Source: a bacterium | GTDB taxonomy: Bacteria; Patescibacteriota; Saccharimonadia; Saccharimonadales; UBA4665 | Length of the DNA: 35,077 nucleotides | Assembly: GCA_021851735.1 (NCBI GenBank) | Contig: JAJZCD010000001.1 | Span: 1 to 35,077 of the forward strand | Direction: 5' to 3' | The notes under the pieces: generated by a model | Told to the model about the DNA's origin: nothing | Databases searched by the model: none | Seen by the model: the letters and a program-made list of their open reading frames with translations, nothing else | Shown here: one piece after another, positions 1 to 35,077 of the stretch | Layout of the letters: the number at the start of each line of letters is the position of its first letter | Numbering within the stretch: the stretch's first letter is position 1 | Position numbers and translations under genes: made by a program

Positions 1-424
1 GAAAAACGTATGTAGCCACGGTAATTAAATACTGGTTACTCTGTAAGAACCAAACGTTTACGATTCATTGGCTGGGCTCCGTTCAGACTGCCCTACGGAA
101 GATGTACAATCCAATGCATGATTTCCTTTATATTAACGTCGCAAAATATACATTGTGCGACATCTTGTGTAGGCATCAAATATGCTCCCCTCCGATTGAC
201 TTGTAACGAAGTATGATCGCCTATCGAGCCATCTTCCGTGGAAGTCTGTCCTGTTTGATTGCACCTGCCCTTCGGATATGTCTATAGCCTCGTTCGAGTG
301 GTCGTTATGTACTTTTATGGTCACTGAGCATGTTCATAAATTGTGTAGGTGCTGGAATATTCTTGTTCGCAAAACGTTCACATAATTTGTATCACATCAA
401 ACGTGATGCTGATCCCCTCTAGAC

Positions 425-1453
425 CTATTCGGCTAGTTCGTAGGTTGCTTTTGCTACTCGTTTAAACTGTGGTTTGCTCTGTAGGTTGAGGAGTATGGTA
501 GTCTCTTTAACGAACCGGCTCTTGAGCACGCGTTTAACTATCTCGTCGCGATGTAGTGGCTCCCCTGCTTCGCGCAGAACCTCGCTGATAATGTCAGCAA
601 CTGTGCCCTTTTTATATCCCCATTCGCGCAGAGCGTATATGCCGCGGCCGATTAGTACGAAGCGTTTGTCTTTAATGAGTTCATTATGGATGGCCTGTGT
701 GGTGACGTCTTTACGCTTAAAATCACTTTCCTTGATCGATTCGGCAATCTCGTTGAAGTGCATGTGCTTACCATTCTCAGCCAATATGACATAGATCTTA
801 TCGCGAATGTTCTTGGGATTGACGGTCGGCCACTTTACAAGGCCCCAACGTCCATTTAGGGTAGCGAGTTGCTTACTGGTGCTAGCAAGGGCTGCTGTAT
901 ACATGTCATTTGGCATGCCTGCCATCTTAGTGACTTCTTGGGTCTTAATGGGCTTGCCTGCTTCGCTGATAGTCTTGACTAGCTTGGCAACCTCTGTCTT
1001 GATGGCTGCTTGGTCATGAATATCTGTGTTGCCAACGCTTTGATAAAAGTTGTCATCGTCGGGGATAGTACTAATGCCAGGCGCTAGCTCAGCCAGGAAC
1101 GCTAGGCGAGACTGATCAGTGCGTGTATTCTCCGCAGTGAGTCTGTCGCCGAGGGTAGTGATGCGGGCAGTCTCCCCCGCTTCTTCTACGGCGGCAAGCA
1201 GTGTAGCTGCCGTCTCTGCCATGTGGGGCAAGTTAGTACTCGTACTACGCAAGCGGGTCATTACAGTCTTTTCGAGCTGACGGACGCGCTCGCGGGTAAT
1301 GCCTAGCAGTTCACCGATCTGTTCAAGCGTCTCTTTACGGTCAAATAGACCATAGCGGCGAGCGATAATCTCGCGCTCGCGCTCGCGCTCAATGCTCGTC
1401 AGGATATCCTGGACGATGTTCTCTGTATTTATCATCGGCTTTTCTGTAGTCAT
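425..1453 (-). CDS. Sigma-70 region-4-like HTH protein with C-terminal HARE-HTH/RpoE-delta-like domains
   Basis: N-term 'REIIARRYGLFDRKETLEQIGELLGITRERVRQLEKTVMTRLR' matches sigma70 region 4.2. C-term 'IYVILAENGKHMHFNEIAESIKE...' and 'ISEVLREAGEPLHRDEIVKRVL' are two HARE-HTH-like repeats. Confidence 0.8.
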   Translation of the reverse strand: MTTEKPMINTENIVQDILTSIEREREREIIARRYGLFDRKETLEQIGELLGITRERVRQLEKTVMTRLRSTSTNLPHMAETAATLLAAVEEAGETARITTLGDRLTAENTRTDQSRLAFLAELAPGISTIPDDDNFYQSVGNTDIHDQAAIKTEVAKLVKTISEAGKPIKTQEVTKMAGMPNDMYTAALASTSKQLATLNGRWGLVKWPTVNPKNIRDKIYVILAENGKHMHFNEIAESIKESDFKRKDVTTQAIHNELIKDKRFVLIGRGIYALREWGYKKGTVADIISEVLREAGEPLHRDEIVKRVLKSRFVKETTILLNLQSKPQFKRVAKATYELAE

Positions 1454-1632
1454 TAGTTCCCTCTACTATAAAACTATTACTGTTATAAGTCAATACCCTC
1501 GCCCATCTATAGTAATATAGTAGCATAAAATAAGCGATTATGACTACTTTGTGTTGTAGAAACTAACTATGCAACAACTTGTATATCGAGCAAAAGATGC
1601 AGGAGCTGACCTGTCGTTATTACGTAGGTAAG

Positions 1633-3927
1633 CTATTTACTAATACGACGACGAAAAGGTCTTTTTTTAGTGGCTGGAGTGGCTTCTAATATGGATTTTG
1701 CCTGCTCGTGAGTAATGGATTTGGGATCGGTGTCTTTTGGAATCTTGGCGTTCTTCTTGCCGTCAGTAATGTATGGTCCGAATCGGCCATTGAGCACCTT
1801 TACTCCATCACCAAAGTCAGCGATATTCTTCTCTGCTTCGGTTTTTAGCTTCGCTGTGTATAGCTTACGTGCTTCATCCAGTGTGATAGTATGCGGGTCA
1901 AGTGGTTTAATGCTTACGAACAGTTTGTCGACTACTATGTATGGCCCAAATCGGCCTATGTTGGCTTTGATTTCCTTCCCATCATTAGTGTGCCCCACGA
2001 GACGTGGTAGCTTGAACATTTCGAGCGCCTCATCAAACGTAACGGTCTCTATCTTGCGACCCGTTGGCAGGGGGGCGAATTCTGGCTTAGGTTCGTCGCC
2101 CTGCTCTCCTCGTTGGAGCATAGGGCCAAATCTGCCAAACCGAGCGTAGACAGGCTGGCCTGTTTTAGGGTCATTGCCAAGATGTCGGGCTTGAGTGGCC
2201 TCAGCGCGGGATATGCTGGCGCTATTATCAACAAGTTTGTGAAATGATGTATAAAAATCGCGCAGTACTGTTACGCGCTGTTTTTTGGCGAGTGCAATTT
2301 GGTCAAGCTCTTCCTCGATTTCTTTTGTAAACCCGTAATCCATGACCTCCGTGAAGTGTTTAACTAAAAAATCAGTGACGACTTTGCCTGTGTCTGTTGG
2401 GAATAACTTGTTAGTGTCTCGACCGTACATGAATGGTTCGTTTGTCTCTGTGATAACTCCTTGCTCTAGCCGAAGCTTCTGAACAGTTTTCTTGATGCCC
2501 TCCAAGTCGCCACGTTCAACATAACCACGAGTTTGAATAGTATTGATAGTGCTTGCATATGTACTTGGACGGCCAATACCCATTTCTTCAAGCTGCCTTA
2601 CTAGTGTAGCTTCAGTGTAGCGGGCTGGTCCTCGCGAGAGGTTTTCTAATGCTTCTGCAGCTTGTAGCGCGAGTGTTTCGTTCTGAGAAAGTACAGGTAA
2701 TAATGTGTCGTCGCTACTGCGTCCATATACCTTCAAAAAGCCATCAAATATGACAGCTTGGCCTTTAGCAGTTAGGCTTTCGGCGCTGCTTGAGGCAGTA
2801 ATAGTTACGGTGGTGTTCTCAAGCTGGGCTGAGGCCATCTGGCTAGCAAGTGTTCGTCGCCAGATAAGGTTGTAGAGCTTCTTTTGTTGTTCGTCAGCGC
2901 CTGCGAATTCTATGTGGACATTAGTCGGGCGAATCGCCTCGTGCGCCTCTTGGGCGCTTACGCTTTTACTTTTATACGTGCGGAGGTGGTGGTATTTTAC
3001 GCCGTATGTTGTCGTAATAAAATCACCCATGGCGCCCAGGGCCTGCTTGCTGAGGTTCAATGAGTCGGTGCGCATATACGTAATGTGCCCTGACTCATAT
3101 AAGCGCTGTGCGAGCTGCATGGTGTTGCGTGGACTGTATCCGAGCTTGCTACTAGCCTCTTGTTGCAGTGTGCTGGTTGTAAACGGTGCGCCTGGCTTTC
3201 GAGTACCAGGTTTCTTGGCTATGCTTGATACGGTAAAAGTACTACTTTTGTAGGCTTCCAGAACTACCCGTATTTCATCGACGTTTGCAAATTTTCTACT
3301 GCTCGTTGCTGGCAATATAGTACCATCAGGTAATATAAAATCGGCGGTAAGCTTAAACGTGCTTTCTGGTACGTGTGCATCAATTTGAGCTTCTCTTTCT
3401 ACGACTAGGCGTACAGCGACACTTTGTACACGTCCAGCGCTGAGGCCGGCACGGACTTTACGCCATAACACCGGGCTAAGTTCAAAGCCTACTAAGTAAT
3501 CAAGGGATTGCCGAGCCTGCTGAGCTTCGACTAAGTGCATATCTATGGTGCGAGGGTTTTTGACCGCCTCATCAAGTGCATTTTTGGTAATCTCGTGGAA
3601 AACAATGCGTTTAGTGGTTTTAGGGTCAAGTTTAAGCACCTCTGCTACATGCCAGGCAATAGCCTCTCCTTCGCGGTCTTCATCACTGGCGAGCAGTACA
3701 TCCGTAGATGATTTTGCAGCTGCTTTTAGCTCAGCTATCACTTTCTTTTTGTCCGGGTCAACTTCAAATTTTGGCTTAAAGTCGTTTGTGACGTCAATGC
3801 TACCATTTTTGCTGGGCAGTCCCCGAATATGACCGATGGAACTCTTAACTACGTAGTCACTACCGAGGTATTTCTCGATAGTTTTAGCTTTTGCCGGTGA
3901 CTCTACGATAACTAGGTGTTTTGTCAT
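1633..3927 (-). CDS. topA: DNA topoisomerase I
   Basis: 'MTKHLVIVESPAKAKTIEKYLG', 'LLASDEDREGEAIAWHVAEVL', 'ITYMRTDS', 'LSAGRVQSVAVRLVVEREAQI'; C-terminal GRFGPYI repeats. Confidence 0.97.
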   Translation of the reverse strand: MTKHLVIVESPAKAKTIEKYLGSDYVVKSSIGHIRGLPSKNGSIDVTNDFKPKFEVDPDKKKVIAELKAAAKSSTDVLLASDEDREGEAIAWHVAEVLKLDPKTTKRIVFHEITKNALDEAVKNPRTIDMHLVEAQQARQSLDYLVGFELSPVLWRKVRAGLSAGRVQSVAVRLVVEREAQIDAHVPESTFKLTADFILPDGTILPATSSRKFANVDEIRVVLEAYKSSTFTVSSIAKKPGTRKPGAPFTTSTLQQEASSKLGYSPRNTMQLAQRLYESGHITYMRTDSLNLSKQALGAMGDFITTTYGVKYHHLRTYKSKSVSAQEAHEAIRPTNVHIEFAGADEQQKKLYNLIWRRTLASQMASAQLENTTVTITASSSAESLTAKGQAVIFDGFLKVYGRSSDDTLLPVLSQNETLALQAAEALENLSRGPARYTEATLVRQLEEMGIGRPSTYASTINTIQTRGYVERGDLEGIKKTVQKLRLEQGVITETNEPFMYGRDTNKLFPTDTGKVVTDFLVKHFTEVMDYGFTKEIEEELDQIALAKKQRVTVLRDFYTSFHKLVDNSASISRAEATQARHLGNDPKTGQPVYARFGRFGPMLQRGEQGDEPKPEFAPLPTGRKIETVTFDEALEMFKLPRLVGHTNDGKEIKANIGRFGPYIVVDKLFVSIKPLDPHTITLDEARKLYTAKLKTEAEKNIADFGDGVKVLNGRFGPYITDGKKNAKIPKDTDPKSITHEQAKSILEATPATKKRPFRRRISK

Positions 3928-4245
3928 TATGCTGCTTATTTAAGGATAAGTATTTAGTAAGTATAGCGCGTTTTGTACTGTATGCAGTTGGTGATTACCG
4001 CAGAAGGTACGTGTTTGAAGCCTTATTAGCTACGGACTTCGTTATACGCATATCGTACTATTCAATATGTCCCGTTTGTACGTTTGTATGGCTACCTTAC
4101 ACAACTGTATGGTAGACGTTTAGCATACAGGGCGTAATCTTAACGCAAAGCGTTGTATAAATGCAAGTATAATTGTAATTTTGAGTGGCAGATCATAGAT
4201 ATGCCAATGTCAACTTGTGGATATGAGCCCGTTTGGCGGGTGTGT

Positions 4246-4416
4246 TTACAAGTAATTTTTGGCGATTTTATAGGCTGCCCAGATACCGACTAGCGAGCCA
4301 ATTAGGCTGCCGAGTATGCTCCAGCCACCGAACCAGTTGCCATGGTCTGGCATCGCACCTAACCAGCTACCGACGGTACCGCCAATCGTTATTCCAATCC
4401 AGATTGCTGTTTTCAT
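4246..4416 (-). CDS. Small Gly-rich two-TM membrane protein (56 aa)
   Basis: Internal ATG at 4416 gives 'MKTAIWIGITIGGTVGSWLGAMPDHGNWFGGWSILGSLIGSLVGIWAAYKIAKNYL', a plausible gly-zipper membrane protein. The longer ORF N-terminus looks non-coding. Confidence 0.55.
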   Translation of the reverse strand: MKTAIWIGITIGGTVGSWLGAMPDHGNWFGGWSILGSLIGSLVGIWAAYKIAKNYL

Positions 4417-4688
4417 ACTGCGTATTGTACCAGCAGTGGCGTGGTTTATCTCTTCAGGTTGCCTTGAGGCGTAACATTGCATGTTTGTTCCGCGAACTAG
4501 CCAGTAGTGTCCGCCTAAATATCTATTGATCACGGCAATGCAAGTGTTGTGTCGTAGTGACCATCCCAAAATGCGCCTCGCTCGTCAGATGTTCGATTCA
4601 GGTCTTGGCGGCGGTATACGCGGGATAAGTATAAGAGCTATGATGCATTGTAAGGTTTTTTACTTTAATACAATTTTATGCAAAAGTA

Positions 4689-4717
4689 TTGACATAATGG
4701 AATGTTTTTGCTAGAAT
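4689..4717 (+). promoter_or_regulatory. Near-consensus sigma70 promoter for a structured ncRNA
   Basis: TTGACA (4689-4694), 17-nt spacer, TAGAAT (4712-4717). Confidence 0.8.
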
Positions 4718-4723
4718 AGCAAC

Positions 4724-5153
4724 CTGTAAGTCGTGGAAACACCACTTACGTACCTTATATCCCCCATTCTAACATTTGTTAGATTGTTTTAGAGCTAAAG
4801 ATAAGTTGTTACCCTCCACTTCTCTCTTGAGGCTTCCACAGAATAGTGCACACTCAGATAATTCGTTTATTGGAATCACACTACTCTGTGGAAGTCTCAT
4901 ACCGGCATTGCCGGGCTCTAAAACAAACTAACCCCTTTAACGAGAAGTTTACAGCCTTACGAGACTGTAAATGTCCCGTGAGCGAGTCTAAATGATTCCC
5001 GCCTCAAAAGTGGGAGACACACATCATTAGAATATAGATGCTGATGTTTCGCTTCCGCGGTGGGTTGAAGGGTGGAGGGAGATAAGCTATCTCGGCTTAT
5101 CTCCATAAAAAGACCTGCGAGCGGTGCCCACCCCCTCTCGCAGGTCTTTTTAT
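4724..5153 (+). ncRNA. Large structured non-coding RNA of unassigned class (~430 nt)
   Basis: Lies between a strong promoter and an intrinsic terminator, with no convincing ORF. Helices: 4726-4731/4744-4749 (with inner GUG-GAAA-CAC); 4768-4773/4778-4783; 4784-4795/4915-4926 (12 bp perfect); 4829-4848/4879-4898 (19 of 20 pair); 4902-4906/4910-4914; 4948-4954/4965-4971; 4987-4996/5023-5031 with inner 4997-5002/5010-5015; 5078-5087/5095-5104. Pseudoknot candidate 4812-4819/5072-5079. Confidence 0.75.
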
Positions 5154-5156
5154 ATA
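5107..5156 (+). terminator. Rho-independent terminator of the structured ncRNA
   Basis: AAAAAGACCTGCGAG (5107-5121) / CTCGCAGGTCTTTTT (5137-5151), 15-bp stem ending in a U-run. Confidence 0.85.
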
Positions 5157-5187
5157 TAGATGTAGAAAATTTGTCTGTCGTGCGGCC

Positions 5188-5823
5188 CTATAAAAAGCTG
5201 CGGGTTTCGGCGGTAAATGGTGCCCCAAAGACGTACTCGCTTAATATGGCATTAACCTCGCGTATGCAGGCTGGCAACTTTTCCTGTTCGGTTTTAGTAA
5301 AATTTTGTAACACGAAATCTGCTGTATCCATTTGTTCTGGTGTTTTGGGACCGATGCCAACGCGAACACGAGCGTAGTCTTCATTAATGTGCTTGCTAAT
5401 GCTTTTTATGCCGTTGTTACCTGCGGAGCTGCCGCCAACACGTAGGCGAATCTGACCGAAGTTGACATCAAGATCGTCGTGTACGACCACGGTCTGCGTA
5501 TTATTAAGTTTATAAAAGTGCTGCACTGCCTGTACCGCTTCACCGCTGAGATTCATAAATGTCTGCGGTTTACATAAAATCACACGTGTGTCACTTAGTG
5601 TAGCTTGGGTAAGTGCACACCTGAGGTCTTTTTTGTTTGTCCATGGTTCAAAGTCGTTTTTACGAGCGAGCATGTCCAGGCACATAAATCCAACGTTGTG
5701 TCGATTACCGGCGTATTCTTCTCCGGGATTACCTAACCCTACGATAAGTAAGTTTTTGTGTAAACTAAGGGTGCTGTAGTGCAGCGGGTTACTCATTTGT
5801 GGTCGTTTTGCAAATAATGCCAT
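5188..5823 (-). CDS. pth: Peptidyl-tRNA hydrolase
   Basis: 'LLIVGLGNPGEEYAGNRHNVGFMCLDMLA', 'KPQTFMNLSGEAV', 'VVHDDLDVNFGQIRLRVGGSSAGNNGIKSI'. Confidence 0.96.
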   Translation of the reverse strand: MALFAKRPQMSNPLHYSTLSLHKNLLIVGLGNPGEEYAGNRHNVGFMCLDMLARKNDFEPWTNKKDLRCALTQATLSDTRVILCKPQTFMNLSGEAVQAVQHFYKLNNTQTVVVHDDLDVNFGQIRLRVGGSSAGNNGIKSISKHINEDYARVRVGIGPKTPEQMDTADFVLQNFTKTEQEKLPACIREVNAILSEYVFGAPFTAETRSFL

Positions 5824-5903
5824 TACTCTAGTGTACCTTACTTGTTGCTATCGTGAATTTTTTTCAAACTTAGACGTTATCGGTGACGGTGGGGCTAATA
5901 TTT

Positions 5904-7487
5904 TCACCGTGATGATTTTTTGCGGACGATGGAACGCTGTACATCGGAACGGTCAGCTTTGGTAGGGCTGTTCCCGTGTTTGTGGCCGATATGTTTTTCA
6001 ATAAACCACAGCTGTAATGCGGTACCGGTAAAGTTGAAACGTTGGCGTAGCTCTCGCTCCATATAGCGGCGATAGCTCCAGTGGATGAACTTAGTATGGG
6101 CGCCAAAGATTTTGAAGGCTGGCGTGGGGTTATCATCTTCTTGTACCATGTAGTTGAGTTTGGGATTGCGGTTCTTGAGGCCAGCTGGCGGGTGTTTAGT
6201 GATGACCATACCGAGCCAGTCATTGAGGGCTCGAGTTGTGATTCGTGTTTTGCGTACTGCTGTTATTTGTAGGGCCAGGTCGAATAGTTTGGTGACATTC
6301 TGGCCGCTGATTGAACTAGTAAAAATTAGTGGCGCCCACGGCACAAAATCATAGTCGTTGGTGATGCGCGCGGCAAGTGCGTCGCGTGCAAAGGCGGTAC
6401 GTTCTATAGTGCCCTGCTCGGTGTAATGGATGGCTTTGGCTCGACGCTTTTTTTCGCTTTTACTGATTTTTTCGGCCGCTATGTCATCCGCCTTGGCGGC
6501 AAGTTTTGCTTCAATCTTAGCGCCGCGAGCTTCAACGGCGCCAATTGCTTCGTTGTCCCATTTACTGACAACTAGAACTAGTCCCTTGCCCGCATCCTTG
6601 GCCATGCCGGCAATTTTTTGATCCAGCCCTACCCCTAGTTCGTTGACGTCCATGAGCAAAAAACAGATGTCGGATTGTTCAATGGCGCTTAAGGTACGTA
6701 GGACGCTGAAGTGTTCAATACCGGTACCGATCTTGCCACTACGGCGGATGCCAGCGGTGTCCATTAGCTCAATCTCTTGTCCTTCGTAACGTATGACGGC
6801 ACGGTTGATATCACGGGTAGTCCCTGCTCGATCGGCGACAATCGCTTGTTGTTTTTTTGCGAGTGAGTTGAATAGGGCGCTTTTCCCGACGTTGGGGCGG
6901 CCTAGTAGGGCTATGCGGATGCGATCAACGTTTTCAGTTAGAGCTGCTTTGGGGATCTGTTCTGTTAGGGCGTAAAGCAATTCACGAATGCCGCGGCGTT
7001 GCGTAGCGGATGTGTAAACAATAGCTTTGATACCTAGCCGTTGGAATGCATCAAGGTCATGGCCACGGGCTTTGTCAACTTTATTAACGATTAGGAATAC
7101 AGGCTTTCTGCTTTTGAGTGCTAGTTTTGCGACGCGACGGTCTTCTTCCGTAATGGGTACGTCGGCTTCTACGACGACCCATATAACATCGGCACTGTCA
7201 GCCGCCTGTATGATCTGTTCCTGTATGGTGAATTCGAATGCGTCAGTAGCATCTTTCATGCCAGCTGTATCAACAAGCCAGAAGTCATAACGGTCGTCGG
7301 GTTTTTTATTGCCAGTGCCATTATTTGGTGAAACTAAAATAGACGCTTTTGCAGTGATGCTGTCACGAGTGGTCCCCGCTTCGCGTGCAACGATTGCCTC
7401 GCGTCGTTCTAGGATTGCATTAAATAAGCTGGACTTGCCAACGTTAGCACGTCCGACTATCGCGACAATAGGTAATTTCTTGTACAT
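5904..7487 (-). CDS. der: Ribosome biogenesis GTPase Der (two GTPase domains)
   Basis: Two G domains: 'GRANVGKSSLFNAIL...DTAG' and 'GRPNVGKSALFNSL...DTAGIRRSG'; C-terminal KH-like domain. Confidence 0.95.
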   Translation of the reverse strand: MYKKLPIVAIVGRANVGKSSLFNAILERREAIVAREAGTTRDSITAKASILVSPNNGTGNKKPDDRYDFWLVDTAGMKDATDAFEFTIQEQIIQAADSADVIWVVVEADVPITEEDRRVAKLALKSRKPVFLIVNKVDKARGHDLDAFQRLGIKAIVYTSATQRRGIRELLYALTEQIPKAALTENVDRIRIALLGRPNVGKSALFNSLAKKQQAIVADRAGTTRDINRAVIRYEGQEIELMDTAGIRRSGKIGTGIEHFSVLRTLSAIEQSDICFLLMDVNELGVGLDQKIAGMAKDAGKGLVLVVSKWDNEAIGAVEARGAKIEAKLAAKADDIAAEKISKSEKKRRAKAIHYTEQGTIERTAFARDALAARITNDYDFVPWAPLIFTSSISGQNVTKLFDLALQITAVRKTRITTRALNDWLGMVITKHPPAGLKNRNPKLNYMVQEDDNPTPAFKIFGAHTKFIHWSYRRYMERELRQRFNFTGTALQLWFIEKHIGHKHGNSPTKADRSDVQRSIVRKKSSR

Positions 7488-7568
7488 TTGATAGTAGTAT
7501 AACAGAGGTAAAATATATTGACAATGTTATACAAAAGTTCTCTTGTTATTTTCACCTTTTGCACCCTT

Positions 7569-8306
7569 TTATACCTTTCTAATGGCGCCAGGTTGTAGCC
7601 CGTCAAGTCGATACGGTCCAAACTGTGTGCGGTGAAGTGTTGATACGGTGTAGCCAAGGTCGGCAAAGGTGCGACGGATTTGACGATTACGTCCTTCTGA
7701 CATCTGAATTTCGTAAAGATTAGGTGGGCAATGACCATCCTCTGATTTATAGTTTCTGATCTGGCCTGTATGCGTCAGACTGTTGAATTGCCTCTTGTCT
7801 GGGACAAGCTGATAACGACTAATTATGAATTTACTGATACCATCTTCGAGCATAATGCCGTGGTCAGTTATCATCTGCTGATGGAGCGGCTGCAGCGGCT
7901 TATCGAGAGACACCTCATATACTTTTACTTTTTGTCTGCTTGGATGGGTCAGTTCCTGGGCGAGTTGGCCATCATTGGTGAGCACTAGCAACCCTGATGA
8001 ATCTTTATCGAGACGGCCTACAGGGTTCAGTTGCTGATATGTTTGAGGCAGTAGGTTATATATGGTTTTACTTCCCTGTCCGTCTCGGCTAACGACATAG
8101 CCTCGTGGTTTGTTGAGTATAACAGTGGTGGTGTTTGTTGCGGGCGTTACCAATCTGTTGTCAAGGGCAACAATGTCTGAATCGGTAACGTCTGTGCCGT
8201 GCCTGGCAGTATGGTTGTTCACCGTAACACGACCAGCGGCTATAGCCTCATCCGCTTTTCGGCGTGATAGCATGGTACTCGCGGCAAGGTATTTATTGAG
8301 GCGCAT
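7569..8306 (-). CDS. RsuA/RluB-family rRNA pseudouridine synthase with S4 domain
   Basis: 'MRLNKYLAASTMLSRRKADEAIAAGRVTVN' (S4), 'LNPVGRLDKDSSGLLVLTNDG', 'MSEGRNRQIRRTFADLGYTV'. Confidence 0.93.
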   Translation of the reverse strand: MRLNKYLAASTMLSRRKADEAIAAGRVTVNNHTARHGTDVTDSDIVALDNRLVTPATNTTTVILNKPRGYVVSRDGQGSKTIYNLLPQTYQQLNPVGRLDKDSSGLLVLTNDGQLAQELTHPSRQKVKVYEVSLDKPLQPLHQQMITDHGIMLEDGISKFIISRYQLVPDKRQFNSLTHTGQIRNYKSEDGHCPPNLYEIQMSEGRNRQIRRTFADLGYTVSTLHRTQFGPYRLDGLQPGAIRKV

Positions 8307-8522
8307 GCTGTGTATTATAGGGCGTATTGTTACTTGTGTCGCCTACCCCGATAGTACAATTATCCTGGATGTCTAGGACTGATATGGTCCTTGGTAGCAT
8401 TAGCCTGTGTATATTTGCGGTAGATGGCATGCAGCTTTTCTAGGCCATGTTACTGATTCGTGACGGCTAGGCGCTATGAACTACTTGAACAGCATGACTC
8501 TATCTTGAAGTAGCCGCTCTTT

Positions 8523-9761
8523 TTATAAAGCGATATTTGGGTCGAACGATTGACCGGGCGTATGTGGTGGCATGGGAGGCGTGGCGATTGCATCAGTGCT
8601 GTCGGGTTCGCCGCCGCCTACTACTGGCGTGGCTAGTGTTTGCGTCTGCGTGTCCTCTCTAGCCAATGGCGAGCCCATATTAGGTTTGCTGACATCACTA
8701 CTGATTGGTTGGATTACTTTTCTACCAGTCCCGATCGTCTCATTATTTGTAGCGGTTGCCGCTGGTGTATCGACAGCAGGTGCGGCTACAGGCGTACTAG
8801 CAACAGGCTCTGTGACCCGGGTGGCCGTAGAACTGGGTGGCACTGTATCACTTGGTGGGACTGGAGCCTGAATGTCGGGGGTTGGAGCGGCAGCGGTGGT
8901 GTCTGACTGCTGGGGGACGCTTGGGCTATTGGATGATGCGTTCAGTTGCTGTACTGCGTCAGCGATAGCTGAATCATTACTAGCCGCTGTGTCGGAAGTA
9001 CTATTCGATTGTATTTCGGCAGGCGGCGTGTCGTTGGGTGCCTCACTGTACTGTTGTATCTGTGCTTGTACTGCCGCCTCTTCAGTCTCAATTGTTTGGG
9101 TGTTGGCACTGGAGACGGCGGCAGCGGCAGCGGCCTGGTTGACTACTGGAGCGTCTGAGATGGGTGCAGCTGCTGGAGCTGGGGCTGGAGGTAACGTTGG
9201 CTCTGCGACCGGAGGGACTGGCGGTGTAACTTGGGTCGGAGCCTGAATGTCGGGGGCTGCAGCGGCAGCGGATGTTGGTGAAGCGACAGACGTCGCTGGA
9301 GCTACAGGTTCTTGTGTGGCGGCCGGCGTTGTCAGCGGGTCTTCCATTTTAACCCTAGGATCTGGAGGTGGCGGTACGTCTTTGACACTACTGCCATCCC
9401 CGAGCAGTTCTTTAGCTGCATTTACTATGTCTTCAAGTGTAACCTGTGATTTAACAAGATACTTGTCAGCGCCTAGGCTGTCGGCACGCTTTTGATCTTC
9501 GGTTTGGCCTAATGCGGTTAGCATTATTACTTTGGTGTGTTTGAGCTCATCAGTGTTTCGTAGAATATCGAGCATCTCAAACCCAGAGATCCGCGGCATC
9601 ATAACGTCGGATATAATTAGGTCTGGTTTGTTTTGTTTGGCGACGACTAGTGCCTCTTCGCCATTTTGGGCAGCTATGATGTCATAGCCTTCTGCCATAA
9701 GGCGGGCCTGATAAATCTCACGTAAATTGTTGTCATCTTCGACCAGTAGTACTTTTGCCAC
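8523..9761 (-). CDS. Response regulator receiver protein with long Pro/Ala/Ser/Thr-rich C-terminal tail
   Basis: 'AKVLLVEDDNNLREIYQARL...PDLIISDVMMPRISGFEML...VIMLTALG...GADKYLVKSQ' REC domain, then ~290 aa of low-complexity tail. Confidence 0.9.
   Translation of the reverse strand: MAKVLLVEDDNNLREIYQARLMAEGYDIIAAQNGEEALVVAKQNKPDLIISDVMMPRISGFEMLDILRNTDELKHTKVIMLTALGQTEDQKRADSLGADKYLVKSQVTLEDIVNAAKELLGDGSSVKDVPPPPDPRVKMEDPLTTPAATQEPVAPATSVASPTSAAAAAPDIQAPTQVTPPVPPVAEPTLPPAPAPAAAPISDAPVVNQAAAAAAVSSANTQTIETEEAAVQAQIQQYSEAPNDTPPAEIQSNSTSDTAASNDSAIADAVQQLNASSNSPSVPQQSDTTAAAPTPDIQAPVPPSDTVPPSSTATRVTEPVASTPVAAPAVDTPAATATNNETIGTGRKVIQPISSDVSKPNMGSPLAREDTQTQTLATPVVGGGEPDSTDAIATPPMPPHTPGQSFDPNIAL
8863..8896. 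repeat. Imperfect 34-bp direct repeat, copy 1 (partner 9238-9271)
   Basis: GGAGCCTGAATGTCGGGGGTTGGAGCGGCAGCGG versus GGAGCCTGAATGTCGGGGGCTGCAGCGGCAGCGG at 9238-9271. Encodes the repeated PDIQAP motif. Confidence 0.75.
9238..9271. repeat. Imperfect 34-bp direct repeat, copy 2 (partner 8863-8896)
   Basis: Two mismatches relative to copy 1. Confidence 0.75.
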
Positions 9762-9808
9762 AGTATTAGAATCTCTTTTATGGTTATGTTTTTATATTGA
9801 TTAGTATA

Positions 9809-11269
9809 TCATGGCGTGGGGGTAGTTGGTACGGGTTCGCTCGGGCTGGCGCTACTGCTGGGTATAGAGACAGTCCCAGGTGCCGGAACACTGCTTGCTT
9901 GATTAGGCGTGCTTGCCTGTTCGGCAAGTTGCTTCTCTGCCTCTTGCGAGGCGACACGTGGTAAGTTTATATAGAACGTACTGCCCTGGCCTACGGTGCT
10001 CTCGACCCAGATACGTCCATGGTATAGCTCGACGATTTTACGGCAGATAAATAGTCCAAGGCCGGTGCCTCCGATGGTACGAGTGGCACTGTTGTCAACT
10101 CGGTAGAATTTTTGGAATAAATGCGGAATATCTTCGGGTGGAATGCCGTGGCCGGTATCACGTACATATAATTGCACGACACTATCATTACCAGTTAGCC
10201 CCAAGCTGACTTTCCCCCTCTCTGTGTATTTGCAGGCATTATCGAACAAGTTGGTAATTACTTCGCGCATGCGCTCGGGGTCGATTGTGGCATAGTACAG
10301 CGGTCTAACAACTTTAGAGGCGACAAGGGGCGTAGAGCTACTCGCGTCTATAACAGAACTGTTTGTCATATTGTTATTGCCGATCATAAAATCCAATGCA
10401 AGATTTTTTTTCTCGGCCGAGAAGCGCAAGTCAGATGTTAGTTGTTCCATGTATTCACCCATTTCAACTATCTCAGGATGGTTGGTCAAACGGCCGTCTT
10501 CGGCTTTAGCGCTGGTCAGTAGGTCCTGGAATAGCTCGCCTAGGTGTTTAGTGGCGACGTGGGCTTTTTCCAGGTACTCTTTAGCGCGGCTGTCTACGGT
10601 AGAAACTTTGTCATTTAAGGCAAGGCTTAGATAGCCTTCTATAGCGGCGACTGGGGTCCGCATCTCGTGGCTGGCAGTACTTATAAACTCGGCGCGTTGG
10701 TTTTCTGCTTGACGCTCCTCTTGGACGTCACGGAATATGCCCACCAGGCCTGTTATTTGCTGGTTATCAATGATTGGAGTGACACTAAAACTGGTAGCTA
10801 TAGCGGCATTTGATTTGCTACGAATTATGGCGTCGTTGTCCCGTACTGTTTGACTATTCTTGAAAGCTCTGCTGAATGGTGTCTGTGACTCGTCGATTGG
10901 TTCGCCTTTTTTGTCGAGGAAGACGCAAACCGATCTCCAGTCAAGGCCCTCTGCATCTTCTGCTGACCAACCTGTTATCGTTGTTGCACCAGGATTGAAC
11001 AGTTGGATGGTCCCTTGGCTGTCTACGAATATGACGCCGTCTTCAATGGTGTTGAGGATAATGTCACTTCTAGCCTTCTCATCGTGTAGGCTGGTTGCGA
11101 GCCTGGTCGTCTTAGCTGAATTTTTCCGCTTGGCGCGGCGCAAAGCGAGTAGCCAAATAGTGCTGCCTATAAGAATGGCGCCCAGCAGTCCCCCACCGAT
11201 GACATATATATTTCGCATAGTTAGTGTAAAGGTTATGTTTATTATCGGCTGAATGGGTTGCTTTTGCAA
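9809..11269 (-). CDS. PAS-domain sensor histidine kinase, N-terminal TM
   Basis: TM near the N-term, PAS ('DIILNTIEDGVIFVDSQGTIQLFNPGA'), HisKA 'FISTASHEMRTPVAAIEGYLSLAL', HATPase 'NLFDNACKYT', 'GTGLGLFICRKIVELYHGRIWVES'. Confidence 0.93.
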   Translation of the reverse strand: MQKQPIQPIINITFTLTMRNIYVIGGGLLGAILIGSTIWLLALRRAKRKNSAKTTRLATSLHDEKARSDIILNTIEDGVIFVDSQGTIQLFNPGATTITGWSAEDAEGLDWRSVCVFLDKKGEPIDESQTPFSRAFKNSQTVRDNDAIIRSKSNAAIATSFSVTPIIDNQQITGLVGIFRDVQEERQAENQRAEFISTASHEMRTPVAAIEGYLSLALNDKVSTVDSRAKEYLEKAHVATKHLGELFQDLLTSAKAEDGRLTNHPEIVEMGEYMEQLTSDLRFSAEKKNLALDFMIGNNNMTNSSVIDASSSTPLVASKVVRPLYYATIDPERMREVITNLFDNACKYTERGKVSLGLTGNDSVVQLYVRDTGHGIPPEDIPHLFQKFYRVDNSATRTIGGTGLGLFICRKIVELYHGRIWVESTVGQGSTFYINLPRVASQEAEKQLAEQASTPNQASSVPAPGTVSIPSSSASPSEPVPTTPTP

Positions 11270-11388
11270 CGTTTACTCTGGTGAAACAGGGACGGATGTG
11301 GTACTATGGATTGGTCAAAAATTGGTGTAATTGGAAAAAGCTACATGATTCAGCTACCCTAAATGTAGCGCGTGCATCACTGATATTT

Positions 11389-11465
11389 GGCCCCTTCGTC
11401 TAGTGGTCCAGGACGTCAGGTTCTCATCCTGAAGATCGCGGGTTCGACTCCCGCAGGGGTCACCA
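11389..11465 (+). tRNA. tRNA-Glu (anticodon CTC), CCA encoded
   Basis: GGCCCCTTCGTCTAGTGGTCCAGGACGTCAGGTTCTCATCCTGAAGATCGCGGGTTCGACTCCCGCAGGGGTCACCA. Acceptor GGCCCCT/AGGGGTC, anticodon loop TTCTCAT, T-arm GCGGGTTCGACTCCCGC. Confidence 0.96.
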
Positions 11466-11498
11466 CATTACGCTCTGTTCGTCAAGTTCCAACAACTT

Positions 11499-11612
11499 GA
11501 GTCTCAAAACTTTACTCCAGGCACTCGTTAACAAACAATGAATCCGCATTGTTAGGCGTACTTTGGACGCCATGGTATCTTATGGATGCTTGCGCGGGAG
11601 GTTTTGAGACTC
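11499..11612. repeat. Inverted-repeat element with internal hairpins (structured RNA or MITE-like)
   Basis: GAGTCTCAAAAC (11499-11510)/GTTTTGAGACTC (11601-11612) perfect 12 bp, plus CTCC (11515-11518)/GGAG (11597-11600). Inner hairpins 11534-11540/11547-11553 and 11555-11559/11567-11571. Confidence 0.7.
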
Positions 11613-11625
11613 AGATCCAACACCT

Positions 11626-12132
11626 TTAGGCGTAATATTTATCAATAACTTGTCGAAGGCCGTCACTCACTTCGTTTGGGTGCTCTTTGACCAGTTTCTT
11701 TACCTTATCGAGTGGCATCCATATGACATTATCAATCTTTCCTTCCTCTAGTTTTGTAGGGGTTTGATTGTAGTGTAAGCGATAAACGTGGGTGAACCGT
11801 TTGAAGCGATGTTCCCACCAAGTTTCGTCAGAAGCGTAGTCACCTATCTCTTTGAGCTCCACGCCTTCAATGCCAAGTTCTTCTTGTAACTCACGAGTTG
11901 CGGCAGTTATGTAATCTTCGCCCGCATCCACATGTCCTGCAGCAGAGTTGTCCCAACAATTCGGAAATATATCTTTGGTTGGAGAACGATGCTGCAAAAG
12001 AAGCTCACCACGGTCATTCTCAATCATTATGCGTATGACGCGATGACGCAGGCCTTGTGCCCAAGCTTCTTGCTTAGTTGCTTGTCCAGCGGGTTTATCT
12101 TGCTCGTCTACTATCTGAATGGGCGCACTCAT
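11626..12132 (-). CDS. Nudix hydrolase, isopentenyl-diphosphate isomerase/YfcD-like
   Basis: Nudix box 'GHVDAGEDYITAATRELQEELGIE'; 'FPNCWDNSAAGHV' as in the IDI/YfcD group. Confidence 0.88.
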   Translation of the reverse strand: MSAPIQIVDEQDKPAGQATKQEAWAQGLRHRVIRIMIENDRGELLLQHRSPTKDIFPNCWDNSAAGHVDAGEDYITAATRELQEELGIEGVELKEIGDYASDETWWEHRFKRFTHVYRLHYNQTPTKLEEGKIDNVIWMPLDKVKKLVKEHPNEVSDGLRQVIDKYYA

Positions 12133-12455
12133 AACCGTAACTATAACGCAGCGGGCTTGCCTTATTCAATATGAGGAAGCTAGATTCCACTCCCGGCTGG
12201 AATGCTCCTGACCGAATATATTCCCTTCAGGGTGTCATACCATTCGTTGACCTCAGATAAGATACGGTTCCAATTCGACACCAGATGGCTTGGCTACTTG
12301 AGCCACCCAGACTTTCCGCCTGATAAGGTATCTGCTCGTATAACAAACACCTTGCCTGAGATGTTTCGAGCGGGTGAAGAGGAGTCTATGGCTATCATTT
12401 GGAAGACCAGGTTTGCACAGGCGGCAGAACAAGTAGACTACATCTTCATCTAATT

Positions 12456-13169
12456 TTACAGGTCTATAACACCGTATAAGCTGTCTGACTTGCCGTAGAA
12501 CCAAGCCCATGTTTGGTCGCCATAAGAAAAGTGCCACCACTCAAATGCGACACTTGCTAGACCTTGCTCTAGCATAGCTCTGAGCAGCAACATTCTGTTT
12601 GCCTTTTGCTCAGGAGTGATTTGGTCGTAGTGCAAGTACGAGATGTCGTCATCAACATTCATGGTACTGCCAAAATCCACTAGTGTATTGCTGTCTACGT
12701 CAAAAAGCTCAACATCTACTGCCGCCCCACAGCAGTGAGGTGGCTGTGAGTTATCTGGGTCGCTTACAAAGGTACGGGCGTGTTCCAGTGCTTCTTCGTC
12801 GCTAACCTCAGGGTGGTCATCTTTATAGTCTTGCATACATTCCCTTAGCAAGCGGCGCTGAACGTCTAGTGGCCTGTGTCCAGCCCTTACGACTAACCTA
12901 TACTTATCATCAAGTGACTCGGCAGCCTTTTCTAGGCGCTTTAACAATCCTGTGCGAACGTAGATACCGTCATACTCCGGGTGTTCTGCAATATAGTCGA
13001 CGTACATACCGCCCTCAAAATCACCTTCCAGCGTCCATACTGGCTCAACCATGATTTTGTCAGAAGGCTCAACTTTTACTAGAGGGTCATCAAGGTTACT
13101 AAAGCCGATTTTGGAATAGTCTATCCGCTCTTTGCTTTTAGACCGCTCAACTCTTTCATCAGTATTCAT
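12456..13169 (-). CDS. D-Ala-D-Ala dipeptidase (VanX/DdpX-like, M15 peptidase fold)
   Basis: 'VRAGHRPLDVQRRL', 'PPHCCGAAVDVELFD' (SxHxxGxAxD-like), 'VAFEWWHFSYGDQTWAWF' (ExxH-like). Confidence 0.82.
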   Translation of the reverse strand: MNTDERVERSKSKERIDYSKIGFSNLDDPLVKVEPSDKIMVEPVWTLEGDFEGGMYVDYIAEHPEYDGIYVRTGLLKRLEKAAESLDDKYRLVVRAGHRPLDVQRRLLRECMQDYKDDHPEVSDEEALEHARTFVSDPDNSQPPHCCGAAVDVELFDVDSNTLVDFGSTMNVDDDISYLHYDQITPEQKANRMLLLRAMLEQGLASVAFEWWHFSYGDQTWAWFYGKSDSLYGVIDL

Positions 13170-13552
13170 GCCTATACTTTACTACACTATTACACCTGAG
13201 GTTCACACCGCTACGGGATACTGTAATGACCACTGCCCCCCTCGCAGTAAACTGTTCCAGCGTAATATCTCCGAACAGATTAGGTTCCAATTCGTTTCAA
13301 TGAGGCCCACTATAATCTTCTGTCTAGGTGCGAATACCTGACGGGACTAGCCCAGAACTGTTCGTTAACTTTCTCTTACGCACCATCCAGACAATGCTTC
13401 TCCATTTCGTCGCCTCTTCCCTGAATAGGTACAAACTTTTTTGCACGGGGGACGCCATGGGATTTGTTATAAATTTCAGTAAGGAAAGTCTGCGGCCAAG
13501 CTAACCCGTTAGATAGTTCAATGCTCATCAGTAAGTTTGTTACTATTAGTAC

Positions 13553-13816
13553 ATGACCAACAAGCAAACGATTATTACGGTAGGTGCCTTTTTTCTTGCA
13601 TTAGCTGTAGGCTTTCTAGGAGCATACGTATATTTTTCCTTGACAAGCACAACGTATCGGATTGAACTAGCGAATGGTTGTACTAAGCAAGCAAATGGTC
13701 AGGTTGTTAACGCTGGGATTGTCGGCCCTACTCTAGATGTACGGGTACCAAATAAATATTCCTCTAAGTTCTACTCTTTCGCCTTGAGCCATGGCGTGTG
13801 CTTAGACAAAAGATAA
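13553..13816 (+). CDS. Small membrane-anchored protein (87 aa), function unknown
   Basis: One N-terminal TM 'TIITVGAFFLALAVGFLGAYVYF' and a short extracytoplasmic domain with two Cys. Confidence 0.55.
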   Translation: MTNKQTIITVGAFFLALAVGFLGAYVYFSLTSTTYRIELANGCTKQANGQVVNAGIVGPTLDVRVPNKYSSKFYSFALSHGVCLDKR

Positions 13817-13837
13817 CCCACTCTATCTAACGATTTC

Positions 13838-13879
13838 ACATTGTAATCGTATACTTCATATAGCATCACCTTACAATGT
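13838..13879. repeat. Perfect 9-bp inverted repeat
   Basis: ACATTGTAA (13838-13846), 24-nt spacer, TTACAATGT (13871-13879). Confidence 0.6.
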
Positions 13880-14060
13880 ACCGTTGTTCGTATGGTTTCG
13901 TGCACTAGTTGAATCATCGAACGGTATACACTAGATTCAGTTTTTTTGTATCCGTCGTTTGATGTGAGGCTTCTTTCTATGCACAATACCCTGTCATGCA
14001 GCAAATTTTAAGCATGTACTGACACAATAATCGGAGTTAAGTTGTAAAAGGTTTATTCTT

Positions 14061-14513
14061 ATGAAGAAAGTTGTCATTGGGCTTGGCGTTGTCGGCGTGT
14101 TCGCAGTATATAGCCTAGGTATCCGCCATCAGAACCCAGTTATCAGCAAGCCATCGTCTTTGGCGAGTTCGTCCAGTTCTTCGGGCACAAAGTCTGCTAG
14201 CTCAAGTGCCGGTAGCTCTCCATCGGGTTCCAAAAAATACAAAGACGGTACGTATACTGGTAGTGCTGTTAATGTCTACTACGGTAATGTGCAAGTCTCA
14301 GCGACTGTCTCAAATGGGAAGATCACTGATGTTAAGTTCTTGCAGTACCCCTACACGCACGCAACGTCAGTATATATCAATAAGCAAGTTATGCCGTACC
14401 TGAAGCAAGAAGCTATCAAGGCGCAGAATGCCAATGTACAGATTATCAGTGGCGCTACGTATACCTCAGAAGGCTTTAGGCAATCATTGCAGTCAGCGCT
14501 AGCAAAGGCGTAA
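14061..14513 (+). CDS. Membrane-anchored FMN-binding domain (FMN_bind) protein
   Basis: N-terminal TM, Ser-rich linker, 'YKDGTYTGSAVNVYYGNVQVSATVSNGKITDVKFLQYP' and 'QIISGATYTSEGFRQSLQSAL' with the SGATYTS flavinylation motif. Confidence 0.9.
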   Translation: MKKVVIGLGVVGVFAVYSLGIRHQNPVISKPSSLASSSSSSGTKSASSSAGSSPSGSKKYKDGTYTGSAVNVYYGNVQVSATVSNGKITDVKFLQYPYTHATSVYINKQVMPYLKQEAIKAQNANVQIISGATYTSEGFRQSLQSALAKA

Positions 14514-14521
14514 TTCCCGTA

Positions 14522-15265
14522 ATGCGTGCGACCGAGCTTATTATGGGTATGCCAATCACCGTTGAGATTTGCGACCATGGGGCTAGTGACCATATGAAGC
14601 AGGTTTTTGATTATTTCCGCACCGTTGACGAGCGATATAGTCCATATAAAGAGACCAGTGAATTATCCGCTATCAACAATGGGCTACCCAAAAAAGAATG
14701 GTCTGAAGAGATGCGGGCAGTCCTGGGTATGTGTGAAGAGACTGAGCAACAAACAGATGGTTTTTTCAATATTAGACATCGTGGCAAACTCGACCCGTCT
14801 GGCCTTGTAAAAGGTTGGGCGATTCAGCAGGCAGCTGATCAGTTGTGCTCTAAGGGGTATAAGAACTTTTATATTGAGGCGGGTGGAGATATCCAAGTGT
14901 ACGGTAATTCTCTGGATAACGAAGGTTGGCGCGTCGGTATCCGTAATCCGTTTAACACGCAAGAAGTGGTTAAGGTGATACAGCTGAGCGATTATGCTGT
15001 TGCAACGTCGGGTACATATATCCGTGGTGAGCATATTTACAATCCACATAATAATAACCGCCCCGCTCAAGAGGCTCAGAGCTTAACAGTTATCGGACCG
15101 ACCATCTATGATGCCGACCGGTTTGCTACGGCGGCTTTCGCCATGGGGAAACAAGGCATGGCGTTTATCGACCAACTGCCCGGTTTTGAAGCGTACATGA
15201 TTACTGATCAACAGACGGCAATACTAACGAAAGGATTTGAAAAATATGTGGTTGAAGCTCATTAA
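14522..15265 (+). CDS. apbE: ApbE-family FAD:protein FMN transferase
   Basis: 'IMGMPITVEI', 'VDERYSPYKETSELSAIN', 'GKLDPSGLVKGWAIQQAAD', 'IEAGGDIQVYG', 'VATSGTYIRG', 'ADRFATAAFAMG'. Confidence 0.92.
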   Translation: MRATELIMGMPITVEICDHGASDHMKQVFDYFRTVDERYSPYKETSELSAINNGLPKKEWSEEMRAVLGMCEETEQQTDGFFNIRHRGKLDPSGLVKGWAIQQAADQLCSKGYKNFYIEAGGDIQVYGNSLDNEGWRVGIRNPFNTQEVVKVIQLSDYAVATSGTYIRGEHIYNPHNNNRPAQEAQSLTVIGPTIYDADRFATAAFAMGKQGMAFIDQLPGFEAYMITDQQTAILTKGFEKYVVEAH

Positions 15266-16778
15266 GCCCATTGATAAACTCATTGATGGCATATCGATGT
15301 ACCGGTTACTGCTCTATTACCTGCTTGGGCTTTTAGCGGCTGCTATCGTATTCAGTAGTATTGGTGTCATGAATTATAACGGTTTTGAAATTGGCATATC
15401 TGCCGGTGTTTTGGTGGGCGCTTGCTGGGTTATCAATAAAATATTTGCCTCTATTTTTAATGCGCCAACTAATCCCGAGTCGTCAATTCTAACGGGACTT
15501 ATCTTGGCGCTCGTTATCCCGCCGACATTTAACAACTTCGGGTTTTTGTTTATGTTAGCTGCATCTGGTCTCGCGATTGCCTCGAAGTACATTCTGACCA
15601 TTCGCTACAAACATATTTTCAACCCAGCGGCGATTGCTATCGTGCTTACAGCATTAGGCCCGCGACAAAGCGCCAGCTGGTGGGTGGGTACAGCAGCTAT
15701 GTTGCCGCTTGTAATCATAGGTGGCATCCTTGTTATGCGGAAAATTAGGCGAGAGTCCATGGTTATCATGTTCCTCGTAACTACCACGGCTGCTACGGCA
15801 TTATTCGCTACGATTGGTGGCGCGAGCGCACTGACGAGCTTACGTGAAATGGCACTAACCTCTTCGGCGTTTTTCTTGGGTTTCGTGATGCTTACTGAAC
15901 CGTACACGTCGCCAACAACGCTCACTAAGCAGCTATGGTATGCTGCAATTGTCGGTGTACTATTGACGCCGCAAACACATATCGGACATTACTATACGTC
16001 ACCGGAAGTCGCCCTGATCATTGGCAACTTGTTCGCCTACGTAGTTAGTTCTAAAACCAAGTTATTCCCTATTTTGCGTGAGAAGATTGAGATTGCAGCC
16101 AACACGTTTGAATTCCGATTCATGAGTCAGCAAAAATTGGCGTACGAGCCTGGTCAGTATATGGAGTGGACCTTGCCGCATGACAATACGGATGATCGGG
16201 GTGCGCGACGGTGGTTCACCTTAGCTTCGTCGCCGACTGAAAATTCCATAAAGATAGGTGTTAAGTTCTATGATAAGGGCAGTAGCTATAAGGATGCTAT
16301 GCTTACAATGGATCAGAATACGCCTATTGTAGCCAGCCAACTGGCAGGCGATTTCGTTATGCCAAAAGATACTGCGGAAAAGCTCGTATTCATCGCGGGT
16401 GGTATTGGCGTGACGCCGTTTCGGAGTATGATCAAATATTTAATCGATATGAACCAAGAACGGTCGGTCCGTATGTTGTATAGTGCCCGATCACACGAGG
16501 GTTTTGCGTATAAAGACGTGTTTGAAGAGGCACGAAGAAAACTTGGCATTAATACCATGTACGTTACTTCACGCAATAGCACTACAAAAGCTATGCCCCA
16601 CACTATCCCTGGTCCTATTACCGGCAAGCTCATCACTCGAGTAATCCCAGACTATGCCGATTGTATGTTCTATATATCTGGTACTCGACCTATGGTTGAA
16701 GATATACAAGAAGCGTTGGAACAGCTGCACGTACCGCTACATCGTATTAAGGTTGATTTCTTCCAGGGCTATGCGTAG
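15246..16778 (+). CDS. Fused NqrB/RnfD-like membrane domain and ferredoxin-reductase-type FAD/NAD(P)-binding domain
   Basis: N-half multi-TM with 'NPESSILTGLILALVIPP' and 'KHIFNPAAIAIVL' (NqrB/RnfD-like). C-half 'YEPGQYMEWTLP', 'RRWFTLASSP', 'FIAGGIGVTPFRSMI', 'YISGTRPMVEDI', 'DFFQGYA' (FNR fold). The track starts at TTG 15237; ATG is at 15246. Confidence 0.88.
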   Translation: MWLKLIKPIDKLIDGISMYRLLLYYLLGLLAAAIVFSSIGVMNYNGFEIGISAGVLVGACWVINKIFASIFNAPTNPESSILTGLILALVIPPTFNNFGFLFMLAASGLAIASKYILTIRYKHIFNPAAIAIVLTALGPRQSASWWVGTAAMLPLVIIGGILVMRKIRRESMVIMFLVTTTAATALFATIGGASALTSLREMALTSSAFFLGFVMLTEPYTSPTTLTKQLWYAAIVGVLLTPQTHIGHYYTSPEVALIIGNLFAYVVSSKTKLFPILREKIEIAANTFEFRFMSQQKLAYEPGQYMEWTLPHDNTDDRGARRWFTLASSPTENSIKIGVKFYDKGSSYKDAMLTMDQNTPIVASQLAGDFVMPKDTAEKLVFIAGGIGVTPFRSMIKYLIDMNQERSVRMLYSARSHEGFAYKDVFEEARRKLGINTMYVTSRNSTTKAMPHTIPGPITGKLITRVIPDYADCMFYISGTRPMVEDIQEALEQLHVPLHRIKVDFFQGYA

Positions 16779-16915
16779 TATGTGCCTCCCGGCTATGTAC
16801 GCTACTGCGGAATCGCCTACCTCAGTGTAGTTCGCTTAGTACTCGCTTCTGCGGCTTGACCCAATAAAAATCCCCGTGGCAGAGACCAAGGGGGTATTCA
16901 GGGTAAGGGAGCTCA

Positions 16916-17344
16916 TCACCAGACGGTGAGCTGTAGATCGCTTGGATTCTTCCCCTGGTTCTTCACGTATTTCTCTACGACAGCCCAATTACCACCCGTA
17001 CTGACGGTGGCAGCATAATACCCATCCGACCAGAATTCGCCGCCCCACAAGTCTTTCTTGAGCGCTGGGTGGGTCAGGAATAGTTGCTTTGCGGTCACAC
17101 TTTTGAAGATCCGTACGACCTGACCGATGCTATACTTCGGGTGGAAGCTAACCAACAAATGTATGTGGTTCTTGTCATCCCCGAACTGTTCGATAGTCAG
17201 GTCGTACCGCTCTTCAATGCCTTTCATAGTGTCACGTATCGTGGCGACTAATTCCGCACTCAATAAAGCCTTTCGGTACTTCACCGGGAAGACGAGGTGG
17301 TAATGGGTGTCGTATGCGCAGTGATTGTTCTTGGTGATGGGCAC
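16916..17344 (-). CDS. tnpA: IS200-family Y1 transposase TnpA
   Basis: 'AYDTHYHLVFPVKYRKALL', 'DDKNHIHLLVSF' (HxH), 'VEKYVKNQG' (catalytic Tyr); GTG start. Confidence 0.94.
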   Translation of the reverse strand: MPITKNNHCAYDTHYHLVFPVKYRKALLSAELVATIRDTMKGIEERYDLTIEQFGDDKNHIHLLVSFHPKYSIGQVVRIFKSVTAKQLFLTHPALKKDLWGGEFWSDGYYAATVSTGGNWAVVEKYVKNQGKNPSDLQLTVW

Positions 17345-17365
17345 CCTAACAGTATAGCTGCATAT

Positions 17366-17388
17366 GAGGGGAACCTAAGGCTCCCCTC
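17366..17388 (-). promoter_or_regulatory. Stem-loop in the tnpA 5' leader
   Basis: GAGGGGA...TCCCCTC inverted repeat just upstream of the tnpA start. Confidence 0.55.
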
Positions 17389-17689
17389 ACACTCCCTTCC
17401 GAACCTTACCCGCGTGGCAGAGACCACGGGGAAAGAAGGATTATAAGGTCACTCCTACGTATCAGGAAAAAACGAGAATGTTTGTGTGAACATAGTATAT
17501 GCTGGAATGTTTTCTCATTACCTGATGTCCCGTACCTTTGTAGCCTTGGGAAACGTACGTCCTAGATAGCCTCTGCGTTCTTCGAGTGAGTCTGTAGACG
17601 CCACAAGCTGTGCCAAGAATATGAGAGGCGTACCTCATGGTAAGGCAGTGACGGTAGCGTGTTGTTGTAGCTATCGCCACTGCTTTTAG

Positions 17690-18979
17690 CTATTCGTACC
17701 GCAGTGCTTCTATTGGGTCTTTCCTGCTAGCTCTTAGTGCGGGTAGTGTTCCCGCTAAAAAGGCGATCAGCATAATACCAATGACGACGATTGCTATTGT
17801 TCTCGGTGGGAATGTCAACAGCGTCAGTCCTGGGAAGCCTTTCAGAAATCCATGGACGGCTATTGCGTTGATTGCCTTCCCGACTAAAGCAGCAAATCCA
17901 ACTCCAAGGACGCTACCCCAGAATCCAAGCAGCACCGCTTCGATACTAAATAGTGCATATACCTTGTGCCGGCTCATCCCTAGCGCTTTCATGAGGCCAA
18001 TTTCCTTGGTGCGCTCCTGTACGGACATATAGAGTGTATTAATAATGCCAAATGAAGCGGCCAGTAGCGCGATTGCACCAAACATGTCGAATACGATAAT
18101 AATGGCATTGATGGCGGTAAAAATTGTGCTCTCTTGGTCTTGTATCGTCTTAGCAGTAAAACCCTTGGCTTTCAACTTGCTCTTGATGGTGTCAAGTTGT
18201 GTGGTGGTTAAGTTCTTCGGGAATGTGGCGTATGCCGTTAGAAATGTATTGGCACGTGCAGCAGGGATGCCGGCGGTTTGGATACTATATAGCTGGCCCG
18301 CTAATGCGTTGTTCGCATATGCGACTGATTGGCTGATCAGGTTTTTTTGTTGTACGCCAACGACAGTAGCGACAACCGTCTTCCGGACGCCTTGGCCACT
18401 GGTTATGCCGATGGTGACATGCGCACCTATGATCGCCCGGTTGCTGCCGTATCCAAGTGGTTGGACATAGCTCACGGGAATTGTCAGTTGGTTCTGTGTG
18501 CTGTTGGCATTAACTCCCTGCCCGACTACCATATCAGGAGCCGCATCACCGATCTGTTGTGCAAGCGAAAGCTGGTACTTATCACCCTTGCCTGTAATAT
18601 AGTCCGGCGATAATGAATGAGCTGCAACTACACTCGTGATGTTGGGAATGGACTTTATAACTGCAAGTCCTTTTGAACTCATGAGCAATTGTTTGTTATG
18701 CAACCCGCTTGCTGACACGGTTGCGTTCGGGTTGTACGTGTATTTTGCCGGCCCGCTGCCCGGTGACGTTTGCTTGTTCGTTAATGTTACTAAGAGCACA
18801 TTGGGCGCTCCAAAGCTTTTGACCTGACGGTTTAGGTAGCTTTTGATGCCAGTTCCAATACCGTTAGTCAATGTAATAGTCATGGCGCCGATAAATATTG
18901 CGACAATTGTTAAGAAGGTTCGTCCCTTGCTGCGCCACATATTTGCGCTAGCGGTACTCAGTAAATCGCTCAGTTTCAT
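17690..18979 (-). CDS. ABC transporter permease, MacB/FtsX family
   Basis: 'MWRSKGRTFLTIVAIFIGAMTITLTNGIGTGIKSYL'; C-term FtsX domain 'IINTLYMSVQERTKEIGLMKALGMSRHKVYALFSIEAVLLG', 'LPALRASRKDPIEALRYE'. Confidence 0.93.
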   Translation of the reverse strand: MKLSDLLSTASANMWRSKGRTFLTIVAIFIGAMTITLTNGIGTGIKSYLNRQVKSFGAPNVLLVTLTNKQTSPGSGPAKYTYNPNATVSASGLHNKQLLMSSKGLAVIKSIPNITSVVAAHSLSPDYITGKGDKYQLSLAQQIGDAAPDMVVGQGVNANSTQNQLTIPVSYVQPLGYGSNRAIIGAHVTIGITSGQGVRKTVVATVVGVQQKNLISQSVAYANNALAGQLYSIQTAGIPAARANTFLTAYATFPKNLTTTQLDTIKSKLKAKGFTAKTIQDQESTIFTAINAIIIVFDMFGAIALLAASFGIINTLYMSVQERTKEIGLMKALGMSRHKVYALFSIEAVLLGFWGSVLGVGFAALVGKAINAIAVHGFLKGFPGLTLLTFPPRTIAIVVIGIMLIAFLAGTLPALRASRKDPIEALRYE

Positions 18980-19662
18980 ACATCGCTCCCTTCGCTGAGT
19001 TTGCCGTCCTTGATATGTAGTTGTCGATGGCAGCGTCCGGCCAATTCTTTGTCATGCGTCACTATGATAACGGTAATCCCCTGCTCTTTGTTGAGACGGA
19101 ACAGTAAATCTTCAATCGTTTTGCCGGTATGGCTATCGAGGTTTCCAGTTGGTTCGTCAGCAAATATAACACTCGGCTTATTAATAAGTGCTCGGGCAAT
19201 ACAGACTCGTTGTTTCTGGCCACCACTGAGTGTGCCGGCTTTGGCGGCCGCCTTCTCTGAGAGCTCGACAGATTTAAGTGCTGCAAGACCGCGCGTGGTG
19301 CGCTCCTTACGATTGATTTTGGCAATCTTGAGTGGCAAGATGACATTATTGAGTACGGTGTCAGTTTCGTTGAGAAAAAATTGCTGGAACACAAAGCCAT
19401 ACCGCTTGTTACGGAGACCGTCTACTTGCCTACTGCGAATGCGGGCAGCATCCGTGCCGTCAACCAGGATATTTCCTTGTGATGGCCTATCGAGCAACGC
19501 AAGCATATGCATGAGCGTGCTTTTGCCCGAGCCGCTCTTACCAACTATGGCAATCAGCTCACCCGAGTTAATTGACAAATTGATGTCGCTGAGCGCGGAA
19601 AATGCTGCTTCGCCTTTGCCATATGTTTTGCTGAGATGCTCTGTTGCGATAACTGCGCTCAT
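18976..19662 (-). CDS. ABC transporter ATP-binding protein, LolD/MacB-type
   Basis: Walker A 'GKSGSGKSTLMHML', signature 'LSGGQKQRVCIARALI', Walker B 'VIFADEPTGNLD'; 4-nt overlap with the permease. Confidence 0.95.
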   Translation of the reverse strand: MSAVIATEHLSKTYGKGEAAFSALSDINLSINSGELIAIVGKSGSGKSTLMHMLALLDRPSQGNILVDGTDAARIRSRQVDGLRNKRYGFVFQQFFLNETDTVLNNVILPLKIAKINRKERTTRGLAALKSVELSEKAAAKAGTLSGGQKQRVCIARALINKPSVIFADEPTGNLDSHTGKTIEDLLFRLNKEQGITVIIVTHDKELAGRCHRQLHIKDGKLSEGSDV

Positions 19663-19993
19663 GGCTGGTGTCCCCTTATCTACGACTTAAATATCTTGTG
19701 TACGCTTGTATAAAAGCTGTTTCACAATGGAAGTAGTATTAGCAATACGATGCAGTAAAATGCTGCAGTTCTCACCGAAAAAATACAAATATACAGACTT
19801 ATAGTGCAAATGTGTATTGTAACCCTGTGGGCATAGTTTGTATATATAGTCCTGCGTTGCTGTTATCCCTGATGTAGAACTCTGTATGATGCAATCATTT
19901 CCAGGAGCTGGGGTGCATTCTGGCAAAAAAAGGCGTGGCTTCATTAGCGTCCTTCTGTAGAGCTAAATAGCATCTAAGCGGTACAATGAGCAT

Positions 19994-20506
19994 ATGGATG
20001 AGCAACAACAGCACGCAGGTACCGAGCAACAGCCGATGATGCAACAGGTGACACCAACGCCTACTACTCCTCGCGACTCGGTCGTAGTACAAATGAAGCC
20101 TACAGCTCAACAAGCCTCTGCACGTGCGACAGAAACAACGGCATCCCTAGGGTTAGTGGCTACAGGCGCCGTTCACGCAAACGCTGGCAAACCGATGCTA
20201 GAAGTGCCCGATAAAACTGCGCAAGCACTGCTCATGATAAGCGACGCTCAGTCAAATCATCGGTCACAAGCTAAACTTCCTGTTGGATTGCTCATCGCAC
20301 TAGTAACGCTGGTTATAGTCGTGGCAGCAGCAAGTTTTCTGTTGAGTAATATCAAACCGGGCGGTTCCTCTAAGGTCTCCAGCTCTCCAGGTCCGGCGTC
20401 ACCATCAAGTCAGACCAATCCCAACTCGACGAAGAATATATCGAACCAAATAAACAAAGACGCTTCTAGCTGCTCTAACCTTGTGACTGCCCTGTCGCAG
20501 TGCTGA
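19994..20506 (+). CDS. Single-pass membrane protein with disordered N- and C-terminal regions
   Basis: TM 'LPVGLLIALVTLVIVVAAASFLL' flanked by Gln/Thr-rich and Ser/Pro-rich segments. Confidence 0.65.
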   Translation: MDEQQQHAGTEQQPMMQQVTPTPTTPRDSVVVQMKPTAQQASARATETTASLGLVATGAVHANAGKPMLEVPDKTAQALLMISDAQSNHRSQAKLPVGLLIALVTLVIVVAAASFLLSNIKPGGSSKVSSSPGPASPSSQTNPNSTKNISNQINKDASSCSNLVTALSQC

Positions 20507-20576
20507 GACTACAAATTGACGCTGTTCCACGTACACTGATCTATGCGTTTGTCATCTTTCGTGATAGCATGCGAAG

Positions 20577-21347
20577 ATGGTAGATATACAAAAACGATTG
20601 TCAGATCTGCTGGCACTTGTCCGTGAAGCAGATGCTGCAATCATGGACATATATAACAACGCCCATTCAGCTACAGTAACGATGAAATCCAACCATACAC
20701 CGTTAACGCAAGCGGATATTGCATCTCATCGTATCTTAACGCAAGGCCTTACAAAGTTATTTCCTGACACTCCTATTATTAGTGAGGAGGGTGATAAGCG
20801 GGAAAATACCACGATAGTGAAGATGCGTCGCTTCTGGTTAATTGATCCCATAGATGGCACGACAGACTTCTTGAAGAGAAACGGAGAGTTTGCAGTATGT
20901 GTTGCGCTTATCGAGGGAGATGAGCCGGTGTTTGGGATTGTCTCTGCTCCTGCTCTTGGTGTCGTGTACTATGGAGGTGCTCAGATGGGAAGTTTTAGAC
21001 AGCGTGACGGTGAAGCGGCGCAGCAAATTCATGTTGCTCAAAATAAGCTTGGTGTGATTATGGGTAGTCGATCACATACCGCCGCAGACACGGAGCAGTA
21101 CCTTAATGAACACTATGCCGGCTATGAACGTAAGACGGTTGGATCTATGTTGAAATTTACCTATGTTGCCGAAGGACTCGCTGACGTATATTTGCGATTG
21201 AATACGACTATGGGGCTATGGGACGTTGCGGCTGGGCACGCTATAGTGGTTGGAGCGGGCGGTACAGTGCGCAGACCTGATGGTTCACCTATTGATTACC
21301 ATGCCGCCTCTCTATTAGTGGGTGATTTTGTCGCTTCCTCTTCGTGA
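20577..21347 (+). CDS. Inositol monophosphatase / CysQ-like phosphatase
   Basis: 'PIISEEG', 'FWLIDPIDGTTDFLKRNGEFAVCVALI', 'GLWDVAAGHAIVVGAGGTV'. Confidence 0.93.
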   Translation: MVDIQKRLSDLLALVREADAAIMDIYNNAHSATVTMKSNHTPLTQADIASHRILTQGLTKLFPDTPIISEEGDKRENTTIVKMRRFWLIDPIDGTTDFLKRNGEFAVCVALIEGDEPVFGIVSAPALGVVYYGGAQMGSFRQRDGEAAQQIHVAQNKLGVIMGSRSHTAADTEQYLNEHYAGYERKTVGSMLKFTYVAEGLADVYLRLNTTMGLWDVAAGHAIVVGAGGTVRRPDGSPIDYHAASLLVGDFVASSS

Positions 21348-21402
21348 CATCGTCGCACTTCTCCTAGTTGTAGTGCTGAGTTCTGCGCCGTAGGTCGGAG
21401 TG

Positions 21403-22596
21403 TTAGTTTGTTAGGTTGGCACCGGCGCCAACACTATTGCCATTGCTGCTATTGCCGCTAGCGCTACCACCTGCAGTAGTGTTGTTGGTGCTATTGGCAG
21501 TGCCACTGATAGCATACTGTCTGTTAGTGTTGGAAATAGTGATGTCGTTGATATTGGTAACCGATACGTTGTTGGTTGCCTTGTATGTAATGATATTGGA
21601 AGATCCAGGTCCAGTAGTGTGTATAGATGCTGTGGGTTTGTTAATGACGGGAGGTGTGACTCTTGACGTGGGAGTGACGCTCTTGTTTGTAGTGGTCTCT
21701 GAGGGTACAGGAACTGACTCTGATGAAGTGCCTGCCCTGCGTGTAGCCATTGGTAGTACAACAGCTCCACCAAACCCAGTGTTGCTTGTGCTGCCCGCCC
21801 CGTTCAGTAGACCGCTGTTGGCGCCGGTATTGCTTGGTCTGGTAGTAGTGCTTTGAACTCCAGGCATTACTACGCCTGGACGATTCTGGCCGCCTTTATG
21901 GCCGCTAACAGTAGCTTCTGGAAAACAGGTATCTATACTGGGGGTGTTGTCAACATTAAGGGTGAAGTTGGTATTGTTGGAATTGTTCGCGTTTCCGGTA
22001 CTAGCACTACCGCTGCCGTTATTGCCAAATGCACCTGCACTAGCGTCGCGTGCCGGCCAACTCAGTAGCCAGACCGGATCATTGGTGTGCAAGTAGGCTT
22101 GGGTGCTTGCTTGCCAATTCGTAAAGCTTTGACCGTTGGCTTCCCACATGAGAGGGTCGTAGCTAGACCAGCTGTCGCCGGTTGGCGCCCATGAAAGATT
22201 GGTATTGGTGCTGTTCCAGCCGGTACCTATGTCATGTCGTGCCATCCAGTTAGCTACGCCGGTATGCCAACTGTCGTAGCTTAGGCTATTGGTTTGTGCA
22301 ACGGATGGTGCTAATGTAGCCCAACCGTTCCAGTTGAGACTGCCGGCAGTTGTATTCCCGGTTACATTGGCGTTGCCGCTGTGGGCGGACTGCTGATTGC
22401 TATTCTGTAATGCGATAGTATTGCTGTTGCTGATCGTACAATTGCTATGTACGTTGGTAACGATATGGTTGTGTGAGTAGGGTCCGGTATTTGTTATAGC
22501 CTGTGCTGATACTATTCCGACGACTCCAAGACTGATCATTGTTATTGCCGCTGTCGTCAATAGTGGTACGCGGCGTATCCATGTAGTTCTGACCAT
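21403..22596 (-). CDS. Secreted Asn/Ser/Thr/Gly-rich surface protein
   Basis: N-terminal signal/TM 'VPLLTTAAITMISLGVVGIVSAQA'; repeated segments 'SNTIALQNSNQQSAHSGNANVTGNTTAGS' and 'ITISNTNRQYAISGTANSTNNTTAGGSASGNSS'. Confidence 0.75.
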   Translation of the reverse strand: MVRTTWIRRVPLLTTAAITMISLGVVGIVSAQAITNTGPYSHNHIVTNVHSNCTISNSNTIALQNSNQQSAHSGNANVTGNTTAGSLNWNGWATLAPSVAQTNSLSYDSWHTGVANWMARHDIGTGWNSTNTNLSWAPTGDSWSSYDPLMWEANGQSFTNWQASTQAYLHTNDPVWLLSWPARDASAGAFGNNGSGSASTGNANNSNNTNFTLNVDNTPSIDTCFPEATVSGHKGGQNRPGVVMPGVQSTTTRPSNTGANSGLLNGAGSTSNTGFGGAVVLPMATRRAGTSSESVPVPSETTTNKSVTPTSRVTPPVINKPTASIHTTGPGSSNIITYKATNNVSVTNINDITISNTNRQYAISGTANSTNNTTAGGSASGNSSNGNSVGAGANLTN

Positions 22597-22709
22597 GCTG
22601 CCTCCTTACTGCTGCTCTCCGCAATTGTATGCATAACTATAAAGTTGCTGGTAGGTCAAAGCTGTTTATTTTTTCACTATTTGCTCATTACTCTGCTGAC
22701 TTACCCTAC

Positions 22710-23141
22710 TTATCGATGGTATGGTAGGTTGCAGTTAATAGTACTGGCGCGAAAGAGTGCTTCGAGTGTAACGACCATGGCAAGATCGTGTGGAAGCGTT
22801 AAACGACTAAGACTCCATTGGTAATCGGCAGTGTCGCGTGTAGCTTTCGGCAATCCGTCTGGGCCACCAATGATAAAGCTGACTTCACGTGCTTCTATCT
22901 CGCGTTTTTGCAGAAAAGCAGCAAGGTCGTGACTACCTAGCATTATCCCTTCTATTTCTAGGACTACAGTGTACGTATTGGCGGTAACTTCACGTAGTTT
23001 TGTCGCATCGTTCGCGTACTTATCTGCTAGCTGACTAATACGTACGGTGTGCAATCGCTGTAGTCGTGCTAGGTAATCAGCCCAACCTGCTTGGGCGTAG
23101 GCGAGTTTTGGCTTGCCAATGGTCACGAGGTGTAGTCTCAT
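22710..23141 (-). CDS. rlmH: 23S rRNA (pseudouridine1915-N3)-methyltransferase RlmH
   Basis: SPOUT motifs 'VSFIIGGPDGLPKATRDTADYQWSLSRLTLPHDLAMVVTLEALFRASTINCNLPYHR'. Confidence 0.92.
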   Translation of the reverse strand: MRLHLVTIGKPKLAYAQAGWADYLARLQRLHTVRISQLADKYANDATKLREVTANTYTVVLEIEGIMLGSHDLAAFLQKREIEAREVSFIIGGPDGLPKATRDTADYQWSLSRLTLPHDLAMVVTLEALFRASTINCNLPYHR

Positions 23142-23743
23142 AGGTGGACAATCCCCAGATTGTGTGCAGGAGTTATGTGTGTGTTGGGCAGCAGTTCATG
23201 GACAGCTTTGGCGGCACCAGGAAGAGCTTCGCGGGTATAATCATCTACTATTAATACGCTACCCTGCTGCATTCGTGGTAGCACCAATAACAGTGAATCA
23301 CGGATACTCTCGTAAAAGTCACCGTCTAGAAATGCAAAAGCGATCGAGTCAGGTATGTCAGCAGACGTAAGGTCCTTAAACCAGCCTTTGTGAATGGTGG
23401 GTGGGTATAGCCCGGCCTTGTGAAATTGCCATATAAACTGCTTTTTGCTGGCAGTCAGTGCGCCAGCCTGAAACTGATCCCCTGCACTGCTTGCATCATG
23501 AACGGTTTTTTGGGGTAGACCCGCAAATGAGTCATAGACGTGAAACTCGCGTTTGTCATTGTAGGCGTCAAGCAAGCGACGGATAAAGATACTGGTAGTG
23601 CCTATATAACATCCAAACTCCACGATACTTCCATCTAGTTTCGATTGCACACCTTCAAGTGCGGTTAGAATGATCCGCAGTTGGTTTATGGTAACCTGAT
23701 CAGATATGAGGGGGTATTTAACGAGCAGTTGGTCGGTGTACAT
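23138..23743 (-). CDS. TylF/macrocin O-methyltransferase-like class I SAM methyltransferase
   Basis: 'SIVEFGCYIGTTSIFIRRLL', 'FHVYDSFAGLPQKT', 'AFAFLDGDFYESIRDSLLLVLPRMQQGSVLIVDDY'. Confidence 0.8.
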   Translation of the reverse strand: MYTDQLLVKYPLISDQVTINQLRIILTALEGVQSKLDGSIVEFGCYIGTTSIFIRRLLDAYNDKREFHVYDSFAGLPQKTVHDASSAGDQFQAGALTASKKQFIWQFHKAGLYPPTIHKGWFKDLTSADIPDSIAFAFLDGDFYESIRDSLLLVLPRMQQGSVLIVDDYTREALPGAAKAVHELLPNTHITPAHNLGIVHL

Positions 23744-23752
23744 GTACGCTAA

Positions 23753-25112
23753 TTATAACAGTGTAGCCTCGGGGAGTTCATCCCAATTGGTGGTGTACTG
23801 TGGGCTTATGAGGCGGGTGCGTGGTTGCCAGTTTTTGCTTAGCATTTCAGCGGCAAATTGTATTGTTCCCTTGCCGTGACGGTGGTTTATGGTATCAAGG
23901 GCACTCATTTTGCGAGTTGATAACTCGTTTGATGAGAGGTTGACTGTTCCGAGCAGGTCGGCTTGCAGGTTTGCTTCGGGCACAAAATCATATAGCATTA
24001 CATCGGCTCGGTGGTAGTCTAGGTTGCGATAATTACTAGCCAGCAGTTGTATCAGCTGGCTGGCTATAGTACCGGTATCTGCGGTAGGCGTGTGAAACCG
24101 CGCTGATTTACTTACTTGCTGATAGCCGGGCTTATGATAATTGGTGTTCAGTGTCACTGTTGCTTGGTAGGCGAGTTGGTGCTCACGTCGCAGAGCGGCT
24201 GTTGCTCGTGCGGTCAGGTTTGCCACGGCCGCCTCTATGACGTGAAATTCACGCGTGTCTTCACCAAACTGGCGGCCGCGCGTAATCATCTTTTGCGGCT
24301 TGGATGTACGTTGAATTGGTAGGCAAATAGTGCCATTCAATTCTGCTACCATTTGACGGCCATGAATACCTAGAAGTTGTTGCGCGCGCTGTGGACTGAG
24401 CCGGCTAAGATCATACGCGGTGTGTACTCCGTCCGCCTTAAGCTTAGGCGCTAACTTCCGACCGACACCCCATATGTCTTGTACTGCAGTCCCCTTGAGT
24501 ACGGTTGACAGTACTGGTGTTTCTTGAGCGAGGTGAGACGAGGGTAAAAGGCTGGGATATTGCTTGGTGTGTTTTTGATCGTTGCCTAGCAGCGGGCCTG
24601 ACTGATCGGGCGTGTTAGTAAGCGAAACGACACCGCCGGTATCGGGATGTTTTTTAGCCCAACGATTGGCGACTTTGGCGAGCGTTTTGTTTTTAGCGAT
24701 GCCTATGCTGACTGGTATGCCGATATTTTTAAGTATATTTGCACGCACCATAATGCCCCAGTTCTGAGAGTTGTCTATGTTTAGTTCACTTATGTCCAAG
24801 AATGACTCGTCGACACTGTAGACTTCTAGGTGGGGTGTGATGCTGGTCAGTAAAATAGTAATACGTTCACTTATATCACCATAAAGTCCAAAGTTCGCAG
24901 AAAATGCTAGTACCCCGTTCTGTTTGAAAAAATCGCGGAATTTAAAATGAGGAGCCCCCATAGGGATACCAAGGTCTTTAGCTTCTTGGCTACGGCTGAC
25001 AGCACAGCCGTCATTGCTGCTGAGCACTACTATAGGCTTTCTTTCGAGCTCTGGTCGGAATAATCGCTCGCAACTTGCAAAGAAGTTATTGCAATCTATG
25101 AGCGCGTACATG
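23753..25112 (-). CDS. umuC: Y-family DNA polymerase, UmuC-like
   Basis: 'MYALIDCNNFFASCERLFRPELERKPIVVLSSNDGCAVSRS', 'VYSVDESFLDIS', 'SIGIAKNKTLAKVAN', 'VQDIWGVGRKLAPKLK'. Start placed at the conserved MYALIDCNN. Confidence 0.93.
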
Positions 25113-25175
25113 CTCGTCCTGTGCGCAACGTTATGTAGTGTGTGTGAGGTATGCACTGCACAATGGAGCTCCGTG

Positions 25176-25496
25176 CTATGTGCCGCGAGGGTGAATTATA
25201 GCTGCTACGGTACCCCAGATATTTTGTTGGGTAGATCGCGTAAACAGGGATAGCATGAATTCGCCACTTTCTTGCCACCAAACCACTAAATCATGCTTGT
25301 GAGGTGTGATGGCCCGATCTATGACTGCTATGTCACCGTCGAAGACGCCGTGATCATGCCAGTGGTGTCCGCGTATGCGGAAGAAATATGTGCTACTGGG
25401 ATGACGTATGAGTAGCTTGTCGAGGCTGAGCGGTTGGCTAGTGCGTTCAGTGGCCGGGTTTGGGAATCCGGCATGGATCGCTACAGAGCTATCCAT
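25176..25496 (-). CDS. UmuD-like S24 peptidase-fold protein lacking the Ser/Lys dyad
   Basis: From ATG at 25496: 'MDSSVAIHAGFPNPATERTSQPLSLDKLLIRHPSSTYFFRIRGHHWHDHGVFDGDIAVIDRAITPHKHDLVVWWQESGEFMLSLF...IWGTVAAIIH'. Clear UmuD alignment, but GDSM is replaced by GHHW. Confidence 0.85.
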   Translation of the reverse strand: MDSSVAIHAGFPNPATERTSQPLSLDKLLIRHPSSTYFFRIRGHHWHDHGVFDGDIAVIDRAITPHKHDLVVWWQESGEFMLSLFTRSTQQNIWGTVAAIIHPRGT

Positions 25497-25516
25497 ATTG
25501 ACGGTGTCACTCTCAT

Positions 25517-25711
25517 TTAGCTCATCCACAGGACGCCACCTTTCCAGATTTGCTGTTCCGTGCGCGTGTCGCAGAGCTTCTCGATAGACTGCCGGGTTGT
25601 GTGTACTGGATGTTGCATAAAGTCGCGCGGAATTTCCAAAGTAGTGGCTATGGCGCCTGGAAAATATGCTTGTATGCGATGTAACTCCTCTACTCCGTGT
25701 GCGCGCTTCAT
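25517..25711 (-). CDS. Small protein of the umu cassette (~64 aa), unknown function
   Basis: 'MKRAHGVEELHRIQAYFPGAIATTLEIPRDFMQHPVHTTRQSIEKLCDTRTEQQIWKGGVLWMS'. Its ATG overlaps the stop of the upstream ORF (TAATG). Confidence 0.6.
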   Translation of the reverse strand: MKRAHGVEELHRIQAYFPGAIATTLEIPRDFMQHPVHTTRQSIEKLCDTRTEQQIWKGGVLWMS

Positions 25712-25962
25712 TAGCACACCCCTTTCGTACCGAGTAGTGTCCATTTATTGCCGTTTTGTCGCAGGCGGTAAGTCTGTCCATCATGCGCACTCATGTCGAA
25801 TAGATGAACGGCTCTATTGCCTCGGTGCACCAAATAACGCAAGCCGTTGCGGAATGTCACCGCTTCGCCTTTGTATTCTATCTCACGGGGAAATGTTTTC
25901 ATTTCGCGCCCAGCAAAGTAGTATGCGTTTACGTTGACAGGACTGTTGATTGTGTTGGTCAT
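25711..25962 (-). CDS. Small protein of the umu cassette (83 aa), unknown function
   Basis: Preceded by an AGGAG ribosome-binding site. 'MTNTINSPVNVNAYYFAGREMKTFPREIEYKGEAVTFRNGLRYLVHRGNRAVHLFDMSAHDGQTYRLRQNGNKWTLLG'. Confidence 0.65.
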   Translation of the reverse strand: MTNTINSPVNVNAYYFAGREMKTFPREIEYKGEAVTFRNGLRYLVHRGNRAVHLFDMSAHDGQTYRLRQNGNKWTLLGTKGVC

Positions 25963-26409
25963 AAAGAGAATCTCCTACAAATTCAGGCCTTCAGACTATG
26001 CTAGCCCGAGGGTTCTGTCATAAGTTAATTATCAAGAGAGCCGTGTACTCGTGGTCGAGACCGGGAACGGAATATGTAGGAAGGTTTTTGTGATAGCAAC
26101 ATGCCGTTCGCAAGTTTGCAATCCGTATAAAAAACCTGAATGTATAGTAAGGCGCACAGTGACCGAAGTATGATTGCCAGGTAATAAGTCTGTGGGGTAA
26201 AGTGTTGCGATTGAAGGCTCGCACGCAACCAGTCCTCACATGGCTGTTAGGTACTATACGAGCCATGTCGTGGAAAAACAAGCCATATATTTATTTTCCG
26301 GCGTGGCGTCATGGCCGTACGGTTACGACTTTTTGGTGTTACTTGACTGTGCAGACTGGCCAATTGTCAGGGTATAGTTTTACTGCTTCGCCGGGTAGGT
26401 GCGCAATAT

Positions 26410-28521
26410 TTACGGGCGGTTCTTATCGGCTGCGGGACGATGACCGGGCCACCATACTTTGTAACCCAGCAGTGCAGCAACTGATGTGACTAACAGCGGC
26501 GCAATACAGAACGCTGCCAGGACGATACCAAACGCAACGGCAAATCCAAGCTGGCTAAGCAAACTGATTCCGGCCAGTGCTAATGAACCGAATGTTCCGG
26601 CAAGGATCAGCCCGGCACTAGTAACGGTAGTGCTGCTATGTTCTATAGTCAAGTCAGATGCTTCGTGCGGTTTGAGGCCACTACGAACTTCTTCGCGCAG
26701 ACGCGTCATAGTCAATATATTGTAGTCTGTGCCTATGGCCACTACGAATATGTAAACCATAATTGGTATGAAGAATATCAATCCGGGTTGCCCGTCGATA
26801 CGCTGAAACAGGTATACAGTACCGCCTAATGTGGCGGTAAAGCCGAGTGCGGTGCTTACTAATAGGTACAGCGGTGCTAATACGCTACGTAACAACAATG
26901 TCAAAATTACGAAGATGACGATAGCTGCAACTGGCAGTATGACGGCCAGGTCACGGTTAACCGCTGAGCGTACATCTACAAATGCAGCACTCTCACCGTT
27001 TACGTAGACTGTAGTGCCAGCTGGCGCGGCTGCTCGAGCTGTTGGACGGAAGGTGTGCTGCACGAAGTTAAGTGTACTGGTGGACTCTGGATCGCCAGGA
27101 AGTAGAACGGTTATTGCGGCGGTCTTATGACCTGTAGCATATTGTACTGAGCCAGCGTGTTTAACGCCCGGCACAGCGTACACAGCTTTACTAACGGTAG
27201 CTACTTGAGCTTGGGTAAGTGGCTTCTGCGAAGTTATAATGACTTGTGTCGGAGAAATGGCGCCCGCAGAGAAGAGTTTAGAAACTTGGTGGTAAGTCCT
27301 GGCGGCTTCGGTGTTTTGTGGTTGTTGGCTGACAAAGTCGTAGTTGGTCTTAAGCTGTGGATATCCAGTGGCGAGCGCTACGAGCAGGACTAGGGAGATG
27401 GCAGCGACTATGGCGGGCCGGCGGGCAACGATGTGGCCGATCCGCTTAGACATCGTTCCTTCCGGTTGTTTTTGCCAGGACTTAGAAGGCCAGAATATTT
27501 TGGGGCCTATTACTGCGACGATGGCTGGAATAAGTGTGAGGACAGCTAACAACATGATGAGTACACTGATAACCAGTCCTGGCGCTAGGTTTTTAAAGAT
27601 ACCAAAATCAGATACGCCTAAAGCAGCAAAGGCGGCGGCTACTACTAGTGCGGCTGACAATATAGCTTCTCCTGCGCGACTGAGTGCAAAAGATATGACA
27701 TTGAGACCTCGTGCGCCTGTACGTAGACGTTCACGGTAGCGGAAGAGCAGGAATAACGTATAATCGGTGCCGATACCGAACAGTACCACGGTGTATAGGA
27801 TACTTAGTTGATCACTAATCTTGAAGTTAAACGTTTTGGCCACTAGTGCAATTATTGATTGCGCTAACGCGTATACTAGACTGACGGCTAATACTGGTGC
27901 AAATGCAGCAATGGGGCTACGGAAAATAATTCCTGGCAGTATGATAACCAATGCAAAAGTTGCAATAGTAATGATTTTTGTTGCGGTAGTAAACGAGCTG
28001 CTGCTATCTGCGCTCAAAGCAATGGCGCCCGTGAGTCCCGTTTTTAGCCCAGTCCCGGAAAATACCTGGTGTACCTTAGCGCGGATGGCTTTAATAAGTG
28101 CAACGTCGGCTGTACCGCCTGTAGGCTTGCCTGCGATAACAATTTGTACCATTTGTGCTTTGCCGTTCTTAGAGACCATTCGCGGCGAGGTGTGAACGGC
28201 GGTAATCGGTTTAGGGTGGTTGGCATTGAATTGCTGGGCTATTGCCTGGATCATTATCTTATTTGCCGGTGTCAAGGTACCGCCATCTTTACGCTGTACC
28301 AGCAGTATTTCTACGTCGTTTTTGGATTGTGGAAAGGCTTTGTTAGCAATCTTTTGGGCTTGGACCGACCTGTATTTATTTGGCAAAAAGCTAGTCTGGT
28401 TGCTGCTGGTGACGCTGCTTAGTTTTGGGGAGAATAAGGTAATAAGTATTCCTGCTATTACCCATATGGCTATTACCCACCACCTGTTTCGTACTATGAA
28501 ATTCCCAAGTTTATTCAACAC
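26410..28521 (-). CDS. MmpL/RND-family transporter
   Basis: Two repeated multi-TM halves; 'VVLFGIGTDYTLFLLFRYRERLRTG' and 'FVVAIGTDYNILTMTRLREEVRSG' (MmpL GxDYxxF signatures). Confidence 0.93.
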   Translation of the reverse strand: MLNKLGNFIVRNRWWVIAIWVIAGILITLFSPKLSSVTSSNQTSFLPNKYRSVQAQKIANKAFPQSKNDVEILLVQRKDGGTLTPANKIMIQAIAQQFNANHPKPITAVHTSPRMVSKNGKAQMVQIVIAGKPTGGTADVALIKAIRAKVHQVFSGTGLKTGLTGAIALSADSSSSFTTATKIITIATFALVIILPGIIFRSPIAAFAPVLAVSLVYALAQSIIALVAKTFNFKISDQLSILYTVVLFGIGTDYTLFLLFRYRERLRTGARGLNVISFALSRAGEAILSAALVVAAAFAALGVSDFGIFKNLAPGLVISVLIMLLAVLTLIPAIVAVIGPKIFWPSKSWQKQPEGTMSKRIGHIVARRPAIVAAISLVLLVALATGYPQLKTNYDFVSQQPQNTEAARTYHQVSKLFSAGAISPTQVIITSQKPLTQAQVATVSKAVYAVPGVKHAGSVQYATGHKTAAITVLLPGDPESTSTLNFVQHTFRPTARAAAPAGTTVYVNGESAAFVDVRSAVNRDLAVILPVAAIVIFVILTLLLRSVLAPLYLLVSTALGFTATLGGTVYLFQRIDGQPGLIFFIPIMVYIFVVAIGTDYNILTMTRLREEVRSGLKPHEASDLTIEHSSTTVTSAGLILAGTFGSLALAGISLLSQLGFAVAFGIVLAAFCIAPLLVTSVAALLGYKVWWPGHRPAADKNRP

Positions 28522-28708
28522 GTGCTTATTGCGCTCCTGCCGGCTTTAGTATTATTAGTTTACCTACTAAACTATAAAGCAGACAGCGCATATGGTCAAT
28601 GCGACTGTTCGCATAAGCGCTACTGTTGGTAATGAGGCATAGAAAGCTAAAAACGGGTAGGTGTAGAGATCAGTACTTGATCAATTCTCTGATGGGTATT
28701 GTGGCCAA

Positions 28709-29101
28709 TTATATTTTTAAATGATTTAAAAAGTCGACCAGTTCTTTTGGGGTGATCTCAGCTTTTACTAAATAGCCATCAGCTTGCTGCTCAATGTCAG
28801 CGCGGACGTCGTCACGCTGCTCAAGGTTGGTCGTGATGATAATCTTAGCGTGCATCTTTGGTGTCTTCGCCGGGTTCCGTAATGTACGGAGCACTTCTAT
28901 ACCGGTGATGTTCGGAATCATCAAATCAAGCAAAATAATGTCGTATGCATCAGTCTGGGCTGCAGCCATGCCTTTTTGCCCGTCTAGCTGGACATCTACT
29001 TGGTACCCGGCTTTCGTGAGGGCTCTTGCATAGAGCTCACTTATAAAATGCTCATCCTCTATACAGAGTATGCGTTTTGCGGTTGTTGTATTTGGCTGCA
29101 T
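28709..29101 (-). CDS. Single-domain response regulator
   Basis: 'KRILCIEDEHFISELYARALTKAG...YDIILLDLMIPNITGIEVLRTLR...IIITTNLEQ...GYLVKAEITP'. Confidence 0.92.
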   Translation of the reverse strand: MQPNTTTAKRILCIEDEHFISELYARALTKAGYQVDVQLDGQKGMAAAQTDAYDIILLDLMIPNITGIEVLRTLRNPAKTPKMHAKIIITTNLEQRDDVRADIEQQADGYLVKAEITPKELVDFLNHLKI

Positions 29102-29121
29102 ATAGCTATTTTACCATGCGA

Positions 29122-30663
29122 TTAGTCGCGGTAGAGCGAGTGATTTTTAATCCAGCCGTGAGCGTTGCGGGTTAAGCTTGGGTTACCTAGTTCTTTACCA
29201 TTCTGTTGTAGTTCAGAGAATGGCAATACGGTGAATGTAAACGTGCTGCCCTCGTCTACCTTACTATTCACGGTAATCTGCCCGCCATGTGCATCGACGA
29301 TGGCTTTGCTTAGGTATAATCCCAGGCCGGTACCGCCAATCTGTGCTCTGTTACGATGGTTGCGATAGAATTTGTCAAATATATGGGGCAGAATACTGGA
29401 ATCGATCCCAAGGCCAAAATCTTTTACGCTAGTTTCGACTTGCCCTGTTTTGTTCAGCCTGGAGGTGACATAAATTTCGCTGGTACCTTTGCTGTACTTA
29501 ATAGCATTGTCGAGTAGATTAGCGAGTACCTCATAAATACTATAGCGATCTACCCCCACCGGTGGCAGATCCTGTGCTATGTCGGTCTTTATGGTGATGC
29601 CGCGCACATTGGCACGGAGATACAGGTCATCTACCACTGTCTTGATAACCTGCTCCCAATCTTCTTTATGCAATTGTAGTGTAAGCTGGTTGTCCTCTAT
29701 CTTTGCCACATTTAAGATATTGTCAACAAAGCCTGAGAGTTGCTGTGCGGAAGCATTCATCTTTTTCATGAATTCTTGGAGTTCACCAGTTAGACTCGGG
29801 CCGAGTTCCTCGTCGAATACCTCAATGTACCCTCGAAGCAGCGTAAGGGGTGTTCGTAGCTCGTGTACGCCAAGTGCCACAAAGCTCATCGCTTGGTCGT
29901 CTTGCGCGTACACCTCCGTGTGGTCAAAAAGTATAAGGAGCGTTTCATATCCGAGCGGATTATCTTTGTTGTAATAGCCGGCTAAGTCAAATAGCAAGCT
30001 ATCGCCCTGACCAGGTAACCCGATTCGTACGTGTTCCCATTTATGGTTGGCGGTTGCAGTTTGGTTTTTCGATCGCTTAAGCCAAGATGACAAGGTGTCT
30101 TCGTTCTGAAACGACATGTCAAGGGCGGTATAGGCGTTCTTGCCGATTAGGTCTGCAGCAGCTTCGCCCAGATATTTGTTTGTGGCGTCATTGGTATAGA
30201 CTATAGTTTCATCTTTGTCGAGTACAATTAATGGCAGTGGTAGGCTGTTGGCGACAAAGTTGGCACGTAGATCGTAGGTGGCCTTTTTGTTAGTTTTTTC
30301 TACGTTTTGTATAACACTAGTAAGCTGGTACAAATTATTAGTAAGGTTAGTAATAATGTCACGACCGAATGTGTAGTCTGTGGGGCTGGGTGCAGGTTCT
30401 GGTGTGCCATGAGGTGAAATGTGATGTATGGCTTTCCAGAGTGCCGTTATCGGCTGCATAAGGTGTGCTTCACCGATATGGCTTATAAGTAGTGAGTTGA
30501 GTAATCCGACTACAGCAAGGCCTATTACTATATAAAGAGTCGGTAAACCTGGATGATAGATGCGTGCTACCAGCCAAACGCCCACTAGTAACATATTCTC
30601 TGTGAATACTATGAGAAAAAGGTATGATCGAGCTTGATGGCGAAGTTTGCTTAAGAAGTCCAT
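29122..30663 (-). CDS. PAS-domain sensor histidine kinase with two N-terminal TMs
   Basis: 'MDFLSKLRHQARSYLFLIVFTENMLLVGVWL', PAS 'LPLIVLDKDETIVYTNDA', HisKA 'VALGVHELRTPLTLLRGYI', HATPase 'NLLDNAIKYSKG', 'GTGLGLYLSKAIVDAHGG'. Start placed at 30663. Confidence 0.93.
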   Translation of the reverse strand: MDFLSKLRHQARSYLFLIVFTENMLLVGVWLVARIYHPGLPTLYIVIGLAVVGLLNSLLISHIGEAHLMQPITALWKAIHHISPHGTPEPAPSPTDYTFGRDIITNLTNNLYQLTSVIQNVEKTNKKATYDLRANFVANSLPLPLIVLDKDETIVYTNDATNKYLGEAAADLIGKNAYTALDMSFQNEDTLSSWLKRSKNQTATANHKWEHVRIGLPGQGDSLLFDLAGYYNKDNPLGYETLLILFDHTEVYAQDDQAMSFVALGVHELRTPLTLLRGYIEVFDEELGPSLTGELQEFMKKMNASAQQLSGFVDNILNVAKIEDNQLTLQLHKEDWEQVIKTVVDDLYLRANVRGITIKTDIAQDLPPVGVDRYSIYEVLANLLDNAIKYSKGTSEIYVTSRLNKTGQVETSVKDFGLGIDSSILPHIFDKFYRNHRNRAQIGGTGLGLYLSKAIVDAHGGQITVNSKVDEGSTFTFTVLPFSELQQNGKELGNPSLTRNAHGWIKNHSLYRD

Positions 30664-30689
30664 AAACGTATTAGTGCGTTTGCCGTTGG

Positions 30690-31952
30690 TTAGTTGTAGC
30701 TTACCTCGTTTGTGTTTGCAACGGCGGTAATCCATGTTTGGCCGGGGTCGAGCGGTAGCGGTTGGCCGTTTGCTGCACTGAACGATAATGATCCGGTCCT
30801 GCTGGGCTTATTCCATGTTCCCACGGTAAGCGTACCGTTCTGAAAAACATAGGCATTGCCACTGCCGGTAACGGCATAGTCAGAGTAATATGCGCCAGTA
30901 GAGTCGAGTGAGCCACGGCTATATGGCACTACCATTGCTATGACCACTTTTGGAGATAGTTGTTTGCCGGTATTGGCGTCAACTTGCGGCGTGCCGTACT
31001 CGCTACGGTTATAGCTGTTTGTTGTAGCATCGTAAGTGTAGCTAGGGTTATAGTAGCGATCTGACAAGTACAAGCTAATATTTGTAACGGTGGGATTCGT
31101 ACTAGGCGTAGCTTTTCCGCGGGTGAAGCCGGTATAGAAGCTGGAGTAGCCCAACTTAGATTCCAGCTGGTTTAGCGTATTTATACCGGTATAGACATTG
31201 TGCGGAGCTAGCCTGCTGCTTATGCGATGGTAGTACCCGCCGTAGTAAAATTGATTCAGATCCTGCACGTTCCATGCTTTGATGTCGCTGAGCGCCACGG
31301 GGCTGCCACCAACATGTGCGTAGGCGGCATCAAAACCCATAGCCCACTCGATAAAGTATGGTCGGGCGCTACGAATCGGGCCGACGTTGGTGGGTGTAGT
31401 GTCCTGATAGAGCGCCATAAAACGCGTGACACCACCTTCTGCAAGTGCCTCAAATACAACACCAGCCTGACTCAGGCCGCTTTGTGGACGTGCTGCTAGG
31501 CTATTTTCTACCATGACGGCCGTTACGGGACGTTGGTTTATGCTGGCGCTTGCTACAGGCAAGCCAGTCAGGGTGCTGTAGATGGTTTTTGGGATTGGTT
31601 TTGGCACGTTCGTGGCAATAGGCCTCTGGTGGTGTGTAGGTGTTTGCTTGGAATGTGTTAATACCCAACCAGCAATGCCGCCTGCGATGAGTATTAGGAG
31701 CACTCCACAGAGGACTATCTGGGTGCGGGTGTGTGGCAACCAATGTCTGGCACCTTTAGGTGGCTCGTGGTGTACTATCGTTGGTACTGGTGCGGGCGTG
31801 TCGGCCGCGGCTATTTCTTCCGGAGTTTTGAAGGAGGGATCGATGACTTTAGCCTGTTCATGCAGTGGAAGTCGTGCAGGTATTTCGAGTGGCTCAATAT
31901 TCTTGTGGGTTCGTCTTTGCAGCGGCTCTGGCGGTGTCGCATCGTCTGTCAT
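30690..31952 (-). CDS. DUF3048 (YerB-like) domain protein with N-terminal TM
   Basis: 'RPVTAVMVENSLAARPQSGLSQAGVVFEALAEGGVTRFMALYQDTTPTNVGPIRSARPYFIEWAMGFDAAYAHVGGSP' matches DUF3048. Confidence 0.87.
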   Translation of the reverse strand: MTDDATPPEPLQRRTHKNIEPLEIPARLPLHEQAKVIDPSFKTPEEIAAADTPAPVPTIVHHEPPKGARHWLPHTRTQIVLCGVLLILIAGGIAGWVLTHSKQTPTHHQRPIATNVPKPIPKTIYSTLTGLPVASASINQRPVTAVMVENSLAARPQSGLSQAGVVFEALAEGGVTRFMALYQDTTPTNVGPIRSARPYFIEWAMGFDAAYAHVGGSPVALSDIKAWNVQDLNQFYYGGYYHRISSRLAPHNVYTGINTLNQLESKLGYSSFYTGFTRGKATPSTNPTVTNISLYLSDRYYNPSYTYDATTNSYNRSEYGTPQVDANTGKQLSPKVVIAMVVPYSRGSLDSTGAYYSDYAVTGSGNAYVFQNGTLTVGTWNKPSRTGSLSFSAANGQPLPLDPGQTWITAVANTNEVSYN

Positions 31953-32008
31953 AGAGTTTTACCTCGCTCCATGTCGCAAGGGTCGTTACGATATATACGC
32001 ATATGTAT

Positions 32009-32017
32009 ATTGTAGCA
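32009..32017 (-). promoter_or_regulatory. Putative extended -10 promoter (TGCTACAAT) for the DUF3048-HK-RR genes
   Basis: Minus-strand TTTGCTACAAT about 55 nt upstream of the DUF3048 start; the -35 is weak. Confidence 0.35.
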
Positions 32018-32049
32018 AATTGCTAATGATTAGCTAAAAAAGAGTAGAT

Positions 32050-32095
32050 TACCTGTCAACCTCATGCTAAAACGTTAGCATTGTTCAAACAGGTA
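32050..32095. repeat. Bipartite inverted repeat between gltX and the DUF3048 gene
   Basis: Outer TACCTGT (32050-32056)/ACAGGTA (32089-32095); inner ATGCTAA (32064-32070)/TTAGCAT (32075-32081) with an AACG loop. Confidence 0.6.
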
Positions 32096-32124
32096 TTGGA
32101 ATGATTAAGCAGCAAGCTTTATGA

Positions 32125-33555
32125 TTACAAGAGTGAGTCAATAGTTTGACTAATTCGTCTAAGCGTTACGTCAGGCCCTAGAACGCTTAGGGTGTCGGCA
32201 AGACCGGGGCTGAACGGAGCCTGAGTGCTGGCGATACGAATGAGGCTGAAGAGTACACCGGGTTTTTGACCGGTTTGTTCTAGCAGCCCATTGAGTCGTT
32301 GAGTAAGATCTTCAACGCTAAAATTGCTTTGCCCTAGGCTGACGTGCGCGTGTTCGAGGAGTTGCTTGAGTTCGGTGCGTTCAAGTTTCTTAAGCTGCTT
32401 GTTGTTGTCGATAAGCTCCATATGTATAGGCAGATCAACGAAGAAAAACTCGGTGAGTGCTGGTATCTCAGCAAAATATTTCAGCCGCTCCTGAATGAGT
32501 CCGAGTACCCGCTTTTTATACGTGTCGTCGTAGCCGGCAGAACTTTTGGGCCAGAATTCCCTACTCCGGTCATAGAGCTCATCAATGTTGAGCGAGCGGA
32601 TCCATACGCCATTCATCCATTGCAAGCGATGTTCATCGAATCGTGCACCACTACGTTGAACGCGCTCTATTTTAAACTTAGCAATGAGCTCAGCGCGCGT
32701 AAAGATCTCCTGCTCAGTACCATCGTTCCAGCCAAGTGACGCAATAAAATTCACCAAAGCTTCGGGCAGAAAACCGTCGCGGACGTAGTCAAGCACATCT
32801 TTAGCACCGTCGCGTTTACTGAGCTTTTTTTTGCCATCTGGTCCCATGATATGAGGCATAGTGGCAATGATTGGTGGTTCAAAGCCAAGAGCTTCGTACA
32901 GGTTAAGGTAATTAGGAGTGCTGGCTAGAAACTCTTGTCCGCGGATGACATGGGTGATTTGCATTTCGTAATCATCAATAACGTGAGCGAAATTGTAGGT
33001 TGGGTACCCGTCACTTTTTATGAGAACGAAGTCGTCAATAACCTCGGGGCCGGTCCTGAGACTGCCCATTACAGCGTCGATACGTGTGTAAGCCCTAGGA
33101 GTGCTCTTAAATCGCAGAGGTGCAGTTCCATCCCATGCGGGTGGGTTCTCGGGCCGGTGGTTGCGATATAGGAATGGGCGCTTTTCTTTGCGGGCTTGTT
33201 CGCGGAACTCCTGTACTTGTTCGGGTGTATATGGGTCGGCGTATGCTTTGCCGGCATCAATAAGGACTTGCGCCCAATCTTGATAGCTGGATAGGCGCTC
33301 ACTCTGTGTGTATGGTGCAAATTGACCGCCAATATCGGGGCCCTCGTCGTATTCTAAGCCTAGTGTTAGAAGGCTGCGTATCAGATGTTCCCGGGCGCCA
33401 GCTACCTCCCTTTTTTTATCGGTGTCTTCAAACCGTAGTATAAATTGACCGCCAGTCTGCCGAGCAATAAGCCATGCAAAGAGTGCGGTCCGGATACCGC
33501 CGACGTGCAAAAAGCCAGTCGGGCTGGGCGCAAAACGAGTGCGAACAGGTTTCAT
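32125..33555 (-). CDS. gltX: Glutamyl-tRNA synthetase
   Basis: 'RTRFAPSPTGFLHVGGIRTALFAWLIAR' (HIGH-like) and 'GKKKLSKRDGA' (KMSKS-like). Start placed at MKPVRTRF. Confidence 0.96.
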   Translation of the reverse strand: MKPVRTRFAPSPTGFLHVGGIRTALFAWLIARQTGGQFILRFEDTDKKREVAGAREHLIRSLLTLGLEYDEGPDIGGQFAPYTQSERLSSYQDWAQVLIDAGKAYADPYTPEQVQEFREQARKEKRPFLYRNHRPENPPAWDGTAPLRFKSTPRAYTRIDAVMGSLRTGPEVIDDFVLIKSDGYPTYNFAHVIDDYEMQITHVIRGQEFLASTPNYLNLYEALGFEPPIIATMPHIMGPDGKKKLSKRDGAKDVLDYVRDGFLPEALVNFIASLGWNDGTEQEIFTRAELIAKFKIERVQRSGARFDEHRLQWMNGVWIRSLNIDELYDRSREFWPKSSAGYDDTYKKRVLGLIQERLKYFAEIPALTEFFFVDLPIHMELIDNNKQLKKLERTELKQLLEHAHVSLGQSNFSVEDLTQRLNGLLEQTGQKPGVLFSLIRIASTQAPFSPGLADTLSVLGPDVTLRRISQTIDSLL

Positions 33556-33613
33556 TATTGATAGTATGCCACAACAGAGGTAAAACAGCAATTGCCTTAG
33601 GTATTACCGTAGC

Positions 33614-35011
33614 TTAAACGTTACTAACGAGTGACTTTACCTGCGAATCGCTGAGTGCGCTGGTGCCACTGACGGTGTACCATTTGCCATTAGCTACCCA
33701 TGTTGCGCTAGTGTTACTGAAACGATAAACGGTGACGTTATGCGCTTGTAACGTGCGGTAATCAGGATTTCCACTAGCGCTGGTGGCACTAATACTCGCG
33801 ATCATGTCGCTGCCGGACATGTTTGTGTTGGTTTGCGTGAGTTCATAGTTGCCCGAGATATTACGAAACCCGATATAGAGCTGGTCGTTGCCGGCGTGAA
33901 CTCCGTTATATGCAAAACCAGCCGCTCTGAAATTAGGCATGTTCGTGCTGATACCCGCTTGTATGCTTGCTACGCGGAACTGTAACCCGGGTGTGTTTTG
34001 GTAGATGCCAAATCCGACGATAACAAGCAGCGCAAGCGTACCAGCTGTCATGCTGGCAATATGAAAGTGTACCTGTTTACGAAAATGTTTGCGGTGTGTG
34101 TGAACGTCAATGTAATTAGTGGCGTTAGTGATCGCGTGTTCAAACATGTCGATTGGCTTATCAACGGTAACTGTTGGCTTTGGGGTTAACGCAGCAGTAG
34201 ATGGTATGTTTCGTTGCACATCAGGGGACGGCTTCACATCTATTGGCGTAAGCTTTGGATGGACTATTGGATTGGTCGTTACGGTATGGCGGGCGACGTA
34301 TGGACTCCGGGCCGTTTGCTTTGCCCGCGCTAAGCGTGCATTGTCGACGGTGCTGACAGACGACTTCACGGTAATTAGATCTGGGACAGCGTGCCGTAGC
34401 ACACCGACAGGGTTTGCTTGTTTACGCAGACTAGGCTGTGGACGTTGCACTGCCGATCGCATGAGTGTTAGCGAAGCTTGTGTTGATCGGGATCTAGTGT
34501 GGTTAACCGTGCCGTGTAGAGCGGTAAGCTTATGCTTACGGTACTCATCCGCGGCGTTACGCGACGTATCGTTGTGCTGTGGGGTGTGAGCGTGCGCATG
34601 ATTCAATGTCCGCTTTTTTTGGTGAGCTAAACTACTACGCTGAGCAGTGCCAACTGAGATGACTTGCGGTGCATGTGCATGTGCATGGTTGATAGCTCGT
34701 TGCGTTTGAATTGTGAGGCTCGGTGTAGCTTGTATGGCTATGGTCTTTGCTGCTTGTGGCGTGTGTCTCTTAACGGTTACGGCATGGCTTGAAGTGGTTG
34801 GAGACTGTTTCGGTGTGATATGCACAGTAACCTTTTCGGTTGCCGGGGGGATCGCTGGTCTTGGAGTGGTAGTACGGCTCCGAAAGAGGTTGTCTGCCGT
34901 GTGATCTGTATTATCTGTATTATTTGGCAACGATACAGTAGAGCCAAGTAATGACCCTGTAGTTGCGTCATAAAGTTGCCCGTTAACCTCGATAGTATTT
35001 TTACGTTTCAT
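33614..35011 (-). CDS. Membrane protein with long basic His/Arg-rich cytoplasmic region and one C-terminal-half TM
   Basis: 'NHAHAHAPQ' and 'NHAHAHTPQ' repeats, 'TLMRSAVQRP', TM 'FHIASMTAGTLALLVIVGFGIYQ', extracytoplasmic C-terminal domain. Confidence 0.75.
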   Translation of the reverse strand: MKRKNTIEVNGQLYDATTGSLLGSTVSLPNNTDNTDHTADNLFRSRTTTPRPAIPPATEKVTVHITPKQSPTTSSHAVTVKRHTPQAAKTIAIQATPSLTIQTQRAINHAHAHAPQVISVGTAQRSSLAHQKKRTLNHAHAHTPQHNDTSRNAADEYRKHKLTALHGTVNHTRSRSTQASLTLMRSAVQRPQPSLRKQANPVGVLRHAVPDLITVKSSVSTVDNARLARAKQTARSPYVARHTVTTNPIVHPKLTPIDVKPSPDVQRNIPSTAALTPKPTVTVDKPIDMFEHAITNATNYIDVHTHRKHFRKQVHFHIASMTAGTLALLVIVGFGIYQNTPGLQFRVASIQAGISTNMPNFRAAGFAYNGVHAGNDQLYIGFRNISGNYELTQTNTNMSGSDMIASISATSASGNPDYRTLQAHNVTVYRFSNTSATWVANGKWYTVSGTSALSDSQVKSLVSNV

Positions 35012-35077
35012 TAGCGTTTTCTATCACGTACTATTTAAATAGTAACGCGTGTGTCCGGTAAAACGCAAGCGGAATGA

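Follow-up and report, generated by a model that had tools for sequence, protein, structure and literature searches.

A new family of structured noncoding RNA encoded beside pth and dprA in the class Saccharimonadia

Gene organization and genomic setting

Within the window, the whole 35,077-nucleotide stretch of a Saccharimonadales genome analysed here (contig JAJZCD010000001.1), positions 4689-5156 constitute, judging from their sequence, an independent noncoding RNA gene that has a promoter and a terminator of its own. The sigma70-type promoter lies on the + strand (4689-4717), with TTGACA at 4689-4694 and TAGAAT at 4712-4717 separated by a 17-nt spacer; it was present with at least 9 of 12 matches in all 157 homologous loci tested, 151 of which also have the spacing of 17. 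The predicted transcript (4720-5156, +) is about 430 nt long and is supported as a structured RNA by its folding energy, its homologs and the G-U bias of their pairings. It ends in an intrinsic terminator hairpin (5107-5151, +), whose 15-bp arms (5107-5121 and 5137-5151) enclose a loop with the invariant motif GCCCACCC (5126-5133). The CCCACCC of this loop was found in all 159 alignment rows and a T-run terminator in 143 of 153 homologous loci. The hairpin is near-symmetric and may end transcription of pth as well. The promoter, the terminator and a 12-bp long-range helix had been located at the same coordinates by an earlier note on this DNA, which had also described the 430 nt between the signals as lacking a convincing open reading frame; indeed, no credible one was found within 4689-5156. 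The minimum free energy of this segment was -171.7 kcal/mol, compared with -106.8 ± 5.6 kcal/mol for dinucleotide shuffles (z = -11.6). The reverse complement reaches an equally good fold, so that free energy alone cannot fix the strand; the RNA was assigned to the + strand because G-U is far commoner than A-C at paired columns of the homolog alignments (97 to 6 and 185 to 15). Judged by its promoter, the RNA may be abundant.

The flanking genes, recognized by sequence rather than by profile search, are those we take to be dprA, pth, topA and der. At 93 of 128 loci the RNA and dprA point away from each other, while pth, followed by der, lies beyond the terminator on the opposite strand; in the window pth occupies 5188-5823 and does not overlap the RNA. 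The topA-pth interval given in the earlier note is correct for the window, but pth and dprA are the usual neighbours: here dprA is missing from the locus and topA comes next, with the RNA kept. Other loci likewise have lost dprA or gained inserted genes while the RNA remains. Persistence in the absence of dprA, together with the strand and a dedicated promoter in 157 of 157 loci, favours an RNA that probably acts in trans, as the note had also supposed. A small glycine-rich membrane-type ORF (4246-4569, - strand) was observed in the window where relatives have dprA, an arrangement seen in 3 of 128 loci.

Secondary structure and covariation

All structural elements described here lie on the + strand. 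The 5' domain opens with hairpin P1 (GUAAGU/ACUUAC, 4726-4749), variable but present in homologs, and a C-rich joining strand (4750-4768) conserved in the alignments, followed by hairpin P2 (CUAAC/GUUAG, 4769-4782), in which 99.3% of alignment cells are paired. The strands of P3 (4784-4795 and 4915-4926) form the exact 12-bp long-range helix; it encloses hairpin P4 (AAGU/ACUU, 4803-4821), with double changes in two of four pairs and a near-invariant loop UGUUACCCUCC (4807-4817), whose CCUCC core also occurs in diverged copies. The 20-position helix stressed in the earlier note (4829-4848/4879-4898) is real, but it belongs to a long apical hairpin (4829-4898) in a variable arm that is absent or different in relatives. 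It represents a local insertion of this species, because the stretch from the ACCCUCC loop to CUAAC measures 108 nt in the window versus 27-65 nt in nearly all relatives. Downstream lies a second copy of CUAAC (4928-4932; CUAAC or CUAAU in 157 of 159 loci), and then the 5' strand of P5, CCCUUUAAC (4933-4941), whose 3' strand is GUUGAAGGG (5064-5072); both strands show compensatory changes. P6 pairs AGCGA (4981-4985) with UCGCU (5049-5053), and its variants AGUGA/UCACU and AGCAA/UUGCU were read by eye in homologs. It encloses hairpin P7 (GUC-UAAAU-GAU, 4986-4996) with co-varying pair types, hairpin P8 (4997-5015) with many pair types per column, and the P9 hairpin region (5016-5048), where columns show GC47/AU24, AU52/GC16, UA25/CG15/AU9 and other pair types. 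Finally, a G-rich strand, GGUGGG (5059-5064), is complementary to CCCACC of the terminator loop.

The covariation check proposed in the earlier note revealed strong covariation in homologs. Among 86 sequences, 11 of the 12 pairs of P3 showed double changes. The three helices modelled together, P3 and P4 among them, accumulated 193 double-change cells, compared with 43.7 ± 4.9 after shuffling, and 96.9% of their cells were paired versus at most 47.3% with the partner slid, in an alignment that was fitted to the structure and hence leans towards the modelled helices. Replacement of a whole helix is plain by eye: UUGUUUUAGAGC/GCUCUAAAACAA in the window corresponds to UUGUGCGCAAUG/CAUUGCGUGCAUA in locus L116. 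P5 gave 16 double-change cells versus 0.9 shuffled, a count biased by the choice of its 3' strand for complementarity; for this reason, clean single examples of compensated P5 (L072, L091, L104, L117, L079, L098 and L110) outweigh the count. For P7, P8 and P9, covariation was seen in a MAFFT alignment of 79 sequences that had not been fitted to the structure. Taken together, the covariation of P3, P5, P7, P8 and P9 proves the predicted fold. For GGUGGG/CCCACC, the invariance of the loop (159/159) leaves no covariation to observe; the GGUGGG strand is kept in most loci, displaced in L079 and L110 and absent from the outgroup form, and its spacing to the terminator loop is near-fixed (20-23 nt in most short forms).

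The GUUAG strand at 4778-4782 is contested by two CUAAC copies, one in the 4769-4782 region and the other at 4928-4932. Both copies are kept in most loci (the 5' copy was scored missing in 10, some perhaps through limits of the script), and each of the two pairings can be found intact at some loci that have lost the other. A conformational switch between the two pairings is possible.

Comparison with Rfam models

No family among the 4227 of Rfam 15 scored above its gathering cut-off, whether the window, the eight diverse homologs or the two highly diverged copies were searched, and a relaxed-score search of the window region returned only sub-threshold noise. The earlier note had seen no marks of RNase P RNA, tmRNA, SRP RNA or 6S RNA here, and the model searches agree. 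RNase P RNA (RF00010; G000:C52:3354-3824, 228 bits) and tmRNA (RF00023; G000:C13:3631-4023, 64 bits) are encoded by separate genes of the window's genome; at the RNA locus neither RF00010 nor the tmRNA model gave a match, ARAGORN found no tmRNA, the 6S RNA model RF00013 was unmatched, and RF00169 and RF01854 did not identify an SRP RNA. A weak 6S RNA candidate (27.6 bits, below cut-off) was noticed at G000:C52:5179-5323, some 1.4 kb away from the gene for RNase P RNA. As a separate observation, the SRP appears to have been lost altogether in a sample of 61 Saccharimonadia genomes (PF02978 0/61, no SRP RNA above cut-off).

Distribution and diverged copies

A plain DNA search, which on its own revealed pieces of the RNA within the genus and family only, detected them in 85 of the 93 family genomes. 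The promoter, the terminator and several segments that hardly vary are shared by the aligned homologs. Covariance model R1, covering the 5' domain, matched 205 of 393 class genomes, with every listed match falling in the window's order; among 380 genomes sampled from the phylum it matched 23, which likewise all belong to that order. The broader model R2, built from 86 sequences, recovered the RNA in 246 of 393 Saccharimonadales genomes, which represent 134 of the order's 156 genera. Among named records, nearly all that contain the exact motif pair come from Saccharibacteria, CP011211 and oral taxa 350 and 352 being examples.

The absence from genera g46 and g49 and from another order of the class, suggested by R1 and R2, proved false. 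Three model-negative genomes were inspected at the pth-dprA position (a 20-kb stretch of G110 of g46, nearly all of G124 of g49 and the whole of G094), and a diverged copy was found in each. In G124 and G110, R2 gave only matches with E values of 0.28 and 0.86, respectively, but these lie exactly beside dprA, and the copies retain the promoter, compensated P5 helices (CCCUUUGAC/GUCGAAGGG and CCCUCUAAC/GUUAGAGGG) and the terminator loop GAUGCCCACCC. The R2 search of G094, which belongs to another order of the class, gave no match; its pth-dprA gap contains, on the expected strand, a compact version, roughly 170 nt long and with three hairpins (folding z = -9.9), comprising P3 (GCCUAGUUAC/GUAACUGGGC), an unpaired ACCCUCC, P5 (CCCUUUAAUUC/GAAUUGAAGGG) and a CCCACCC terminator loop, and lacking the GGUGGG strand. 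RNA sizes range from about 250 to 570 nt in the order, with about 170 nt in the outgroup. A descriptor combining a C-rich loop in a T-tailed hairpin with a 9-bp P5 gave three matches, each at the RNA locus, in 1.99 Mb of genome sequence. The same descriptor recovered 143 of 159 known loci and matched nowhere in block-shuffled sequence totalling 19.9 Mb; having been written after the three diverged copies were seen, it gauges specificity and not discovery. No copy was found in 400 kb, half of the genome, of G432 from another class.

The RNA was probably inherited vertically between pth and dprA in Saccharimonadia, and the locus almost certainly represents a real, new structured RNA family, as its sequence, fold and homologs indicate. 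Of the description "undescribed or lineage-restricted" in the earlier note, the first part agrees with the lack of an Rfam match, but the RNA is not confined to one narrow lineage, extending as it does to another order of the class. Three records deserve separate mention. What appears as a second copy in G176 looks like one locus broken across the ends of two contigs (L065 and L084). The viral contig IMGVR_UViG_3300049064_000004 carries at its edge (8095-8172) a full copy with promoter and terminator adjoining phage-type genes, possibly a provirus-host junction. The contig SEAL01000024.1, filed as Chloroflexi bacterium PMG_070, has the RNA beside dprA and is probably a mis-binned Saccharibacterial contig.

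Proposed mode of action and alternative explanations

Every form seen retains two C-rich motifs that are left unpaired: CCUCC of the 5' domain and CCCACCC of the terminator loop. The reading we prefer, with a probability of roughly 0.45, is that of a trans-acting structural RNA that would present these loops to a partner. It would be transcribed alone, probably constitutively as far as the promoter indicates, with the long-range helices P3 and P5 and the terminator hairpin holding CCUCC and CCCACCC unpaired. The loops would be presented in trans to an RNA-binding protein or to one specific G-rich RNA, rather than to ribosome-binding sites at large. In Saccharimonadales, GGUGGG beside P5 could fold back on the terminator loop, which would give either a pseudoknot or an off state. 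The loops were probably kept for more than this pseudoknot, because CCCUCC and CCCACCC persist in the outgroup form that lacks GGUGGG; as a counter-reading to presentation, they could serve as tertiary-contact elements only.

Exposed C-rich loops also characterize Staphylococcus aureus RNAIII (loops 7, 13 and 14; PMC2837412), and two such loops, one of them in the terminator hairpin and the other with a CCUCC core resembling an anti-SD sequence, could point to a global regulator that pairs with the Shine-Dalgarno regions of many mRNAs and blocks their translation. This is unlikely in view of 385 gene starts taken from the window and loci L125-L203, a coarse test in which starts were called mechanically from ORFs. 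Complements of the loops were not enriched near start codons: a 6-bp complement occurred in the SD window at 3.4% of starts for the P4 loop and 2.3% for the terminator loop, no higher than in distal windows or with shuffled loops, and GGAGG occurred at 5 of 385 starts. An apparent excess of complements to the 5' C-rich strand upstream of starts (11.4% versus 4.4%) was due to TATA words, the -10 boxes of leaderless genes. Many genes appear to lack a leader: the commonest upstream hexamers are TATAAT-like words placed a short way ahead of ATG, and SD words are rare. The set of covarying helices, the near-invariant segments left unpaired, the possible pseudoknot and the two mutually exclusive GUUAG pairings would suit a trans-acting ribozyme or the core of a large RNP with an activity of a kind not recognised; we hold this to be unlikely, given that no catalytic signature was recognised and that the outgroup form has only about 170 nt and three hairpins.

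An RNA polymerase regulator standing in for 6S or Ms1 RNA would fit a single-copy, lineage-wide gene with a strong promoter in a genome whose only 6S-like match is below cut-off; nevertheless, with RF00013 unmatched at the locus, several domains in place of one rod with a central bubble, and that weak candidate located elsewhere, this seems improbable. An element that regulates or terminates the dprA-topA or the pth-der operon in cis is equally improbable. The conserved place, divergent from dprA and convergent with pth, and a near-palindromic terminator that could serve pth speak for it, whereas the RNA has its own promoter, leaves pth free of overlap, stands by its G-U bias on the strand opposite both gene pairs and stays while its neighbours change. 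A very diverged SRP RNA is suggested by the failure to find one in the class (RF00169 above cut-off in 0 of 61 genomes, RF01854 in 0 of 41) and is extremely improbable: the Ffh M domain (PF02978) was absent from all 61 genomes while 14 of 14 controls were positive, so that no partner exists. An SRP substitute was rejected on this ground; SRP loss is already published for Parcubacteria (PMC4508563).

Significance and comparison with known RNAs

Among CPR lineages, the Saccharibacteria are the best studied, yet a search of the open-access literature yielded neither a paper on this kind of RNA nor any lineage-specific structured RNA of the group, and just two ncRNAs are listed for one complete oral genome (PMC8830319). 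The novelty claimed is that of the RNA family and not of its biochemistry. The RNA is a promising candidate for a housekeeping-type RNA of a major symbiotic lineage, kept by nearly all Saccharibacteria examined beside the same genes, and a conserved RNA with a strong promoter in reduced genomes likely matters for fitness. A wider reading, more doubtful than the preferred one, makes it a core RNA or RNP that serves the whole class of these CPR episymbionts, and perhaps Patescibacteria more widely, in a biochemical capacity new to bacteria; fast divergence would hide it from searches, and gene order would betray it. Saccharibacteria have been transformed and Tn-mutagenised (PMC10633639), which makes the RNA directly accessible to deletion.

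Like the 6S, RNase P, tmRNA and SRP RNAs, it is encoded by a housekeeping-type gene with its own promoter and terminator, although it is unmatched by their models. With the raiA-motif RNA, or ModT, of Bacillota and Actinomycetota (PMC11706538) it shares a chromosomal location, conservation across a very large lineage, a transcript of its own (predicted in the present case) and an unsolved mechanism, but the helices and neighbours differ, Rfam gives no match and the RNA is so far confined to Saccharimonadia. The ornate OLE, ROOL and GOLLD RNAs (PMC12286853) are likewise large and densely covarying, with loop-loop contacts of a kind that the present RNA may have, whereas the present RNA measures about 250-570 nt in the order and about 170 nt in the outgroup, matches none of their models and occupies a core chromosomal locus not linked to phages or extremophiles. 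S. aureus RNAIII also exposes C-rich loops, including the terminator loop (PMC2837412), but shows no homology, while SD-type targets are unsupported for the present RNA and it is conserved across a class. The resemblance to ModT, OLE, ROOL and GOLLD is only that of a lineage-wide structured RNA, and that to RNAIII lies only in the C-rich loops.

Follow-up and report, generated by a model that had tools for sequence, protein, structure and literature searches.

A three-gene FMN_bind, ApbE and fused membrane-reductase module, a probable flavin-based trans-membrane electron-transfer system, in a Saccharibacteria genome

Introduction

Three closely packed genes in a Saccharibacteria genome raise the question of whether electrons from cytosolic NAD(P)H could be passed across the membrane of such a bacterium to a flavoprotein on its outer face, and at which side of the membrane that flavoprotein would receive its flavin. 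The genes lie on a stretch of DNA of 35 077 nucleotides, which was analysed as a whole and is referred to below as the window. A first-pass annotation, made from the letters of the window, had read them as a minimal flavin-based electron-transfer module in an organism expected to be fermentative and host-dependent. Here this reading is examined by domain searches, predicted structures and comparison with related genomes.

Results

Three packed genes form a recurrent unit

All three genes were found on the forward strand at window positions 14061–16778, the coordinates given by the first-pass annotation, and the 8 nt gap followed by an overlap that it had described was borne out. The FMN_bind gene (14061..14513, 150 aa) scored 44.7 bits with PF04205 (E=2.1e-11) and is separated by 8 nt from the ApbE gene (14522..15265, 247 aa), which encodes a predicted FAD:protein FMN transferase of a short form without a signal peptide and scored 148.1 bits with PF02424 (E=4.5e-43). 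The third gene (15246..16778, 510 aa) encodes a fusion of two parts, an NqrB/RnfD-like membrane domain (PF03116, 43.5 bits) and an FAD/NAD(P) reductase domain (PF00175, 51.6 bits). All four scores exceed the curated Pfam cut-offs (22, 25.6, 27.7 and 22 bits, respectively). The likeliest start of the fusion gene is the ATG at 15246, which is preceded by AAGGA at 15231–15235 and gives an overlap of 20 nt with apbE; a TTG at 15237 would be an alternative, longer start and is less likely. Just downstream of the module, and convergent to it, is an IS200-type Y1 transposase gene (PF01797; 16916–17344, reverse strand).

A comparison of neighbourhoods, proposed in the first-pass annotation as a check, showed that the order FMN_bind, ApbE, fusion is kept in most of ∼30 related loci while the flanks vary, and that it is also retained in Ktedonobacteria and other CPR. 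Full-length homologues of the fusion, 50–66% identical, were present in many genomes. An order repeated amid different flanks is not due to chance and, together with the domain scores, the homologues and a confident model of the fusion, led to the rejection of chance or misannotation as an explanation of the three genes. The constant order amid changing flanks fits a self-contained unit.

The fusion lacks the FMN-bearing loop of NqrB and RnfD

The AlphaFold model of the fusion was confident (mean pLDDT 89.7, pTM 0.84), with helices in the membrane domain, and with the full-length homologues it upheld the claim that a single polypeptide carries both domains. The NqrB/RnfD-like membrane domain (15246..16055, approximately residues 1–270) contains most of the PF03116 match (residues 151–272, E=3.3e-11) and gave profile matches to NqrB (7xk3_B, E=0.00078) and RnfD (8ahx_D, E=0.00087). 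The predicted cytosolic FAD/NAD(P) reductase domain (16068..16775, approximately residues 275–510) contains the PF00175 match (residues 385–491, E=1.7e-13) and the motifs RRWFT (16206–16220) and GGIGVTP (16398–16418). The FAD-binding family PF00970 matched the fusion below its cut-off only; the whole reductase region was covered by the predicted structure and by PDB searches, in which its profile matches were to NqrF and flavohaemoproteins. Among the first 50 Foldseek matches listed for the fusion only reductase domains of NqrF or flavohaemoprotein type appeared, and the probable identity of the membrane domain is drawn from sequence profiles. No [Fe-S] domain was found in the fusion by Pfam search.

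The segment that follows FNPA in NqrB and RnfD bears covalent FMN. At this place the fusion has an FNPAA...WW stretch (15618..15683, residues 125–146) from which the longer FMN-bearing loop is missing: the distance from FNPA to the next aligned helix is ∼22 residues, against ∼70 in NqrB and more in RnfD. The gap between FNPA and WWxG was 16 residues in 47 of the 49 fusions in which it was measurable, and an SGATxT-like match occurred in one fusion of 62. Judged by alignment, the covalent FMN site of NqrB and RnfD is absent from the membrane domain, and the loss of the FMN-bearing segment is more in keeping with one outward electron route than with a pump of the Nqr/Rnf kind. For NQR/RNF-like membrane subunits, loss of the flavinylation site is described in the passages of PMC11334425 that deal with these systems. 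One homologue of the fusion, otherwise 60% identical (L010, G052:C28), is interrupted by one internal TAA and may be a pseudogene or an assembly error.

The FMN_bind protein and its flavinylation motif

The FMN_bind protein comprises a hydrophobic anchor at approximately residues 3–21 (19-residue Kyte-Doolittle value, KD19, 2.04), a Ser-rich linker and an FMN_bind domain at residues 73–147; the PF04205 match and the N-terminal hydrophobic segment agree with its earlier description as a membrane-anchored protein. The domain carries QIISGATYT, which includes the S/T-G-A-S/T acceptor motif as SGAT (14448..14459), with Thr133 (14457–14459) as the presumed acceptor. One correction concerns the flavinylation motif, noted as SGATYTS in the first-pass annotation: in the published motif D-x-x-S/T-G-A-T (PMC12052999) an Asp precedes the acceptor Thr by six residues, and in the window protein this position is Gln. 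The Asp is replaced by Gln, Asn or Ser in most Saccharibacteria loci and retained in both Ktedonobacteria loci and in several other CPR loci. Exchange of Asp for Ala in one tested flavinylation target had minor effects only (PMC12052999), so that Gln at this position is no strong argument against flavinylation.

An N-terminal hydrophobic segment was detected in 40 of 42 FMN_bind proteins at a looser 15-residue Kyte-Doolittle setting, and the flanking charges do not decide which way the Saccharibacteria anchor is oriented. The FMN_bind proteins of actinobacterial relatives begin with lipobox-type signals, e.g. LLTAAC and LAGC, as read by eye from six-frame translations. An extracytosolic position of the window protein would be favoured only by these signals in distant relatives.

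ApbE carries no export signal

The ApbE of the window was confirmed as such by its PF02424 match, its fold and its conserved residues. The AlphaFold model (pLDDT 92.5) matched FmnB best (7esb/7esa, TM-score ∼0.87) and other ApbE structures as well, and although the protein is ∼40 residues shorter than longer ApbEs it keeps D91, K97, GGD 121–123, H171, D199 and T203, which are invariant or nearly so. Fold and conserved residues identify it as a predicted FMN transferase.

None of 47 module ApbEs had an N-terminal hydrophobic segment in a 19-residue Kyte-Doolittle test, and two of the 47 passed at the looser 15-residue setting. Nor is there a signal peptide at the start of the genome's two further ApbEs, and a secreted ApbE encoded elsewhere that would load FMN_bind from outside was accordingly rejected. 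Tat export of a folded, flavinylated FMN_bind was rejected because TatC went undetected both here and in near-complete genomes with the module, G007 and G019 among them. From Saccharibacteria and Ktedonobacteria to Actinobacteria, FMN_bind proteins that are exported or anchored have a signal-less ApbE as partner; in Actinobacteria this is so although FMN_bind has a lipobox signal.

A signal-less ApbE fits poorly with ordinary extracytosolic flavinylation. Since ApbE has no export signal and TatC is undetected, attachment of FMN may take place in the cytosol, ahead of translocation of the FMN_bind domain. A motif of seven residues is enough for recognition by ApbE (PMC12052999), so flavinylation of a chain that has yet to be exported is conceivable. 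We regard it as a tentative suggestion, somewhat doubtful on present evidence, that a cytosolic ApbE loads FMN onto SGAT ahead of Tat-free translocation and that a flavin-carrying chain then crosses the membrane.

The same observations bear on an arrangement in which FMN_bind faces the cytosol, where ApbE, the reductase domain and FMN_bind would all act on that side of the membrane, with the membrane domain as an anchor, a quinone site or an ion path. Signal-less ApbEs throughout the modules and at the other two genes, the ambiguous positive-inside pattern and the undetected TatC would all suit it, and a cytosolic ApbE with a cytosolic target is known from Klebsiella (PMC12052999). It is nevertheless unlikely: the actinobacterial lipobox signal peptides stand beside signal-less ApbEs, a Ser-rich linker together with a short basic N-terminus is typical of an N-in anchor, and the complex model presented in PMC11334425 for NQR/RNF-like systems has FMN_bind on the extracytosolic side.

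Two similar clusters in this genome (G000:C8:83949-86753, equivalent to L158:5950-8754, and G000:C53:3343-5967, L159) each encode a signal-less ApbE together with a ferric-reductase-like membrane protein (PF01794) and a reductase of the FNR type that has a hydrophobic segment at its C terminus; neither has an FMN_bind domain in its vicinity.

Respiration and flavin supply in the genome

The genome (G000), in which the window forms bases 1–35077 of contig C8, is of 1.13 Mb and 97.7% complete, and statements on its content are based on family searches. No PF02508 protein (RnfA/E, NqrD/E) was detected, while control genomes were positive, and on this absence a complete Rnf/Nqr complex encoded at another site was rejected. 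On one contig (C42, L160) genes for COX1, COX2, a UbiA-family (CyoE-like) protein, an FAD-linked oxidase and a Pyr_redox_2 (NDH-2-like) protein were found together. The organism, which had been expected to be fermentative, is therefore not simply so, as a heme-copper oxidase and an NDH-2-like enzyme are encoded. Aerobic chains of this kind were described earlier in Saccharibacteria (PMC6031116).

COX1 was found in 83 of 119 relatives, and the fusion was present in ∼45 of these 83 and in 7 of the 36 COX1-negative genomes, an association confounded by relatedness. Five near-complete genomes (G037, G074, G088, G101 and G106) have the fusion and no COX1 match, and strict coupling of the module to a terminal oxidase was rejected. 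These data also bear on the proposal, made in 2018 for the fused NqrB/NqrF of a Saccharibacterium (PMC6031116), of an energy-coupled NADH dehydrogenase; the fusion would then feed a quinone and the heme-copper oxidase and move Na+ or H+. Such a role would accord with the COX1/COX2 and NDH-2-like genes and with the greater frequency of the fusion among COX1-positive genomes, confounded as that is, but the PF02508 subunits are missing, the fusion has no [Fe-S] domain in the Pfam search and the five genomes named above have the fusion with COX1 unmatched. We consider it quite improbable for the window module.

Neither RibF domain family, flavokinase or FAD synthetase (PF01687, PF06574), was found in the genome, though it is rich in predicted flavoproteins. 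FAD for ApbE would therefore come from outside the cell or from an enzyme missed by the models.

Distribution and a second module

The fusion was complete or nearly so in about 50 of 119 related genomes, a count that takes in three partial or interrupted cases (G020, G030 and G052). With a fusion in close to half of the sampled relatives, the module is a regular part of Saccharibacteria metabolism and no oddity. In a phylum-wide sample FMN_bind was present in 47 of 380 genomes. Close relatives beyond Saccharibacteria occur in Ktedonospora, Dictyobacter, an Anaerolineaceae MAG and other CPR lineages, and a second, more distant form of the module has an ApbE of ∼295 aa and an FMN_bind 23–27% identical to that of the window.

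The same genome harbours a second module on contig C18 (L003:6353-9176), which consists of FMN_bind and a 54% identical fusion; next comes a gene, overlapping that of the fusion, for a DUF347 membrane protein. The second module has no ApbE of its own. In a FastTree phylogeny of 64 fusions, the deep nodes of which are weakly supported, the two copies of this genome fall in separate clades, and the C18 fusion groups with that of L053, from another genus (support 0.99). A recent duplication of the two modules was rejected, as the copies lie in different parts of the tree.

Regulators and candidate acceptors

Nine of the ∼30 loci have, upstream of FMN_bind, a gene pair for a histidine kinase and a response regulator of OmpR type; in one of the nine, two genes intervene. 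These regulators share 48–85% identity with each other and 27–39% with other regulators in the set. The pair is absent from the window, and the loci that have it are scattered over the fusion tree, which fits an old association that was lost from the window. The oxygen-response and host-interaction roles suggested in the first-pass annotation were not supported as stated.

No acceptor gene recurred beside the module across the ∼30 loci, and a recurrent neighbouring acceptor was rejected. Single cases were a cupredoxin gene two genes downstream of the fusion (L084:6790-7227) and DsbA-like and VKOR genes after the fusion gene (L085:5560-6743), each a possible hint of an acceptor. A ferric or other metal reductase serving iron assimilation has some encouragement from a VIT1 ferrous iron transporter gene in six published clusters, as given in the NQR/RNF-like passages of PMC8238504. 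However, an iron transporter does not recur beside the Saccharibacteria modules in the ∼30 loci and the pair that does recur upstream is the OmpR-type regulator with its kinase; such a function is very improbable.

Discussion

A proposed route for electrons

We conclude, with a probability of about 0.72, that the module belongs to the ‘NQR/RNF-like’ systems of flavin-based trans-membrane electron transfer and conducts electrons from NAD(P)H to FMN_bind at the outer face. Cytosolic NAD(P)H would be oxidised, by way of FAD, at the reductase domain of the fusion, and the electrons would cross through its NqrB/RnfD-like membrane domain, where a non-covalent flavin is probably bound. They would then pass to FMN on Thr133 of the anchored FMN_bind, presumably attached by the neighbouring ApbE, and from there to an extracytosolic acceptor. 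The same architecture and mechanism are put forward for ‘NQR/RNF-like’ clusters in the corresponding passages of PMC8238504 and PMC11334425. The anatomy and the direction given in the first-pass annotation agree with domain content, predicted fold and published proposal, but the export of FMN_bind and the place where it is flavinylated are inferred, as are flavin occupancy, acceptor and activity. The cited literature yielded no biochemical test of an NQR/RNF-like member.

If the module works in this manner, very small and probably host-dependent bacteria would gain a means, besides fermentation and a quinol oxidase, of disposing of reducing power. That an anchored FMN_bind has a signal-less ApbE beside it also raises a testable question, that of covalent FMN attachment before membrane crossing.

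Comparison with known systems

With Gram-positive extracellular electron transfer (PplA/FmnB of Listeria) the module shares an ApbE-type transferase and, as its topology is predicted here, an FMN_bind domain outside the membrane. The electron-entry protein differs, however; the window FMN_bind is a single short domain that reaches 32.8 bits where the PplA cut-off is 325, and FmnB acts outside the cytosol whereas the window ApbE is signal-less. With Na+-NQR and Rnf it has in common homologues of NqrB/RnfD, the FMN_bind subunit NqrC/RnfG and the NqrF reductase domain, but the module is without NqrD/E or RnfA/E (PF02508) and the covalent-FMN loop, and its reductase is fused to the membrane domain.

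In ‘T. rhizospherense’, a Saccharibacterium with NDH-2 and a bo3 oxidase (Starr 2018, PMC6031116), a membrane protein likewise has NqrB-like and NqrF-like domains on one polypeptide. Compared by description only, it differs in having an FeS domain, which the window fusion lacks, and FMN_bind and ApbE are not mentioned in that report.

The system type itself has already been described (2021, 2024), CPR included; the NQR/RNF-like sections of Méheust 2021 (eLife, PMC8238504) and Huang 2024 (mSystems, PMC11334425) report it mainly in Actinobacteria and CPR. The short, signal-less ApbE of the window and the Gln in place of the motif Asp are discussed in neither of these sections. The published filter looks for a signal peptide or a site of lipidation in either FMN_bind or ApbE; by the hydrophobicity test, the window FMN_bind has an N-terminal hydrophobic anchor and the ApbE has none. 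Set against these published accounts the module shows no qualitative difference, and it shares with them a single polypeptide, with PF03116 in its N-terminal and PF00175 in its C-terminal part, clustered with FMN_bind and ApbE, and a membrane subunit without the NqrB/RnfD flavinylation site.
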